Shown here: piece after piece, positions 1 through 64,000 of the stretch
How the letters are laid out: the number at the start of each line of letters is the position of its first letter
How positions within the stretch are numbered: position 1 is the stretch's first letter
Assembly (NCBI RefSeq): GCF_003313505.1
Contig: NZ_QMHO01000012.1
Span: forward strand, 1-64,000
Length of the DNA stretch: 64,000 nt
Reading direction: 5' to 3'
DNA from: Pedobacter nanyangensis
GTDB lineage: Bacteria > Bacteroidota > Bacteroidia > Sphingobacteriales > Sphingobacteriaceae
Position numbers and translations under genes: made by a program
The notes under the pieces: model-generated
The model's database searches: none
What the model was told of the DNA's origin: nothing
Seen by the model: the letters and a program-made list of their open reading frames with translations, nothing else

Positions 1-60
1 TCATTACAAGTCCTTGCCTCGCTTTACTCGGCTGTGGGCTTTCCATTACAATCGGGTTTA
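1..60 (+). repeat. Interspersed repeat family A, copy 1 (cut by window edge)
   Basis: Positions 1-13 and 32-44 carry two blocks (TCATTACAAGTCC and CTGTGGGCTTTCC) that recur with nearly the same spacing at 396-408 and 425-437. Both copies then continue into a TTAC(A/T)ATCGG-like segment. The middle of the repeat differs between copies. The left end lies outside the window. It is non-coding and its function is unknown. Confidence 0.6.
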
Positions 61-117
61 ATAAACCTGGTTTCCATGAGCAAAAAGTATAAACCTTGTC
101 CATAAATTCAGGTTTAA

Positions 118-230
118 GACCTCGAAGAGGTCAAATATTTATAAAAATAGGCCTCTTTGTGTACGACTCCTACGGAGTCGCATGATTTCGCGTACATATT
201 TCTCTATAAGGATTGAAATCCTTCGGATTT
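118..230. repeat. Cluster of three triloop palindromes
   Basis: Three perfect short hairpins with 3-nt loops lie in 113 bases: GACCTC-GAA-GAGGTC at 118-132, CGACTCC-TAC-GGAGTCG at 164-180, and AAATCC-TTC-GGATTT at 216-230. Their centres are about 47 and 51 bases apart. No gene overlaps them. The regular spacing and equal loop size suggest one composite REP-like element rather than three chance palindromes. That reading is inference. Confidence 0.6.
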
Positions 231-385
231 TCGCTTCTCTAATGGTGGGTGATAATACAGGGTGCTAGTTTAATTTTGTAATGGATGATGACAGTACAAG
301 CCATAAGCTCATCTACTGATCGTCATTATAAAAACATCAAATTCTATTTTTGAGAAGCAATGTTCGTCAGCTTTTCATCGCAGCA

Positions 386-455
386 TTAGTCCCGCTCATT
401 ACAAGTCCTCGTTCGCTAGGCTCACTGTGGGCTTTCCGTTACTATCGGCTTTAGT
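386..455 (+). repeat. Interspersed repeat family A, copy 2
   Basis: This is the second copy of the repeat seen at 1-60. It starts with AGTCCCGCT (388-396) and ends with CTATCGGCTTTA. In the opposite orientation the ends match 60183-60242 (GATAGTAGCGG at one side, GCGGGACTTG at the other), so the same family flanks the groES region. The ends are conserved and the middle is variable. Confidence 0.6.
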
Positions 456-500
456 TAACGACCTACTGGCTCATAAAAACATCAAAGCACCCAGTCTTCG

Positions 501-587
501 CATTCTTTGCGAATACTTGTAAAACCTTTGCGGTTAAATAATCTGTTATCGCAAAGAAAAGGAAAAGTTCCGCTAAGAACGCAAAGA
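501..587 (+). repeat. Interspersed repeat family B, copy 1
   Basis: The sequence TTTGCGAATACTTGT (506-520), a CTTTGCG / CGCAAAG hairpin (526-532 with 550-556), and CGCTAAGAACGCAAAGA (571-587) occur in this order. The same three parts in the same order are found at 60041-60122, where the stem is longer. No ORF of interest overlaps it. Together with family A it fills most of the first 600 bases, which contain no gene. Confidence 0.65.
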
Positions 588-756
588 AGAAAATTTAAAA
601 TCGCCCAGTCCATTTCACTCAAAACTGATACGTTTTTCTGAAAATTCAAGTAGTATTTTCCAACTTTTCGAAAACATTCATAAAATTTTCATTTCTCAAA
701 TAAAAATTATTTAACTGAAAATCAACTACTTAATATGTATTGAAAAATAATTTATA

Positions 757-777
757 GTACTATGTATTGCATAGTAC
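757..777. promoter_or_regulatory. Perfect palindrome, likely PadR operator
   Basis: GTACTATG (757-764) and CATAGTAC (770-777) form a perfect 8-bp inverted repeat around TATTG. The palindrome covers the TTG of the presumed -33 element of the PadR-family gene that starts at 803. A bound dimer would block that promoter, so autoregulation is likely. PadR proteins are known to repress through palindromes of this kind. Binding itself is inferred. Confidence 0.6.
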
Positions 778-798
778 ATTATTAAACATATATCTTTG
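767..798 (+). promoter_or_regulatory. Bacteroidota-type promoter of the PadR gene
   Basis: TATCTTTG at 791-798 matches the Bacteroidota -7 consensus TAnnTTTG. A TTG at 767-769 lies 21 bases upstream, which fits the -33 element. Only four bases separate the -7 box from the ATG at 803, so the transcript is probably leaderless or nearly so. Confidence 0.65.
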
Positions 799-802
799 TA
801 TT

Positions 803-1150
803 ATGATAGCAGAGAATACGCAAACCCAAATGCGCAAAGGCATACTCGAATACTGTGTGCTTTTAATCATCTCCCGAGGAGAGATTTATGCGTCCGATAT
901 AATTGCCGAGCTGAAGCGGGCAAAACTACTGGTAGTGGAGGGTACCTTATATCCTCTCCTAACTCGTTTAAAAAACAATGGTTTACTGAGCTATAACTGG
1001 GTCGAATCAACCTCGGGGCCACCACGTAAATATTATGTGCTTACACCAGAAGGCCGCCAAATATTAACCCAACTAGATACCACCTGGCAGGAACTGGTTT
1101 ACGCCATTACCACCTCGCAGCAAGGAGCTAACCCAACAACACAACAATAA
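803..1150 (+). CDS. PadR family transcriptional regulator
   Basis: A 115-residue winged-helix repressor of the short PadR type. Its start reads MIAENTQTQMRKGILEYC. The family core is visible: a helix with ILEYCVLLII, the recognition region around VVEGTLYPLLTRLKNNGLL, and the wing with SGPPRKYYVLTPEGR. An ATG further upstream at 767 lies inside the operator and -33 element, so the ATG at 803 is preferred. It is followed after 45 bases by a PspC-domain membrane protein, a pairing that is common in Bacteroidota. The pair probably forms one autoregulated envelope-stress-type operon. The inducer is not apparent. Confidence 0.9.
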   Translation: MIAENTQTQMRKGILEYCVLLIISRGEIYASDIIAELKRAKLLVVEGTLYPLLTRLKNNGLLSYNWVESTSGPPRKYYVLTPEGRQILTQLDTTWQELVYAITTSQQGANPTTQQ

Positions 1151-1195
1151 ACAAAAAACAAACGCCAGTGGCCCGCCACTATAAAGAATAAGACC

Positions 1196-2812
1196 ATGAA
1201 CAAAACAATCATCATTAACATAGGCAACTCCATCATCCACATTGAGGAAGAAGCTTATGAAATATTAATGGTTTATCTTAACGAAATTAAACAGCATTTT
1301 GCCAAAAGTGCCGACGATTTTGAAATTGTTAAGGACATTGAAAACCGCATTGCGGAAATGTTTGCAGAAATATTGCAAAAAGCACAAAAACAAGTAATTG
1401 ACGTTGCCGATGTACAAGGTGTAATTGCACAAATGGGCAGTGTACAGGATTTTGTTGGCGAAGAGGAGGAGGAAGTGAAAGTTGACAGCCAGTTTGGCAA
1501 CTACCACAGCCCCAAAAAACTATACCGTGATACCGACGAGGGTGTGATTGCCGGGGTATGTGCCGGGCTATCCCATTACCTTAATATGGAAGCACGCTGG
1601 CTGCGCCTAGCTTTTTTTCTACTTACTTTTGTAGCTGGTACAGGAATTTTGGTTTACCTGATCCTCTGGATTGCCATTCCAAGAGCCGCAACCCGCTCAG
1701 AGCGAATGGAAATGAAAGGCGAAGCCACCAATTTATATGGCTATAAAAAGAGCTTTGACGAAGAGCTTGCCGCTTTAAAGGCCAACATGAAATCAGCCAA
1801 TGACCATTTAGCACCGGTGGTCAAAAAATCGGGCAACTTCATTAGCAACATCATCAAAATGTTTGGCCGATTGATCAGGGGCATTTTTAAGATCTGCGGA
1901 AAGGGTATTGCCATTTTTATCATCGTATTTGGCTTTGGCTGCTTAATTGGCCTAATTATTTTATTGGGGATGCTACTTGGCTTTTGGGACGATAGCGCTT
2001 ACCAAGCCTTTCCGCTAAGTGTGATCAACACCCCTTTTAGAGAAGGCGTGATCATTAATGCCTTCCTTACCTTTTTCATCCCTATTTTGGCTTTGGTGCT
2101 TTTTGCACTAAAAGTGATCAATAACCGAATCGAAATCAGCAAGTACATGTGGTTTGCCTTGTTGGTTTTATGGTTGATAGGCACTGGCTCATCGGCCTAC
2201 TACATTGCCAAAATTTTGGGCGAATTTAAGGACGAAGCAGAGCTTGTGCAGCAAACAGAGCTTAAACAGTACCAAACCTATGTTATTGATGTGGATAAAA
2301 GCATGGTTTTTAACCGGGAAGACAGTATCCGCTACCATTTACAGGAAATGAACATGGGCAACAGGATTATTGTAGACAGCTATGACGGTGGCATGTTTAG
2401 AGATCCGAGGAGCGTTAGTTTCGAAATTGCCAAAAGTCACGATAATAAGGCTTCTATTACCGCCACCTACGAAGCTCAGGGCAGGGATTTCCAAACTGCA
2501 TTGAACCACGTTCAAAACATCAACTACAAATTTGTGCAAAAAGACTCGTCATTAGTATTTAGCCCCAACATACAGTTTAAGAAAAACATGCCTTGGCGTA
2601 GCCAACGTGTACATCTGTTGTTAAAAATACCGGTAGGCAGCCGAGTACTCATCAATGAGAACACGCACAGGTATTGGAGTTTTTATCAGTACTACTGGTG
2701 CCGCGATAACCGTGGAGATTACAACGAACCTTATCGCGAATCTATCATGACCGAAGAAGGCTTGAAGTGCAGCTACGATCTTGAGCACCCTGAAGAAACC
2801 AAAAAACCATAA
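1196..2812 (+). CDS. PspC domain membrane protein
   Basis: A 538-residue protein. Residues 1-90 form a predicted soluble helical region rich in charged residues. A PspC domain follows at about 107-168, with the family's KLYRDTDEGVIAGVCAGLS start and a transmembrane helix ending in the aromatic-proline motif LILWIAIPRA. Three or four more hydrophobic helices lie between about 230 and 345. The C-terminal 180 residues look extracytoplasmic. PspC proteins sense or buffer membrane stress in phage-shock systems. Here the gene follows a PadR regulator, suggesting PadR-controlled expression instead of PspF control. The C-terminal region matches no family I can name. Confidence 0.85.
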   Translation: MNKTIIINIGNSIIHIEEEAYEILMVYLNEIKQHFAKSADDFEIVKDIENRIAEMFAEILQKAQKQVIDVADVQGVIAQMGSVQDFVGEEEEEVKVDSQFGNYHSPKKLYRDTDEGVIAGVCAGLSHYLNMEARWLRLAFFLLTFVAGTGILVYLILWIAIPRAATRSERMEMKGEATNLYGYKKSFDEELAALKANMKSANDHLAPVVKKSGNFISNIIKMFGRLIRGIFKICGKGIAIFIIVFGFGCLIGLIILLGMLLGFWDDSAYQAFPLSVINTPFREGVIINAFLTFFIPILALVLFALKVINNRIEISKYMWFALLVLWLIGTGSSAYYIAKILGEFKDEAELVQQTELKQYQTYVIDVDKSMVFNREDSIRYHLQEMNMGNRIIVDSYDGGMFRDPRSVSFEIAKSHDNKASITATYEAQGRDFQTALNHVQNINYKFVQKDSSLVFSPNIQFKKNMPWRSQRVHLLLKIPVGSRVLINENTHRYWSFYQYYWCRDNRGDYNEPYRESIMTEEGLKCSYDLEHPEETKKP

Positions 2813-2820
2813 ACATAGTC

Positions 2821-2862
2821 AGGTATCAGTAAACAAAAAAACGCTGGAGTTTACTGATACCT
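2821..2862 (+). terminator. Strong stem-loop after the PspC gene
   Basis: AGGTATCAGTAAAC (2821-2834) pairs perfectly with 2849-2862 across a 14-nt A-rich loop. It lies eight bases after the stop codon. There is no T tract, so it may act as a processing or RNA-stability element instead of a classic terminator. A second hairpin, CCCCC-A6-GGGGG, follows at 2900-2915. Confidence 0.5.
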
Positions 2863-3001
2863 AAACAATTTATAACCAAAATTTTATCCCCGTAAAATAC
2901 CCCCAAAAAAGGGGGACGGATACCGTATTGCTTAAAAAATGACCGGATACTAGCAATGGCAAAAGCATCTATAAGCCATTGATCCCTAAAGAGAAAAAAT
3001 C

Positions 3002-5452
3002 ATGAAAAAAATATTACTACTAATGACATGCCTAATGGCGTGGGGAGCTTCCTTTGCCCAAAAAAAAGGAAATATCAGTGGCAAAATTGTTACTGAAACC
3101 AATGAGGCACTGCCCTACTGCTTGATCAAACTGATCGCGGTAACAGATAGCAACAAGCAGCTTGAAGCATCGGCAAACCTGGATGGTCTTTACCAATTCC
3201 AAAACATTGGTGAAGGCCAATATTGGCTAAGGGTAAAGATGGTAGGCTACCAAACCTATAGCAGCCAAAAATTCAATTTCACGGGAACTGACCTGCAACT
3301 TCCGGCAGTTAAAATGCAAAGCACCAGCAAGCAGCTGAAAGAGGTGAGTGTAGTGGGCCAAAAACCTTTTGTAGAGCGCAGGGCAGACAAAACTGTTTTA
3401 AACGTAGAAAATAATATTACTGCGGCCGGCAATAGTGTTTTGGAACTTTTGGAAAAAGCGCCCGGCATTACCATAGACCGCCAGAATGACCAAATTAAGC
3501 TGAATAACAAAGCAGGCATTACCATTATGATAGATGGCAAAACCAATTATCTTTCTGGAGCCGACATTACCACGGTATTGAGCAACATGACCAGTGATCA
3601 GGTGGGGAGTATTGAACTGATTACCAATCCTTCTTCTAAATATGATGCGGCAGGCAATGCGGGCATCATCAACATCAAACTAAAAAGAAACAAGAATTTG
3701 GGCACCAACGGCAGCGCAGTACTAAATACCGGATGGGGAACCGTTAAAAATGGCCCCAATAACCTGTACCGTCACAGCGCCAACCTTAATTTAAACCACA
3801 GGACTGAACAGTGGAACATTTTTGGCAATTCTACTTATAATACCCGCACCGGCTTTAACCAAACCTTGCTCGCTAGAACCGCTAATACGCCTGCAATGCG
3901 TACCACTTTCGACCAATCTTTTAATCGCAAGCAAAAAAGCCCGGGCTACTCGGCCAAAGTTGGCGCCGATTATTATGCCTCCAAAAAAACCGTAATGGGC
4001 TTAATGGTTGATTTCTTTGATGCCAAAAACGAAACCAACGGTTTAAGCAATGCAGATGTTAATGAATACCAAGCCAACACACATACCCTAAGCTATACTA
4101 AACAGCAAAATGGCAACAAAAATAAAATGCAGAATTTAACTGCCAACTTCAACATCAAACATGATTTGCCCAAGGCTGATGCCAACATTACCTTCGACCT
4201 TGATTACGCCAACTATAGCCTAGACCGAAATGACAACTTTGACACCCGCTACCTTAATGTAGCCCTGGAAGAAACAGACAACGCCAGTTTGCGCAATATC
4301 ATTGACGCCAAAATAAATGTTGTTGCCGCTAAAACCGATTTCTCATGGCCTTTTTCCAAAAGCTTGAAACTGGAAGCGGGGCTAAAAAGCAGTTTCGTAA
4401 ATACGAATAACGATTTCGTTTCCGAACAACTGAACAATGGTGTTTGGGCTGATCAGTTGGGCCGCTCAAACCTTTTTATCTACAAAGAAAATATCAATGC
4501 GGCTTATACAAATCTTTCGCAAAACTGGAAAAAATGGCAAGTACAGCTTGGCCTCAGGGCTGAACATACCCATAGTAAGGGTCATTCGGTGACCAGCAAT
4601 AAAATTGTTGACCGCAACTATGTATCCTTATTCCCTTCCATCTTTATTAAACAGGAACTCAACAAAAACCATAGCTTTAATTATTCCTACAGCCGCCGAA
4701 TTGACCGCCCAAGCTATCAGCAACTGAACCCCTTTGTACAATACCTGGATCCTTTCACCCTCGACAGCGGAAATCCTTACCTCAATGCTCAGTTTACCCA
4801 TAACATTGAGTTTGCCTACAATTTCAAGGAATTTTCGCTTTCGTTTAACTACGCCAATGTAAAGGGGATGATTACGCAAGTGAGCCGACAAAATGACCTC
4901 ACCAAACAAATAGAGGTTCAGCGCCAAAACTTCGGCCATGCCAACTTGTACAATGCCAATTTGTTTGTGCCCATCAAATTCACCAAGCAATGGAGCATGC
5001 AAAGTAACTTCTCGGCCATTTATCAGGATTATGAAGATGGAACGCTAACAGGTGCACAATTTCAAAAATCTAAGGTTTCCTTCAATTTCAACACTTCACA
5101 GTCGTTTACATTTTCCAAAACATTTAGGGCCGAGTTGAGCTTCTGGTACGACTCGCCTAGGATAAGGGGCGTAGAAGAAACCACCATTGCACAGTATGCG
5201 CTCAATTTGGGATTACAAAAAAGCTTGATGCAAAACCGTTTGAAACTACGTTTAGGTGTAGATGATATCCTGAATACCAACTATTGGGAAGGCCAAATGA
5301 AATATCAAAATGTGGATATGTATATCACCAACCACTATGTTAACCGCAGGGCTACCCTTAGTGTCAACTACAGTTTTGGCAACCAACAGGTAAAATCAGC
5401 CCGGAACCGAAAAACAGCACTTGACGACATCAAAGGCCGTACCGGCGGATAA
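3002..5452 (+). CDS. Outer-membrane beta-barrel receptor (TonB-dependent type)
   Basis: An 816-residue exported protein. Residues 1-20 form a signal peptide ending in ASFAQ. A carboxypeptidase-regulatory-like beta domain covers about 22-110 (GNISGKIVTETNEALPYCLIKL). A plug-like domain follows at about 115-215, and the rest forms a large beta-barrel ending in aromatic strands (SVNYSFGNQQ). This layout is that of the Bacteroidota family often called outer membrane beta-barrel protein, related to TonB-dependent transporters. The substrate cannot be told. A 119-residue lipoprotein follows 22 bases downstream and may be co-transcribed. Confidence 0.85.
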   Translation: MKKILLLMTCLMAWGASFAQKKGNISGKIVTETNEALPYCLIKLIAVTDSNKQLEASANLDGLYQFQNIGEGQYWLRVKMVGYQTYSSQKFNFTGTDLQLPAVKMQSTSKQLKEVSVVGQKPFVERRADKTVLNVENNITAAGNSVLELLEKAPGITIDRQNDQIKLNNKAGITIMIDGKTNYLSGADITTVLSNMTSDQVGSIELITNPSSKYDAAGNAGIINIKLKRNKNLGTNGSAVLNTGWGTVKNGPNNLYRHSANLNLNHRTEQWNIFGNSTYNTRTGFNQTLLARTANTPAMRTTFDQSFNRKQKSPGYSAKVGADYYASKKTVMGLMVDFFDAKNETNGLSNADVNEYQANTHTLSYTKQQNGNKNKMQNLTANFNIKHDLPKADANITFDLDYANYSLDRNDNFDTRYLNVALEETDNASLRNIIDAKINVVAAKTDFSWPFSKSLKLEAGLKSSFVNTNNDFVSEQLNNGVWADQLGRSNLFIYKENINAAYTNLSQNWKKWQVQLGLRAEHTHSKGHSVTSNKIVDRNYVSLFPSIFIKQELNKNHSFNYSYSRRIDRPSYQQLNPFVQYLDPFTLDSGNPYLNAQFTHNIEFAYNFKEFSLSFNYANVKGMITQVSRQNDLTKQIEVQRQNFGHANLYNANLFVPIKFTKQWSMQSNFSAIYQDYEDGTLTGAQFQKSKVSFNFNTSQSFTFSKTFRAELSFWYDSPRIRGVEETTIAQYALNLGLQKSLMQNRLKLRLGVDDILNTNYWEGQMKYQNVDMYITNHYVNRRATLSVNYSFGNQQVKSARNRKTALDDIKGRTGG

Positions 5453-5474
5453 AAGAAAATTTAACATATTAGCA

Positions 5475-5834
5475 ATGAAAAAAATAATGTTATTCATGGT
5501 TTTGGCAACCTTAATTTATGCCTGCAACCAAGGCCGTACATCTGTTAAAGTAAGTAAAACAGCTACACGTTACGAAATGACAGCCATATATCCGGAACGA
5601 AAAACGGCAAGTGTACTGTTGGCACTAAAGGATTCCTTTAAAGATCAAGATACCTTGCTGCTGAATAAAAATCTTGGCACTGGAAAAGAATTGAGCCTGG
5701 CCAACGGAGCTGTTTTTTACCTGCGCTTTAACCCAGGAAAACTGGAAATGGAATTTTTAAATGCAAAGAATGACCAAAAAGGCTTTGATTTTTTTGATAA
5801 GCTGGTGCGGGAGGTTAAAAGTGCGGTAAATTAA
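5475..5834 (+). CDS. Small predicted lipoprotein, function unknown
   Basis: The chosen start gives MKKIMLFMVLATLIYACNQG, a lipoprotein signal peptide with a likely lipidated Cys17. A longer reading frame opens at 5421, overlapping the end of the upstream receptor gene, but it lacks any signal features before Met19. The mature part is about 100 residues with alternating beta-like and charged segments and no family I recognise. It directly follows the receptor gene, so a periplasmic or outer-membrane partner role is possible. That is inference only. Confidence 0.75.
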   Translation: MKKIMLFMVLATLIYACNQGRTSVKVSKTATRYEMTAIYPERKTASVLLALKDSFKDQDTLLLNKNLGTGKELSLANGAVFYLRFNPGKLEMEFLNAKNDQKGFDFFDKLVREVKSAVN

Positions 5835-5862
5835 AAGCAATAGGAAACTATCTTAGCTTTTG

Positions 5863-5933
5863 AACCATTAAGGCATGAAGAGATATGAAGCTTTTAGAGG
5901 CCTCGTTTTAATGCTCTTAATTCCTTAATGGTT
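5863..5933. repeat. Inverted repeat between convergent genes
   Basis: AACCATTAAGG (5863-5873) pairs perfectly with CCTTAATGGTT (5923-5933). The intervening 49 bases contain a weaker nested palindrome around AGAGGCCTCG. The element lies between two convergent genes, so it could terminate transcription from both sides. The right arm is followed by TTTTG on the plus strand. Confidence 0.5.
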
Positions 5934-5965
5934 TTTGATACCAGCGTTAGGGGTTTAACATAAAA

Positions 5966-8683
5966 CTATTTCACTACGTACCTAATCACATGGCGGCCTA
6001 CGTTCCCGTTTTTATCTATCCCTTCAACCACCACTTTGTAGTTACCCTTACCATCAGCGTTGTTAAATTCAAAACTGATATTTCCTTTCTCGTCGGTCAC
6101 AAGTTTAGGGTTCCAATAAATGGTAGTTCTTAAATCGTTACTGGTTACTGGGGCATTTGGGCCGTACTTTGGCGAATAAAACTCTCGTTCTTTGCTATAC
6201 CCCTGTGGGTTATATTTTATTTCATACTTTTTCGGAATCATCTCCAAAAAATCCTGCTTCGAAATCTTTTCACCTTTAGGTGCTTTTTTGGTATTGATCA
6301 CCAGCACGCCACGGGTTCCGTACATGCGGTCTACGGTACCAAGCGGGTCGTTCAGGAAAACCTCTATCGATTCAACATCAGGCGCATTAACCGTATTGAT
6401 GGCATTGGCATCCACAAACATACCATTCAAGAAAATAGCCACGGCCACTCGGGTACCCGCATTATAATCCCTGGTGATATAAAATTTTTGTTCCTGAAAA
6501 TCGTAGGTTAAACTAGGGATCTGAGTTTTCAAGCACTCCAGCAACATATTACACCCTTCCAGGCGGGCCCCTTCAATAAAACGATCAGGGACTTGGCTCA
6601 AGCCCGATAGCGCCGGATGATCCGCATGGCTAGGCCGCTTAATTGCTCCACCTTTAATTTCCACGGTTTTGAGGGTGCGCATGAAACGGTATTGTCTTTG
6701 GCTGTTGCTCAGGTACGAAGACATTGCGGTATCGATATTCTCGACCTCATCAGGTGCATGCAAATTGGTTCCCCTGGCGGCACTTGGCACGCCGTCCAGC
6801 ATGATCATCAAATTATTATAGTTGGGATTATAGCGTGCGCTGATCACCACCTGCGACGAGTCGGGAAATACCAGGTCCTTAAAGTTAAACACGCCCACGT
6901 TACTGGTAGTGGTTTGGGCCGAAATAGGTTTTCCCGTTACCATCATTCGCATAGCACCTTTTTTAATGGGCATCCCGGTAAGGTCTCTTAAAGTACCCGA
7001 AATGCTGATGCCCTGCTCTGGCAGTAAAAATATTTTGGGATAGCGCCCAGCCAATATTTCCTTATAGGCAAACTTGCGGTAGCCCTGGGTCAACATCAGC
7101 TTGTCCAGTTCGCCCAATTTCTTTTCGTCTGTTTTATTGAAATAGTAGTTGGGTTTTTCCACGTAGCCCTTCAAATCCGAAGTAAGCAATAGCGAGCTCA
7201 GTATAGTTGTTTCATTGTTCTCGTCGCTGGGCACCTTGCTCTCGTCGGTTACGCTTACCGAAAAATCCCCCACCACAGGCTGTCCCTTACTTTTGGCGTC
7301 CAAACTAACCTTCACCTTTTGCCTAGGTTTATAAGCTGGCAAATCTGTTTTGAGGGCCAGGTTGATTGCATCGGGATGCAGTACAAACACTAAACGCTCG
7401 CTAATCGGTTCGCTTCTTTCGTTAAAAAGCGTAAGCTGCGCAATCCCCGAAGGAAAATTCTGTTTCGGAATTTTAACCGTAATCACCTGGCTTTTCAGGT
7501 TCATTTGCGCCCCGTAGGCCACGCTATTGCTATTTTGGCCCACCAGGTAAAACGTTTTCTCTTTATTAGCTTCAAAAAATGCCGTACTGGCCAAAATACG
7601 GAGGTTAATCATATCTGTAGCAGCCGGGCTACTTACCTGTAAAGTAATGCCATCAACAGCCTTAGGCATTTCTACCATCTTGCTCATGCCGTCTTTACTG
7701 GTATATTTCACCTTATAGCTCTTGCCAGCCTCCGGCGATACAAAGAAACTTCCAATGCCGGCAAAAGTAGCGGCAAAAGTACCCACTTCGTTATTCTGTT
7801 CGTCCAAAATACTGCCCTTTACATCGGTTCCCAGGCCGTTTGGCAGCACCGCCTTAAAGCCCACCTGGTTTGGGATGCCCAAAATAAGCTCGCCGCCCTC
7901 GGGGAACAGCTGAAAATCAATCCCATTATCATTTTGCCTGATATTGAAACTAGCGCTCGCCAATTCCTTATCGGCCATGGTCACATCGGCCACCAAGGTG
8001 CCCTTCTTAATGGGATCTCCCGCTTTGCTCGTTACCGTTACCGTAAGATATCCATTGGCGTCAGTAGTACCGCGGCCACTGCTAAACACATCATAGTTAT
8101 GGAAAAGGCGCCAATTAACCGTTCTATTGGCCAGTGGCTTTTTGCTCGTGTCCTTAAACTGTATACGTGCCGTAGTTTTAATGCCCTTATCCGCAGGCGC
8201 ATTGGTATAGCTAATATTGGTCAGCAGCTGCTTGTCAATAGCCTCGCCTATCAAAATATTTTTGGAGAAAAAATAATCCGCATCAAAATTGAGCATCCAT
8301 AACGTATAAGCCCTCACATAATAATTGCCCTGTTTGTAGGTATTCATTGGCAGCGGGATATTGCCATAGGCCACACTGTTTTTTACGGGCAGCTTTACCG
8401 ATTGCACCAACGAATCAACCGCATTGTACAGCTCCACGTAAACAATTTTGCTCAATGGCGATGGCAGCGTGCCCTGTGCCGTCACATAAGCCTTAAACCA
8501 AATAGTATCGGCCACGGCATAATAGGGCTTATCAAAATGCAGGTACACTTTTTCAAGCGGCTGCTCCTCGTTAAGGCGTTTGGTTTTATTGATAATGGTA
8601 TTAAGAGTGGCGGTATCTTGCTGGGCGTATGCCCATGTGGTGCTAAGGCAAAACAACAACACCAATATTTTAACTACTTTCAT
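5966..8683 (-). CDS. Large exported protein with MG2-like and TonB-plug-like domains
   Basis: A 905-residue protein with a signal peptide ending near WAYAQQ. Residues about 40-140 resemble the macroglobulin MG2 domain (PLEKVYLHFDKPYYAVADT). Several further beta-sandwich repeats follow. Near residues 690-800 there is a region like a TonB receptor plug (DVESIEVFLNDPLGTVDRMY then GTRGVLVINTKK). No beta-barrel follows. Such proteins are common in Bacteroidota and lack a settled function. A surface or periplasmic adhesive or scaffold role is plausible. It is monocistronic here, facing the receptor gene. Confidence 0.75.
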   Translation of the reverse strand: MKVVKILVLLFCLSTTWAYAQQDTATLNTIINKTKRLNEEQPLEKVYLHFDKPYYAVADTIWFKAYVTAQGTLPSPLSKIVYVELYNAVDSLVQSVKLPVKNSVAYGNIPLPMNTYKQGNYYVRAYTLWMLNFDADYFFSKNILIGEAIDKQLLTNISYTNAPADKGIKTTARIQFKDTSKKPLANRTVNWRLFHNYDVFSSGRGTTDANGYLTVTVTSKAGDPIKKGTLVADVTMADKELASASFNIRQNDNGIDFQLFPEGGELILGIPNQVGFKAVLPNGLGTDVKGSILDEQNNEVGTFAATFAGIGSFFVSPEAGKSYKVKYTSKDGMSKMVEMPKAVDGITLQVSSPAATDMINLRILASTAFFEANKEKTFYLVGQNSNSVAYGAQMNLKSQVITVKIPKQNFPSGIAQLTLFNERSEPISERLVFVLHPDAINLALKTDLPAYKPRQKVKVSLDAKSKGQPVVGDFSVSVTDESKVPSDENNETTILSSLLLTSDLKGYVEKPNYYFNKTDEKKLGELDKLMLTQGYRKFAYKEILAGRYPKIFLLPEQGISISGTLRDLTGMPIKKGAMRMMVTGKPISAQTTTSNVGVFNFKDLVFPDSSQVVISARYNPNYNNLMIMLDGVPSAARGTNLHAPDEVENIDTAMSSYLSNSQRQYRFMRTLKTVEIKGGAIKRPSHADHPALSGLSQVPDRFIEGARLEGCNMLLECLKTQIPSLTYDFQEQKFYITRDYNAGTRVAVAIFLNGMFVDANAINTVNAPDVESIEVFLNDPLGTVDRMYGTRGVLVINTKKAPKGEKISKQDFLEMIPKKYEIKYNPQGYSKEREFYSPKYGPNAPVTSNDLRTTIYWNPKLVTDEKGNISFEFNNADGKGNYKVVVEGIDKNGNVGRHVIRYVVK

Positions 8684-8806
8684 TAATAAACGGTTTGCTT
8701 AGTGCTACGAGTGCTAAATATAGGATTTATTGCCCAACCGTACCGCTATTGCAGCCAAGTTTAACAAAATTTTACATTCCCCAAAATACCAGCATTAGTC
8801 CAAGCC

Positions 8807-9205
8807 TTACATCCCTTGCAAAGACAGTATATTGAACTTGTGCCCATCAGGGTCGGCAAAAGCACAAAAATAATAACCTCCGTACCTTCCTGGTTCCTGA
8901 AAAATATCGGCCCCTGCCTTGCGGGCAACTTCGGCCCAGTCGTCTACTTCCTCGTCGCTATCCGCCGCAAGGCTAAAAATCACCTCGTTGCCCTCCTTTG
9001 CCAAGGCAAATGTTCCCTGCATGTTGGCCAACAGCACATCCTTTTGAAAAAAATGGATGATAAAATTGTCATCGCCAAACAGAAAGCTGGCCAAATCTGC
9101 CGCGTTATTGTGACCATTGGGCCTAAAGCCTAATTGGGCATAAAAAGTTCTGGTACGTTCTACGTCCTGCACCGCCAGGTTAGCCCAAATTCTTTTTGTT
9201 TTCAT
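8807..9205 (-). CDS. VOC (glyoxalase/bleomycin-resistance) family protein
   Basis: A 132-residue single-domain VOC protein. The start IWANLAVQDVERTRTFYAQLGF and the end FCAFADPDGHKFNILSLQ are typical, with the usual beta-alpha-beta-beta-beta fold made of two half-domains. Some family members bind a metal through His and Glu. Here the C-terminal HKFNIL carries no clear Glu ligand where WELF-like motifs have one, so catalytic activity is doubtful. The family includes antibiotic-sequestering and isomerase types. The substrate is unknown. No operon partner is evident. Confidence 0.85.
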   Translation of the reverse strand: MKTKRIWANLAVQDVERTRTFYAQLGFRPNGHNNAADLASFLFGDDNFIIHFFQKDVLLANMQGTFALAKEGNEVIFSLAADSDEEVDDWAEVARKAGADIFQEPGRYGGYYFCAFADPDGHKFNILSLQGM

Positions 9206-9543
9206 GTACTATATGATTAAGGTATTAAGCTAACACCTCTCAACCGGGATTTGTTTAGGTGCACCAGTTGGAACTGTTAAACATCGAGGCAATAAAAAGA
9301 CCGTAATACCAAAACGGCACCATTTGTTTGTTTTAATCGGCCTCCCCGCACCAAACGTGCCGATATTTTTCATCAGGTAGTTCTAGCTTTTCAAGGAAGC
9401 TTGTATAATTCTTGATCCCGAAAGGCATACATCTAATTCCTATGAATAATCTTTAGTTGGTTACACAGCGGAGATGACACAGAATGCCAACTCAAAAAAA
9501 TTGGTTTACAGCAACTTGTTTTTCCAAAAAAAATATAGAAATA
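9206..9543. other. Gene-free stretch before tRNA-Pro
   Basis: About 340 bases with stop codons in all frames and no ORF worth calling. No strong palindrome, promoter or repeat of the families seen elsewhere was found. On the minus strand around 9343-9363 a GCACGTTTGGTGCGGGGAGG segment recalls the end of some group II introns, but nothing else supports that. Confidence 0.4.
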
Positions 9544-9576
9544 AAAATGCCTCCAAAGATCTATTGAAGGCATTTT
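9544..9576 (-). terminator. Rho-independent terminator of tRNA-Pro
   Basis: A 13-bp stem pairs 9544-9556 with 9564-9576 around a 7-nt loop. On the minus strand the single non-Watson-Crick position becomes a G-U pair, and a T-rich stretch follows, so it fits termination of the tRNA gene that ends at 9586. Confidence 0.75.
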
Positions 9577-9585
9577 AGGTTAATG

Positions 9586-9659
9586 TCGGGATGACTGGAT
9601 TCGAACCAGCGACCACTAGCACCCCATGCTAGTACGCTACCGGACTGCGCTACATCCCG
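9586..9659 (-). tRNA. tRNA-Pro (anticodon GGG)
   Basis: Read on the minus strand this 74-nt sequence folds as a cloverleaf. The acceptor stem is CGGGATG with CATCCCG, then discriminator A. The anticodon arm CTAGC-ATGGGGT-GCTAG puts GGG at positions 34-36 after U33. The T arm has GGTTCGAATCC. C1-G72 is the expected proline identity pair. CCA is not encoded. It is the only tRNA found in the window. Confidence 0.95.
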
Positions 9660-9682
9660 ATGGTGCATAAAGCACCAGTATC

Positions 9683-12178
9683 TTAAGCGGCCTTTTTCCT
9701 TTTGTTTTCGGTATAACCCGCAAAACCAAGGCAGAGGATCAATAAAACAGTACCTGCCAATGAAATTTTCTCCCCTACGTAATAGGATTTAGGCTCAAAT
9801 TTAAATTCCACTTTGTGGTTGCCTGCCTCCAACTGTGCGGCACGCAGCACATAATCGGCCCTAAAATAAGGTTTTTGTACGCCATCTACATACATATTCC
9901 AACCTTTATCGTAATAAATTTCTGAAAATACGGCAATTACATCCCGTGGGGCACTGTAGCTATATTCGATATGATCAGGGTGGTATTTCTCCATTTTAAT
10001 GAACGCACTTGGATCAGCCCCCAAACGGGTTGTGTCCAATAATTTTTTGTACTGCTGATCCACAATTGCTTCAACCTTAGGATCAAAACTGCTGATAGCT
10101 TTCATTTCCTCATCAGCATTTTTCACGAACTGCACACTTTTTACCAGCCAGGCATTACCTAGGGCAGTGGTATTTCTGGTCATGCGGTATGATCCATTTT
10201 CAGGGTCTTGGGTAATGAAGTATCTGGCATTCAGCATATCCAGCACATCCTGGTTCACGCTTTTGCTAAACTGGTGCTGGATCAATTCATCGTATCTCTT
10301 CAATTTGGCTGCATGGTATCCTCCAATGGTTTTATGGAAGTTAGAAGTGCTTGCATCGTTGAAAGTATTGATGGTTTGGTCAAAAACGCGGTAGTTGGGA
10401 TCCTTATCCCCGGTAATTAAAAGGTCAATATCCTTAGGTTGGAAATAATTAGCCAGCGTTGATTTGCTTTCGAAGTTTTTGTTGTTCAAATACTTGCGGT
10501 CAACTTGCCACATATCAATTAAAACAGCAAAGGCCAGCAAACCAAAGGCCAGCTGTGTATTTAATTTTTTAGTGATAAAGGCCCAAACAATGCCATAGCC
10601 AATTGCCACAAACAAAAAGGCTCTTATGGCATCAGCCCTGGCAATGGCAATCCTATCCATTACAAGTGCATTGGCCAACTTTTGCGCTGCGGTGGCATTG
10701 TTTTGCAAGGCTTGTGTTAAAGCTTTTACAATATCAGCATGGTTGCTTGTTTTAAAGCTGAAGAACAACGTTGGTACAATGGCTACAATTAGGGCAAAGC
10801 CTCCAGTAATTGCGGCCGACCAGGTTAGTTTTTTCACCAGTTCCTTTTGTTCCAATTTGCTTTCTTGCGCTTCCTTTAAGGCAAGGAAAGCCAAAATAGG
10901 CACCATTAGCCCTACCACGGCCAAAATTGATTCAACTGCCCTGAACTTGTTATAAAGTGGGAAGTAATTGAAAAACAGGTCGGACACCAATGGGAAGTTT
11001 TTACCAAAGGATAGCAGCATGAACAATACGGTGGTCGCTAAAATCCACCATTTGATGCGGCTACGTACAATGAACAGGCCAAAGATGTATAAAAAGCATA
11101 CAATGGCTCCAAAGTAATACCCTCCAGAAGTTCCTGGCTTTTCGCCCCAATATTCCTGCATGTTAAATCCACCTGCTAATTGCTGGATGATTTGTGTAGT
11201 TTGTGTTGGGTCGCCACCGGAAAAATCAGCCGCCACCGCTTTGTACATGTTGCTTTCTGGCTTTACCAGTTCGTCAATACCCGATGCGCCGCCATAAAGG
11301 TTAGGGATCAGGAAAGTAAAGCTTTCGCCCACGCCCTGGCTCCACATGTAAGCATAATCTTTACTCATGCCCGCTTTTTCCTTGGTTGCAGAGGTATCGG
11401 TAAGGTTAGATTTGCCTCTGTTGGTTTCTGCGGCATACTCCGAGGTAGTCCACAACAAGCTGGCATTAATCATTACCGCTAAAACCACCGAGCCAGCCAG
11501 GTAGCCAATGGCCTTGCCAAAAGCTGGCAGGGTTTTGTTTTTATAAGCTTGATATAGCTCTATTCCTACCAAAATCAGCAAAGAAAGGAACAGATAATAA
11601 GTCATTTGAACGTGGTTTGCCCTAATTTCCAAAGCCAAAAACAGGGCCGTTAAGCTGGCGCCCAACAAATAGCGGCCACGCAGGGTCATGAAGATACTGG
11701 CAATAATAGGCGCAAAAAAGCCAATTGCCAAGGCTTTATTACTGTGCCCTGTAGCAATTAATACAAAGTTGTAAGTGGTAAAAGCAAAGGCTATGGCCCC
11801 TGCTGCTGCCAACCATGGATTTACTTTTAACGTAATAAAAAGGAAATAAGCCCCAACCAATAAAAGTAATACGGTACCTACCGGATTTGGCAGTGCCTTG
11901 GTAATTAAGGCAATACCATAGGTAGCTCCGTTGTAGGCATATTGCACCCAAATTTGATAAGCTGGCATACCGCCAAACATTTGGTTGGTCCAAAGTGGTC
12001 CCTTGCCATCTTTCTCTTTATACTCCATGATTTCTTTTTGCATGGCCTTTGATTGGATGACATCGCTTTGCGCTGGTGCCTTACCTTGTAAAACAGGACT
12101 GAAATAGATAAAGCAGATAACTACAAATGCTGCTAGAATGGCAATATGAATACCGTTTTTGTTTAACCAATTGTTCAT
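9683..12178 (-). CDS. YfhO family multi-pass membrane protein
   Basis: An 831-residue integral membrane protein. One TM helix follows the short N-terminus, then a periplasmic loop with SDVIQSKAMQKEIMEY and GGMPAYQIW, a run of about twelve further helices to residue 560, a soluble C-terminal domain, and a last helix near 805-823. This matches the YfhO superfamily, which resembles GT-C type glycosyltransferases; in Bacillus YfhO takes part in glycosylation of lipoteichoic acid. In Bacteroidota the role is unknown, and polysaccharide or lipid glycosylation is a reasonable guess. The soluble region includes YYDKGWNMYVDG, typical of the family. Confidence 0.85.
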   Translation of the reverse strand: MNNWLNKNGIHIAILAAFVVICFIYFSPVLQGKAPAQSDVIQSKAMQKEIMEYKEKDGKGPLWTNQMFGGMPAYQIWVQYAYNGATYGIALITKALPNPVGTVLLLLVGAYFLFITLKVNPWLAAAGAIAFAFTTYNFVLIATGHSNKALAIGFFAPIIASIFMTLRGRYLLGASLTALFLALEIRANHVQMTYYLFLSLLILVGIELYQAYKNKTLPAFGKAIGYLAGSVVLAVMINASLLWTTSEYAAETNRGKSNLTDTSATKEKAGMSKDYAYMWSQGVGESFTFLIPNLYGGASGIDELVKPESNMYKAVAADFSGGDPTQTTQIIQQLAGGFNMQEYWGEKPGTSGGYYFGAIVCFLYIFGLFIVRSRIKWWILATTVLFMLLSFGKNFPLVSDLFFNYFPLYNKFRAVESILAVVGLMVPILAFLALKEAQESKLEQKELVKKLTWSAAITGGFALIVAIVPTLFFSFKTSNHADIVKALTQALQNNATAAQKLANALVMDRIAIARADAIRAFLFVAIGYGIVWAFITKKLNTQLAFGLLAFAVLIDMWQVDRKYLNNKNFESKSTLANYFQPKDIDLLITGDKDPNYRVFDQTINTFNDASTSNFHKTIGGYHAAKLKRYDELIQHQFSKSVNQDVLDMLNARYFITQDPENGSYRMTRNTTALGNAWLVKSVQFVKNADEEMKAISSFDPKVEAIVDQQYKKLLDTTRLGADPSAFIKMEKYHPDHIEYSYSAPRDVIAVFSEIYYDKGWNMYVDGVQKPYFRADYVLRAAQLEAGNHKVEFKFEPKSYYVGEKISLAGTVLLILCLGFAGYTENKRKKAA

Positions 12179-12261
12179 TAAGGTTATTTTAATTTTAAAC
12201 TAAGTGTCAAAAATAGAAATTTGATACAGATTTGGAAGAAAAACTTTGCCTACCCAAAAGC

Positions 12262-13185
12262 TTAGAGCTTGTTGGCCTGCATCCAGTTTTTCAAGCGCTC
12301 AAACCAGTCGTCGTTGGTTGTTTTATTGTACAGCCCAAAGCCATGCCCCCCTGCTTGGTAAATATGCATTTCGGCGGGAACGTTATTTTTTACCAAGGCT
12401 TCGTTGTACCGCAAGCTGTTTTGTACGGGAACCGTTTTGTCGCTATTGGCATGTATCAAAAAAGCTGGAGGTGTTTGGGCTGTAACTTGCCTTTCTGAAG
12501 AAAAGTATTTTTTTTGTTCTTCTGTGGGTTTTTCTCCCAACAAGTTTTTTACCGAGCCGGCATGGGTGTTTGTGCCAAAAGTAATTACCGGATAAATTAA
12601 GATAGAGAAACTGGGCCTTAAACTGATGTTCTCTTGGTTGTCAATTTTCATATCGGCAAAATGGGTGCTTGCGGCAGAGGCCAAATGGCCGCCGGCCGAA
12701 AAGCCCATGATACCTACTTTATTGGGATCAATGCTCCATAGTGCTGCATTTTTCCGGACCAGGTAAATGGCTTGCAGGGCATCTTGCAAAGGTCCCATGC
12801 TTTTATCCTTCATAATCAAATCGCTTGGCAGGCGGTATTTCAGTACAAAAGCGGTTACCCCCATTTCTTGAAATTTCCTGGCCACGTCGTGTCCTTCCTT
12901 GTCGATAGCCAAAATGCCATAACCACCGCCTGGACAAATAATCACTGCGGTGCCCGTTGGTGATGCAGGCTGATAAACATATAGTTCAGGTTTGGACACC
13001 TTACTGGTTCTCACAACCTTGTCTTCGCGGGTAGTGGTTTCCTCTACATAATCGGCCGGGGTAGGTTTTGCGCCCGGGATAGCGCCTCCATATAATGAAA
13101 TTGCCTGTTGGGCATTCGAATTAGTTGCTACAAATAGCAAAAATGTTAATAGTCCGAAATTCCGAAACGTGGAAGATATGGTCAT
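12262..13185 (-). CDS. Exported alpha/beta hydrolase (acetylesterase-like)
   Basis: A 307-residue protein with a signal peptide ending in SNAQQ. The oxyanion-hole motif CPGGGYG, the nucleophile elbow GFSAGG, the Asp region HANSDKTVP and the catalytic His in AGGHGFGLY are all present in order. This is the layout of secreted carbohydrate acetyl esterases and related lipase-type hydrolases (COG0657-like). Such enzymes deacetylate xylan or other polysaccharides in Bacteroidota. No carbohydrate enzyme is adjacent, so the substrate is not known. It lies upstream of the YfhO gene on the same strand with a gap of 83 bases. Confidence 0.85.
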   Translation of the reverse strand: MTISSTFRNFGLLTFLLFVATNSNAQQAISLYGGAIPGAKPTPADYVEETTTREDKVVRTSKVSKPELYVYQPASPTGTAVIICPGGGYGILAIDKEGHDVARKFQEMGVTAFVLKYRLPSDLIMKDKSMGPLQDALQAIYLVRKNAALWSIDPNKVGIMGFSAGGHLASAASTHFADMKIDNQENISLRPSFSILIYPVITFGTNTHAGSVKNLLGEKPTEEQKKYFSSERQVTAQTPPAFLIHANSDKTVPVQNSLRYNEALVKNNVPAEMHIYQAGGHGFGLYNKTTNDDWFERLKNWMQANKL

Positions 13186-13254
13186 TGTTATTTGTTTATG
13201 AGTTAAATTGGTCAGGACAAAATTGCACCCGTAAATCTAATATCGTAATTCCTG

Positions 13255-14329
13255 TTAAAATTCCATCAAATAAGCTTTTAAAAACTCGTTGATATCGCCG
13301 TTTAGCACGGCATCTGGATTAGAAGTTTGGTAATTGGTCCGATGGTCTTTCACTCGCCGATCATCCAGTACGTAGCTTCTAATTTGCGAACCCCACTCGA
13401 TTTTCTTTTTGCTTCCTTCAATGGCCGCTGTAGCTTCCATGCGTTTACGCATTTCTATTTCGTACAACTGCGATTTCAATAAACGGATAGCGTTTTCTTT
13501 ATTCTGTAATTGCGACCTGGATTCTTGGTTTTTAATGATAATGCCCGATGGTTTGTGGTATAAGCGCACAGCGGTTTCCACTTTATTTACGTTCTGTCCA
13601 CCGGCTCCACCCGATCTGAAAGTTTCAAATTCAATATCGGCAGGGTTAATTTCTATTTCGATGGTATCATCTACCAGGGGATAAACATACACCGAGGCAA
13701 AAGAAGTGTGGCGGCGTGCATTGGAATCGAACGGGGAGATCCGTACCAAACGATGTACGCCATTTTCGCCCTTTAAATAACCGTAGGCAAATTCGCCGCT
13801 AATTTCCAAGGTTACGGTTTTAACGCCGGCAACATCTCCTTCTTGATAATCCTGCTCACTAACCTTGTAGCCATTTTTTTCGGCCCACATAATGTACATC
13901 CGCATGAGCATACTGGCCCAGTCGCAACTTTCGGTACCGCCAGCGCCTGCAGTAATCTGCAATACGGCATTTAGCTGATCTTCCTTGCTGTTCAGCATGT
14001 TTTTCAGCTCAAGTTCCTCTACCGTTTTTAAAGCTTGCTGGTATTGGGCTTCTACTTCTTCTTCCGTGGCATCGCCGCTTTGTTGGAAATCATAGAGCAC
14101 AGCAGTATCCTCGTACGCTGCATTAGCCTGTGCAAATCCCTCGGTCCATTTCTTTTTAGTGCTAATTTGGGCTAATAGCTGTTCTGCTTTTTTAGGGTTG
14201 TCCCAAAAGTTAGGGTCGAGGGTAACTTTTTCCTCCTCGCTTATTTGGTATAAAAGTTCATCAACGTCAAAGATGCCTCCTCAGAGAAGCTAGTCTATCT
14301 CTTAAATCCTGCAACTGTTCTTTAGTCAT
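13255..14329 (-). CDS. prfB: Peptide chain release factor 2 (programmed +1 frameshift)
   Basis: RF2 ends translation at UAA and UGA codons. The gene starts at ATG 14329 with a 20-codon first frame ([20 protein letters not shown]) that stops at TGA 14269-14267. The rest continues in the +1 frame from GAC at 14268, giving about 357 residues. The RF2 tripeptide region [15 protein letters not shown] and the GGQ loop ([18 protein letters not shown]) are clear. The frameshift site has the known form, so this is an intact gene and not a broken one. Annotation tools may report only the 281-residue distal part beginning at 14100. Confidence 0.95.
14267..14281 (-). promoter_or_regulatory. prfB programmed frameshift site
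   Basis: On the minus strand the order is AGGAGG, CAT, CTT, TGA, C. This has the same spacing as the E. coli site (Shine-Dalgarno-like AGGGGG, three bases, CUU UGA C). The ribosome slips from CUU to UUU when RF2 is scarce, which autoregulates RF2. It is notable because most genes in this window lack Shine-Dalgarno sequences. Confidence 0.95.
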
Positions 14330-14334
14330 AAGGG

Positions 14335-14342
14335 CAAATATA
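14335..14342 (-). promoter_or_regulatory. -7 promoter box of prfB
   Basis: TATATTTG read on the minus strand matches TAnnTTTG. Five bases separate it from the prfB ATG, so the mRNA is likely leaderless or has a very short leader. No good -33 element was found. Confidence 0.55.
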
Positions 14343-14477
14343 GGAATTTTACCTGCTAAGACATTTTATAAACCGTTGAGAAATTAAGATGATTGGAAAA
14401 CTTCATGCCCCTTAGCTCCTTCATGGTTCAAAGCTAAAATGTTGTAAAAGCTTAAGCTGGCGATAAATACTTAAACA

Positions 14478-15782
14478 TTATTTTTTCTTCATCCCCATAT
14501 AATCCAGCGTTAAATTACACAAAGCTTTTACCCCTAAATTGAAACTGCTTTCATCAATAAAAAAATCGGGTGTATGATGGGATGGGGCTTTTAGCGGGTC
14601 TTGCCCTTTGGGCATTGCTCCCAAAAAGAAGAACAAGCCAGGCACTTTTTCCTGATAAAAAGAAAAATCTTCGGCACCTGTTACGGGTGGTTTCAGTTTT
14701 ACGTTGTCTGCGCCAGCGGTATATTGCAAAGTAGGCAACATTTTTTCGGTTAAGGCAATATCGTTAAACGTTACGGGATAATGTGCACTATAGGGGATCA
14801 GCACTTCGGCTTTTGCCCCGGCAGCTTCAGCGGTTTTGGTTGCAATGGTTTTAATGCGCTCAATAAACATCGCTTCATCTTCTTTGGTAAAGTTACGCAC
14901 CGTACCTAGCATTTCTACTTTTTCGGGAATGATGTTGGACCGCACGCCACCTTGGATACTTCCAATGGTAACCACTCCAGGATTTTCGGTAACATTTAAG
15001 TTTCGGCTTACGATGGTTTGTAGGTTACTCACAATTTGCGCCGACACCACAATGGGATCAATGCTGCTCCAGGGATATGCGCCATGCGCCTGCCTGCCGG
15101 TTACGGTAATTTTCATATCGTTTACGGCGGCCATGGTTCCTCCTGGTTTGTAGGTAAGTTGCCCTACGGGGGTTTGCGAGTTAATGTGCAGGCCAAAAAT
15201 CACTTCTACTTTTGGGTTTTCCAACACCCCTTCTTTCACCATCAGTTCGGCACCGCCCTCTTCGCCCACGGGAGCACCTTCTTCTGCGGGCTGGAAAATA
15301 AACTTGACCGTCCCAGCCAGATCTTTTTTCATTCCGGTGAGCACTTCGGCTACGCCCATTAAAATAGCTACATGCGAATCATGGCCACAAGCGTGCATGG
15401 TTCCAACTTCCTGCCCGTTATAGGTTGTACGTACTTTAGAAGCAAATGGCAAGTTTACACGCTCGGTTACCGGCAAACCATCCATATCTGCACGTAAAGC
15501 TACCACTGGTCCAGGCTTTCCGCCTTTTAGCACTCCTACTACGCCGGTTTTTGCTACCCCCGTTTTCACCTCCAAACCTAAAGCCTGCAAATGCTTGGCG
15601 ATAATTTCTGCGGTACGTGTTTCTTGATTGCCCAGTTCGGGATGTTGGTGGAAATCCCTGCGCCAATCAATCACTTTTTGGGTGATGGCTTCGGCTCGTT
15701 TGGCGGCGTCTGTTTTTAGCGTATTGTTTTGGGCTGCAGCAAATAAGGGTAATGCCGCGGTTAAAAGTAAAAATCTCTTCAT
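14478..15782 (-). CDS. Exported M20 family amidohydrolase
   Basis: A 434-residue metallohydrolase with an N-terminal signal peptide (LLLTAALPLFAAAQ). The M20D features are clear: MHACGHDSHVAILMG near residue 130 for metal binding, FQPAEEGA with the catalytic Glu, the dimerisation domain around GRQAHGAYPWSSIDP, and the final His region VTGAEDFSFYQEKVPG. These enzymes hydrolyse N-acyl or N-carbamoyl amino acids and related amides such as indole-acetyl conjugates. The signal peptide places it in the periplasm, unlike the related gene at 24812. It could use peptides or acylated amino acids. No clear operon partner. Confidence 0.9.
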   Translation of the reverse strand: MKRFLLLTAALPLFAAAQNNTLKTDAAKRAEAITQKVIDWRRDFHQHPELGNQETRTAEIIAKHLQALGLEVKTGVAKTGVVGVLKGGKPGPVVALRADMDGLPVTERVNLPFASKVRTTYNGQEVGTMHACGHDSHVAILMGVAEVLTGMKKDLAGTVKFIFQPAEEGAPVGEEGGAELMVKEGVLENPKVEVIFGLHINSQTPVGQLTYKPGGTMAAVNDMKITVTGRQAHGAYPWSSIDPIVVSAQIVSNLQTIVSRNLNVTENPGVVTIGSIQGGVRSNIIPEKVEMLGTVRNFTKEDEAMFIERIKTIATKTAEAAGAKAEVLIPYSAHYPVTFNDIALTEKMLPTLQYTAGADNVKLKPPVTGAEDFSFYQEKVPGLFFFLGAMPKGQDPLKAPSHHTPDFFIDESSFNLGVKALCNLTLDYMGMKKK

Positions 15783-15910
15783 CTTCGTTTAGGTTTGCAT
15801 ACAAGATAGCAATTTTTAACCACTGCAAATAGTTGCCATAGCCTAAATCAACTTCAGGTACTAACAAAATACCTAACCATACCGCCACAACAAGTGCTAC
15901 AAACGCCGTA

Positions 15911-16402
15911 TTAAAACAGTCCTTTCAGTTTGTCCAATAGGCCTCCTCCACCATTCTCGTTTTTTTCTCCGCCCAGCAGATCTTTCACATCGTTGAAATC
16001 GAACTTCCCATCGGCGCCACCAAACTGGCCTAAAATATCCTGCAGGTTAAATGAACTATCGTTAGGATCGGCGGCCTTATTCAAAAACTTAGACAGCACC
16101 ATCGGGATTAAGGAAGATCCGATATTTTTTGCGGTTTCAGCATTGATCCCCAAACCGCCCAACTTATCTGTAAAACTAGCGGTTGCCTGTTCCATCATAT
16201 TTCCGCCCGGGCCACCACCCTGGGTAAAGGAACTGATGAAATCGGTGATGTTGCCTGATCCGATCTTATCTTTCAGCACTTCTACAATGGAACCCGATGC
16301 AGCCTGAATAACCTGCTCGTTTTGTTCATTTGGCACTTGAGCATTGTCAATTACCAATGCTTGGGAATTATCCCTCACTAATTGTTCTAGATTTTCTAAC
16401 AT
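15911..16402 (-). CDS. Hypothetical cytosolic Gly-rich protein
   Basis: A 163-residue protein without a signal peptide or TM helix. It resembles DUF937-type small proteins in style: repeated amphipathic helices (LKDKIGSGNITDFISSF, FTDKLGGLGINAETAKNIG) joined by Gly-rich linkers, and a closing GGGGLLDKLKGLF. The family assignment is uncertain and no function is known. It lies between a secreted amidohydrolase and pgi with its own upstream region of 187 bases. The minus strand upstream holds TATATTGG, one mismatch from a -7 box. Confidence 0.7.
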   Translation of the reverse strand: MLENLEQLVRDNSQALVIDNAQVPNEQNEQVIQAASGSIVEVLKDKIGSGNITDFISSFTQGGGPGGNMMEQATASFTDKLGGLGINAETAKNIGSSLIPMVLSKFLNKAADPNDSSFNLQDILGQFGGADGKFDFNDVKDLLGGEKNENGGGGLLDKLKGLF

Positions 16403-16589
16403 AGGTGTAAATTTTAAATCCTAACCAATATAGCTAAAATATTGAAAATGAGCATTGTTTTTCTTCGGCATTGGTTTAGCCAAAGTTTCCAGATCATCGT
16501 CCAAAGATAAAATATCTGTATTTCTGTGCCATTATTAACCAACATTTAACTTACAGATTTGTATTTTTACAAGATTAAAAACCCATTAT

Positions 16590-18236
16590 ATGTTGCCAAA
16601 AATCAATTTCACGACCACTAAGGCCTACCAGTACCTGGCCGATCATTATATCAACATCAACCAAACGGACATGAAAGCGCTATTTGCCGAAGATCCTGAC
16701 CGTTTCCAAAAATTCTCCGTATTGTTTGAAGATATTTTATTTGATTACTCGAAGAATAGGATTAACGACGAAACCATGGCATTACTTATCCAACTGGCTA
16801 AGGAATGTAAATTGGACGAAGCGATCAGGGCGATGTTCAGCGGCGAGAAAATTAACGAAACCGAAGGCCGTGAAGTACTTCATATCGCTTTGCGCAACCA
16901 AAGCAATACGCCCATTTTAGCAGATGGCAAAGATGTGATGCCTGAGGTGAATGCCGTTTTGGCCAAGATGGAAAAATTCAGCAAGGCAATGATCTCGGGC
17001 GAGTGGAAAGGCTACACCGGCAAGCAAATTACCGATGTAGTGAATATTGGTATTGGCGGCTCTGATTTAGGGCCGGTAATGGTAACCGAAGCTTTAAAGC
17101 ATTATAAAACAAGATTAAACCTGCACTTTGTTTCTAATGTTGATGGTACACACATTGCGGAAACATTGAAAACTGTAAACCCGGAAACTACTCTGTTTTT
17201 AGTGGCCTCCAAAACATTTACCACGCAAGAAACCATGAGCAATGCCCACACGGCCAGAAACTGGTTCCTTAGCCAAGGTGCTACCGAAGCTGATATTGCC
17301 AAGCATTTTGCGGCACTATCAACCAATGCTAGGGATGTTGCCGCTTTTGGCATTGATACCGAGAACATGTTCGAGTTTTGGGACTGGGTTGGTGGCCGCT
17401 ACTCGCTTTGGAGCGCTATTGGACTTTCCATCAGCCTGGGTATTGGTTTCGACAATTTTAAGCAATTGCTGGCCGGTGCGCATGCTACCGACAAGCATTT
17501 TTCTACCGCTCCTTTTGAAGAAAATGTGCCTGTAATTTTAGCGATGCTAGGCATTTGGTACATTAATTTTTTTGGCGCCGAAACCCAAGCGATATTGCCT
17601 TACGATCAATACCTGCATCGCTTTGCGGCCTATTTTCAACAGGGTGATATGGAAAGCAACGGCAAATATGTAGATCGCAATGGCGACATTGTGATGTACG
17701 AAACCGGCCCGGTAATTTGGGGCGAACCTGGCACCAATGGGCAACATGCTTTTTACCAACTAATTCATCAGGGGACCAAGTTGGTCCCTGCTGATTTTAT
17801 TGCACCAGCGCAAAGTTTAAATCCATTGGGCAATCATCATCCTATTTTGCTATCGAACTTTTTTGCGCAAACCGAGGCACTAATGAACGGCAAAGACGAG
17901 GAAGAAGTAGTAGCAGAACTGACCAAAACCGGCAAAACACATGAGCAAATTACCAAGCTCGCACCATTTAAGGTTTTTGAAGGCAACAGGCCTACCAATT
18001 CTATTTTATTGAAAAAAGTAACCCCTTACAGCCTGGGTAGCTTAATTGCCGTTTACGAACATAAAATATTTGTGCAGGGCGTTATCTGGAACATCTTCAG
18101 TTTTGACCAATGGGGCGTAGAACTTGGCAAGCAACTTGCCCAAAAGATACAGCCCGAACTGATAGGCAACGAAATAGTGAGTTCGCACGACTCATCTACC
18201 AACGGCCTGATCAACCAGTACAAAAGCTGGAAATAA
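16590..18236 (+). CDS. pgi: Glucose-6-phosphate isomerase
   Basis: A 548-residue cytosolic enzyme of glycolysis and gluconeogenesis that interconverts glucose-6-phosphate and fructose-6-phosphate. It has the two SIS domains of the E. coli-type family, with [17 protein letters not shown], the signature [15 protein letters not shown], and the active-site glutamate region [11 protein letters not shown] His-containing [15 protein letters not shown] loop and the C-terminal catalytic Lys region follow. Length fits the family. It is preceded by a TATTTTTA element near 16561 that differs from a -7 box at the last base. A stem-loop (ATCACCC / GGGTGAT, 18236-18254) follows the stop. Confidence 0.97.
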
Positions 18237-18318
18237 TCACCCCAAACGGGTGATAAAACATTTATGGATTTTACTTATTTTGCTCATCATGGTTATACAT
18301 TGATCAAAAAGCATAAAG

Positions 18319-18843
18319 ATGAATAAGTTAAGAACATTATTGATTACTGCATTAGCCTTTAGTGGCCTAAATGCAGTTGCCCAAACAGACAAGGCCACTA
18401 CTGCAAAAATTGTAGAGGCCAAAGCCTACACCTTTGTAGCCAGATCGGTAACACCTTTAAATACTCAGGACATTAGCAAGGTCATGAGTAAAATGACTGG
18501 GGCTGTTCAGGGCGGCGTCATTAATTTGACCGAAACTTACTACGAAGTAAAAGTGACACCAGACAGTGTGGTGGCTTTTTTACCTTACTACGGAAGATCT
18601 TTTACTGCGCCAATTAACCAAGATGACACAGGGGTGAAATTCAATTCTAAAAAATTTGAATACAAATCGCAAAAAGGCAAAAAACATGGATGGAATACTG
18701 TAATTGAAACCAAAGATGCCAAGGAAAACTACCGTTTGACCTTTAACATTAGCGATAATGGTTATGTTACACTTTCGCTGAACAGCAACAACAAACAGTC
18801 CGTTACCTATCAGGGGTATTTGAAAGAAAACGTAAGTAAGTAA
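18319..18843 (+). CDS. DUF4251 family exported protein
   Basis: A 174-residue protein with a signal peptide ending at NAVAQT. The mature part matches DUF4251, a Bacteroidota family: AYTFVARSVTPLN, then YEVKVTPDSVVAFLPYYGRSF, PINQDDTGVKFNSKKFEY, and a closing beta-strand series ending SVTYQGYLKE. The function is unknown. It stands alone, 82 bases after pgi and convergent with the glutamine cyclotransferase gene. Confidence 0.85.
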   Translation: MNKLRTLLITALAFSGLNAVAQTDKATTAKIVEAKAYTFVARSVTPLNTQDISKVMSKMTGAVQGGVINLTETYYEVKVTPDSVVAFLPYYGRSFTAPINQDDTGVKFNSKKFEYKSQKGKKHGWNTVIETKDAKENYRLTFNISDNGYVTLSLNSNNKQSVTYQGYLKENVSK

Positions 18844-18872
18844 AGTAGTTACCTACATTTAACGTTTATCAA

Positions 18873-19946
18873 TTATTTTTGGCCCAGCTTTATCTCAAAC
18901 AGCTGTGGCCATTTTTTACCCGTTACAAAAAGGCGCTTATTGGACTCGTCATAAGCAATGCCGTTTAGTACATTATTACCAATTTCTTCCTCTGTTTTGA
19001 AATAGTTTTTAGGCACCAATTTAGAAAGATCAAGCTCTGCTTCTACTAGGCCTGTTTTCAAATCAACTACAACAATTTTATTGGAGCCGTAAACGTTGGC
19101 ATATAGTTTCCCATCAATATATTCCAATTCATTTAAACGTTCTACCGGGCCTTTATGGTCATAAACCTCTATAAAACCTTCTTCCTTGTAGTTTTGGGCA
19201 TTCATTTTCCAAATGCGGTTAGAGCCGTCGCTACGCAACAATTGTTTGCCATCATAGGTAAGGCCCCAACCTTCGGCACTGCTTTGGTAAGGGAAAGTAG
19301 TAATTTCCTTTAAAGAAGCGGCATCATACACCAAACCTACGTTTTCCTGCCAGGTTAGCACAATGATCTTATTGCCTACCTTAACGGAGCCTTCGCCAAA
19401 ATATTCAGGCTTTAAGGGCACAGCGCTGAGGGCTTTTCCTGTGGCCAGATCTACCCAGCGCAATTGAGAAAAACCTTTACGCCCGGTGCTTTCCAGCAAT
19501 TTTCCATCTACAAAGCTTAAGCCTTGTGTGTAGGAAGAGGTATCATGCGGAAAGGTGTTCACCAAAGTATATTTCAGCTTCTGCGGTTTTTTATCTGTGG
19601 TTAAAATAATGTTATTGGTAATGGTATCTATTTGGTTGCCGGTTTTCACAATGGCCGTAAGCATCCGGTAGCCCAATGGCAGGTGCTGTGTATCCAGCCA
19701 AACAAATTCCTTAGTGCCTTTTTCGGCAAACGGCTTGCCATCTATCAAATAGCGGATGTTTTGAACTTCTGTTTTTTCGGGGACATCCAACTCAACTTTA
19801 ACTGGTTTCCCCGCATGAAAACTCTCGCCCTGCAAAGGATTTCTAAAGGTGATATAATTAGCTACCTTATTGTTGCAGGCAAACTGAAAAAGAGAAGCAC
19901 ATCCTAACAAAAGGAGGGATATTTTACGTATAGGGCCAAAAAGCAT
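18873..19946 (-). CDS. Glutaminyl-peptide cyclotransferase, lipoprotein
   Basis: A 357-residue exported protein. The N-terminus has a lipobox-like LLGC at Cys16 or alternatively Cys24. Residues about 40-115 form an extra beta domain. The rest is a five-bladed beta-propeller of the plant/papaya-type glutamine cyclotransferase family, with the typical FPHDTSSYTQGLSF motif, GKLLESTGRKGFSQL, and GWGLTYDGKQLLRSDGS. The enzyme converts N-terminal Gln of proteins to pyroglutamate, which protects exported proteins. The gene overlaps the upstream yraN-like gene by 23 bases, so they are translationally coupled. Confidence 0.9.
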   Translation of the reverse strand: MLFGPIRKISLLLLGCASLFQFACNNKVANYITFRNPLQGESFHAGKPVKVELDVPEKTEVQNIRYLIDGKPFAEKGTKEFVWLDTQHLPLGYRMLTAIVKTGNQIDTITNNIILTTDKKPQKLKYTLVNTFPHDTSSYTQGLSFVDGKLLESTGRKGFSQLRWVDLATGKALSAVPLKPEYFGEGSVKVGNKIIVLTWQENVGLVYDAASLKEITTFPYQSSAEGWGLTYDGKQLLRSDGSNRIWKMNAQNYKEEGFIEVYDHKGPVERLNELEYIDGKLYANVYGSNKIVVVDLKTGLVEAELDLSKLVPKNYFKTEEEIGNNVLNGIAYDESNKRLFVTGKKWPQLFEIKLGQK

Positions 19947-20289
19947 CTTCGATATGGGTGATGTTAAACGTAATATTTTTGGTTAAAAGTACAGCAATTA
20001 TATCAAATCTGATCTCGCCCTGGTGGTCCATAATTTCGATATAGGCCTGCGCCGCCAACTCCAATTGCCTTTCCTTGGCCGGGCTTACGAAATCTTGGGG
20101 CATCCCAAAAGCTACCGAACTGCGTGTTTTAACTTCTATAAAGATAATGGTATTTGAGTGAAGCGCAACAATATCAACTTCGGCTTTGCCAAAAGTCCAG
20201 TTCTCCTCCAAAATTTCATAGCCTTTTTGCTGTAGAAATTGTACCGCTGCTTTTTCGCCGGCTTTTCCCGTATCATTGTGAACTGCCAT
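19924..20289 (-). CDS. YraN / UPF0102 family nuclease-fold protein
   Basis: A 121-residue cytosolic protein. It has the family's GKAGEKAAVQFLQQKGY start, ENWTFGKAEVDIVAL, and the core IFIEVKTRSS, which is the Asp-Glu-x-Lys site of restriction-endonuclease-like folds. Members are linked to DNA processing or Holliday-junction resolution, but the activity is not established. Its 3' end overlaps the start of the cyclotransferase gene. The ATG at 20289 is the only good start, and the next gene upstream, dnaG, is separated by 77 bases. Confidence 0.88.
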   Translation of the reverse strand: MAVHNDTGKAGEKAAVQFLQQKGYEILEENWTFGKAEVDIVALHSNTIIFIEVKTRSSVAFGMPQDFVSPAKERQLELAAQAYIEIMDHQGEIRFDIIAVLLTKNITFNITHIEDAFWPYT

Positions 20290-20366
20290 ATTAAGTTATT
20301 AGGTAGAAAGTTGCAAGTTACGAGTTGCAGTTCATGACTCATCACTCGAAATCACACCATACGCAA

Positions 20367-22331
20367 CTATTTAACGATTACCGATCCCAAGAACTTTGAG
20401 ATCGTGCGCTCAACGTTTTTCACCTGGGCATAGCGGCCCATTAAAATATCTTGATTGGTTACGTCTTTTTCTTCCTTGATCTGGTTCATCAGGTCGGTGA
20501 GCATTTTATCTACTTTACGTTTTTTGAGGTGATATAAGCCACCAAGCACCGCGGCTTTGATGTTCTGGCTTTCATCCTTAACGTAAATTTGATGCTTATT
20601 CAGCCAGTTTTCGCTCAAACTATAGGGTGATGTTGTTAAGGTAATGGCCAAATTGGCTATTTCTCCATCTTCGCTTCTCAAAAACTGGTTAATGGTAGGC
20701 AGTTCGCCCTTTTCAAGTTCGTTACGATAATAATCGATTACCCGGTTGCACAAACTATCCTCAAAGGTTACATCGCTAAGGTTTTGGATAATGAACGAGC
20801 CTACATACATATTGTCTGTTTGCTCCCAAGTGGCCAGCTCATGCCCAAAAGTAAGCAACAACCTTATGATTTCATTTTCCTGCAGGATATCAGAACTGAT
20901 TTGTTCGGCAGCACTGGGCATAGGCACTGCTGCTGGGCCGTCTTCTGCAAAAAGGTCGTCGGGCGGCATATCAGGGTGGCCAAAGCTTGATGGCTTTGGT
21001 GCCGTAGCAGCTGCGGTCTTTTTGCTCTTAGCCAGTTTAATGGCATTCAGCTCGGTAAGCAGCACCCTTTCTTCAATTTCCAAAAGATGGCTGCATTCCC
21101 TTACAAACACCGAGGCTTTGATGTTATCAGGAATTTTGGCAATACTTTCTACGATATCCCTAATGATTCCTGCCCGTTTGATGGGATCTTTTCCGGCCTC
21201 GGCCAGCAAGATATTGGCTTTGTAAAGGATAAAATCCTGTCGTTGCTCTTCAATGTAGGTTTTAAATGCACCTGCACCAACTTTGTGCATATACGAATCG
21301 GGGTCGTCGCCATCTGGGAAAGAAACAACCTTTACGTTCAGTCCCTCCTCCAAGATCATATCCAGTCCCCGCAAAGAAGCCTTGATCCCGGCGGCATCAC
21401 CATCATATAAAATGGTAACGTTTTGGGTAAACCTGCTGATCAGCTTGATTTGTTCGATGGTGAGCGAGGTACCAGAGGAGGCTACTACGTTTTCGATATA
21501 GGCCTGATGAACGGCCAGAACATCGGCGTAGCCTTCTACCAAATAGCAATTATCCTGATCACGGATGGCCTTTTTGGCGTGGTACAGGCCATAAAGTACA
21601 TTTGATTTATGATAGATATCGCTCTCTGGCGAGTTGACATATTTGGGTACGTTTTTATCTGTTTTAAGCGTACGTCCGCCAAAACCAATTACCCTGCCCG
21701 TAAAATTGTGTATCGGGAACATGACCCGGCCACGGAACCTATCGTACAGTTTTCCTTTGTCATTTCTAATGGAAAGGCCTGTTTTTTCCAGGTATTCTTC
21801 GGCATGTTGGTTTTTAGCCGCCTCTTGGGTAAGGGCATCCCAAACATCGGGCGAATAGCCCAGGTTGAATTTCTTAATGATATCTTCCCTAAAACCACGC
21901 TCCTTAAAATAGCTGAGGCCAATGGCCCTGCCATCATCGCTGTTCCAGAGCTGTTCTTCGAAAAAATTGGCCGCAAATTGCGAAACAATGTAAAGGCTTT
22001 CTCTGGCGCTGTTCAGCTCCAGCTGCTCCTTGCTTTCTACGGTTTCCTCAACCTCGATATTGTATTTGTTGGCGAGGTATTTTAGGGCCTCCGGGTAAGT
22101 GTACTTCTCGTGGTCCATTACAAAACGAACCGAATCACCGGCTACACCACAGCCGAAACACTTGTAAATGCCCTTGTTTACCGAAACGTGAAACGAGGGT
22201 GTTTTTTCGCCATGGAAAGGGCAATTGCCAATTAAGCTGGAACCACGTTTTTTAAGGTGCACGAAATCCCCCACCACTTCCTCTATCCGTGCCGTTTCCT
22301 TAATTTTCTCTATGGTTTCTGCTGTAATCAT
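20367..22331 (-). CDS. dnaG: DNA primase
   Basis: A 654-residue primase that makes RNA primers for replication. The N-terminal CHC2 zinc finger is complete (NCPFHGEKTPSF then YKCFGCGVAGDS, about residues 35-70). The RNA polymerase core follows with FRGRVMFPIHNFTGRVIGFGGR. The TOPRIM site has LVEGYADVLAVHQA with the conserved Glu and ILYDGDAAGIKAS with Asp-x-Asp. The C-terminal part from about residue 430 is the helicase-interaction region, variable in sequence. A TAAATTTG promoter box lies 28 bases upstream of the start. It is monocistronic or heads the yraN group. Confidence 0.97.
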   Translation of the reverse strand: MITAETIEKIKETARIEEVVGDFVHLKKRGSSLIGNCPFHGEKTPSFHVSVNKGIYKCFGCGVAGDSVRFVMDHEKYTYPEALKYLANKYNIEVEETVESKEQLELNSARESLYIVSQFAANFFEEQLWNSDDGRAIGLSYFKERGFREDIIKKFNLGYSPDVWDALTQEAAKNQHAEEYLEKTGLSIRNDKGKLYDRFRGRVMFPIHNFTGRVIGFGGRTLKTDKNVPKYVNSPESDIYHKSNVLYGLYHAKKAIRDQDNCYLVEGYADVLAVHQAYIENVVASSGTSLTIEQIKLISRFTQNVTILYDGDAAGIKASLRGLDMILEEGLNVKVVSFPDGDDPDSYMHKVGAGAFKTYIEEQRQDFILYKANILLAEAGKDPIKRAGIIRDIVESIAKIPDNIKASVFVRECSHLLEIEERVLLTELNAIKLAKSKKTAAATAPKPSSFGHPDMPPDDLFAEDGPAAVPMPSAAEQISSDILQENEIIRLLLTFGHELATWEQTDNMYVGSFIIQNLSDVTFEDSLCNRVIDYYRNELEKGELPTINQFLRSEDGEIANLAITLTTSPYSLSENWLNKHQIYVKDESQNIKAAVLGGLYHLKKRKVDKMLTDLMNQIKEEKDVTNQDILMGRYAQVKNVERTISKFLGSVIVK

Positions 22332-22359
22332 TTCCTGCTGCCCTTTCCTAAATGGGCTT

Positions 22360-22367
22360 CAAATTTA
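22360..22367 (-). promoter_or_regulatory. -7 promoter box of dnaG
   Basis: TAAATTTG on the minus strand matches TAnnTTTG, with 28 bases to the start codon. The leader contains AGGAAAGGG, a possible ribosome-binding sequence, unusual for this window. Confidence 0.55.
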
Positions 22368-22415
22368 GCAATAAATAATTCGATATACGCTATATCCCGC
22401 TCTGGGGATAAACGG

Positions 22416-23072
22416 TTATTTAACGAAAGGCAGCATCTGCTCTGCTACAAATAAATTGCCCTGATCGTTCAAATGCACCCTATCGGTAGTTAGCAGGCCC
22501 TTTTCCAAATCCTGTGCATTGTTCTTTTCTTCGTAGGCGGCAAAGGCTTTTCTTAAATCGCACAGCGGAAGATTATTTTTAGCCGCAAGTTCTCTAATGC
22601 CTTCAGCGTATTTATCCAATTCGGCATCCAGTTCATTGGCACCCATTTTTTTCTCGCCAATTACTGAGGGTGTACATAGTACTATTTTACTGCCCGCAGC
22701 TTTAATTTTGTTGATCAATGCTTGGTAAAACTTGATATATTTCGGATAGTCTGTGCCCGTTCTTGAGCTTTGCTTGTGCCAAACATCATTGATCCCAACG
22801 TAAATAAATACCAAATCCGGTTTTTTGGCCAACACATCTTCTTCCAGGCGCAAATAAAGATCATAAACTTTATTGCCGCTAATACCTGCGCCCATAAGCT
22901 CAAATTTAGTGGTATCTACCTGTTTTTTTAACACATTGATGTAGCCATTTCCTTTAACCCCGGCTTGGGTAATAGAGTCACCAAAAAACACCACACGTTT
23001 ACGATTAGATTTCATAGCAATCAGCAGAAAAATGGCACAGGCCATTAAGGATAGTTTTAAAGCAGTTTTCAT
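22416..23072 (-). CDS. Exported SGNH/GDSL hydrolase
   Basis: A 218-residue protein with a short N-terminal hydrophobic segment (LSLMACAIFLLIAM). All four SGNH blocks are visible: VVFFGDSITQAG with the nucleophile Ser, a Gly in MGAGISGNK, GINDVWH with the Asn, and DRVHLNDQGN with the catalytic Asp-x-x-His. Such enzymes are esterases or lipases, often acting on acetylated sugars or lipids. The gene is monocistronic. The minus-strand sequence TAACTTTA before it differs from a -7 box at one position. Confidence 0.9.
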   Translation of the reverse strand: MKTALKLSLMACAIFLLIAMKSNRKRVVFFGDSITQAGVKGNGYINVLKKQVDTTKFELMGAGISGNKVYDLYLRLEEDVLAKKPDLVFIYVGINDVWHKQSSRTGTDYPKYIKFYQALINKIKAAGSKIVLCTPSVIGEKKMGANELDAELDKYAEGIRELAAKNNLPLCDLRKAFAAYEEKNNAQDLEKGLLTTDRVHLNDQGNLFVAEQMLPFVK

Positions 23073-23248
23073 TTAGTTTTTTTTATGCACTAAAGTTAAT
23101 TGTTTGACTGTAAATAACAACATGGGCATTTGTTTTCCAAAATTATCAAGTTTCAATTGGTGGAAACATAAGGCGGGCGTTTTCGGGCATCAAAATATTC
23201 ATTCAAACCATACTGTTAAAATATACATGCTATTTTAAAGAGTTTCTC

Positions 23249-23256
23249 TATCTTTG
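23249..23256 (+). promoter_or_regulatory. -7 promoter box
   Basis: TATCTTTG matches TAnnTTTG exactly and lies 24 bases before the ATG at 23281. It decides the start of the following gene, since the TTG at 23254 falls inside the box. Confidence 0.6.
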
Positions 23257-23280
23257 GTTAAATTTTTCGACCCGCCCCGC

Positions 23281-23781
23281 ATGAAATTATTGGCCAAATC
23301 TTTACTTGCTGTTTTATTAACGCTATTTTTTAACCAGATTAGTTTTGCCCAGAAGAAAAGAGCTCCTTATACGGCAATAGTTTTTGTGGAAGGAAGCCAG
23401 AAAATCCATGGTAAAATTACGTCCATTAACCAAACAGAGCTGATTTTGGTGGATAGAAAAGATGTGTCACACCCAATTGCGTACCAAAAGATAAGCCGTA
23501 TTAAAGTTTATAAACACCGTAGCGATGTGGGGTATGCAATTGCTACCGGCGCTTTGGCAGCTGGCACCATTGCCGCAGCCCAATCTATTGATGATGCCAA
23601 TGTTGCTGTATTGGTTGGGATAGGCGGAACTGCGGCAGTAGTAAGCCTTAGCATGATTTTACACAGTGTAATTCACGGTGCCGAGCTAAAGCTAGATGCC
23701 AAAAAAGAAAAGATAGACTACGCCAATATCTCGCAAAAGTTAGCCAAATACGTGGTTAATGATGCCTCATTAAAACCTTAA
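23281..23781 (+). CDS. Exported protein of unknown function
   Basis: A 166-residue protein starting MKLLAKSLLAVLLTLFF with a signal peptide ending ISFAQ. After a beta-rich part (IVFVEGSQKIHGKITSINQTE, then KISRIKVYKHR) comes an Ala/Gly-rich hydrophobic region GYAIATGALAAGTIAAAQS and GIGGTAAVVSLSMIL, suggesting two membrane-interacting helices. The start at a TTG nine codons upstream is rejected because it lies inside the promoter box. It ends 3 bases from the convergent next gene. No family is recognised. Confidence 0.7.
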   Translation: MKLLAKSLLAVLLTLFFNQISFAQKKRAPYTAIVFVEGSQKIHGKITSINQTELILVDRKDVSHPIAYQKISRIKVYKHRSDVGYAIATGALAAGTIAAAQSIDDANVAVLVGIGGTAAVVSLSMILHSVIHGAELKLDAKKEKIDYANISQKLAKYVVNDASLKP

Positions 23782-23784
23782 GTG

Positions 23785-24735
23785 CTATTTCCCTTTGCCT
23801 AAGCGGTAATCTTTATGTAGCACTAAAAAGCTGGCTCTTTCTTCTTTTTTAAATGGGTAATCCCAGTTGCCCTGGTAGGTGATTTTAGTTGGCAATTTCA
23901 CTTCATCGAAGTAGCTCATTTCTATGTTCATCTGCACGTCGAAATCAAATAGCATGTTGCTGTATTTCATATCCACGTAACGGCCCAGGATTTCAAAATT
24001 ACGCTTATCGAAAATGGTTACCAGCTCTTTGATCATGATACCGTCCTTAGTCCATTTGGAGAGATCAGGCTTTACAGAAACTTTAAAACGATAAACCGGG
24101 ATAGAATCCAGATAGGTGCCACTATGGAAGGTGTAATCGTAATACTGGCGCATATTTGCCGTAAATATCTCCGTTTTGCTGCCAATGAACGGGATACCCT
24201 TGATAGGCCTTCCGGGATTGAATATGAGGGTTTTCAGTTTATCCTTATAGCCTTCGTTAGTACTTTTTTTACCTTTCCCGGTACTTGGGGCCGAGTTAGG
24301 CACAAAATCTGTGTTGTAGGCATTCATGAAGATGTAATCGAACATTTCTACCGTATACAACTGATATTTGCCATTCTTTTTATACACCTTTCCGTTGTCT
24401 TCCTTAACCAAATATTCCATTCTGTATGGCCCATCGTTGTTGTGGCGTATCTTCCGGTAAATGCGGCCGTCTACCTGATTTTTTTTATCGTAGGTAAACA
24501 CTCTATTCTCGGCAATGAACGTATATTTCTTCATGTTGCGGAAAGCCTGATAGAAACTGGTATCATTGATGATGGCATCGATAAAGGTTTCGATGTTCAA
24601 TCGCTTTGCCCTGATATTTACCACAGAGTCAAGCGTAATGGTTTTGATGGTATCGGGATTAAAACGAGGAATTTGCTGTGCTTTGGTTTCAACAAAGCAA
24701 AATAGCGAAAGAATAACGAAATAATATCTCTTCAT
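23785..24735 (-). CDS. Exported protein of unknown function
   Basis: A 316-residue protein with a signal peptide ending in VETKAQ. The mature part starts with IPRFNPDTIKTITLDSV, continues through a helical FIDAIINDTSFYQAFRNM and is beta-rich later, for example YYDYTFHSGTYLDSIPVYRF and FEILGRYVDMKYSNM. The repeated tyrosine-lysine-rich strands and a DFDVQMNIEMSYFDE stretch suggest a lipid- or outer-membrane-facing beta structure, similar in style to outer-membrane lipoprotein-sorting proteins, but this is inference. Its stop is separated from the convergent neighbour's stop by three bases. No named family. Confidence 0.7.
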   Translation of the reverse strand: MKRYYFVILSLFCFVETKAQQIPRFNPDTIKTITLDSVVNIRAKRLNIETFIDAIINDTSFYQAFRNMKKYTFIAENRVFTYDKKNQVDGRIYRKIRHNNDGPYRMEYLVKEDNGKVYKKNGKYQLYTVEMFDYIFMNAYNTDFVPNSAPSTGKGKKSTNEGYKDKLKTLIFNPGRPIKGIPFIGSKTEIFTANMRQYYDYTFHSGTYLDSIPVYRFKVSVKPDLSKWTKDGIMIKELVTIFDKRNFEILGRYVDMKYSNMLFDFDVQMNIEMSYFDEVKLPTKITYQGNWDYPFKKEERASFLVLHKDYRLGKGK

Positions 24736-24811
24736 GATTAAAATTATAGCTAAAGTAAAGGCAAATACCCTTTACTTTAGCAATTTATATGCCTAACCTA
24801 TATTTGACGAG

Positions 24812-25993
24812 TTAATTGCCCAGTTGTTTCAAGGCTAAATAGGCCATTAACCCTGTAGAGGTTTTTAAGGCTTCTTCATCAATGTCAAAATTTGGCGTGT
24901 GTACCGAGTAGGTTGTTCCTTTGGCTGCGTTTCCGGTGCCCAAACGATAAAAGCAGGCATCAGTTACCTGCGAATAATAGGCAAAATCCTCGGCGGCCAT
25001 CCAAATATCCAAATCAATCACATGCTCTCTTCCCAGGTAATCTTGGGCGTTAGCTCGGGCGTTATCGGTTAATTTCTCTTCGTTGATCAAAAATGGATAG
25101 CCTCTATGAATATCAAAATGGCAACTTCCACCCATGCTTTCGGCAATTCCTTCGGCCATTTTCGTCATCAGGCGGTGTGCTTCGTTTCTCCATTCTTCAT
25201 TCAAGGTTCTGAAGGTACCTTCCAATTTCACTTCGTTTGGAATAACATTGGTAGCTCCATTGGCATTTACCTTGCCAAAAGAAAGCACCGATGGCAAACG
25301 CGGATCGGCATTTCTACTTACGATTTGTTGTAGCGCTACAATAATGTGGGCGGTAATCACTACAGGGTCGATATTTTGGTGCGGCTGTGCGCCATGCCCC
25401 CCTTTACCAGTTACAGTTACATATAATTCATCGGTTGAGGCCATGTAAATCCCTGAGCGGAAGCCAACTTTTCCGGTTTCTATCAAGGGCATCACATGCT
25501 GTCCAATGATAGCTTGCGGCTTTGGATTTTCCAACACACCTTCTTTGATCATGATACTTGCACCACCGGGCAACAGCTCTTCCGCAGGTTGAAAAACCAA
25601 TTTCACGGTACCCGCAAAATCATCTTTCATTTGGTTAAGGATGTAAGCGGTGCCTAATAACGATGAGGTGTGCACATCATGTCCACAGGCATGCATCACG
25701 CCTTCGTTTTTAGATTTATAAGGCTTGTCATTTGCTTCGGCAATGGGCAGCGCATCCATATCGGCACGCAAAGCGATGACCTGGTTAGAAGGCTTGGCTC
25801 CAGTAATTAAACCTACTACACCGGTGTTGGCCATTTCAGTAAACGGAATTCCCCAGCTGGCCAGTTTATCTTTTACATATCTTGAGGTTTCATATTCATG
25901 AAAGGAAAGCTCTGGATTGGCGTGTATATGTTGACGAAAACCGACCACTTCATTAAAAATTTGTGCGGATAGTTCTTGTATTTTCTGTTTCAT
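24812..25993 (-). CDS. Cytosolic M20 family amidohydrolase
   Basis: A 393-residue metallohydrolase without signal peptide. It has the same plan as the exported paralogue at 14478: VMHACGHDVHTSSLLG for metal binding, FQPAEELLPGG with the catalytic Glu, the dimerisation region GKGGHGAQPHQNIDPVVI, and the closing metal ligand region MAAEDFAYYSQV. M20D enzymes cleave N-acyl amino acids or hippurate-like amides. Being cytosolic it may recycle N-acetylated amino acids. The next gene downstream is an exported protein of 316 residues, 76 bases away. Confidence 0.9.
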   Translation of the reverse strand: MKQKIQELSAQIFNEVVGFRQHIHANPELSFHEYETSRYVKDKLASWGIPFTEMANTGVVGLITGAKPSNQVIALRADMDALPIAEANDKPYKSKNEGVMHACGHDVHTSSLLGTAYILNQMKDDFAGTVKLVFQPAEELLPGGASIMIKEGVLENPKPQAIIGQHVMPLIETGKVGFRSGIYMASTDELYVTVTGKGGHGAQPHQNIDPVVITAHIIVALQQIVSRNADPRLPSVLSFGKVNANGATNVIPNEVKLEGTFRTLNEEWRNEAHRLMTKMAEGIAESMGGSCHFDIHRGYPFLINEEKLTDNARANAQDYLGREHVIDLDIWMAAEDFAYYSQVTDACFYRLGTGNAAKGTTYSVHTPNFDIDEEALKTSTGLMAYLALKQLGN

Positions 25994-26071
25994 TCTTGAT
26001 TAGTTTTTAGGTGGTTTGTTGGTTTGTTTTTTAGTCATGCACTTGGCTAACTGAAAACTGTCAGCCGTTAA

Positions 26072-26506
26072 CTATTTATCTACTTCTAAAATTGGAGCGT
26101 TTATCTTTTCCCTAAAAATAAACAGGGTTGGATAACTAGGCCGTAGCTCATTTAGGAATTTCTGTGCTTCAAGCCTGGTGCGGTAATCGCCCACCCGCAA
26201 ATAGTAGTTGGGTTCTTTATAGGTGATATAGGTATTTAACTTGGGATAGTTTGCCTTGAATTTTGCCTGCTCCGAAAATACCTCACGCCTATCGCTGCCG
26301 TAATAAATTTGCACACGATATCCCATGGAAGAAACAATGGCGGTACCAGATGGATTTGTGGTAGTTGGCTTAGCTTTGTTGAGCTCTATACGTTTGGCGA
26401 TTAAGCTATCAATCAACGGGTCTTTAACTACAATAACTTCGCCTTTATTTTGTGCAAAAGAAAAATGGCAAGCAAACAGTAAGAAAAATAAAACTACAAT
26501 TTTCAT
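26072..26506 (-). CDS. SPOR domain exported protein
   Basis: A 144-residue protein with signal peptide FLLFACHFSFAQNK. A short linker is followed by a SPOR domain from about residue 65: YRVQIYYGSDRREVFSEQA, then YPKLNTYITYKEPNYYLRVG, ending EAQKFLNELRPSYPTLFIF. SPOR domains bind denuded glycan strands of peptidoglycan at division sites. The protein is likely periplasmic. It is the first gene of a minus-strand group followed 78 bases later by the cytosolic amidohydrolase. Confidence 0.88.
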   Translation of the reverse strand: MKIVVLFFLLFACHFSFAQNKGEVIVVKDPLIDSLIAKRIELNKAKPTTTNPSGTAIVSSMGYRVQIYYGSDRREVFSEQAKFKANYPKLNTYITYKEPNYYLRVGDYRTRLEAQKFLNELRPSYPTLFIFREKINAPILEVDK

Positions 26507-26940
26507 ATTTTTTGGGTGATTTTCCTTTGCTTTTTTTAATTAGCCTCAGGAAACGACGCATCAAAATGCTGAACTTGTTGCAAAAATCGGCATTCTAAAC
26601 CGCTAATACAAATCTCATTAGTGCCAATTGGGCAATATTTGGCTGAGATTCATCAGAAAATACTTGATTCCTCTATATGAGCTCCCGTGGTGGGCCAATA
26701 TTATTTGATGGATAGCCTTGAGAGATTTTCCTATCAAGATGCACAGGGAAATGTTTCGGAAGGTTTGGACTAAACCCGAAGTATTTTAATGGTTATGGCA
26801 CTAACGTACAAAAATGCAGACAACTCAGTATTACCAATTGGCCATCTATGTTATCAAGATCTGACTTCAATGAAGGCCCTAAAATATGATTGAAAGACCA
26901 AGCTGCCTGCTCTCTCGGCCAAGAGCGCAATGACAAACCA
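26507..26940. other. Gene-free stretch between SPOR gene and secA
   Basis: About 430 bases without a credible gene. On the plus strand near 26703-26772 an open stretch ends in SLERFSYQDAQGNVSEGLD followed by a stop, which could be the remnant of a lost gene, but stops occur in all frames upstream. No promoter was identified for the SPOR gene. Confidence 0.35.
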
Positions 26941-26972
26941 AAAAGCCCAAGCGTTTTAACACTTGGGCTTTT
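26941..26972 (-). terminator. Terminator of secA
   Basis: AAAAGCCCAAG (26941-26951) pairs perfectly with CTTGGGCTTTT (26962-26972) around a 10-nt loop. On the minus strand the stem ends in a TTTTT run, so it fits as the rho-independent terminator downstream of secA. Confidence 0.8.
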
Positions 26973-26981
26973 ATTTTTCAA

Positions 26982-27011
26982 GACTTACAAGGCTCTAAAA
27001 CCTCGTAAGTC
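26982..27011. repeat. Palindrome of the AACCTCG family
   Basis: ACTTACAAGG and CCTCGTAAGT pair with one mismatch around CTCTAAAA. It resembles the perfect palindromes at 62695-62743 and 62831-62863 (AAACCTCrYAGGTTT type). It lies directly after the secA stop codon and may add to termination. Confidence 0.5.
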
Positions 27012-27024
27012 CGTAGTTTAATCA

Positions 27025-30000
27025 TTAAAGATTTGCACCGTGGCAGTTCTTAAACTTTTTACCACTTCCGCAAGGGCAGGGCTCGTTACGGCCAACCGTT
27101 GCTTCTTTCCTAATGGGCTGCAAAGGTTGAGGCTCGCGGGTATCACCTACCAAGTCTAAATCAGACGGATCGCCATATTCTTGTTTGGTGGCATTTAACT
27201 TAGGCTGGGGCTTAGGGGCTGCTGCCTCCCTTACCTGCTCTGGCTCCTGCTGCATAGGAATACCGCCCTTAAACAAGAAACTAACCACTTCTTTGTTTAC
27301 CACGTTGAGCATGCCCTTAAACAAGTTGAACGCTTCCATTTTGTAGATAATCAATGGGTCTTTTTGTTCGTAAACAGCATTTTGCACCGACTGTTTCAGC
27401 TCATCCATTTCACGTAAGTGCTCTTTCCAGCTATCATCAATTAAAGCCAATACAATGGTTTTCTCAAATGATTTGGTAATTTCCTTACCGTTATTCTCGA
27501 TAGCTTTTTTAAGCTCAACCGGAACTTGGATTTGGCGCATCCCATCCGAGAAAGGAACTACGATCTGTTCGATCATGTCTCCCCTTTCTGCATAAAACTG
27601 GCGTAGCACCGGCATGGCCTGGTTTACCACCGCCTCTGATTTACGGATATAAAAAGCGGTTACTTCCGCAAACAATTTATCCGTTAGATCATGGATTTTT
27701 TTGCTGCTAAATTCTTGTTCAGTAATTTCAGTATCTACCGAGAAGTTTTTGATGACTTCCAGCTTGAAGCCTTCGTAGTTTGATTCTTCTTTGTATTCGG
27801 TTACGATATCTTCGGCAACATCAAAAATCATGTTGTTCATGTCCACGTCCAAACGCTCGCCAAACAGGGCGTTACGACGTTTAGCGTAAATTACCGAACG
27901 TTGCGAGTTCATTACATCATCGTACTCTAACAAACGCTTACGTACACCGAAGTTGTTTTCTTCTACTTTTTTCTGGGCTCTTTCGATCGAATTGGTGATC
28001 ATCGAGTGCTGGATCACCTCTCCTTCTTCGATTCCCATACGCACCATAATGTTAGAGATACGTTCTGAACCGAACAGGCGCATCAAATTATCTTCTAACG
28101 ATACAAAGAACTGCGAAGTACCTGGGTCACCTTGACGGCCAGAACGACCGCGCAACTGTCTGTCAACACGACGAGACTCGTGGCGCTCTGTACCGATGAT
28201 GGCCAAACCTCCGGCTTCTTTTACACCTGGTCCCAACTTAATATCGGTACCACGGCCGGCCATGTTGGTAGCAATAGTCACCTGGCCTGGCTGGCCTGCT
28301 TCGGCCACAATATCAGCCTCCCTTTGGTGCATTTTGGCATTCAATACGTTGTGCTTAATGCCCCTCAATTTCAGCATACGGCTCAATAATTCCGAAATCT
28401 CTACCGAGGTAGTACCTACCAATACTGGTCGGCCTGCTTCCGTTAGTTTTACAATTTCTTCTGCTACCGCGTTATATTTTTCCCTCACCGTACGGTAAAC
28501 GTAATCTTGGGCATCTTTTCTGGAGATGGTTCTGTTGGTTGGGATTTCTACCACGTCTAATTTATAGATCGACCAAAACTCGCCAGCTTCGGTAGTTGCG
28601 GTACCGGTCATACCACAAAGTTTATGGTACATACGGAAGTAGTTTTGCAGGGTGATGGTGGCATAGGTTTGCGAAGCGTCCTCTACCTTTACGTTTTCTT
28701 TTGCTTCAATTGCCTGGTGCAACCCATCAGAGTAACGACGGCCCTCCATGATACGGCCAGTTTGCTCGTCTACAATTTTCACCTTACCTTCATCAAGGAT
28801 ATATTCAGTATCTTTTTCAAATAAAGTATAGGCTTTTAACAACTGGTTGATGGAGTGAACACGCTCTGCTTTAACCGCATAATCACGCATTAAGGCATCC
28901 TTTTGGGCAATTTTATCTTCATTGCTCAAGTTCGATTTTTCGATCTCGGCAATTTCTGTACCTACATCAGGCAATACGAAAAAGCTTGGATCTTCCCCTT
29001 GTTGGGTAATTAATTCGATACCTTTTTCGGTTAATTCTACCTGATTGTTTTTCTCATCAATATGGAAATATAGCTCGGCATCTACTTTAGGCATGTTTTT
29101 AGATTGGTCTGCCATGTAGTAGTTTTCTGTTTTAAGCAAGGTTTGTTTGTTGTTGCCTTCGCTTAAAAACTTAATTAAAGCTTTATTTTTAGGCAAACCG
29201 CGGTGTGCACGTAATAATGCCAAACCACCTTCGCCTTCTTCTGTACCAACATTACCACTGTTTATTAAGGTTTTAGCAGCGTTTAAAGCCGATTGTACAT
29301 AAGCCTTTTGTGCATTTACCAAACGCTCAATGCGAGGTTTCAATTCGTGGAATTCATGTTGATCACCAAACGGAACCGGGCCCGAAATGATCAATGGTGT
29401 ACGGGCATCGTCAATTAATACTGAATCGACCTCATCCACCATGGCAAAATGCAATTTGCGCTGTACCAACTGTTCTGGTGTTTGCGACATATTGTCACGC
29501 AGGTAATCGAACCCGAACTCGTTGTTGGTTCCGTAGGTAATATCCGCTAAATAGGCCTTTCTTCTTTCTTCTGAATTTGGCTGGTGTTTATCAATACAAT
29601 CAACACTTAAACCATGAAACTCGAACAATGGGCCGTTCCACTCACTATCACGACGGGCAAGGTAATCGTTCACGGTTACGATGTGTACACCTTGCCCGGC
29701 AAGTGCATTTAGATAGGCTGGCAAGGTACTTACCAGGGTTTTACCCTCACCGGTAGCCATCTCGGCAATTTTACCGCTGTGCAGCACCATACCGCCAATT
29801 AACTGTACGTCGTAGTGCACCATGTTCCAAGCTACTTGGTTGCCCGCAGCTTCCCATTTATTGGCCCATAAAGCCTTGTCACCAACAATTTTTACATTGT
29901 TCTTCTTGGTGGCCAGTTCCCTGTCAAATTCCGTAGCGGTAACTTCCAAAGTTTCGTTTTCACTTAAACGACGTGAAGTTTCTTTAACTACAGCAAAAGC

Positions 30001-30327
30001 CTGGGGCAATAGCTGTTGCAAAACCTTTTCCAGCTCAACATTGCGCTCTTTACCTAGGGCATCAATCTCATCGTACAAATTGGTTTTTTCCTGCAATGAA
30101 AGCTCCGGGCTTTCGGCTTGGGTTCTTAAACCATTGATTTTTTCGTCGATACTGGCCAATGCTGATGCAATAACCGCTTTAAACTCAATGGTCTTATTTC
30201 TAATTTCGTCGTTGCTTAATGAAGATAACTTGGCATATTCCTCATTAATTTGTGCTACAATTGGCTGTAGCGCTTTTATATCTCTTTCTGATTTGCTTCC
30301 AAAAATTTTGGCTAAAAATCCTAACAT
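27025..30327 (-). CDS. secA: Protein translocase subunit SecA
   Basis: The ATPase motor that drives preproteins through SecYEG. At 1100 residues it is longer than the E. coli enzyme, as is usual in Bacteroidota because of insertions, here around residues 330-440 between NBD1 parts. NBD1 has Walker [10 protein letters not shown] and the [14 protein letters not shown] box. NBD2 carries the RGTDIKLG and [20 protein letters not shown] motifs. The C-terminal tail ends in the SEC-C zinc motif [14 protein letters not shown]. It is monocistronic. The secG gene is elsewhere in this window at 56841. Confidence 0.98.
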
Positions 30328-30455
30328 GATCTATTTTATTGTTAAATGGTATTATTGTTCAGTTGGTTAATTGCTGAAATGCGTTAACTGTTTAATTGGT
30401 TAATTGTTTCGAAAACCAGCAATCACTTTGTATCGGCAATCGTATTCCGTTAATG

Positions 30456-30474
30456 CCTGCCTACCGTAGGCAGG
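30456..30474. repeat. Perfect palindrome
   Basis: CCTGCCTAC and GTAGGCAGG pair perfectly around a single C. It lies between the secA start and the small ORF at 30586. Such compact CCTGCC palindromes are often dispersed in related genomes. Only one copy is present in this window. Confidence 0.5.
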
Positions 30475-30585
30475 TCAAATCGCAAATCAGCACACAACAA
30501 CCAAGCCACACCCATAATACAGGTCAACTTGACAGCCGCAGTGTTTTCTGCGATTAACGGATATCGTGTTTGGCTTTAACAAGCG

Positions 30586-30888
30586 CTATGGGCTATTGTT
30601 CCTTGGGTTTTCAAGTGTAACCGAATAGGCGATAGGCTGGTTGCGGACATTATATTTAATGCAGTTATCGCTAGAAATCACGCCTATAGCGCTCAGCTGG
30701 TTGTTGGATAGGATAAAGTGTGGCAGGTGCTGCAGGTCCTGTATCGAGCGGATAGACGTTTGCTCAGAAGTGGTTTGCTGCCTGGCACAATACCGCTCGG
30801 TTAAATAGCGGGTCCCCTCCACACGATCGGCTTTGGCCAGGTGCGAAAGGCTGAAAAACACAAGAGATATGGTGACAAGATGCCTCAT
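30586..30888 (-). CDS. Small exported protein, unknown function
   Basis: A 100-residue protein with a signal peptide (VTISLVFFSLSHLAKA). The mature 80 residues contain two cysteines and a hydrophilic, mixed composition, for example GTRYLTERYCARQQTT and VISSDNCIKYNVRN, compatible with a single disulphide. No family is recognised. It is supported as real by a perfect TAGATTTG promoter box eight bases before its ATG. It has no operon partner. Confidence 0.55.
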   Translation of the reverse strand: MRHLVTISLVFFSLSHLAKADRVEGTRYLTERYCARQQTTSEQTSIRSIQDLQHLPHFILSNNQLSAIGVISSDNCIKYNVRNQPIAYSVTLENPRNNSP

Positions 30889-30896
30889 TATTGCGG

Positions 30897-30904
30897 CAAA
30901 TCTA
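30897..30904 (-). promoter_or_regulatory. -7 promoter box of the small exported protein
   Basis: TAGATTTG on the minus strand matches TAnnTTTG and ends eight bases before the start codon at 30888, giving a very short or absent leader. Confidence 0.55.
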
Positions 30905-31190
30905 GTTTTATTCTTTTATAATCAGAAATTTGATTTGGGCAAGGGCGCTTTGCGATGAGGTTTAACAGCAATTTAGTTATCCATTTAAGCCGCCTGTTTA
31001 GCTCAATTACTTGCCTTGTTACTGCCCAGGTAATTCCGTGCTCTCTAGCTAAAACAACTTAAAAGGCTGAACATCCAAGCTTAAGGCTCAATTTCCCCGC
31101 TCGGGGCTATACCACCTCCTTAACACCATTAAAATCTACTAAATTTATCTTCACTTTTAACTTTTTATGCCCCTCGTAAGCAGAAAGCAA
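30905..31190. other. Gene-free stretch between divergent genes
   Basis: About 290 bases with no credible ORF, no strong palindrome and no repeat. It separates the divergent small exported protein and purD. Only the two promoter boxes at its borders were recognised. Confidence 0.4.
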
Positions 31191-31198
31191 TATCTTTG
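31191..31198 (+). promoter_or_regulatory. -7 promoter box of purD
   Basis: TATCTTTG matches TAnnTTTG and ends four bases before the ATG at 31203. The purD mRNA is therefore probably leaderless. This also rules out the earlier ATG at 31167. Confidence 0.6.
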
Positions 31199-31202
31199 CG
31201 CT

Positions 31203-32474
31203 ATGAATATCTTACTAATAGGTTCTGGCGGAAGAGAAAGTGCTTTTGCCTGGAAATTAAGCCAATCGGAAAATTGCGACAAATTGATCATTGCCCCGGG
31301 CAATGCAGGCACCGCCAACTACGGAAAAAACGTAAACATCAATCCTAATGATTTTGAAGCGGTAAAAGCACTTGCGCTAAAAGAACAGATTGACATGCTT
31401 GTGGTTGGCCCCGAAGAACCTTTGGTATTAGGTATCCATGATTTTTTTGTGAACGATGAAGAACTGGCCCATATTCCGGTAATTGGCCCTAAAAAAGAGG
31501 GTGCCGTGCTAGAAGGAAGCAAGGATTTCTCTAAACAGTTTATGGAGCGCCACCATATCCCAACGGCAAAATCAAAATCATTTACCAACGCAAATTTAGA
31601 TGAGGGCCTAGCCTATCTGGCGCAGCACAGCCTTCCTATTGTGCTAAAGGCTGATGGACTTGCCGCAGGTAAAGGAGTATTGATTATCGACAACCACCAA
31701 GAAGCGCAGGATGAACTGAGGCTGATGCTGGATGGCAAATTTGGCAAGGCGGGCTCCACCGTAGTGGTAGAGGAATTTTTAACGGGCATTGAATTATCGG
31801 TGTTTGTATTAACTGACGGGAAAAACTACGTGACTTTACCAGAGGCGAAAGACTACAAACGTATTGGCCAAGGTGACACCGGCCTAAACACCGGCGGCAT
31901 GGGTTCCGTTTCACCGGTTCCTTTTGCAGATGCGGTGTTTTTAAATAAAATTGAAGAACAGATCATTAAACCTACCGTAAACGGCCTGGCCAGCGAAGGG
32001 ATAGATTATACAGGCTTTATCTTTTTCGGATTGATTAAAGTGGGCGATGAGCCTTACGTAATTGAATACAATTGCCGTATGGGCGACCCGGAAACGGAAA
32101 GCGTAATCCCAAGGATTGAAAATGACCTGCTTGAACTTTTTATTGCGAGCAGCAAAAAAGAACTGGGGAACTACCAGATCAAGATTAGCCCCAAAAATGC
32201 CGCTACCGTAGTGATTGTGGCCGGGGGATATCCGGGCGAATATGAGAAAGGCAAACCTATTTCGGGACTCGAAAACATCAGAGATTCCTATGCTTTCCAT
32301 GCGGGCACCATCTTGGACGGCGGCCTAGTTAAAACAAACGGTGGCAGGGTTTTGGCCATTAGCAGCGTAAAGGATACTCCATTTGAGGCCCTGCAAAGTG
32401 CCACTGCCGATGCCGCCAGAATATATTTTGATGGCAAATACTTTAGAGAGGACATTGGTTTTGACCTCATATAA
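31203..32474 (+). CDS. purD: Phosphoribosylamine--glycine ligase
   Basis: GARS, second step of purine synthesis: ATP-dependent ligation of glycine to phosphoribosylamine. The start MNILLIGSGGRESAFAWKL is the family N-terminus. The ATP-grasp domain shows LPIVLKADGLAAGKGV, EEFLTGIELSVF, the conserved KDYKRIGQGDTGLNTGGMG, and metal-binding EYNCRMGDPETE. At about 423 residues its length is standard. An in-frame ATG at 31167 would add 12 residues that do not fit the family, so the start at 31203 is used. It is a lone pur gene here, ending in a rho-independent terminator. Confidence 0.97.
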   Translation: MNILLIGSGGRESAFAWKLSQSENCDKLIIAPGNAGTANYGKNVNINPNDFEAVKALALKEQIDMLVVGPEEPLVLGIHDFFVNDEELAHIPVIGPKKEGAVLEGSKDFSKQFMERHHIPTAKSKSFTNANLDEGLAYLAQHSLPIVLKADGLAAGKGVLIIDNHQEAQDELRLMLDGKFGKAGSTVVVEEFLTGIELSVFVLTDGKNYVTLPEAKDYKRIGQGDTGLNTGGMGSVSPVPFADAVFLNKIEEQIIKPTVNGLASEGIDYTGFIFFGLIKVGDEPYVIEYNCRMGDPETESVIPRIENDLLELFIASSKKELGNYQIKISPKNAATVVIVAGGYPGEYEKGKPISGLENIRDSYAFHAGTILDGGLVKTNGGRVLAISSVKDTPFEALQSATADAARIYFDGKYFREDIGFDLI

Positions 32475-32550
32475 TCTCAATTTGAGGTAAAAATTTCTCA
32501 CTTATCAACATTTATTCGTAAACTTGTAGTTACAAGGTGCGATTATCCAC

Positions 32551-32595
32551 ATCCCGATTAGGTCTATCGCAATAGCACTGGTCGGGATTTTTTTT
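32551..32595 (+). terminator. Terminator of purD
   Basis: ATCCCGA (32551-32557) pairs with TCGGGAT (32582-32588) across a 24-nt loop, followed by a T tract of eight to 32595. This is a rho-independent terminator on the plus strand. Confidence 0.75.
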
Positions 32596-32633
32596 CACTA
32601 CAGCTATCTATTTGGCTAATTGGCACATTTTTT

Positions 32634-33431
32634 TTGTTACACAAACAGAACAATTATAACTGTAGCTTGACCAACAATCTAAATAAACCGTTTTACTACG
32701 CTCTCCTCGTATTAGGATTGCTAACGCTCCCCCTGTTAGGTTTTTCGCAACAAGAGCAACCTAAAAGAGTTACAGTAGTAGTTACCGCCAAGGAAATTAC
32801 TCCTCAAAAATTAGTACAGCTACCTGCCAACAATGTCCCATCAATAGTTAGCGGCAAACCAAAGGCTACTTTAAAGAAAAAGTTGCATACCCATATTACG
32901 GCGAAACCAAAAACTAAGCCCGCTACACAAACAACATCCGCAAAAGCACTTGCCGAGCCAAGCCCTAAAGCAATTAGTGCCCCAACGCCTAAAAGCAAAA
33001 GCGTGGCCAAGGAAAACATCATAGCCAAAGCTGTACCCAAAAACCAAAATACCGCAAAACCTGTAGCCATAGCTCCCCCGACCCCAAAAAAAGAAACTGT
33101 AGTGAAGGCCCAGCCCGGGCAACAAAAGGAAAACAAAAAGATTGACAAAGAAGTTGCTCCCCCAGCACCAATTACTACCGCCAATACTTTAGGCACCAGT
33201 GCCGAAATAGAAAAAACGACAAAACCGGAGGATAACGCAACCATACAAACCAACAGCAGTAGAGACACGCCCCAACTTTCGCCCGATGGACAAACCAATG
33301 CCACCAGCTACATCTGGATTGGTGTTTTCCTGATTATTGCGGGGGTGGTTCTTGGTCTTCTCTTTGGCAAACCAGCCTTCCTGATTTCATTTGTGGGAGT
33401 GGTTTTTATAGCCCTGGGAATTATTATATAA
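32634..33431 (+). CDS. Low-complexity Lys/Pro/Thr-rich membrane protein, unknown
   Basis: A 265-residue protein with no ATG start. TTG at 32634 or TTG at 32667 are the candidates; the second gives a cleaner signal peptide (NKPFYYALLVLGLLTLPLLGFSQQ would follow). Residues about 50-215 are low complexity, rich in Lys, Pro, Ala and Thr, such as AKPKTKPATQTTSAKAL and SPKAISAPTPKSKSVAKEN. Two hydrophobic helices close the protein (YIWIGVFLIIAGVVLGLLFG and AFLISFVGVVFIALGIII). The plan suggests a cell-wall-spanning linker between membrane anchors. No family is recognised. Confidence 0.6.
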   Translation: MLHKQNNYNCSLTNNLNKPFYYALLVLGLLTLPLLGFSQQEQPKRVTVVVTAKEITPQKLVQLPANNVPSIVSGKPKATLKKKLHTHITAKPKTKPATQTTSAKALAEPSPKAISAPTPKSKSVAKENIIAKAVPKNQNTAKPVAIAPPTPKKETVVKAQPGQQKENKKIDKEVAPPAPITTANTLGTSAEIEKTTKPEDNATIQTNSSRDTPQLSPDGQTNATSYIWIGVFLIIAGVVLGLLFGKPAFLISFVGVVFIALGIII

Positions 33432-33480
33432 ACACAACCTACTATCGTTATAATCGCTAGAAATAATACGCTACCTGTCT

Positions 33481-33711
33481 CATGTGCCTATATTTTTAAT
33501 TGAATCACATAGACCCCTAGCAAGCCCAATTGCATTAAAAACATATTTGGGCAGATCACCCTTTAAAAATTATCAGATTATTTAACCATGACCCCATGTG
33601 CCTATGTGGCCGTATTTTAATGTTGGATGTTAAAACGCTTTATCATCTTTAAAACCGAAAAGCAACCTAAATTGAACCACACAGGCACATCGCAAATCCA
33701 ATTGCATTAAA
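33481..33711. repeat. Two copies of a palindromic intergenic repeat
   Basis: A 40-base unit at 33500-33539 recurs at 33672-33711 with 32 of 40 identical positions, ending CCAATTGCATTAAA in both. Each copy is preceded by CATGTGCCTAT (33481, 33595). In the second copy CCATGTGCCTATGTGG at 33594 pairs imperfectly with CCACACAGGCACATCG at 33678, so the unit can fold. No gene lies in 33432-33778. Confidence 0.6.
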
Positions 33712-33726
33712 GCGGATCATAAAAAA

Positions 33727-33752
33727 GGGCTTCCACTTTTAAGTAGAAGCCC
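33727..33752 (-). terminator. Terminator of the TlpA-like gene
   Basis: A 12-bp stem (33727-33738 with 33741-33752) around a 2-nt loop. On the minus strand the one mismatch is a U-G pair and a run of T follows, so it terminates the gene ending at 33779. Confidence 0.8.
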
Positions 33753-33778
33753 CATTTATTGAAATCTTTCGAAAGATC

Positions 33779-34930
33779 TTATTTTGTTTTTTTATCCAAA
33801 ACCTCGGCAAGTTTTTTGTGCAATGCTCCACCTCTTAGGTCTTTTGCGATAATTTTACCGCTAGGGTCAACCAAGAAATTAGCTGGAATGCTTCTGATTC
33901 CCCAAGCCGTAGACACTTCGTTATTCCAACCTTGCATGTCAGACACCTGTGTCCAGGCTAATTTATCGTCTTCCACCGCTTTCAACCATTGTTCTTTAGT
34001 AGTTCTAGTGTTGCCACCATCCAAAGAAACACCTAAGATCGTAAAGTTCTTGTCTTTGAATTTATTAAAGGCCTCTACTACATTTGGATTTTCGTTACGA
34101 CAAGGACCGCACCACGATGCCCAGAAATCGATCAATACATATTTACCTTTAAAGTCTGATAGTTTTACCGCCTTGCCATTAGGATCATTCTGTGTAAAAT
34201 CCATTGCCAGTACACCTACTGCGGTTTTTTTAGTAGCTTCAATAATTTTGGGAATGCCCTGTCCGGTTTTGGTTGCCTTCAACTCAGGAGAAAGCGTAGC
34301 ATACAATTTTTCAACTTCGCCAACCACCTTGTCATTTGAGGCCAAAGAGCCTAATTGAACCAAACTGATATATGATTTTGGGTTGTTTTTAACGAAGCTT
34401 AAATAAACCGGAGTTTTTTGATCCCTAACAGCATTGTATTTTTCCATAAAAGCATCCATCACCGCCTCATCTTCTCGTTGCTCTTTGGTAAACTTTGAAT
34501 ACTCCTCGTTAAGTACTTTTTCTTTTTCGGTAAAAGGTTTCAACAAAGCAGCTAATTTTGCATTGTCAATATTTACAGGGGAACCGCCAGCAACTGAAGA
34601 CCTTAAGCTATCGGCACTGGTTACCGTAATGTTTCCCGGTTCAATATATAAGGCCATATAATCCATGTTACGGGTGTTAGCCCCTTTTTTATATGGGTTT
34701 ATGTTATTGAACAAATTGCCCATTACCGGTGTAGTAACCTTGCCTTTAAATTCAAACGAGCCATTATTTACAATAGCTGAATCAGTTACTCTTTGGCCGT
34801 TTTCAGGATACACAAGATATACCTTGTTACCATTTGCTACAGATTTTGCCGTTCCTTTTAGGGTAAAATCTGATTGAGCCATTAATGCTACAGGAGCTAG
34901 CAATAAGGCAGAAAGGATTATTTTTTTCAT
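33779..34930 (-). CDS. Exported TlpA-like thioredoxin with DUF4369
   Basis: A 383-residue exported protein with signal peptide ending VALMAQ. A DUF4369 beta domain covers about 20-115 (DFTLKGTAKSVANGNKVYLVYPE). A helical middle part follows. Residues about 240-383 form a thioredoxin-like redoxin domain with FKGKYVLIDFWASWCGPCRN carrying the CGPC site, and the family's cis-Pro region GIRSIPANFLVDPSGK. Such proteins reduce periplasmic disulphides or assist cytochrome c maturation, and DUF4369-redoxin fusions are a Bacteroidota feature. It has its own TATATTTG promoter box 67 bases upstream of its start. Confidence 0.92.
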   Translation of the reverse strand: MKKIILSALLLAPVALMAQSDFTLKGTAKSVANGNKVYLVYPENGQRVTDSAIVNNGSFEFKGKVTTPVMGNLFNNINPYKKGANTRNMDYMALYIEPGNITVTSADSLRSSVAGGSPVNIDNAKLAALLKPFTEKEKVLNEEYSKFTKEQREDEAVMDAFMEKYNAVRDQKTPVYLSFVKNNPKSYISLVQLGSLASNDKVVGEVEKLYATLSPELKATKTGQGIPKIIEATKKTAVGVLAMDFTQNDPNGKAVKLSDFKGKYVLIDFWASWCGPCRNENPNVVEAFNKFKDKNFTILGVSLDGGNTRTTKEQWLKAVEDDKLAWTQVSDMQGWNNEVSTAWGIRSIPANFLVDPSGKIIAKDLRGGALHKKLAEVLDKKTK

Positions 34931-34997
34931 TGTTTAAAGTGTTAGTGAAATAAAGCTTCGTAAAAAGCTTATCTGTTTAGTATAATAAGTTGTTAAT

Positions 34998-35005
34998 CAA
35001 ATATA
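34998..35005 (-). promoter_or_regulatory. -7 promoter box of the TlpA-like gene
   Basis: TATATTTG on the minus strand matches TAnnTTTG. About 67 bases separate it from the start codon, giving a normal leader unlike several other genes here. Confidence 0.5.
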
Positions 35006-35035
35006 CGAATATCTAAGTTTGGTTGGTTGTTTTTC

Positions 35036-36217
35036 TTAGAGGAGTTTTTGATAAGTACGCCACCACAAGTCGGGCATTTCACCCTTAACGGCGGTATTGT
35101 AATCATCGTAACGGCAAGGTACCAGATGAAAGCGTTCGTTTTTTGAGCCATTTGCAGGATAAGGCACCTGCATCCACCACCGATCTGATTTCTTGCTTTT
35201 CACAAAGTTTACTTCGGTAGCTCCGTCGTTTACCGTAGCCCGGTAAATAATATATTGCGATTTGGGAGTTAACGGAAAATCTTTCTTTCTGGCATAATAT
35301 CCATCTACAAAATACCAAACCATTTGGGACAGCAGCATGGCCGTTTGGCTTCCCTTATCAAAAGCTGGATTAAATTCGTAAAAGCCAATCGAAGTCAGCT
35401 TGTCGCTCATACCGGCATATCTGGCAATGCGGCAAGCATCCTCCCCATAAAAGCCATTAGGCACCATGTTCATATTGCCACAGGCATCACTGGAGCGGAT
35501 AGCCCCCATATCAAAACTCACCATGTTAGCATTGCGGATCACGGGCTCGGAAACAGACAGATCGGAAACAAACTCGCCCAAACGGTGCACGTCAAAATAT
35601 AGCTTGTCCATTACCCGTAAACTATCCTGACTTACAAAATAAGTTTGGTAGCCCATGTTGCTGTAGTTGAACAGATAATTGGGCTGATGCAGAAAAATCT
35701 TGCTCAGATAGCTCTGCGAGGTAGTGGCCACGCCTTCGGAATCATCCTCGTCAATATCAAACCGATTGTCGACCACCAGCAAATCTACCTTTTGCTCCAA
35801 ATGCTCGTAGCCCATATATTGTGCATAGGTAAGGTCTTGCCCTCCACCAATAATCACGGGCACAACGTTGAGTTTTACCAATTCGGCAACTACCGTTTTT
35901 ACGGCAAAATAGGTGTCTGAAACTTCTTGTCCTGCAATGATATTTCCCAAGTCCACCATCTTGGTGTTTGCCTGTCCTTCGTTAAGCAGGTAAAACTGTT
36001 CGCGGAAATAATCAGGCGCCAAAGAGCAACCATTGTTATGCACTGCGCCCCTATCATCTTTTACCCCAAAAATAGCCAGATCGTACTTGCCTTCTTCCAA
36101 TTCGGGGAAGGTATCCGTAAAAAATTCAACCTTCATTCCCAACTGACTGGTAAAGAAACCTTTCTTAGGCGTAAATTTTTCTGGGTCTATGGGCGAAAAA
36201 AAATCAGACAAAGTCAT
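35036..36217 (-). CDS. Arginase/formimidoylglutamase family protein
   Basis: A 393-residue ureohydrolase-family protein. The start at 36217 (MTLSDFFSPIDPEKF) is preferred over an ATG at 36262, because a near -7 box (GATATTTG) lies between the two. The ureohydrolase fold is seen in VIIGGGQDLTYAQYMGYE, DLLVVDNRFDIDEDD and VSFDMGAIRSSDACG. Compared with classic arginases the usual metal ligands are altered: GGGQDLT replaces GGDHS, and SFDMGAIR replaces SFDIDxxD. It may therefore be a divergent or metal-poor member. It probably acts on a guanidino or formimino substrate. Confidence 0.75.
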   Translation of the reverse strand: MTLSDFFSPIDPEKFTPKKGFFTSQLGMKVEFFTDTFPELEEGKYDLAIFGVKDDRGAVHNNGCSLAPDYFREQFYLLNEGQANTKMVDLGNIIAGQEVSDTYFAVKTVVAELVKLNVVPVIIGGGQDLTYAQYMGYEHLEQKVDLLVVDNRFDIDEDDSEGVATTSQSYLSKIFLHQPNYLFNYSNMGYQTYFVSQDSLRVMDKLYFDVHRLGEFVSDLSVSEPVIRNANMVSFDMGAIRSSDACGNMNMVPNGFYGEDACRIARYAGMSDKLTSIGFYEFNPAFDKGSQTAMLLSQMVWYFVDGYYARKKDFPLTPKSQYIIYRATVNDGATEVNFVKSKKSDRWWMQVPYPANGSKNERFHLVPCRYDDYNTAVKGEMPDLWWRTYQKLL

Positions 36218-36347
36218 AAAGCTATTTAAATGTTGCCCCCAAATATCTATTTTTGGGCGCATATATTAAGAGCCTGTTTAAAATTTATGTTTTAAATATA
36301 GCTTGTTTCGTTAAAAGGCAGGCTCCAACATTCTTTAAAAAAATGAA

Positions 36348-37310
36348 ATGATACTTGTTACAGGCGCTACGGGGTTTTTAGGAGCAGAATTGGTAAAGCA
36401 ACTGACCAACAAAAATTTGGCAGTGAGGGCCATCAAAAGAAATGGCTCAGCCATTCCTGCCCCGCTACAAAACAATCCGCTGGTTACCTGGCACTTGGCC
36501 GATGTAAGCGAAACCGAAAGCCTTGCCGATGCTTTTGAAGGCATTAGCCAGGTTTATCACTGTGCCGCTACAGTATCCTTTAACCCTAAAGATAAGGCCC
36601 AGCTTTTTAAGATTAACATTGAGGGTACGGCCAACATCGTTAACCTTTGCACGGAGAACCAGGTGCGTTTGCTTCACGTAAGCTCCATAGCGGCATTGGG
36701 CATTGCCAAGGAAGGCCAGCTCATCACCGAAAAGCATTTTTGGGAGTACGATCCCAAAGCGCACAACTATGCCATTTCAAAATACGAAGGCGAAATGGAA
36801 GTTTGGCGTGGCATAGCCGAAGGATTGGACGCCGTGATTGTAAATCCAGCCGTAATTATTGGCAAAAACGCTGGCTACAACGGTAGCGGCGCAATTTTCA
36901 AACTGGTAAAAGACGGCTTGAAGTTTTATACCGACGGTGCTACCGGCCTTGTGGATGTAGAAGATGTAGCCAAAGCCATGATCTTGCTCATGGATAGTGA
37001 AATTACCGCCGAACGTTTTACCTTAAGTGCCGAAAACCTACATTACAAGGACTTTTTTGCACAGATTGCACAAGGCTTTGGCATCAAAGCTCCATCTGTA
37101 GAGGCCAAACCCTGGATGCTGGGCATTGCTTGGAGAGCCGCCAAACTGGCTTCGGTTTTTACCGGAAAGGCTCCCAGCCTCACCAAAGATGCCGCCCGCA
37201 GCAGCTTTAACCTCAGCTATTACAGCAACCAAAAAATAAAAGACACCCTAAACTTCGAATTTAAACCCCTACACCAAAGCATTGCCGAGGTATGCAATGC
37301 CTTGAAATAA
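36348..37310 (+). CDS. NAD-dependent epimerase/dehydratase family protein (extended SDR)
   Basis: A 320-residue extended short-chain dehydrogenase. The NAD(P) site VTGATGFLGAEL opens the protein, the Asp after the second strand appears in LADVSETESLADAF, and the catalytic YAISKYEGE gives Tyr and Lys. A region VNPAVIIGKN is typical of dihydroflavonol-4-reductase-like members that act on small aldehydes, sugars or sterol-like molecules. The substrate is unknown. It is followed by the SerB fusion gene after seven bases, so the two are co-transcribed. Confidence 0.9.
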   Translation: MILVTGATGFLGAELVKQLTNKNLAVRAIKRNGSAIPAPLQNNPLVTWHLADVSETESLADAFEGISQVYHCAATVSFNPKDKAQLFKINIEGTANIVNLCTENQVRLLHVSSIAALGIAKEGQLITEKHFWEYDPKAHNYAISKYEGEMEVWRGIAEGLDAVIVNPAVIIGKNAGYNGSGAIFKLVKDGLKFYTDGATGLVDVEDVAKAMILLMDSEITAERFTLSAENLHYKDFFAQIAQGFGIKAPSVEAKPWMLGIAWRAAKLASVFTGKAPSLTKDAARSSFNLSYYSNQKIKDTLNFEFKPLHQSIAEVCNALK

Positions 37311-37317
37311 ACTCCAG

Positions 37318-38616
37318 ATGAAACAGCAGAACTTTTACATCATTGATTTTGACAGCACATTTACCCAAGTTGAAGCCTTAGACGAACTCGCCCGTATTTC
37401 CCTTGCCAAACACCCCGAGCGTGAAGCCATTTACCAAAAGATAGAGGACTACACCAACTTAGCCATGGAAGGAAAGCTATCGTTTTCGGAAAGCTTGGCC
37501 CAACGGGTGAAACTGCTAGAAGCCAATGAAGAGCACCTGCAAAAACTCATCAAACATCTAAAAAAGAAAGTATCGAAATCTTTTTCCCGCAATGCGGATT
37601 TTTTTAAAAAACATGCTGATGAGGTACTCATTGTTTCGGGTGGGTTTAAGGAATTTATTACGCCTGTGGTAAGCCAGTACCACATCAAAAAAGAAAATAT
37701 CTATGCCAATACCTTTGTAACTACCGGTGACGGCAAAATTATAGACTACGATCATGCCAACCCGTTGAGCGAAGAGGGCGGGAAGGTGAAACTGATGCAG
37801 CAATTGAACTTACAGGGTAATTTGTATGGCATTGGCGATGGTTATTCTGATTTTCAGCTTCGCGAAAGTGGCCTCATCAAAAAATTCTATGCCTTTACCG
37901 AGAATATTGCCCGGGAAAGTATTGTTAACAAAGCAGATCACGTGACGCCAAGTTTTGATGAGTTTTTGTACGTAAATAATTTGCCAAGGGCGATATCTTA
38001 TCCCAAAAACAGGATTTTGTGCCTGGTGATTGGCGAGGTGCCTGCCGATACCATCAATTTCCTCAAAAAGGATGGTTTCTCCATTCGCCATAAGACTGAA
38101 TTTGAAGAGAAATATGTGGCTGATGTGGGCATGATGATTTTGGCCAATGGCGAAAAAATTGAAGACGAGAAACTCAAAAGAGCAGTAAAACTTAAAACCA
38201 TTGGCTATTTGGGCAATGCTAAAAACAAGCTCTCCTTTCAAATTTGCAATGAAATGGGCATTGTGATTTTTGATGATGCCAAAGCAAATCCAAGAAATGC
38301 CTTGTTTATCCCCAAACGTGTAGCCGATTTCATGAATAAAGGCACCACTTATTTGAGCTGCAACTTCCCCAATTTGCAATTGCCGGCTATTGATAGGTCG
38401 CACCGATTGATCCACATCCACAAAAATGTACCAGGCATTATGGCAAAAATCAACACCATTTTTGCCAAGCACAATATCAACATTGTGGGGCAATTTTTAA
38501 TGACCAATAGCACCATCGGCTATGCCATTACCGATATCAATACCGAGTACGACAAGCAATTGTTCAAATCATTGAAAAAAATTGAACATACCATAAAGTT
38601 CAGGGTATTGTATTAA
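37318..38616 (+). CDS. SerB phosphatase fused to a NAD-domain-less SerA with ACT domain
   Basis: A 432-residue fusion. Residues 1-215 are a HAD-type phosphoserine phosphatase, the last step of serine synthesis: DFDST at 10-14 gives nucleophile Asp10 and acid Asp12, then SGGFKEFI and GDGYSDFQL complete the motifs. Residues 227-360 match the substrate-binding half of 3-phosphoglycerate dehydrogenase (for example LKTIGYLGNAKNKLSFQIC), and 363-432 match its C-terminal ACT domain (RLIHIHKNVPGIMAKI, ending IKFRVLY). The NAD-binding domain with its GxGxxG motif is absent. The ACT part may sense serine and control the phosphatase. Confidence 0.85.
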   Translation: MKQQNFYIIDFDSTFTQVEALDELARISLAKHPEREAIYQKIEDYTNLAMEGKLSFSESLAQRVKLLEANEEHLQKLIKHLKKKVSKSFSRNADFFKKHADEVLIVSGGFKEFITPVVSQYHIKKENIYANTFVTTGDGKIIDYDHANPLSEEGGKVKLMQQLNLQGNLYGIGDGYSDFQLRESGLIKKFYAFTENIARESIVNKADHVTPSFDEFLYVNNLPRAISYPKNRILCLVIGEVPADTINFLKKDGFSIRHKTEFEEKYVADVGMMILANGEKIEDEKLKRAVKLKTIGYLGNAKNKLSFQICNEMGIVIFDDAKANPRNALFIPKRVADFMNKGTTYLSCNFPNLQLPAIDRSHRLIHIHKNVPGIMAKINTIFAKHNINIVGQFLMTNSTIGYAITDINTEYDKQLFKSLKKIEHTIKFRVLY

Positions 38617-38636
38617 CTTTAGGCCACAGCATTACA

Positions 38637-38665
38637 CTTTGACCATCTTTAAGAGATGGTCAAAG
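38637..38665 (+). terminator. Stem-loop after the SerB fusion gene
   Basis: CTTTGACCATCT (38637-38648) pairs perfectly with AGATGGTCAAAG (38654-38665) around TTAAG, 20 bases after the stop codon. No T tract follows, so termination is only probable. Confidence 0.5.
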
Positions 38666-38891
38666 CTGGAATAGTTGAAAAAAGTGGTATTTAACTAACT
38701 ATACTGTCATTACGCCTAAAAAAGCAGTGCCCATGTTATCTTCATCGTGGATACGGATTTTCAATTTCAGCCTTATCATAGATAGGCCCAGCTAGTTATT
38801 GTCTTTTCTAACAGATGCTGAACTAAATTCGGCATGACGAAAATAGTGCGTTAGCACAAACAAACATCGTTAACTGATAAAGACAAAACAA

Positions 38892-39857
38892 ATGGAACTT
38901 ACTCCACAGATTAAGGAAAAACTGGCCCTGCTTCAGGAAAAATACGAAGCCATGGGGCAGGATATGGTCTCGTATCTTGATGGCCTTTTATATGCCGATT
39001 TTCTCACCTATTGGGACTACATTCATCTGGATACTTTGCTGAGCCTGCAAAGTCCAAAAACGCCTTTCCCTGATGAGGAAATCTTCATCATGTACCACCA
39101 AATTACCGAGCTGTATTTCAAGCTTTCGTTGCATGAATGCAGGCAAATTGCCACACATGAAAATTTAACCGCTCCATTTTTCACCGAGCGTGTAAAGAGA
39201 ATAAATGCCTATTTCAATGCGCTCACCACCTCTTTTGAGGTAATGGTGAATGGCATGGAAAAAGAGCAGTTTTTGAAATTCCGCATGTCGTTGTTACCCG
39301 CCAGTGGCTTTCAAAGTGGTCAATACCGCATGATTGAAATATCAGCCACAGATTTTACCCAATTGGTAGACAAAAGCAAAAGGGAAGCACTAGCAGAAGC
39401 CAACATCGAAGAAAAATTTGAATACATCTATTGGAAATTTGGCGCTACCGAACTGGCCACGGGCAAACAGACTTTAACGCTAAAACAGTTCATCAACAAA
39501 TATGCCGCTCAATTTTTAGCTTTGGCCAAAGAAAGAGAACACCGCAATTTCGCTTCGCTATACAAACAGCTGGAAACAAAAGGAGAGGATGTAAGCGAAT
39601 TAGCGGAAGAGCTGCGCAAACTAGACCTTTACGTAAACGTGGAGTGGCCTTTGTCCCACTATAAATCGGCGGTAAGGTACTTGGAAAAAGATCCGGTAGA
39701 CATTGCTGCAACCGGAGGAACCAATTGGCAAAAGTACTTGCCTCCCCGTTTTCAAAAAAGAATTTTCTATCCGTTTTTGTGGACTGATGAACAGAAAGAT
39801 GAATGGGGAAAAGGATGGGTACTTAGTGTGCTGCAGACACTAAAAAACAAACATTAA
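38892..39857 (+). CDS. Tryptophan 2,3-dioxygenase family protein
   Basis: A 321-residue all-helical haem-protein type. Tryptophan 2,3-dioxygenase opens the indole ring to N-formylkynurenine. Family marks are YADFLTYWDYIHLDTLLSLQ, PDEEIFIMYHQITELYFKL near residue 70 with the distal His, MSLLPASGFQSGQYRMIEI, and the proximal His256 in WPLSHYKSAVRYL, then the AATGGTNWQKYLPPRF loop. The Gly-Thr-Gly loop is less regular than in animal enzymes. It sits between the SerB fusion and ilvE, a loose amino-acid metabolism neighbourhood. There is no other kynurenine gene here. Confidence 0.85.
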   Translation: MELTPQIKEKLALLQEKYEAMGQDMVSYLDGLLYADFLTYWDYIHLDTLLSLQSPKTPFPDEEIFIMYHQITELYFKLSLHECRQIATHENLTAPFFTERVKRINAYFNALTTSFEVMVNGMEKEQFLKFRMSLLPASGFQSGQYRMIEISATDFTQLVDKSKREALAEANIEEKFEYIYWKFGATELATGKQTLTLKQFINKYAAQFLALAKEREHRNFASLYKQLETKGEDVSELAEELRKLDLYVNVEWPLSHYKSAVRYLEKDPVDIAATGGTNWQKYLPPRFQKRIFYPFLWTDEQKDEWGKGWVLSVLQTLKNKH

Positions 39858-39893
39858 ATCTTTGTAAAGCCTTAAAAAACGCTTGATTTTTAG

Positions 39894-39901
39894 TACTTTT
39901 G
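39894..39901 (+). promoter_or_regulatory. -7 promoter box of ilvE
   Basis: TACTTTTG matches TAnnTTTG and lies 141 bases before the ilvE ATG. The long gap contrasts with the leaderless genes in this window and marks an unusual leader. Confidence 0.6.
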
Positions 39902-39916
39902 CAGCAAATAAACTCA

Positions 39917-40042
39917 GGTCGCTAAAACGACCGTCAATTTCAAGAGCAGCAAAGCGGAAAGAATTTCTAAAGGATTTATCTGCGATACCGCTGTGGCCCG
40001 AAATGACGACCCAATGAAAGCTACCTTAAAAAATGTTATAAA
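39917..40042 (+). promoter_or_regulatory. Structured leader of ilvE
   Basis: The leader contains a small hairpin GGTCG-CTAAAA-CGACC (39917-39932), a long-range stem CGTCAATTTC (39932-39941) with GAAATGACG (40000-40008, one bulged A), and an internal AGCGG / CCGCT pair (39953-39957 with 39988-39992). The right arm of the long stem contains an ATG at 40003. It matches no riboswitch class I can name. Control of ilvE by folding or by translation of the micro-ORFs at its end is inferred. Confidence 0.45.
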
Positions 40043-40046
40043 ATGA
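40014..40046 (+). CDS. Possible leader peptide MKATLKNVIK
   Basis: A ten-residue ORF (ATG 40014-40016, TGA 40044-40046) carries Leu, Val and Ile, the end products related to IlvE. Its stop overlaps the ilvE start in ATGA form, so translation may be coupled. Its own start overlaps the stop of another four-codon ORF (ATG 40003, TGA 40015). With so few codons chance is a serious alternative. Confidence 0.3.
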   Translation: MKATLKNVIK

Positions 40047-41110
40047 CCGAAACATTAGACATCAAAGTAACAAAGGTTGAGCAAACTCGCCTTACCGTTA
40101 CTGATTTTTCGCAATTGCCATTCGGTAAAGTATTTACCGACCACATGTTTTTGTGCGACTATCAGGATGGTGAATGGAAAAATCCCAGAGTAGTTCCCTA
40201 TGGTCCAATCCCGATGAGCCCTGCCATTTCTGCCCTGCATTACGGACAGGCTATTTTCGAAGGTATTAAAGCCTATCGACTGCCTGATGGCAAAATCAGC
40301 ATTTTTAGAGCGGATAAGAACTTCCTGCGTTTCAATAAATCGGCAAAAAGAATGGCGATGGCCGAAGTTCCCGAAGAAATTTTCATGCAGGGAATGGCTA
40401 CGCTAATTAATATTGATGAGAAGTGGGTGCCTGCGCAAGAAGATTATGCACTTTACATTAGGCCTGTAATGTATGCAACAGACCCTTATTTAGGCGTTAA
40501 AGCTTCTGATTCTTATACGTTTGGTATTTTAACAACGCCTACCGGCAAGTATTACAACAAAGCATTAAGAGTAAAAGTAGAAACAGAATTTACCCGTGCC
40601 GATGATGGCGGTGTAGGTTTTGCCAAAACTGCTGGCAACTATGCCCGTTCATTATATCCATTTGAGGTAGCCAAACAAGAAGGCTTTGACCAGCTGATTT
40701 GGACCGATGCTCAAACTCATGAGTTTATTGAAGAAGCGGGTACGGCCAACCTCATGTTTGTTATGGATGGCAAATTAGTGACCCCAGCGGTAAGAACTAC
40801 GGTATTAGATGGGGTAACCAGAGATACGATTATTCAATTGGCAAAAGCTGAAGGTGTTGAAGTAGAAGAAAGAAGGGTTTCTGTAAAAGAAATTATTGAA
40901 GGTATTGAAAGCGGTAGATTAACCGAGGCTTTTGCCGCTGGAACTGCTGCCACAGTAACCCATATTGGCGAAATCAACTACCAAGGAAAAGATTACACCT
41001 TAACTGATCCGGCTACCAGAAACGTTTCTAACAGTATTGCTAAAAAGCTGAATGATATTAAATATGGTTTAGCTCCAGATACTTTTGGTTGGAATTGGGT
41101 GATTTCTTAA
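40043..41110 (+). CDS. ilvE: Branched-chain amino acid aminotransferase
   Basis: A 355-residue PLP enzyme of fold type IV that makes Leu, Ile and Val from their keto acids with glutamate. The PLP lysine lies in VGFAKTAGNYARSL, and the phosphate loop in FIEEAGTANLMFVMD. The region ALHYGQAIFEGIKAYR is the family start and the substrate loop is in FAAGTAATVTHIGEI. Length agrees with the longer eukaryote-like class found in many bacteria. It follows a structured leader with a separate promoter and has a strong terminator 22 bases after the stop. Confidence 0.97.
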   Translation: MTETLDIKVTKVEQTRLTVTDFSQLPFGKVFTDHMFLCDYQDGEWKNPRVVPYGPIPMSPAISALHYGQAIFEGIKAYRLPDGKISIFRADKNFLRFNKSAKRMAMAEVPEEIFMQGMATLINIDEKWVPAQEDYALYIRPVMYATDPYLGVKASDSYTFGILTTPTGKYYNKALRVKVETEFTRADDGGVGFAKTAGNYARSLYPFEVAKQEGFDQLIWTDAQTHEFIEEAGTANLMFVMDGKLVTPAVRTTVLDGVTRDTIIQLAKAEGVEVEERRVSVKEIIEGIESGRLTEAFAAGTAATVTHIGEINYQGKDYTLTDPATRNVSNSIAKKLNDIKYGLAPDTFGWNWVIS

Positions 41111-41132
41111 TCCCTTTTTCTTCTTAAAAAAC

Positions 41133-41159
41133 AAAAGGCCCCGCAATGCGAGGCCTTTT
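41133..41159. terminator. Bidirectional terminator between ilvE and susD-like gene
   Basis: AAAAGGCCCCGC (41133-41144) pairs with GCGAGGCCTTTT (41148-41159) around AAT with one mismatch. T runs lie on both strands, so it serves both convergent genes. Confidence 0.75.
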
Positions 41160-41176
41160 TCATTTAATATCGAGCG

Positions 41177-42775
41177 CTATTGTTTATCCCACCAAACTCT
41201 ACCGGTCAAATTATCTCCTCCGGTAACTGCCGCAGCAGCTTCGCGATAATTCGCTCCATTTTTGGCCGCTTCCTCTACTGGATATGGAAAACGGCGGGGA
41301 ATAGTTCCATTAGTCGCATTACCCGGGAAAACCACTGGTGTTAGCACAGGGAAACCAGTTCTTCTCCAGTTACTCCAGGTTTCATAAAAATCAAGCTGGA
41401 TATTGCTTGCTAGCCAATATTGCGTATTAATTTGCTGCAAACCTGTTCCAGCATTATAGGCATTTGCCAATAAATAGGTATCTGCTGCAGTTCCCGCAAT
41501 GGCCATACTTGCATCATATGGGCTAAGTCCAGTAATTCCAGCTTTTACACCCGCATTATAATGTGTAGCAGCGCTTCCGCCTATTCCCCAACGTTGAGCG
41601 GCTTCTGCCAACAGCAATTCGGTTTGGGCGTATGACAGAATGAAGGTGACGCCATTTCTCTTTAGCATATTTGGATGCGGAGACGAATAATCTGGCATGG
41701 TAGTATAAAACGGATCAGAGCTGATATTTTGACTAGGCACTGCACTTAAATCCTTACCGTTGGGCATGCCTTTTTGCACCAGCGGATTGGCGTCAAAATT
41801 TGCATTTTGGGTTTTAGAACCATCGCTTAAATACAATTTAGTCACCGCAACTTTACCCAAGCGGGGATCTGCCGTAGTCTTCAACAAATCGATGAAGGTT
41901 TTAGACCATTTTACATAATAATGTTCCTGCCCGCCATCACCTAAAAGTACTTGGCTGTTTCTGTTCTGGGTTACTCTCGCTCCTCTATCATCATGAGCAA
42001 CAATAGCATCATCTGCACTGGAAATAAGTGTTTTACCTATCGTTTTAGTGGCATAAGTTTTTGCGGTGTTTTCATCTATCTTTACTAAGCGCATCGCTAA
42101 GCGCAACAAAAACGAATTGCCAAAGCGTTTCCATTTTTCAATATCACCTTTATAAATGACATCCCCGACTACTTTATCTCCAGCTGGATTTAATGCATTG
42201 GTAGCTTCATCTACTTCTTTCAATAAATCCATGTATATGGCTTGTTGCTTATCGTATTTTGGCGTATAGTTACTGGTATAATAACCTTGCCCTGCTTGCG
42301 AATAAGGTACGTCACCATATAAATCTGTTAATCGAGCGAAAATCACGGCTTTCCAAATACGGGCTACATTATATAAATTGCTGTATTTCGCCTTGCCTTT
42401 GGCAAACTCTACGGCATCTACAATTGGACGTACTTGCTCTATATATGCTCCAACAGCTCCATTACCCCAATAGGCGGCCGTATACCCTTCATTTAACATA
42501 TATTTATCTCCCGCCCAGTAGCTTACTACGGTAGACATGCCCTGCATCATGGTAGAACAATAAATCAGATTTCCTCTCCAAGTATCATAAGAAAAATCGA
42601 TACTGCCTGTGTAAGTTAATTGTGCTGTAGACAGCATGTAATTTGGGTCGAAACTACTTGGCCCATATGCTACCGGATCAGTATTGATATCCTTGAAATC
42701 CTTGGTACAACCTGCGCCAAGAAACAATACAAAGATCGCTAGCAAACTATATTTATTCAGAATATTTGTTTTCAT
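41177..42775 (-). CDS. SusD/RagB family outer-membrane lipoprotein
   Basis: A 532-residue surface lipoprotein that binds substrate above a SusC channel. The N-terminus YSLLAIFVLFLGAGCTKD has a lipobox with lipidated Cys. FKDINTDPVAYGPSSFDPNYM is the start of the SusD-like_2 type. Tetratricopeptide-like helices follow, for example ARIWKAVIFARLTDLYGDVPYSQ. It is encoded 18 bases after the SusC partner. The substrate is not visible: there is no glycoside hydrolase or peptidase next to it, and this SusD subtype often serves non-glycan nutrients. Confidence 0.92.
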   Translation of the reverse strand: MKTNILNKYSLLAIFVLFLGAGCTKDFKDINTDPVAYGPSSFDPNYMLSTAQLTYTGSIDFSYDTWRGNLIYCSTMMQGMSTVVSYWAGDKYMLNEGYTAAYWGNGAVGAYIEQVRPIVDAVEFAKGKAKYSNLYNVARIWKAVIFARLTDLYGDVPYSQAGQGYYTSNYTPKYDKQQAIYMDLLKEVDEATNALNPAGDKVVGDVIYKGDIEKWKRFGNSFLLRLAMRLVKIDENTAKTYATKTIGKTLISSADDAIVAHDDRGARVTQNRNSQVLLGDGGQEHYYVKWSKTFIDLLKTTADPRLGKVAVTKLYLSDGSKTQNANFDANPLVQKGMPNGKDLSAVPSQNISSDPFYTTMPDYSSPHPNMLKRNGVTFILSYAQTELLLAEAAQRWGIGGSAATHYNAGVKAGITGLSPYDASMAIAGTAADTYLLANAYNAGTGLQQINTQYWLASNIQLDFYETWSNWRRTGFPVLTPVVFPGNATNGTIPRRFPYPVEEAAKNGANYREAAAAVTGGDNLTGRVWWDKQ

Positions 42776-42793
42776 GTCAATCGTTTTTAGGTT

Positions 42794-45700
42794 TTAAAAC
42801 TTAACGTTTAGGTTTAATCCAAAGGTTCTAACTGGGGGAACACCTCCCAATTCAAGACCAGGAAAAGTTGCGTTGTAGCTAGATTCGGGATCGATATTAT
42901 CGGTCTTTTTCATCAGAATAGCCAAGTTTCTTGCTACGAAACTCACGTTAAGCCCTTGAATTTTGTTGTTGAACATTTTAGCTGGAAAATTATACCCTAA
43001 CACAATCTGTCTCAACTTAATAAAGCTGGCATCTTGTACAAAACGAAAGGATGTATTATTAGCGGTATTTTCGTAAAACTTAGCCGCAGTTACATTTCCT
43101 GGGGCATCTAAAGCCTCTCTGTTTGCTAAAGTAGATTGATGCAAACCAAAGATATAACCATAGTAATCAGTAGCAGAAAAGATTTTACCGCCCCATTTAC
43201 CATCAATTAAAATAGAAAGATTGATTCCTTTATAGTTGAGCTCGTTGTTCCATCCTGCAAACCACTTGTTGTAGGCCGATCCGTAGGCTTTTAAATCTCC
43301 CCTTGCAGGCCCGTTTGCATCTTCTACAATTTTACCATTAGCATCATACTTGTAATCATAAGCCATCACTTGAGAGGCAGCTTTACCAGGGATATTTTGT
43401 AAGAAACCTACACCAGAACGAGAAGTAGCAATCAACTGGTTATCTACACCCTCTGCTAGAGAAATTACCTTATTATTATTGTAGGTGGCATTTAAAGAAG
43501 AAGTCCATATAAAATCTCGGGTTTTTAGTGGCTGTCCAGATAGCAACATTTCCCAACCTTTATTTTCTATTTCGCCAGCATTTAAAACCGCACCAGCATA
43601 ACCTGTAGTGCTGGAAGTGGTTACAAATGAAATCTCATTCTTAGAACGTTTTTTGTACCAAGTTAAATCCAGATTCAACCTACTGTTCAGAAAACGCAAT
43701 TCTGTACCAAATTCCAATTCAGACGCTTCTGAAGCCACTAACGATGAATTAGGGATATTGCCATTTTTAATAATTCCTAATGGTGAATTATTCAAGTTTT
43801 GGCTCATAAAGTCGTAGATTAATGCTGTTTGATAAGGATCTGTTGCCTGTCCTACTACGGCATAACCCGCTCTAATTTTACCGAAGTTTAATACAGACGG
43901 CTTCCAAAGTTCGGAGAATACAAAAGAGGCATTAACCGAAGGATAAATGATATATAATTTATTGTCCTTAAGCGGTGTTGCCAAAGTACTGAACCAATCA
44001 GAGCGAGCACTTCCAGTCAGGTAAAACCAATCCTTATAAGTAAATTCTAAAGTGCCATAAGCAGATTGAGTTTCAGAATGGTTTTCGCTATATTCTACTG
44101 CTTTATTTAGAGCATTTTTAATATTATAAACCCCAAAAATTGCAAAATCAGTTCCGTTATTAGTCATTTGGGATACATCCGTTTTACGATAACTTGCTCC
44201 CAAATTAGGCGTTAAGAAAAAGTCGTCACTCAATGTAAATGTTTTTCCAACCAACACATCGGCGTTAATGTCAGAAAACTTGGTTGCTTGTTCGGCAATT
44301 TTACCGTTGGCATAGTAACCAGTACCAGAGGGCACCACATTTTTATAGGTATCGTTGTAACTGTCTTGACCTGCTCTTGCTTGTATAAACAAGCCGTTAT
44401 CTAAGGTATATTTTGCCGTTACCGAAGAGATCAAACGATTACGTTTGGTGTTGTTCACAAATTCATATGCCGCAAACCAAGGGTTGGTGGCATATACATT
44501 ACCCGTATTATATAATTTTTCACTTTGATCTGCATTACGCCAAGGTTTCAAACTATTAATATTAACACTGGTTGGCAAAAAGATAGCGTTATAATTGGCG
44601 TTACCAGCACCATCTGAAACCATTGGTCTATTTTTCACCTGCTCTAAAATATAATTTGCACGAGCATCAATACTTAAGCGTTTGATCGGCGTAAAAATCC
44701 CTGCGAAGTTAAACGACTGCCTATTTAAGCCCGAATTAGGCACAATAGAGTTGTTATTCACGTCACTTCCTGATAAACGTATACTACCGCCATCAAAGCT
44801 TTTATTCAGCGCCAAGGTATTGGTCCAGGTACCTCCTGTTTTGTAAAAATCTTCGATATTATCTTTTTGTGCACGATATGGCCTGCTCACGCCATCAAAT
44901 TGGATTACATCACTGCCATCTAGCTTGGCTCCCCAACTTGAACCACCTACTTGAGCAGCTCCCGCAGCGGTAGTTGGTTTTCTGCCATTGGCTCCTTGAC
45001 CATAAACATATTGCCAGTTGGTACGGTCTATCACTTGCTCGGCAACATAATTGCTATTGAACTCAATACCGCTTCCTTTACCACTTTTGGTGGTAATTAA
45101 GATCACTCCTCCTTTTGCACGATAACCATATAATGCAGAGGCCGCAGCTCCTTTTAACACCGAAATGCTTTCAATATCATCTGGGTTAATGTTTCCTATG
45201 GCATCTCCCAAATCTGGGGCATTATCCCATTGGCTGCCCTTGTTCCCATTAGGGTTTTGGTTATTTAAACCCACAGGTTTGTTTTCCATGGGTATGCCGT
45301 TAATCACGTACAATGGCTGGTTGCTTTGGCTTAAACTTGATACACCACGAATAGTCACACTGATTGCGGCACCAGCACCTCCAGCGGTACTACTGACATC
45401 TAGTCCCGGTACTTTGCCAGACAATGAGCTCATCACATTAAGTTCTCTTGCTTTCGTCAATTCTTCCCCTCTCACTTCGCTAACTGCATATCCCAATGCT
45501 CTTTTTTCACGTTTGATGCCTAAGGCAGTCACCACTACCTCGCCCAATTGCTTGGAATCTTCTTGCAAAACAACTTCTAAAGTTTTTTTACCTCCTACAG
45601 CAATTTCTTGAGATGAAAATCCCTCGTACGACACGACCAAAACGCTATTCTCCGGGACAATAATTGAAAATTCTCCGTTAACATCTGCGGAAGTACCTCT

Positions 45701-46147
45701 ACTTGTACCTTTAACCCTAATGCTGGCTCCAGGCAAAGGAAGTCCCTTTCCATCTTTAACGCTCCCCTTTATGGGCGAATCTTTTACCCGGCTAATGACA
45801 ATTAGCCCTAGGTCGGAAACCGAATAGTTTAGTTTGGTGTGCTCCAAGATCTCGCTCAGCACATCGGTTACCGGAGTATTGGTTACCTTGATGCTTACAT
45901 CTTTGTTTACCGGAACATAGTTTGAGCTGTAAACGAAACGGTACTTGCTCTGCTCCTCAATGAGCTTCAGCACCTTTGAAAGCTTGGCTTTCTTCACATC
46001 AAGCGAAATTTTCTCCTGCGAGAAAACCGATGCAGAAACGTTTAAACAGGTAATGAACACCACTAAAAAAGACAGTTTCATTAGGATGATAAATTTAAAG
46101 AGGCGTCTGTACCTAAAACGCTCTTGCCGTAAGTAATAATTAATCAT
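42794..46147 (-). CDS. SusC/RagA TonB-linked outer-membrane channel with STN domain
   Basis: A TonB-dependent importer of about 1117 residues from the chosen start. The start at 46147 (MINYYLRQERFRYRR) is favoured; an ATG at 46243 adds residues without features. A second option, MKLSFLVVFITCLNVSA at 46081, gives the plain signal peptide. After it comes an STN domain (KISLDVKKAKLSKVLKLI), a carboxypeptidase-like repeat (VKDGKGLPLPGASIRVKG), the plug with GEVVVTALGIKREKRALGYA, and the barrel. The STN domain usually passes a ligand signal to a FecR anti-sigma factor, which is encoded just upstream. Confidence 0.93.
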   Translation of the reverse strand: MINYYLRQERFRYRRLFKFIILMKLSFLVVFITCLNVSASVFSQEKISLDVKKAKLSKVLKLIEEQSKYRFVYSSNYVPVNKDVSIKVTNTPVTDVLSEILEHTKLNYSVSDLGLIVISRVKDSPIKGSVKDGKGLPLPGASIRVKGTSRGTSADVNGEFSIIVPENSVLVVSYEGFSSQEIAVGGKKTLEVVLQEDSKQLGEVVVTALGIKREKRALGYAVSEVRGEELTKARELNVMSSLSGKVPGLDVSSTAGGAGAAISVTIRGVSSLSQSNQPLYVINGIPMENKPVGLNNQNPNGNKGSQWDNAPDLGDAIGNINPDDIESISVLKGAAASALYGYRAKGGVILITTKSGKGSGIEFNSNYVAEQVIDRTNWQYVYGQGANGRKPTTAAGAAQVGGSSWGAKLDGSDVIQFDGVSRPYRAQKDNIEDFYKTGGTWTNTLALNKSFDGGSIRLSGSDVNNNSIVPNSGLNRQSFNFAGIFTPIKRLSIDARANYILEQVKNRPMVSDGAGNANYNAIFLPTSVNINSLKPWRNADQSEKLYNTGNVYATNPWFAAYEFVNNTKRNRLISSVTAKYTLDNGLFIQARAGQDSYNDTYKNVVPSGTGYYANGKIAEQATKFSDINADVLVGKTFTLSDDFFLTPNLGASYRKTDVSQMTNNGTDFAIFGVYNIKNALNKAVEYSENHSETQSAYGTLEFTYKDWFYLTGSARSDWFSTLATPLKDNKLYIIYPSVNASFVFSELWKPSVLNFGKIRAGYAVVGQATDPYQTALIYDFMSQNLNNSPLGIIKNGNIPNSSLVASEASELEFGTELRFLNSRLNLDLTWYKKRSKNEISFVTTSSTTGYAGAVLNAGEIENKGWEMLLSGQPLKTRDFIWTSSLNATYNNNKVISLAEGVDNQLIATSRSGVGFLQNIPGKAASQVMAYDYKYDANGKIVEDANGPARGDLKAYGSAYNKWFAGWNNELNYKGINLSILIDGKWGGKIFSATDYYGYIFGLHQSTLANREALDAPGNVTAAKFYENTANNTSFRFVQDASFIKLRQIVLGYNFPAKMFNNKIQGLNVSFVARNLAILMKKTDNIDPESSYNATFPGLELGGVPPVRTFGLNLNVKF

Positions 46148-46255
46148 TATGTTTGTGTTTTGGTTGCGGTTTGTGGCAGCCAGTGTTTTCGCGAACACTG
46201 CCATAAATACATCAAAAATTTGCAAAGGGCGATGCTCCAACATCGTCCTTTCGTT

Positions 46256-47320
46256 TTATTTTGATATCTTAATTTGATCTCCTTTTATTTCATAACTAAA
46301 TTTTTCTACTTGTTGTAAAGCGTCTAATACGTCCTTGATGGTTTCGTTACTAAAAGTAGCCGTGAAACGATATTTTTCTAGTTCAGGGCTGGTAAACGTA
46401 ATCTTTACATTGTACCATTTTTCTAACGTGGATTTAATTTCTCCAAAATCTTGGTCAAGGATTTCTATTTTGTTTTGCGTCCAGGCGGTTTCTACCACAG
46501 TGCTATCTCTTGCTAGTTGATAGTGATCTATGGTGATTTCTGGATGCGATATTTTCATTTGTCTTTTTTGTGGAGATAGCATTGTAGCAGCTACAGCCTT
46601 TTTATACAGCGTGATTTTTTGGCTTGGTTTTAGGGTAATGATACCGCCGCCATTGATAGGTTGCATGGTAATTAAACCACGAATCAAGGTAGCTTCGGAA
46701 GTAATTTCATCTGGATAGGATTTTACATTGAATGCTGTTCCCAATACGTTGATTTCAAATTCTGAAGTTTCAACTTTAAAAGGCTTTTTACTGTGGGTTA
46801 CATCAAAAAAGCCTTCACCTTGTAAGGAAACTAAACGATTGCTTTCATTAAAGCGTTTATCTAGCTTAAGTGTGCTTTTCGAATTTAACCAAACGGTTGA
46901 GCCATCCGGAAGCGTCACTTTTTTACGCTCTCCCGCTTTAGTTTGGTATATTTGGGTATAAACGGCTGGCACAGGTTTTTGTTCGGTAAAGAAAATAGAC
47001 CCCAAGCCTATCACCAGCAACACTGCCGCTGCAACCGACCACCAAATCCGTCTTGATTTTAATGGCACCACTTTCACTTGTTCAAACGATTGCTGGAATG
47101 CCAGTATCCGCTCATTCAGCTTTGCTTTGTTGCCGCTTAAAAGCCGATAAAGTTTTTCAGCCTCAGCAATGGTTGGCTGTTGTTCAGGATGTTGCGAAAT
47201 GTACTTGGTCCAATAATCAATAGACAACTGGTCAGTACCTGCACAATAGTGCTGAAATGTCGCATCAATTAAAAAGTCCTCGGCTTCGAATTTGCTCCTA
47301 TCTATCATTTGTATTTGCAC
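46256..47320 (-). CDS. FecR family anti-sigma factor
   Basis: A 354-residue inner-membrane protein. Its cytosolic part (about 1-85) binds the ECF sigma factor. A TM helix follows (WWSVAAAVLLVIGLGSIFF). The periplasmic FecR domain has TKAGERKKVTLPDGSTVWLN and LQGEGFFDVTHSKKPF, and the C-terminal DUF4974 STN-like domain (VKITFTSPELEKYRF) contacts the receptor. An alternative ATG lies four codons later at 47308. It is transcribed after the sigma gene and before the SusC gene, the standard order for sigma/anti-sigma relays. Confidence 0.93.
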   Translation of the reverse strand: MQIQMIDRSKFEAEDFLIDATFQHYCAGTDQLSIDYWTKYISQHPEQQPTIAEAEKLYRLLSGNKAKLNERILAFQQSFEQVKVVPLKSRRIWWSVAAAVLLVIGLGSIFFTEQKPVPAVYTQIYQTKAGERKKVTLPDGSTVWLNSKSTLKLDKRFNESNRLVSLQGEGFFDVTHSKKPFKVETSEFEINVLGTAFNVKSYPDEITSEATLIRGLITMQPINGGGIITLKPSQKITLYKKAVAATMLSPQKRQMKISHPEITIDHYQLARDSTVVETAWTQNKIEILDQDFGEIKSTLEKWYNVKITFTSPELEKYRFTATFSNETIKDVLDALQQVEKFSYEIKGDQIKISK

Positions 47321-47405
47321 CTTTTAAAGACAGTGCCACAAATCGGAGATTTTTCCTAAAGATTTTTTAACTTTTTTTTTAACACCCCAAAAAACACTGG
47401 TTATT

Positions 47406-47963
47406 TTAGAAGCTATTCAACTCCTTGCGCAATACCTTTAAGGCATCGTAAATGGTATTGTAGGCGGTTTTGATGGTCTGATTGGTTTGCTCGGCAATCT
47501 GCTCATAGCTAAGTCCCTCAAAAAATTTCAAATGGATAAGCTGCTTTTGCCTAAAGGTGAGTTTGGCCAGGGCCTGCTTAAGTTGGTAGCGCACAATTTC
47601 ATCGCTTTGCACTTTTACAATAAACTCTTCGTAGCTCATTTCCATCCATTCACCTTCGTCGCCGGCTTTAAAAAGTGCTTCGTGGATTTTACGCTCCTTT
47701 TCCAACAAGCGCAAGAGTTTTCTTTTAAGGAAGGTCCTAAGGTAGGCTTCTACATTTTCTACCCTGGCGAGGTTCTCTCTTTTTTCCCAAATGGAAGTAA
47801 ACACATCATCGGTTGCCTGGCTCGACAGATCTGTGTTTCCGCAAACTCTTAGGCCAAAATTAACCAGACGGTAATAGAGCGCCTTGTATAAATCGAAGAA
47901 TGCGTCACGGTCGCCCATGCAAATTCTTTCCCATAACAATTGATGAGCTAGCTGATGATCCAT
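47406..47963 (-). CDS. ECF sigma-70 factor (FecI-like)
   Basis: A 185-residue sigma factor with region 2 (ALYYRLVNFGLRVCGNTD, TDDVFTSIWEKRE) and region 4 (KLTFRQKQLIHLKFFEGLSY, QIAEQTNQTIKTAYNTIYDAL). It lacks regions 1 and 3, as in ECF factors. It should direct transcription of the SusCD genes and perhaps itself when FecR is triggered. The gap of 85 bases before fecR is short enough for co-transcription. A GCGCTGAAT-type stem-loop (47999-48015) separates it from the next gene upstream in the window. Confidence 0.95.
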   Translation of the reverse strand: MDHQLAHQLLWERICMGDRDAFFDLYKALYYRLVNFGLRVCGNTDLSSQATDDVFTSIWEKRENLARVENVEAYLRTFLKRKLLRLLEKERKIHEALFKAGDEGEWMEMSYEEFIVKVQSDEIVRYQLKQALAKLTFRQKQLIHLKFFEGLSYEQIAEQTNQTIKTAYNTIYDALKVLRKELNSF

Positions 47964-48023
47964 TTGGTTAGTTAGGTCGCAATAATAAATATTTATGTCT
48001 GAATAAAAAATTCAGCGCTTAGT

Positions 48024-49823
48024 TTATCGGTTTTTTAAACGTTCAGATTTGCGCAGCTCCCTCCTGGCCCTCCGTTTCTCCCGTTCGTCTTTCATATTTT
48101 CAAATTTGGAGACATAGCTTTTGATTTCCGCAATTTTTTCCGGAGTAAATCCCACACTGTATTTCACTCCCTGAAACAGGGTTTTCCAAATAAAATTGAA
48201 GAATGAACCTGTAGGTTTGCGCTTGTAGTTGATGGTTGCCAGGGCAAATCTCCCATCGTCAGCGGGGTTATCTGAATAAATGATGATTGCATTGGCCAAT
48301 AAAGATAAAAGCCCCAAACGTTTTAACCGCTGCCCGCCCTCGTGCTGTTTCATCAAGCCCAGGGACAAATCGTTGTACACAAATTTCAGCCTTCCGGTGG
48401 CTATATCTTCATTGGCCTTAATATCAAAAGCCAATTTACGGATCATGCAGCTTTTTATTTGCACCATGGCCAATGGCTTAGTGATGTAGTTCAACTGCCT
48501 ACCGTCCATCTCCTGTAGCTGGCCTTTGTAGGAAAAATCGGCCTGAGGTGCCATGGTGTTAAATTTGAAGTTAACACTCAGTTTTCCCTGCTCCATTAAA
48601 TAGCTTACAAGGTTTGCTTCAATCATGGGATCTACCTTTTTGTACTTCATTTGATTGGTTACATTGCTGATCATCCCAGAGGTATTGTTAAAACTGATCC
48701 GTCCTTTTTGCTTGCTTTTTGCGTCAAACTCCGCATAGCTGATGTCTAATTTATGGAGCAGGATTTTCTTTAACATGATCGGGATTTTGATTTTCTGCAA
48801 CAGCTGATGGGGGAACCTTCCCGTTTTATCCCGGATCAGTTTGGGATACGAATTATCGTTAAACACCGATAAAAAACCATTGGCAACCTGCATTTCATCA
48901 GCCAAAATTTCGCCCTTTTTAATGTAGGAGGCCAAATTGATCCCATATAGGTCGATATTGTTGAGCTGCAAAGAGTATCGGTCTCTGGCATAGCCGCTAA
49001 CTTTAGCAAAATCCTGTTCAGCATAACGAGGCGTCAACGCAAATTCTTTGATATTCAGCCTTTTTGCGGCGGCGCTAAATTCAAACTGGCTAGCCTTGAT
49101 ATAGTACATGCTATCTGGCGTGGCGTAGGTATAATTGTTAAGATACACATAGGCATCCTTTAACAGGTAAAACCTATTTTTATCCGCTGCCGAAGTCGAA
49201 TCGATCAACCAATCTTTTAGCGTGATGGTAAGGTTAGAGACCGTATCTGATTCTGCTATTGAATCGTTTTTATTTACATACTTAAAACTTGCATTTTTGA
49301 AATCGATGGTTTTGATATGCAACGCCCTAAAAATGGATTTGATATAGTCGTATGGTGATTTTTCAGGTGTTGGCGGGCTATTTTCGTTAAAAGGGAAAGA
49401 CCTGTTCACCATCGTAATATGAGGTTGGTCAAAGAGCAGCAGGTCAATATCCAGCCGCTTGTTGAAATAAATTTTAAAGGGGTGGAAATTCTTGATGCTC
49501 AATTTTTCAAGATGAATAAAATACAGATTATTGGGCGCCTTTTGCGCTGCAATCAGCTTTTGATAAGCAAGGGTATCGGGCACTAGCCTCACTTTGGTTA
49601 AAGAGGCATTTCCCATAAAGGCATTTACACGTACCTGATCAAACTGGATATCGTAAAGCCCGTTGGTGGCCTTTTTTACAATAGCGGCAAGCTGCTGCTG
49701 TACAAGCGGTTTTATTTTTCCGGCAACATACCAGGAAAGGCCAAGCGCTGAGGCCACTAAAAACAGTAAAATAAAGGTAATGTACTTAAATTTTCTGCTT
49801 CTGATGATCTTCTTTAGCGTCAT
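48024..49823 (-). CDS. AsmA-like envelope protein, paralogue 1
   Basis: About 600 residues with one N-terminal TM helix (YITFILLFLVASALGLSWYV) and a long beta-rich domain. The start at 49823 (MTLKKIIRSRKF) is preferred over a start seven codons earlier. It has the feel of AsmA or DUF748 proteins: KIKPLVQQQLAAIVKKATNGLYDI, then repeats of short strands with NLTITLKDWLID. It shares the same plan and several matching blocks with the next gene, such as the residues following the TM and the ISLKKG-like mid-section. A lipid-transfer role is possible but unproven. C-terminus is very basic. Confidence 0.7.
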   Translation of the reverse strand: MTLKKIIRSRKFKYITFILLFLVASALGLSWYVAGKIKPLVQQQLAAIVKKATNGLYDIQFDQVRVNAFMGNASLTKVRLVPDTLAYQKLIAAQKAPNNLYFIHLEKLSIKNFHPFKIYFNKRLDIDLLLFDQPHITMVNRSFPFNENSPPTPEKSPYDYIKSIFRALHIKTIDFKNASFKYVNKNDSIAESDTVSNLTITLKDWLIDSTSAADKNRFYLLKDAYVYLNNYTYATPDSMYYIKASQFEFSAAAKRLNIKEFALTPRYAEQDFAKVSGYARDRYSLQLNNIDLYGINLASYIKKGEILADEMQVANGFLSVFNDNSYPKLIRDKTGRFPHQLLQKIKIPIMLKKILLHKLDISYAEFDAKSKQKGRISFNNTSGMISNVTNQMKYKKVDPMIEANLVSYLMEQGKLSVNFKFNTMAPQADFSYKGQLQEMDGRQLNYITKPLAMVQIKSCMIRKLAFDIKANEDIATGRLKFVYNDLSLGLMKQHEGGQRLKRLGLLSLLANAIIIYSDNPADDGRFALATINYKRKPTGSFFNFIWKTLFQGVKYSVGFTPEKIAEIKSYVSKFENMKDEREKRRARRELRKSERLKNR

Positions 49824-49977
49824 GGGCCTAAATGGGGTTAACAACCCAAGATACGGAATTTATTTTTACACAGATCGTTTAAACTCTCCTTGCCTGTTCT
49901 CTCCACAGAGGATATATCGTTGCATGGCCAACCAGGCACACCAGATATTGTGGTGGAGCCCAAATTGGCACTAAATT

Positions 49978-51687
49978 TTACTTTTTCTTTGGTTCTGGCA
50001 TTTTCTTCATGGGAACAATGCCGATGCCCACGGCTTCCCTCATACCCTTAAATACGGTTTTCCACATTAAGTTAAAGAAAGAAGCCTGGGGCACTCGCTC
50101 ATGTGTAACGGTCACCTTCCTGGCTTTTTCACCCGGAATATTATCATCCTTAATTAGCATGGTATTGGCTAAAAACGACAATAGGCCTTTCTTTTTTTCC
50201 TTTCCATTTTCATCTTCACCAAGCATTTTGATTTTTAAATCGGTATAGAAAAAACTGACCACACCCCTTGAACCACTGTTATTTGCCGAAACGTCAAAAT
50301 AGGCACCGGTCACTTTTCCACTTTCTATGGCTATTTGTCCCAAGGGCTTCGAAATGGCATTCAAGGCCTTTAAGTCAAAAGCCTTTACGGTACCTTTGTA
50401 TTGAAATGCTGCATTTTTAGCTGTGAGGTTAAAATCTATTTTAACGTTCATTTCAGCGGTCCCCATCACGTAGGCGGTCAGGTCTGCATACGCATGGTTT
50501 CGCAAAGATAGCCTAGCACTATCATTACTTAAGTTGCTAATGGTACCGTTTAGGCCATTTAATTTTACCGTCCCAATTTCTTTGGTTTTTGGATTATACT
50601 CACCATAGGCCACATCTATTTTGGCAATTTTCAAACGTTCAACAATGGTTGGAACGGGCAATCTGCGCAATGCTACATGCGGGAAATTCCTAGCTTTATC
50701 GATATTGGGCGGTGGCAATTCACGGTTCATGAAAACATCTACGCTGGCCGGGCCTAAATTCACTTCTTTTACGTACAGTTCACCATTATTATTTAGGCCT
50801 ACATAATCTATCCCTGCCAAACTAATCTTTCGAAAATCCAAATCGTATCTATCCTTTTGCGTGCTGTATTTTCTACTGAAAGTAAGCTTTGGATACATAG
50901 GAACCATTTTAAAACCTCTTACTTCTAGATCTCTCCCAGTAATTGATCCCCGCAAAGTGTCCAGCTTTAAGGTGTACATTTTATCTTTCGTTACCGATTG
51001 ATATCCCAACAGTTCAAACCCGATATTCCTGCTATGGAAAACCCTGGTAGTATCAAATTGGGATAACGAGTCAATCAGGATGTCTTTTACGCTAATCGAA
51101 AGATGCTTTACTTCATTTAATTTTTGCTTGCCATGATAATAGTCGAAATTGGCATCCTGCACCTTTATCTGTCCTACCGAAATGGATTTTAACGACTTAG
51201 AAATCAACTGATATAAAGTCTGTTCCTCTTTTGCAGGAACCTTACGTTTAGGTACTTTATGATAAATCATATCAATAGACGGTTGGTCCAAGATAATGGC
51301 TTTTAGTGCCACTTTCTTTTTAAAGTAAGCCGTTAACACGCCCAACCTTGATATTTTCAAATGTGCCAGCTTTATCCTGAAAAGATGTGCAGGTGCGGCC
51401 CTATTGGCCCTTAACTGATTGAAAACCGAAGTATCTGGCACCAGGCTGATGCTATCCAAAACAGCCGTTCCGGTAATTAAATTAAGCCGGATGTCTTTAA
51501 AATCAATTCGATATAGTCCCTGGGAGGCTTCCTTTACCCCATCTTTGATTTTGGCAGTTAAAGTTGGCTTCCATTTGGCACTTAAAACTAATGCTGCAAT
51601 GCCTAGCAAAACAACAATTGCCCCAACAATACCACCGGCCCAATACCAGAATTTACGTTTACGATAGAATGTAGTTGTGCTCATCAC
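49978..51687 (-). CDS. AsmA-like envelope protein, paralogue 2
   Basis: A 569-residue protein paralogous to the gene just downstream. It has one TM helix (WYWAGGIVGAIVVLLGIAALVLSA) and the block GVKEASQGLYRIDFKDIRLN, which matches KKATNGLYDIQFDQVRVN in the partner. Both share the ISLVPDTS / VRLVPDTL motif and the tail-region SFFNLMWKTVFKG / SFFNFIWKTLFQG. This points to tandem duplication. It ends in MKKMPEPKKK. The genes are 154 bases apart. Function unknown; a bridge-like lipid-transport or outer-membrane quality role is inferred from similarity to AsmA in plan only. Confidence 0.7.
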   Translation of the reverse strand: MMSTTTFYRKRKFWYWAGGIVGAIVVLLGIAALVLSAKWKPTLTAKIKDGVKEASQGLYRIDFKDIRLNLITGTAVLDSISLVPDTSVFNQLRANRAAPAHLFRIKLAHLKISRLGVLTAYFKKKVALKAIILDQPSIDMIYHKVPKRKVPAKEEQTLYQLISKSLKSISVGQIKVQDANFDYYHGKQKLNEVKHLSISVKDILIDSLSQFDTTRVFHSRNIGFELLGYQSVTKDKMYTLKLDTLRGSITGRDLEVRGFKMVPMYPKLTFSRKYSTQKDRYDLDFRKISLAGIDYVGLNNNGELYVKEVNLGPASVDVFMNRELPPPNIDKARNFPHVALRRLPVPTIVERLKIAKIDVAYGEYNPKTKEIGTVKLNGLNGTISNLSNDSARLSLRNHAYADLTAYVMGTAEMNVKIDFNLTAKNAAFQYKGTVKAFDLKALNAISKPLGQIAIESGKVTGAYFDVSANNSGSRGVVSFFYTDLKIKMLGEDENGKEKKKGLLSFLANTMLIKDDNIPGEKARKVTVTHERVPQASFFNLMWKTVFKGMREAVGIGIVPMKKMPEPKKK

Positions 51688-51793
51688 CTTTTTGTTTGTA
51701 TCCTTTTAAGACAAAAACCAACGGACTATTGTTTGCTGATCATAAGTGGATTGTAAAATTACTGCCATTCTGTCATTTGTGATTAAATTTTTG

Positions 51794-51801
51794 TACTTTT
51801 G
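51794..51801 (+). promoter_or_regulatory. -7 promoter box of miaB
   Basis: TACTTTTG matches TAnnTTTG and lies 23 bases before the miaB ATG at 51825. Confidence 0.55.
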
Positions 51802-51824
51802 AAGCCCATAAAAACAATTGTTGA

Positions 51825-53360
51825 ATGATCGATTTCAAGCTTCAGGATAAAACGCATGATGAATCTCGCCAAGGAGAAGCGTTGGTATTAGATAAAAAAG
51901 GTGATGGAAAAAAGCTTTACATAGAAAGCTACGGTTGCCAAATGAATTTCGCAGACAGTGAAATTGTAGCCTCCATTCTTTCCGAAACCGGTTTTGAAAC
52001 TACTTCCGACTATCAAACGGCAGATGTTATTTTCATCAATACCTGCTCCATCCGCGAAAATGCCGAACAGCGTGTGCGCAACAGGCTGTCGCAGTTTGGG
52101 GTAGAAAAACGTAGAAACCCCAAACTGGTAGTGGGCGTTTTAGGCTGTATGGCTGAGCGCCTGAAATCCAAATTTTTAGAAGAGGAAAAATTGGTAGACG
52201 TAGTGGTTGGTCCTGACGCCTACCGTGACCTACCCAAACTGATTAACGAGGTAGAAGATGGCCGTAAAGCGGTAAACGTGATTTTATCCCGCGAAGAAAC
52301 TTACGCTGATATCAGCCCTGTTCGTTTAACAGGCAACGGCATCAGTGCTTTTATTTCCATTACCCGTGGTTGCGATAACATGTGCTCTTTCTGCGTAGTA
52401 CCTTTTACCCGTGGCCGCGAGCGTAGCAGAGATCCTAAAACAATTGTGAATGAAGCCGTCCAGCTTTTTGAGCAAGGCTACCGCGAAGTAACCTTATTGG
52501 GCCAAAACGTAGATTCTTATCACTGGAAAGATGGCCAGGAAGTAAAAAGCAAAGCAGATGACCTGCAAGACGACATGAACACCCTAACCGGCGACGCCCT
52601 GTTGGAAGCGCTGGTGAATAAAACCGACCTGCCCGAAAAACGTGGCGACCATAGCCACGATGCTATTGAAGGCAGCGTAAACTTTGCACAATTAATGGCC
52701 ATGGTGGCCGAAATAAGTCCCGAGCTAAGGGTTCGTTTCTCTACCTCGCACCCTAAGGACATTACCGATGAGGTACTACATACCATTGCCAAATATGACA
52801 ACATTTGCAACTATATCCACTTGCCGGTACAAAGCGGCAACAGCCGGATTTTAAAACTCATGAACCGTACCTATGACCGTGAGTGGTATATGGACCGTGT
52901 AGATGCCATTAAACGGATTATTCCAGGCTGTGCCATATCAACAGATATCATCACTGGTTTTTGTACGGAAACCGAGGAAGAACATCAGGATACTTTGAGC
53001 ATGATGGACCATGTGGTTTACAGCTTTGCCTACCAATTTGCCTACTCTGAGCGTCCGGGAACTTTGGCCGCACGCAGGTACAAAGACGATATTCCGGAGG
53101 AAGTAAAATTGCGCCGCCTAAACGAAGTGATCCAAAAACAGCAGGAAGGGTCACATGCCTACATCAAAAATTTTGTGGGCAAAACCGTAAAGGTGCTTGT
53201 TGAGGGCTTCTCCAAAAAATCCGACAAAGAATATAGAGGCCGAAACGACGAGAACGTAATGGTGGTTTTCCCAGTAACAGACACCGTAAAACCTGGCGAG
53301 TACGCAAATGTTTTAGTAGAGCGCTGCACCATTGCAACATTAATAGGCAAAGTGGTTTGA
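51825..53360 (+). CDS. miaB: tRNA-2-methylthio-N6-dimethylallyladenosine synthase
   Basis: A 511-residue radical-SAM enzyme that adds the methylthio group to A37 of tRNAs reading U-starting codons. The N-terminal UPF0004 domain holds the second iron-sulphur cluster with Cys in [15 protein letters not shown] and LGCMAER. The radical-SAM CxxxCxxC is [25 protein letters not shown] domain closes the protein. There is an acidic insertion of about 45 residues between GQNVDSYHW and [14 protein letters not shown], longer than in E. coli. A divergent neighbour is absent; the sigma-54 activator follows after 138 bases. Confidence 0.95.
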
Positions 53361-53432
53361 TTTTTAGATTGAACCGATGCCAATAAAGACCATAATGCGA
53401 AAAGATAGACCTAAACACATCAGTTAATTGAC

Positions 53433-53477
53433 GATTTTAGATTCACCGGACGTTACGGCAATCGTAATTCTAAAATC
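53433..53477. repeat. Inverted repeat between miaB and the sigma-54 regulator
   Basis: GATTTTAGA (53433-53441) pairs perfectly with TCTAAAATC (53469-53477) across 27 bases. It lies between the miaB stop and the start of the sigma-54 regulator. It may be an operator or a terminator. Confidence 0.35.
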
Positions 53478-53498
53478 TAAATTCGTAAATCTAGAATA

Positions 53499-54734
53499 AT
53501 GGATACACAAAGCATTAAACAACGTTTCGGCATTATTGGCAACTCGCCTTTATTGAACCGAGCGATAGATACGGCCAGCCAAGTTGCCCCTACAGACATG
53601 TCGGTTTTAATTACTGGCGAAAGCGGAAGCGGTAAAGAGGTTTTTTCGCACATCATTCATCAGTTGAGCACCCGCAAGCATGGTACTTTTATTGCGGTAA
53701 ACTGCGGCGCCATTCCCGAAGGCACCATTGACTCGGAACTATTTGGCCATGAGAAAGGCTCTTTTACCGGGGCCCACGAAGCCCGAAAAGGTTATTTTGA
53801 AGTGGCAAATGGCGGTACCATATTTTTAGATGAAGTGGCCGAACTGCCTTTAGGTACCCAGGCCCGTTTACTCCGTGTATTGGAAAGTGGCGAGTATTTA
53901 CGCGTAGGCTCATCTAAAGTGCAAAAAACCGATGTAAGGATTATTGCCGCCACCAATGTAGATGTTTACGAAAGCGTACGCAAAGGCAAATTCCGTGAAG
54001 ATTTATATTACCGCTTAAACACCGTTCCCCTGCGTATTCCGCCTTTGAGAGAGCGTAAGGATGACATTTACCTGCTATTCAGAAAATTTGTTTCGGACTT
54101 TAGCAACAAATACCGCACGCCCGGCATACAACTGGATAACGAAGCCGTACAAATACTCAGCAATTACAGTTGGCCTGGTAATGTTAGGCAATTGAAAAAT
54201 ATTGCAGAACAGATTTGTGTGCTTGAAAAAGACCGCAATGTAACTGCTACCGCTTTGCTGAACTATATCCCTAACGAGCAAAACAGTAATTTGCCGATGG
54301 CGGTAAGCAGCAGCAGTAAAGAAGACTTTTCAGAGCGGGACATTCTTTACAAAGTATTGTTCGACATGAAGAAGGATATGGTAGAACTGAAAAAATTAGT
54401 GGCAGAGATTATCCAGAACGGAGGCAACAACCTGGCACACGTTATTGCCGATAACCCACAGTATATTAACCAGCTTTACCAAGATGTAGACCTGAACAAT
54501 CATTCAACCGAACCAACGTTAACCATTAAGCATCCTTCGCAGAATATCCCTAACGACTTTAATTTTGCGCATGATGCCGAAGAAGTGGAAGAATCTCTAT
54601 CTCTGGTTGACAAAGAATCGGATTTGATCAAAAAGGCATTGAAAAAGCATAAAGGTAAACGCAAATTTGCAGCACAGGAGCTTGGCATATCTGAACGTAC
54701 ACTCTACAGAAAAATAAAAGAGCTAAATCTATAA
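53499..54734 (+). CDS. Sigma-54 interacting transcriptional activator
   Basis: A 411-residue AAA+ activator of sigma-54 RNA polymerase with no receiver or sensory domain ahead of it. Walker A is ITGESGSGKEVF, the loop that contacts sigma-54 is HEKGSFTGA (Ser in place of the common Ala), Walker B is GGTIFLDEVAEL, and arginine fingers lie in DLYYRLNTVPLRIPPLRER. A Fis-type helix-turn-helix closes it (AAQELGISERTLYRKIKEL). The missing receiver suggests constitutive or interaction-based control. It is followed after only three bases by lptE, so it may regulate envelope genes. Confidence 0.95.
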   Translation: MDTQSIKQRFGIIGNSPLLNRAIDTASQVAPTDMSVLITGESGSGKEVFSHIIHQLSTRKHGTFIAVNCGAIPEGTIDSELFGHEKGSFTGAHEARKGYFEVANGGTIFLDEVAELPLGTQARLLRVLESGEYLRVGSSKVQKTDVRIIAATNVDVYESVRKGKFREDLYYRLNTVPLRIPPLRERKDDIYLLFRKFVSDFSNKYRTPGIQLDNEAVQILSNYSWPGNVRQLKNIAEQICVLEKDRNVTATALLNYIPNEQNSNLPMAVSSSSKEDFSERDILYKVLFDMKKDMVELKKLVAEIIQNGGNNLAHVIADNPQYINQLYQDVDLNNHSTEPTLTIKHPSQNIPNDFNFAHDAEEVEESLSLVDKESDLIKKALKKHKGKRKFAAQELGISERTLYRKIKELNL

Positions 54735-54737
54735 CAA

Positions 54738-55244
54738 ATGAAAAAATTATTGTTTTTTTTAGCCATTGTGATGGTAGCAGGTTGCAGTTATAAATTTAAC
54801 GGCGCTTCTATCCCTCCGGCAATGAAAACGCTTAACGTGCGTTTTTTTGAAAACAACGCCCCCTTGGTAATCCCTACTTTGGCACAATCTTTCACCGAAG
54901 ACTTAAAGGAGCGCATTCGTACGCAAAGCAGGCTGAGCATTACCCAAAATGATGCCGATGCCGTTATGGAAGGCCGAATTACCAGTTATGAAATTAAACC
55001 TGTAGCCTTTACCGATAACAGGCAACCTACTGCTGGCGCCAACCGGCTAACCATTTCCGTATTTGTAAAATACACCAACAATCTCGATACTGGAAAAGTA
55101 AAAACCAGCTTCGAGGAAACATTTAGCGCTTTTACAGAATTTCCAGCAAGCCAAAACTTTCAGTCCCAAGAACAAGCCCTCATTAAAAAGGTAACCACAC
55201 AACTTACCGAAAACATTTTTAACCGTGCTTTTGCGCAATGGTAA
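54738..55244 (+). CDS. lptE: LptE family lipopolysaccharide assembly lipoprotein
   Basis: A 168-residue outer-membrane lipoprotein that plugs the LptD channel in lipopolysaccharide delivery. The lipobox is VMVAGCSYKF with lipidated Cys16. Family marks: GASIPPAMKTLNVRFFENNAP, TEDLKERIRTQSRLSIT, and ADAVMEGRITSYEIKP. It is short compared with E. coli LptE but normal for Bacteroidota. Located between the sigma-54 activator and an acidic helical protein. Confidence 0.9.
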   Translation: MKKLLFFLAIVMVAGCSYKFNGASIPPAMKTLNVRFFENNAPLVIPTLAQSFTEDLKERIRTQSRLSITQNDADAVMEGRITSYEIKPVAFTDNRQPTAGANRLTISVFVKYTNNLDTGKVKTSFEETFSAFTEFPASQNFQSQEQALIKKVTTQLTENIFNRAFAQW

Positions 55245-55278
55245 ATAAAAATGTATTTTCAATTGTTAACTTAGCGCA

Positions 55279-56826
55279 ATGGAGTTGAATATAGAGAAAA
55301 CGCAACAACTTGAAAAACTACTTGCTAAGCCAACTTTGGCCACACAAGAGCACATCCCCTTTTTGCAAAATCTCATCGACGATTATCCCTATTTCCAGCC
55401 CCTGCACCTATTGCTTGCCAAAGCAAACGGCGCCCATGATAATCAGCAAAACATACTGACCAAAGCGGCACTTTACACCAATGGTGGCATTTTGCACCGC
55501 ATACTGCATGAACCACAGCACTTGCAAATGGTTGAAGAAATAGAGGTGGTTACCAATCCGGCCTGGAAAAACAACCTACAGATCAGCATCACTGCTAAAA
55601 CGGTTGAAGTAGCCCCCGCAGCGCCTACCGTAGCTAACCAATCAACAACAACTGCCGAGGTTCCCGAAATGGAAAATCAGGAGCAATCTTCTCACGAAAC
55701 AGCGGTACCCGAACCTGTACGCAACGAGGAACCATTAACCGAAAAAACTGCTCCCCAAGAGATTATAGCCCCAGAAATTGAAAACCTGGAACCACTGCAC
55801 CATGAAGTGATTGCGGTAGATCATGATCCCGAAGGAGAAAAAATTGTGGCTGAGGAAAACGGATCCGCGGCAACTACCCCGCAGGATTTTGTTGTGCCAG
55901 AGATTGAAAACCTGGAGCCCTTGCAAAACGAAGTCATCAAAGTTTGTGAACCAACTCCAGCAATCACAAACCATATTCCCTCCCAACAGCTTAAGGAAAC
56001 CGATGAGCAGGAAACTTTCGAGGAAATTGGCGAAGTTGCACTTACCGAAGAACATCTATCGAAACCCGAAACGGAAGAAACCATACCCGAAGTAGCACAG
56101 CAACAGGAACCTACCGACCTAGAAATGGCCTTCGAGCAGCAAGATGAGCCCCTCGGCAATGAAACCGGTGAACCAATTGACGAGAGTTTGGCCAATGCCA
56201 ACTTCTTTGCCTTTGAGCCCAGCTTTGAAACCGAATTTGTTGTGGAACAAGAAAAAGAGGTGCACACCGAAACGGAACAAACGCCCGTGCAAATTCAAAA
56301 GGAAAGCCCAAATGACGAGGTGCATACCCCTGAAAATGTGGTGAGCAAATACGATGACGACAAGCTTCCTTTTACCTTTTTATGGTGGCTGGCCAAAACC
56401 CGCAAAAACTATGAACAGGTTTTTAGGCCTTTTGCTTCGCCAGCAAAATCAAGTACAGCAACACAGGATCTGCAACAACAATACGTGGAAAATATTTTCC
56501 ATATACAGGCACCTTTTGAACCCGGAAAGGAAGCAGAAGTTCCAACCACTGAAAAACCCACAAAGGAAAGCCACATCATTGATTCGTTCATTAAAAACGA
56601 TCCGCAAATAAAGGCATTAAAGCCACATCAAATCAACAACGAAAACAAAGCTAAACGAAGTGCCGAGGACAATTACGACATGGTATCTGAAACTTTGGCC
56701 CAAATCTATATCGAGCAAATGCTTTATCACAAGGCAATAGATACTTATCAAAAATTAAGTTTGAAATTTCCAGAAAAAAGCCGTTACTTTGCCGACCTTA
56801 TACAGTCTTTGGAAAAGAAAATTTAA
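55279..56826 (+). CDS. Acidic repeat protein with a C-terminal TPR-like end
   Basis: A 515-residue protein without signal peptide. The N-terminal 100 residues are helical (ATQEHIPFLQNLIDDYPYF). Residues about 105-380 are very acidic and low in complexity, rich in Glu, Pro and Thr. Two related blocks (PEIENLEPLHHEVIAVD and PEIENLEPLQNEVIKVC) lie 42 residues apart, a recent internal duplication. The C-terminus has a TPR-like pair (ETLAQIYIEQMLYHKAIDTY). It lies between lptE and secG on the same transcript. Its role is unknown; a scaffold or assembly factor is a guess. Confidence 0.7.
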   Translation: MELNIEKTQQLEKLLAKPTLATQEHIPFLQNLIDDYPYFQPLHLLLAKANGAHDNQQNILTKAALYTNGGILHRILHEPQHLQMVEEIEVVTNPAWKNNLQISITAKTVEVAPAAPTVANQSTTTAEVPEMENQEQSSHETAVPEPVRNEEPLTEKTAPQEIIAPEIENLEPLHHEVIAVDHDPEGEKIVAEENGSAATTPQDFVVPEIENLEPLQNEVIKVCEPTPAITNHIPSQQLKETDEQETFEEIGEVALTEEHLSKPETEETIPEVAQQQEPTDLEMAFEQQDEPLGNETGEPIDESLANANFFAFEPSFETEFVVEQEKEVHTETEQTPVQIQKESPNDEVHTPENVVSKYDDDKLPFTFLWWLAKTRKNYEQVFRPFASPAKSSTATQDLQQQYVENIFHIQAPFEPGKEAEVPTTEKPTKESHIIDSFIKNDPQIKALKPHQINNENKAKRSAEDNYDMVSETLAQIYIEQMLYHKAIDTYQKLSLKFPEKSRYFADLIQSLEKKI

Positions 56827-56840
56827 AATTATTATACGAT

Positions 56841-57200
56841 ATGTTAATCTTATTTATTGTTTTATTGGTCATTGTATGCGTAGCACTAGGTCTATTTGTA
56901 TTGATACAAAACCCTAAAGGTGGTGGTTTGGCTACTGGTGGCGCAAGTAGCAACATGTTTGGTGTACAACGCACTGGCGATGTGTTAGAAAAAGGAACTT
57001 GGGTTTTATTGGCCCTAATTGTAGTGTTCTCTTTAGCAATTACTGCAATGAGCAAATCAGGAACAACCTCAGGTACTGGTTCAAAAATTGATGAGCATAT
57101 CAATAAAGCAGCTACGCCATCTCCAATTGGCAGCGGATTGCCTACCAAACAAGCGGATCCAGCAGCAGCACCTAAAGCTACTGACACCACCAAAAAATAG
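56841..57200 (+). CDS. secG: Preprotein translocase subunit SecG
   Basis: A 119-residue inner-membrane protein of the SecYEG channel. It has two TM helices (LILFIVLLVIVCVALGLFVL and VLLALIVVFSLAITAM) joined by the conserved loop IQNPKGGGLATGGASSNMFG. A Pro/Ala/Lys-rich tail (about residues 75-119) extends into the cytosol, typical of Bacteroidota SecG. It is the last gene of the sigma-54 activator, lptE, acidic protein group, with gaps of 3, 34 and 14 bases, and is closed by a terminator. Confidence 0.95.
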   Translation: MLILFIVLLVIVCVALGLFVLIQNPKGGGLATGGASSNMFGVQRTGDVLEKGTWVLLALIVVFSLAITAMSKSGTTSGTGSKIDEHINKAATPSPIGSGLPTKQADPAAAPKATDTTKK

Positions 57201-57229
57201 ATTTCTATAAAACGAAATATAAATGTAAG

Positions 57230-57260
57230 CTCCTTGGTTAACCGCCAAGGAGTTTTTTTT
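57230..57260 (+). terminator. Terminator of the secG operon
   Basis: CTCCTTGG (57230-57237) pairs with CCAAGGAG (57245-57252) around TTAACCG, followed by eight T. A rho-independent terminator. Confidence 0.9.
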
Positions 57261-57324
57261 ATTTCCATGCGGTTTTCAATTTAGCGCCATCTTTACCAGC
57301 AATTGTCAAGCAGTATTTATTTTC

Positions 57325-57332
57325 TATATTTG
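57325..57332 (+). promoter_or_regulatory. -7 promoter box of the Omp85-like gene
   Basis: TATATTTG matches TAnnTTTG and lies 19 bases before the TTG start at 57352. Confidence 0.55.
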
Positions 57333-57351
57333 AGCAAGTCATTTAATTTTC

Positions 57352-59946
57352 TTGAAAAGATCACTCCTCATGGTTTTTGGTTGTTTGCTTTTTTCCAACT
57401 TAGCAAACGCACAACATAAGGCCGATAGCATACAAGTTGCCGTTGCCCCAAACTATAATAATGTAGGCAAGTTCCATCGCTTTTTATTTGGCGAAAACTA
57501 TCGCAAAACCTGGGCAGCTCCAGTTAAAATAAGAGTATTCAATATCCAGCAGGAAAAAGGCGGGCTTAAAATTGTGAAGCTGGGCGGCGGCATGCAAACC
57601 CGTTCCCTACGGTTAGAAGATAATGCCGGGCGCCAGTATGTACTGCGCACCTTACAAAAATATCCAGAAAGGGCTCTTCCAGCAAACCTTAAGGAAACCA
57701 TTGCTAAAGATATTTTACAGGACCAAGTGACCACAGCTAATCCATTTGCCGCACTTACCGTTCCTCCATTGGCCAATGCGCTTAACATTCCGCACATGAA
57801 CCCTGAGGCGGTATACGTAGCCGATGATCCAGGGCTGGGCGAATACCGAAAAGATTTTGCCAACCAGGTTTTCCTGTTCGAAGAACGAATTCCTGATGAA
57901 AGTGAAAAAAGCGTCAATACCGATAAGCTGATTAAAAACCTGCAAAAGGATAATGATGAACTGATTGATCAAAAGATTGTTTTAAGGGCACGCTTATTGG
58001 ACATGCTGTTGGGCGATTGGGACAGGCACGAAGATCAATGGCGATGGGACAAAACCAAAACGGGCAAACAGGTGCTATACACCCCCATTCCCCGAGACCG
58101 CGACCAAGTTTATTATCAAACGTCGGGCATTTTCCCTTGGATTGTATCGCACCAATGGCTAAAATCTAAATTTCAACCTTACAAGGATGAGATAAGGGAT
58201 ATTAACGGCTGGAATTTTAATGCAAGATATTTTGACCGTTCGTTTTTAAATGCCCTTAGCCAGCAGGATTGGGAAGAGCAAATTGCCTATGTACAACAGC
58301 ACCTCCCCGATTCGCTCGTTTATCGTGCCATGAAAAGGATGCCACCATCCGTTTACGAAATTTCGGGCAAGCAACTGGCCGAAACCTTTATCCAAAGACG
58401 AAATCGCTTAGCTAAACAAGCAATAGATTATTATCAATTCATTTCAATTTACGTTGATATTCCTGCCAGTGACAAACATGAAAAGCTGGTTTTGGACTAT
58501 CGCGAAAATGGAGAAATAGCGGTAACCATTTATAAAACCAAAAAAGAAGGCAATGTAGAAGGGATTATTTACCAACGCACATTCGTTCCACAGGTGACCA
58601 AGGAAATTAGGCTGTATGGTTATGGTGGAAATAATGCCTTTGAAGTGAAAGGACAACAAAAATCAAATATTAAGGTGCGCTTAATAGGTGGACAAGATTC
58701 GGATTCCTATCAAATTGACAACGATTTTGCAAATGCCAACAAGCTGTTGATATATGACGATAAAGGAAGTAAAAACAACTTGCCCAACAAAAAGCTGGCA
58801 ACGCTTAGGTTATCAAACGACACGGCTGTTTACAATTACAATAGAAAAAGCTTTGCTTACGACAGGTTTGAAATAGTAGTACTTCCCGAATACAACAACG
58901 ACAATGGAGTATCTGTTAATTTTGGATTCAGAGATACCAAGCATGGGTTTAGAAAAGAACCTTATGCTTTTAAACATGAACTGATTGCCAATTACTCCAT
59001 TCCCCGCAAATCGTTCTCGATAGGTTATGAGGCCGACTGGAAGAAACTTATCGGCAATTACGATCTCAACATTAAAGCTTCCTCGCAGGGCCCCAATAAC
59101 GTGGGCAACTTTTTTGGCGTAGGCAACAACTCCCAATTTATGGCTTACCTACCTGATGATGATGGCGAATTTGACAACGACCAGGATGATAAAATACCTT
59201 TTTTCCGTAACAGATATGACCTGGTAGATGCCGATGTGAGCTTAAAACGCCGCTTTGGCAATTTTGAGTTAAGCGCCGGGATCAGTAACCAATTTTACAA
59301 CAGTGCCTACTCCAATAATGCCAATAAATTTTTGGGGCTTTACCAAAGTACATTCCCTGGCGAAAATGTGTTTGGCACCAAATGGTACACTGGACTAAAA
59401 TTTATGGCCGTTTATGATACCAGGAACAATCCATTAATGCCTACCAAAGGACTTTACTGGCAAGCTACGCTTAGGGGGCTTCAACAATTGAACGAAAACC
59501 ATTTACGTTCGGGCACCTTCCATACCGACTTTACCGCATACCTTAATCCTGACGGTCACGGCAGTTTTGTGATGGCCAATCGTAGTGGTGTAGCTGCAAG
59601 CGCAGGCGATCCCGCATTTTTCCAGATGGTTAAATTGGGCGGTTCCGTGAACTTAAGAGGATTTTACAGAGGTCGCTTTACGGGCACTTCATTAGCTTTC
59701 AACAACCTTGAGCTAAGGTTAAAAGTGCTTGATTTCAACTCCTACCTTTTCCCCGGCAAGCTTGGCCTGATTGGTTTCCATGATATTGGACGGGTTTGGT
59801 CTAAAGGTGTTCAATCCAACACGTGGCACAACGGCTATGGTGGTGGGATATTTTTCTCCCCTGCCGATCTTCTGTTATTACAAGCTGTAGTAGGTACCTC
59901 GAAAGAAAGCACGATGACCTATGTGGGAATGGGTTTCCGTTTTTAG
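57352..59946 (+). CDS. Kinase-like domain fused to an Omp85-type outer-membrane barrel
   Basis: An 864-residue exported protein. TTG at 57352 gives a signal peptide MKRSLLMVFGCLLFSNLANA; the ATG at residue 7 is a weaker option. Residues about 60-300 have kinase-like marks: GGG at 78-80 with YVLRTLQK after it, G-D-W-D-R-H at 221-226, and IPRDRDQVYY with D249 and D251, the layout seen in HipA and FAM20-type atypical kinases. About 520-864 is an Omp85 (BamA/TamA) barrel ending in SKESTMTYVGMGFRF. The barrel plus a periplasmic kinase-like head is the notable point. Confidence 0.75.
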   Translation: MKRSLLMVFGCLLFSNLANAQHKADSIQVAVAPNYNNVGKFHRFLFGENYRKTWAAPVKIRVFNIQQEKGGLKIVKLGGGMQTRSLRLEDNAGRQYVLRTLQKYPERALPANLKETIAKDILQDQVTTANPFAALTVPPLANALNIPHMNPEAVYVADDPGLGEYRKDFANQVFLFEERIPDESEKSVNTDKLIKNLQKDNDELIDQKIVLRARLLDMLLGDWDRHEDQWRWDKTKTGKQVLYTPIPRDRDQVYYQTSGIFPWIVSHQWLKSKFQPYKDEIRDINGWNFNARYFDRSFLNALSQQDWEEQIAYVQQHLPDSLVYRAMKRMPPSVYEISGKQLAETFIQRRNRLAKQAIDYYQFISIYVDIPASDKHEKLVLDYRENGEIAVTIYKTKKEGNVEGIIYQRTFVPQVTKEIRLYGYGGNNAFEVKGQQKSNIKVRLIGGQDSDSYQIDNDFANANKLLIYDDKGSKNNLPNKKLATLRLSNDTAVYNYNRKSFAYDRFEIVVLPEYNNDNGVSVNFGFRDTKHGFRKEPYAFKHELIANYSIPRKSFSIGYEADWKKLIGNYDLNIKASSQGPNNVGNFFGVGNNSQFMAYLPDDDGEFDNDQDDKIPFFRNRYDLVDADVSLKRRFGNFELSAGISNQFYNSAYSNNANKFLGLYQSTFPGENVFGTKWYTGLKFMAVYDTRNNPLMPTKGLYWQATLRGLQQLNENHLRSGTFHTDFTAYLNPDGHGSFVMANRSGVAASAGDPAFFQMVKLGGSVNLRGFYRGRFTGTSLAFNNLELRLKVLDFNSYLFPGKLGLIGFHDIGRVWSKGVQSNTWHNGYGGGIFFSPADLLLLQAVVGTSKESTMTYVGMGFRF

Positions 59947-60040
59947 CTAAAGTATTTTGTAATTATTTCACACGTTTTATTAAATCTTTAGAGATTCCTC
60001 CCATCGTTGGAATGAATAATTTCATTCTTCTTTGCGCACC

Positions 60041-60122
60041 TTTGCGAATACTTATAGAACCTTTGCGTTAAAGTTTTTTTTAAAACGCAAAGTAAGGAAG
60101 GTGGACGCTAAGAACGCAAAGA
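60041..60122 (+). repeat. Interspersed repeat family B, copy 2
   Basis: TTTGCGAATACTTATAGAAC (60041-60060), a 9-bp perfect hairpin CTTTGCGTT / AACGCAAAG (60061-60069 with 60084-60092), and CGCTAAGAACGCAAAGA (60106-60122). These recur in the same order at 501-587. The stem is kept although loop and flanks differ, which suggests selection for the fold. Confidence 0.65.
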
Positions 60123-60182
60123 CATAAGGATAGCATTGACGAAGCAACCCCTGCCCTCATTACTTGCAAAAACCTGCGTTAA

Positions 60183-60242
60183 ATAGCCCCGATAGTAGCG
60201 GGCACGAAGCCGCAGGCGTAGTAAAGCGGATAGCGGGACTTG
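60183..60242 (-). repeat. Interspersed repeat family A, copy 3
   Basis: AGCCCCGATAGTAGCGG at one end and GCGGATAGCGGGACTTG at the other match, in reverse, the ends of the copy at 386-455. The middle segment is different (CGAAGCCGCAGGCG). With family B it fills much of the gap 59947-60455 before groES. Confidence 0.55.
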
Positions 60243-60384
60243 CCAAAAAGATGGCCACTGCTCTAGCGCTTCCGAAGAACAAACACTGTAGCTAAAAAAA
60301 ACATCCTGTCACTCTGACACCCAAAAAACAAGCTATATTTACCTCAACTGTCAAAGCCGTGAAATTTTGTCAACCTAAAACCTC

Positions 60385-60401
60385 TTGGCACAAAAACTGA
60401 T
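60385..60401 (+). promoter_or_regulatory. Weak sigma-54-like -24/-12 element upstream of groES
   Basis: TTGGCAC at 60385-60391 is a perfect -24 motif, but the -12 element at 60397-60401 is CTGAT instead of TTGC(A/T). No TAnnTTTG box was found in the 500-base gap. Recorded as a possible promoter only. Confidence 0.25.
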
Positions 60402-60455
60402 GACAGGTAAACTATCAAATTAAACATTTTAAATCAAAATAATATTATTAGAGTT

Positions 60456-60734
60456 ATGGCTTTAAATTTAAAACCAATTGGAGACAGGATTGTGGTAGAA
60501 GCTGCACCTGCTGAAGAAAAAACGGCTTCTGGTATCTATATCCCTGATACTGCAAAAGAAAAACCTCAACAAGGAACGGTAGTTGCTGTTGGCGCTGGTA
60601 AAAAAGATGAACCAATGACTGTAAAAGTTGGCGACGTAGTACTTTATGGCAAATTTGCTGGCACCGAAGTATCTCACGAAGGAAAAGAGTATTTAATTAT
60701 GCGTGAAAGCGATATTTACGCGGTAATTGGATAA
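60456..60734 (+). CDS. groES: Co-chaperonin GroES
   Basis: A 92-residue cytosolic cap protein of the GroEL chamber. It has the family start [17 protein letters not shown], the mobile loop [21 protein letters not shown], and the roof region [20 protein letters not shown], ending [11 protein letters not shown]. It is followed by groEL after 103 bases, standard groESL order. The gap upstream holds repeats and a poor promoter candidate. Confidence 0.97.
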
Positions 60735-60837
60735 AAAATTGAAATGTTGTAACGTTAAAATGTTGCAATGTTAATTGATTAGTAGTTGAAAAACCTTTCA
60801 ACTTTAAAACATTAAAACTTTCAAACAAAATTAAGCA

Positions 60838-62478
60838 ATGGCAAAACAAGTAAGATATAACGTTGAAGCTCGTGACGCACTGAAAAAAGGTGTTGACACT
60901 TTAGCAAACGCAGTAAAAGTAACTTTGGGTCCAAAAGGACGTAATGTAATTATCGATAAAAAATTCGGTTCACCGGCCATCACTAAAGATGGTGTTTCGG
61001 TAGCGAAAGAAATTGATTTAAAAGACCCAATTGAAAACATGGGTGCTCAAATGGTAAAAGAAGTAGCTTCTAAAACTGCTGATATTGCAGGTGATGGAAC
61101 TACTACCGCTACTGTTTTGGCGCAGGCAATTGTTACCGCTGGCATTAAAAACGTGGCTGCTGGTGCAAATCCAATGGATTTGAAACGTGGTATCGACAAA
61201 GCGGTGGCTGCTGTGGTAGAGAACCTGAAAACTCAATCACAAACCGTTGGCGAAGACAACAACAAAATCAAACAAGTGGCTTCAATTTCTGCCAACAACG
61301 ACGAGGTAATCGGTTCGTTAATTGCCGAAGCCATGCAAAAAGTAGGTAAAGACGGTGTAATTACGGTTGAAGAAGCAAAAGGTACTGAAACCGAAGTTAA
61401 AACGGTAGAAGGTATGCAATTCGACAGAGGTTACCTTTCTCCATACTTTGTAACCAATGCCGATAAAATGGAAGCTGAACTAGATGCGCCTTTCATTTTG
61501 ATCTACGACAAAAAAATCAGCAACATGAAAGAGTTGTTGCCAGTATTGGAAAAAACAGTTCAAACTGGTAAACCGCTTTTAATCATTGCCGAAGATTTAG
61601 ACGGCGAAGCTTTAGCTACTTTGGTAGTAAACAAAATCCGTGGCTCGCTGAAAGTTGCTGCGGTTAAGGCTCCTGGCTTTGGCGACAGAAGAAAAGCAAT
61701 GTTAGAAGACATCGCTATCCTAACTGGCGGTATCGTAATTTCTGAAGAAAGAGGCTACAAATTAGAAAATGCTGATTTAACTTACCTGGGTACTGCAGAG
61801 AAAGTAGTAATTGATAAAGACAATACCACTGTAATCAACGGTTCTGGTAAAACTGAGGATATCAAAGCTCGTGTGGGCCAAATTAAAGCACAAATCGAGA
61901 CGACTACTTCAGACTACGATAAAGAAAAACTACAAGAGCGTTTAGCTAAACTTTCTGGTGGTGTGGCCGTACTTTACGTAGGTGCTGCTTCGGAAGTTGA
62001 AATGAAAGAGAAAAAAGACCGTGTTGACGATGCTTTACACGCCACTCGTGCAGCGGTAGAAGAAGGCATTGTTGCTGGTGGTGGTGTTGCTTTCATCCGT
62101 GCGGTAGAAGCTTTAGCGAACCTAAAAGGCGATAACGACGACGAAACTACTGGTATTGCCATCGTGAAACGTGCTATCGAAGAGCCTTTGCGCCAAATCT
62201 GCGAAAACGCAGGTATCGAGGGTTCTATCGTGGTACAAAAAGTTAAAGAAGGCAAAGCCGATTTCGGTTACAATGCACGTACCGATGCTTATGAGAACTT
62301 AATTGGCGCTGGTGTAATCGACCCAACTAAAGTATCTCGTGTAGCTTTGGAAAATGCAGCTTCAATTGCGGCAATGCTATTAACTACCGAGGTAGTATTG
62401 GCAGACGAGCCGGAAGAAGCAGGCGCTGGTGCACACGCACACCCTCCAATGGGCGGTGGCATGGGCGGCATGATGTAG
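60838..62478 (+). CDS. groEL: Chaperonin GroEL
   Basis: The 60-kDa ATP-driven folding chamber, 546 residues. Diagnostic parts: [20 protein letters not shown], the ATP-site [14 protein letters not shown], apical-domain [31 protein letters not shown], and the Gly-Met tail GGGMGGMM. It lies in one transcript with groES. A strong terminator is found at 62533. Confidence 0.98.
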
Positions 62479-62502
62479 TCAAGCATCCGTAAATAGTACG
62501 TC

Positions 62503-62523
62503 ATGCTGAATTCATTTCAGCAT
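62503..62523. repeat. Small palindrome after groEL
   Basis: ATGCTGAA (62503-62510) pairs with TTCAGCAT (62516-62523) around TTCAT. It precedes the groEL terminator and may help it. Confidence 0.5.
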
Positions 62524-62532
62524 CAGCTATAC

Positions 62533-62568
62533 AAAAATCCCTCAGAGCGAAAGTTCTGGGGGATTTTT
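62533..62568 (+). terminator. Terminator of groESL
   Basis: AAAAATCCCTCAGA (62533-62546) pairs with TCTGGGGGATTTTT (62555-62568) with one U-G pair. The right arm ends in a T run. A rho-independent terminator. Confidence 0.85.
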
Positions 62569-62578
62569 ATTTGCGATA

Positions 62579-62610
62579 CGTCATTGCGAGGAGGAACGAG
62601 GAAGCAATCT
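62579..62610. repeat. REP-like element CGTCATTGCGAGGA
   Basis: CGTCATTGCGAGGAGGAACG at 62579-62598 continues as AGGAAGCAATCT to 62610. The CATTGC and GCAATC halves are inverted partners with a GAGGAACGAGGA centre. Elements of this type recur widely between genes in many bacteria. It occurs once in this window. Confidence 0.55.
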
Positions 62611-62694
62611 CTATAAATCATTCGAAGCGCTAATCTATTGCTACTATCTCCCTCCAGTCCTGCTTTCCGCTCCAATCTTTTTGTTCCTCTACAC

Positions 62695-62743
62695 AAACCT
62701 CATAGGTTTACTATGAATAATGTCTATTAAACCTATGAGGTTT
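62695..62743. repeat. Long perfect palindrome, AACCTC family
   Basis: A perfect 16-bp stem pairs 62695-62710 (AAACCTCATAGGTTTA) with 62728-62743 around a 17-nt loop. It shares its core AAACCTC..AGGTTT with the element at 62831-62863. Confidence 0.65.
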
Positions 62744-62830
62744 TCCCCCTGGTCAAAAAATATTTCCGCTACAATCAGGGCTAGTTAACCAAAAACATTG
62801 CAAAACACTACCAACCCTTGCGCCTTATTT

Positions 62831-62863
62831 AAACCTCGCAGGTTTTTAAAACCTGCGAGGTTT
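62831..62863. repeat. Perfect palindrome, AACCTCG family
   Basis: AAACCTCGCAGGTTTT (62831-62846) and AAAACCTGCGAGGTTT (62848-62863) pair perfectly around one T. It shares the core with the copies at 62695 and, less closely, at 26982. The gap 62479-63010 holds no gene but four palindromic elements. Confidence 0.65.
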
Positions 62864-63010
62864 CCAATCGAAAAACAACTTAATACCTAAACTCTTTCGT
62901 CTCCCAACTTCCCACCAACCCCAATTTACGGACTAAAACACTTTTCCGACTTGCGGACTTAAGACCTCCCTCCTCTTGCGGAGTACCAAAAAACTTTCTA
63001 CATTTAACCC

Positions 63011-63670
63011 ATGTGGGAAATACTAGGCGATAGAAACCAATTTTTAAGCATTGCAGAAGTCAACAAATTTTTATTGACCATTTTGCTATGTGGCATTATT
63101 GGCGCCGAACGTGAGTACCGCAGCAAATCGGCAGGTTTAAAAACCATGATCATGATTGGCCTGGGTTCTGCCCTATTTACCGTACTCTCCATTAAAATAG
63201 GCGATGTTAGTCACGACAGAATTGCCTCCAACATTGTAACCGGCATTGGCTTTTTGGGAGCCGGAGTAATTTTTAAGGAAGAAAACCGTGTAAAAGGCCT
63301 AACCACTGCCTGCGTTATCTGGATTGTGGCAGCCATTGGCATGGCCGTAGGTTCGGGCTATTTTATACAGGCCATTGGCGTAACCGGCGTAGTGCTTATC
63401 TCGTTACTGGTATTTCCGTATGTAGAGAACATTGCCGAGCGCCGTTTTACCAAGCGCACCTACCGCATTGCCAAAAGGTACCAAAACAAAGATTTAGATA
63501 ATTATGAGCTGATCTTTAAACAGCACAAGCTAAAGCCCAGCCGTGGCAAGCACCAACTGGCCAACGGTATCATTACAGGCACTTGGGATGCCGTGGGAAG
63601 CCCAGCTAACCACCACAACTTTGTGGAGGCCATGCTGCAAGATAGCAGCATCTTAGAATTTGATTTTTAA
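63011..63670 (+). CDS. MgtC/SapB family membrane protein
   Basis: A 219-residue inner-membrane protein. The N-terminal half has the MgtC fold: LLTILLCGIIGAEREYRSK, AGLKTMIMIGLGSALFTVLS, RIASNIVTGIGFLGAGVIF and GLTTACVIWIVAAIGMAVGS, about four to five TM helices. The C-terminal region (about 140-219) is a soluble ACT-like tail, longer than in short SapB types. MgtC is linked to magnesium limitation and membrane-potential or virulence traits. It is monocistronic here. Confidence 0.92.
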   Translation: MWEILGDRNQFLSIAEVNKFLLTILLCGIIGAEREYRSKSAGLKTMIMIGLGSALFTVLSIKIGDVSHDRIASNIVTGIGFLGAGVIFKEENRVKGLTTACVIWIVAAIGMAVGSGYFIQAIGVTGVVLISLLVFPYVENIAERRFTKRTYRIAKRYQNKDLDNYELIFKQHKLKPSRGKHQLANGIITGTWDAVGSPANHHNFVEAMLQDSSILEFDF

Positions 63671-63795
63671 ACCGTTGCCCCATTTAAAAACCTGTTCGTT
63701 GCAAGTGCAATGTTCCGTTAATATCACCGTTAAATCAAATAATCAGCCTTTTGGCCAGCATTAAAAAATAATCCCGTTAGGCATTACACAGGTCA

Positions 63796-63960
63796 TCAAA
63801 TCCAATATTTGGTATAGCCTATTTTACTAGGCGAAGCTAAAAAAGATGCTCTTTCCATATAATCCCACATTAAACCTCTGGTGAAACAATCTCCCTTTCG
63901 TAAATCAACCAACAGCAAATAAGCACCTTGGCAATACACTTGTATAGCTTTCGCCTGCCC
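63796..63960 (-). pseudogene. Possible coding remnant at the window edge
   Basis: A minus-strand frame runs from a TAA at 63963-63961 to TGA 63798-63796 and has 54 codons. The part VDLRKGDCFTRGLMWDYMER then SPSKIGYTKYWI looks protein-like. No credible start lies in frame. A protein-like stretch in another frame just upstream (GESYTSVLPRCLFAVG) suggests a frameshifted or decayed gene whose beginning lies beyond the window. No family is recognised. Confidence 0.3.
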
Positions 63961-64000
63961 TTATAATCCGCTTCAAATTCATTTTTACATAAGGCCATTT

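Follow-up and report, generated by a model that had tools for sequence, protein, structure and literature searches.

A SerB-type phosphatase of Pedobacter and its relatives that carries the substrate-binding and ACT domains of SerA without the NAD-binding domain

The window analysed here is a stretch of 64,000 nucleotides from Pedobacter nanyangensis (contig NZ_QMHO01000012.1, positions 1 to 64,000). It carries a gene for a protein of 432 residues plus stop codon (P0001), in which a HAD phosphoserine phosphatase (residues 1 to about 222) is fused to the substrate-binding domain (residues 229–358) and the ACT domain (residues 359–432) of 3-phosphoglycerate dehydrogenase, SerA. The NAD-binding domain of SerA is missing. 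This SerB-SBD-ACT protein, called the short form below, is probably a conserved, re-purposed fusion of single origin. We consider it rather probable that P0001 is the cell's SerB with a C-terminal serine sensor, derived from a SerB–SerA fusion trimmed in frame, by which feedback was shifted to the last step of serine synthesis. Serine control would be the likeliest function of the SerA half, a view we hold with reasonable confidence; phosphoserine as the substrate, pairing of the ACT domains, serine binding and inhibition are what we infer for it. The features are collected in Table 1. The gene position and the domain limits given in a first-pass annotation of the window are right by open reading frame, Pfam, phmmer and structure, and its interpretation overall is partly supported.

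Table 1. Features of the SerB-SBD-ACT gene and its upstream neighbour in the window
Feature	Position	Strand	Evidence or remark
CDS, SerB-SBD-ACT protein	37318..38616	+	homologue in 249/250 sampled genomes of the order
HAD-IB phosphoserine phosphatase domain, residues 1-215	37318..37962	+	Z 28.6 to 3kd3; conserved motif residues
Linker and start of SerA part, residues 216-233	37963..38016	+	invariant S227, Y228, P229, K230, R232, I233
Substrate-binding domain, first part, residues 227-327	37996..38298	+	phmmer, profile, structure; R60 equivalent is A276
Seam, residues 327/328	38296..38301	+	NAD-binding domain of full fusions (about 192 residues) missing here
Substrate-binding domain, last part, residues 328-358	38299..38391	+	phmmer, structure; alone weak by profile
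ACT domain, residues 359-432	38392..38613	+	Pfam; H368, N370, N388 correspond to E. coli H344, N346, N364
Upstream gene, NAD-dependent epimerase-like	36348..37310	+	ends 7 bp before CDS start; name by eye

The phosphatase half was identified first by sequence comparison. Residues 7–213 match the phosphoserine phosphatase-like structure 3kd3 (E 4e-25). P0001 scores 64 bits with the NCBIfam HAD-IB subfamily model, whose cut-off is 45; of the models tried for SerB, it passes this one only. The serB equivalog model TIGR00338 gives P0001 67 bits, and 70.9 bits in the search of the own genome, and its cut-off of 144 bits is not reached; this model itself rises over its cut-off in just 7 of 14 control genomes. 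Residue conservation was counted in 125 distinct short forms out of 146 rows, mostly from Pedobacter. D10, D12, T14, E19, R63, S107, K156, D174 and D178 are each found in 125/125, and the HAD motifs I–IV (DxDST, S, K, GDGxxD) are complete in all of them and in 17/17 full-length SerB–SerA fusions examined, so that the phosphatase motifs noticed earlier in residues 1–215 are genuine.

The SerA half could be traced in three segments. Residues 328–432 match E. coli SerA 305–410 by phmmer (E ~3e-17), and residues 227–328 match SerA 5–112 weakly when taken alone (1.2 to 2.5 bits, phmmer on E. coli chains). A profile of segment 227–327 from 125 distinct homologues finds E. coli SerA 7–110 at 38.9 bits, the best of 2000 shuffled SerA sequences reaching 5.5. 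Under the same control the profile of the ACT segment gives 74.2 bits (shuffled best 5.9), and that of the 31-residue segment 328–358 is weak, with 7.2 against 4.9. Pfam matches HAD and ACT in P0001 and gives no match to the NAD-binding domain PF02826. The 2-Hacid_dh match stays below its cut-off (21 against 24.6 bits) and lies slightly above it in both relatives tried (L178, 27.6 bits; L128, 25.0 bits). The best Pfam ACT match is PF22629, which would suggest an AHAS-type ACT, but E. coli SerA gives the same match, so it is no sign of a different sensor. The tandem N-terminal ACT models ACT_6 and ACT_PSP_2 are both without a match in P0001.

The AlphaFold model of P0001 (pLDDT 92.3, pTM 0.84) agrees with this division. 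Its residues 4–222 superpose on 3kd3 with Z 28.6 and show the PSP fold of the human enzyme (6q6j, Z 25.9). Residues 229–432 superpose on E. coli PGDH (1psd_A, 7–410) with Z 26.2 and an rmsd of 1.7 Å over 203 residues, and further families ranked lower. The two SerA parts are thus predicted to hold their mutual arrangement despite the loss of the domain between them. P0001 and E. coli-type (type II) SerA are alike in this predicted arrangement and in the serine-site residues; they differ in that P0001 is without the NAD-binding domain and the catalytic residues, and has R60 replaced. The SerA origin of residues 227–432, earlier proposed by eye, is borne out by the profiles above shuffled controls and by the predicted fold.

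Full SerB–SerA fusions of about 630 residues have the same order of parts and can be aligned along the whole short form, those of family f47 being nearest. They differ by the retained NAD-binding domain and SerA catalytic residues (17/17 examined). They align to the short form as two pieces, 1–329 and 328–432, with about 192 residues between, and in searches with P0001 they give two match pieces where short forms give one. One full fusion was modelled as well (pLDDT 86.9, pTM 0.69), and its helices 330–346 and 519–539 flank the NAD-binding domain. A single helix, 327–341, replaces both hinge helices in the short-form model, whose confidence falls to 78 across residues 321–330. According to these models, the missing piece matches the inserted NAD-binding domain together with parts of both hinge helices.

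The positions of K141, R240, E269 (a catalytic residue of SerA) and H292 are absent from the short form in 125/125. The substrate arginine R60 has its equivalent in 0/125, with Ala, Gly or Asp at this place in 122/125. All five residues are retained in the 17 full fusions. R60 of E. coli SerA is listed with the catalytic site in the available text of PMC6300728. Because four of these positions are absent and R60 is replaced throughout, dehydrogenase activity of P0001 would not be expected; the first-pass annotation had noted the missing Rossmann domain and called this activity unlikely, and both points are supported.

The serine site shows the opposite behaviour. H368, N370 and N388, equivalent to H344, N346 and N364 that bind L-serine in E. 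coli SerA (PMC6300728, available text), are found in 125/125 short forms, and so is P372; the ACT domain of SerA type, as had been supposed, is retained. Residues S227, Y228, P229, K230, R232 and I233 at the start of the SerA part are identical in 55/55 aligned forms (41 short, 14 full). Every segment of the short form is under strong purifying selection. In 86 short-form pairs of moderate synonymous change, 77 to 86 of them usable per segment, dN/dS is 0.007 in the HAD domain and 0.016 in the ACT domain; the first and the last part of the substrate-binding domain have 0.025 and 0.012. The ACT and substrate-binding parts change faster than the phosphatase, which counts against the serine-sensor reading.

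Segment 227–327 deserves separate attention. Its mean identity is the lowest among short forms (0.65; HAD 0.81) and the highest among full fusions (0.69; HAD 0.53), and it is the segment in which short and full forms diverge most (0.31). We read this as a changed role under continuing constraint. A segment that changes fastest in short forms and slowest in full fusions is also what would be expected if the catalytic role had gone and the SerA part were a structural leftover, a unit that merely keeps the phosphatase dimeric or soluble, with serine having no effect. The statement in PMC6300728, as far as its text is available, that additional domains are not always functional speaks for such a leftover and counts against serine control. 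A mere scaffold, however, would not need H368, N370, N388 and P372, which are unchanged in 125/125, and the dN/dS of the ACT domain also argues against it. We regard the leftover as possible but doubtful.

Serine control by the retained half could work as follows. The NAD-binding domain, an insert within the SerA substrate-binding domain, would have been removed in frame in an ancestor of the Sphingobacteriaceae. The substrate-binding domain would then have closed up as a single piece, one helix replacing two hinge helices, and the ACT domain would still be carried in the SerA arrangement. Two ACT domains would pair, and L-serine would sit at their interface, contacted by H368 and N370 from one chain and by N388 from its partner. 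For E. coli SerA the available text of PMC6300728 describes how serine bound between the ACT domains makes the substrate-binding/ACT unit rotate relative to the NAD-binding domain. In P0001 the invariant linker connects this unit to the phosphatase, which would be the part that is moved and slowed by serine. Serine at the paired ACT interface would in this way change phosphatase activity, most likely by inhibiting it. The hinge glycines 336–337 of E. coli are retained neither in the short form nor in most full fusions, so that the coupling may differ from that of E. coli SerA. One objection to serine control is that blocking the last step would make phosphoserine accumulate.

Mycobacterial SerB2 is likewise a HAD-IB phosphoserine phosphatase joined to ACT domains, and it is inhibited by L-serine (PMC10564941, available text). 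It is a precedent in function, not in architecture, for the control proposed for P0001: SerB2 and SerB like it have two tandem N-terminal ACT domains and no SerA substrate-binding domain, and P0001 has one C-terminal ACT of SerA type on a SerA substrate-binding domain. Neither a SerB–SerA fusion nor the short form was found in the literature by title and start of abstract, a search that mostly did not extend to subscription papers.

The serine pathway of the own genome fits a shift of control. It encodes a separate SerA of 316 residues without ACT, with the NAD domain present, directly after SerC on another contig; the SerC model is over its cut-off there. This SerA, absent from the first reading of the window, can do the dehydrogenase step. 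In the proposed mechanism the ACT-less SerA beside SerC would do so, and end-product control would therefore act on the last step. Among HAD-type phosphatases, the superfamily to which the search for SerB was directed, no gene of this genome but that in the window exceeds the cut-off of the HAD family model. The window gene is also the best match of the serB model (70.9 bits; the next is partial with 31.9) and hence, by sequence, the best SerB candidate of this genome. It counts against the favoured reading that no match in this genome attains the cut-off of the serB equivalog model (at best 70.9 of the 144 bits).

This shortfall (67 against 144 bits by TIGR00338 for P0001, which passes no phosphoserine phosphatase equivalog cut-off) would also suit a phosphatase whose substrate is some other small phosphate ester, such as histidinol phosphate, with the ACT domain sensing another amino acid. 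We consider this very unlikely. E19 and R63, which correspond to residues that bind phosphoserine in M. jannaschii PSP, are present in 125/125 short forms and 17/17 full fusions; the relatives of P0001 are fused to SerA, and the window gene holds both the only HAD match over cut-off and the best serB match of its genome. The available text of PMC5764234 proposes for four bacteria that annotated phosphoserine phosphatases serve histidine synthesis, which speaks for another substrate. That of GapMind (PMC7311316) does not name a serine gap for Pedobacter.

SerA and SerC were surveyed in 32 selected genomes. In 11/11 short-form genomes of the own family the ACT-less SerA (67–79% identity) lies beside SerC. 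The three f4 genomes with full fusions have the fusion and also an ACT-less SerA/SerC pair (58–61%, 3/3). In the full-fusion genomes of f8, f10 and f47, matches to the ACT-less SerA are all at most 41% identical (14/14), the best match is the fusion itself in 11/14, and a SerC of the own-genome type has no match in 13/14, the last one, G245, giving a weak match of 27%. The remaining four genomes are G328 and three with a separate SerB, and their best SerA matches are 32–37% identical. G328, a genome of family f2, combines a short form with a SerC of 52% and a neighbouring SerA of 384 residues that has a weak ACT match of its own. With this exception, the ACT-less SerA is not a strict companion of the short form. 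In genomes to which the short form is native, the first step is probably carried out by an unregulated SerA.

The constant presence of the ACT-less SerA beside SerC in the 11 family genomes, together with the predicted SerA fold of the retained half, could also mean that the C-terminal half acts in trans, joining the ACT-less SerA or SerC and serving feedback on the first step or the passing of intermediates. We think this quite unlikely. The NAD-binding domain makes the subunit contacts of SerA dimers and is missing here, and in the own genome the window gene and the ACT-less SerA are placed on separate contigs. Moreover, full fusion and ACT-less SerA occur together in the three f4 genomes, so that coexistence with this SerA does not set the short form apart, and G328 has no ACT-less SerA. 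It is similarly improbable that the SerB-bound SerA half is a detached regulatory subunit that associates with the ACT-less SerA, by which one serine sensor on the last enzyme would control the first and the last step together.

The short form is widely distributed. It is found in 249/250 sampled genomes of the order and in 16/16 genera, with one match apiece among the matches listed, the weakest of which has E 1.3e-175. These single matches exclude recent damage, frameshift or assembly error. The idea of a broken fusion of this one genome has to be given up: the form is old and strongly conserved across the order, is under purifying selection and belongs to one clade. In the own genus it is found in 58/60 genomes, both misses being 82–83% complete. 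The sole miss in the order sample, G523 (99% complete), has no match at E 0.01 either, and in genus g192, outside this sample, 3/3 genomes are without a match at the same threshold. The gene is thus not indispensable across the whole family. The g192 genomes (G657, G663, G665) are about 2 Mb in size and 95–99% complete; without a match to P0001, they are possible serine auxotrophs.

Among 392 genomes of the phylum the short form is found in 13, namely 12 of the own family and G328. The suggested search of Bacteroidota for full SerB–SerA fusions returned them in 30/392 genomes (f4 12, f8 8, f9 3, f10 3, f47 4); examples are L130–L146, single chains that unite the initial and the final step of serine synthesis. 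Of 41 own-family genomes, 37 have a short form matched by the HAD model PF12710, a protein search adds that of G158, and the remaining three are those of g192. Absence by a single model is weak evidence, since G158 has a short form that PF12710 does not find. In 13/41 of these genomes the short form is the sole HAD match, and many others have further HAD matches. The four strongest of the extra matches are frames of 201–212 residues; two that were read both pass HAD-SF-IB-hyp1 and score 26.9 and 32.7 of 144 bits with the serB model. A HAD match with stops in G657 was considered as a gene remnant and rejected: a different HAD is encoded there, and the neighbours that the gene has in the window are all absent from the region.

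The short forms make up one clade in the HAD tree (support 97/96), the C-terminal tree (97/91) and the joint tree of both parts (100/99), and this clade adjoins the f47 fusions in all three (91/97, 88/94 and 99/98). The roots of the three trees are insecure. The HAD tree has an unresolved base and a very long row for its E. coli root, and the separate SerB L231 and L232 fall among fusions; in the C-terminal tree the chosen outgroup does not make up one side of any branch and the separate SerA L236 and L238 fall among fusions; the joint tree is without an outside root. The simplest history would be that about 192 residues were removed in frame once, in an ancestor. We infer that the direction was loss and not gain of the NAD domain, from parsimony and the R60 change in addition to the trees. 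An independent re-fusion of SerB with an ACT domain is disfavoured because the substrate-binding domain is also retained on either side of the seam; the HAD and C-terminal trees moreover share their nearest relatives, the f47 fusions. Close kinship of the short form with the f4 fusions is disfavoured by an AU test (p 0.007), for which the f4 group was chosen after inspection of the trees. The ACT-less SerA and the deletion co-occur in genomes, from which no stepwise order follows.

The family thus looks like a natural case in which an inserted catalytic domain was excised from a two-enzyme fusion and the allosteric part was strongly conserved, with full-length relatives surviving for comparison. 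If serine controls P0001, feedback by the end product of a textbook pathway has been relocated throughout a bacterial family, from the pathway's first step to its last. Annotation models also leave a gap here. A generic HAD-IB model is the only one that the short form passes, and L130, the full fusion tested, passes the SerA model and falls below the SerB one.

In L236 (f55) separate serB and serA genes are neighbours (1348–3224), and their longest frames overlap by 22 bases. This arrangement suggests how the SerB–SerA fusion began and may be its likely forerunner. The short form of G328 (L239, G328:C1:12500-20500, 3339–4634) is nested in the clade of the own family, which suggests transfer to f2; horizontal transfer is likely by this placement. 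L023 comes from a record titled Flavobacteriaceae bacterium PS02338 and has a 93% identical gene that falls among Pedobacter, and the title may be mislabelled. ACT-ACT-HAD phosphatases occur in other Bacteroidota (L245–L249), and L245 and L249, the two of five checked by Pfam, have ACT_6 and ACT_PSP_2. Judged by these sequences, SerB occurs in at least four layouts within the phylum. In G333 (f24) a SerA gene lies in two frames (L237, 3852–5082), by real damage or sequencing error.

The neighbourhood of the short form is conserved as well. The epimerase-like gene is present in 80/80 named loci, where its match ends at most 140 bp upstream in 78, and in 33/40 further, shorter loci. Other nearby genes of the 80 named loci, assigned by eye, are arginase-family-like (78), branched-chain aminotransferase-like (75) and tryptophan dioxygenase-like (72); these names are taken from resemblance and presumably indicate an arginase-family enzyme, a branched-chain aminotransferase and a tryptophan dioxygenase. 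An open frame of 227 residues runs antisense to the SerB-SBD-ACT gene at 37810–38493 of the window (minus strand).
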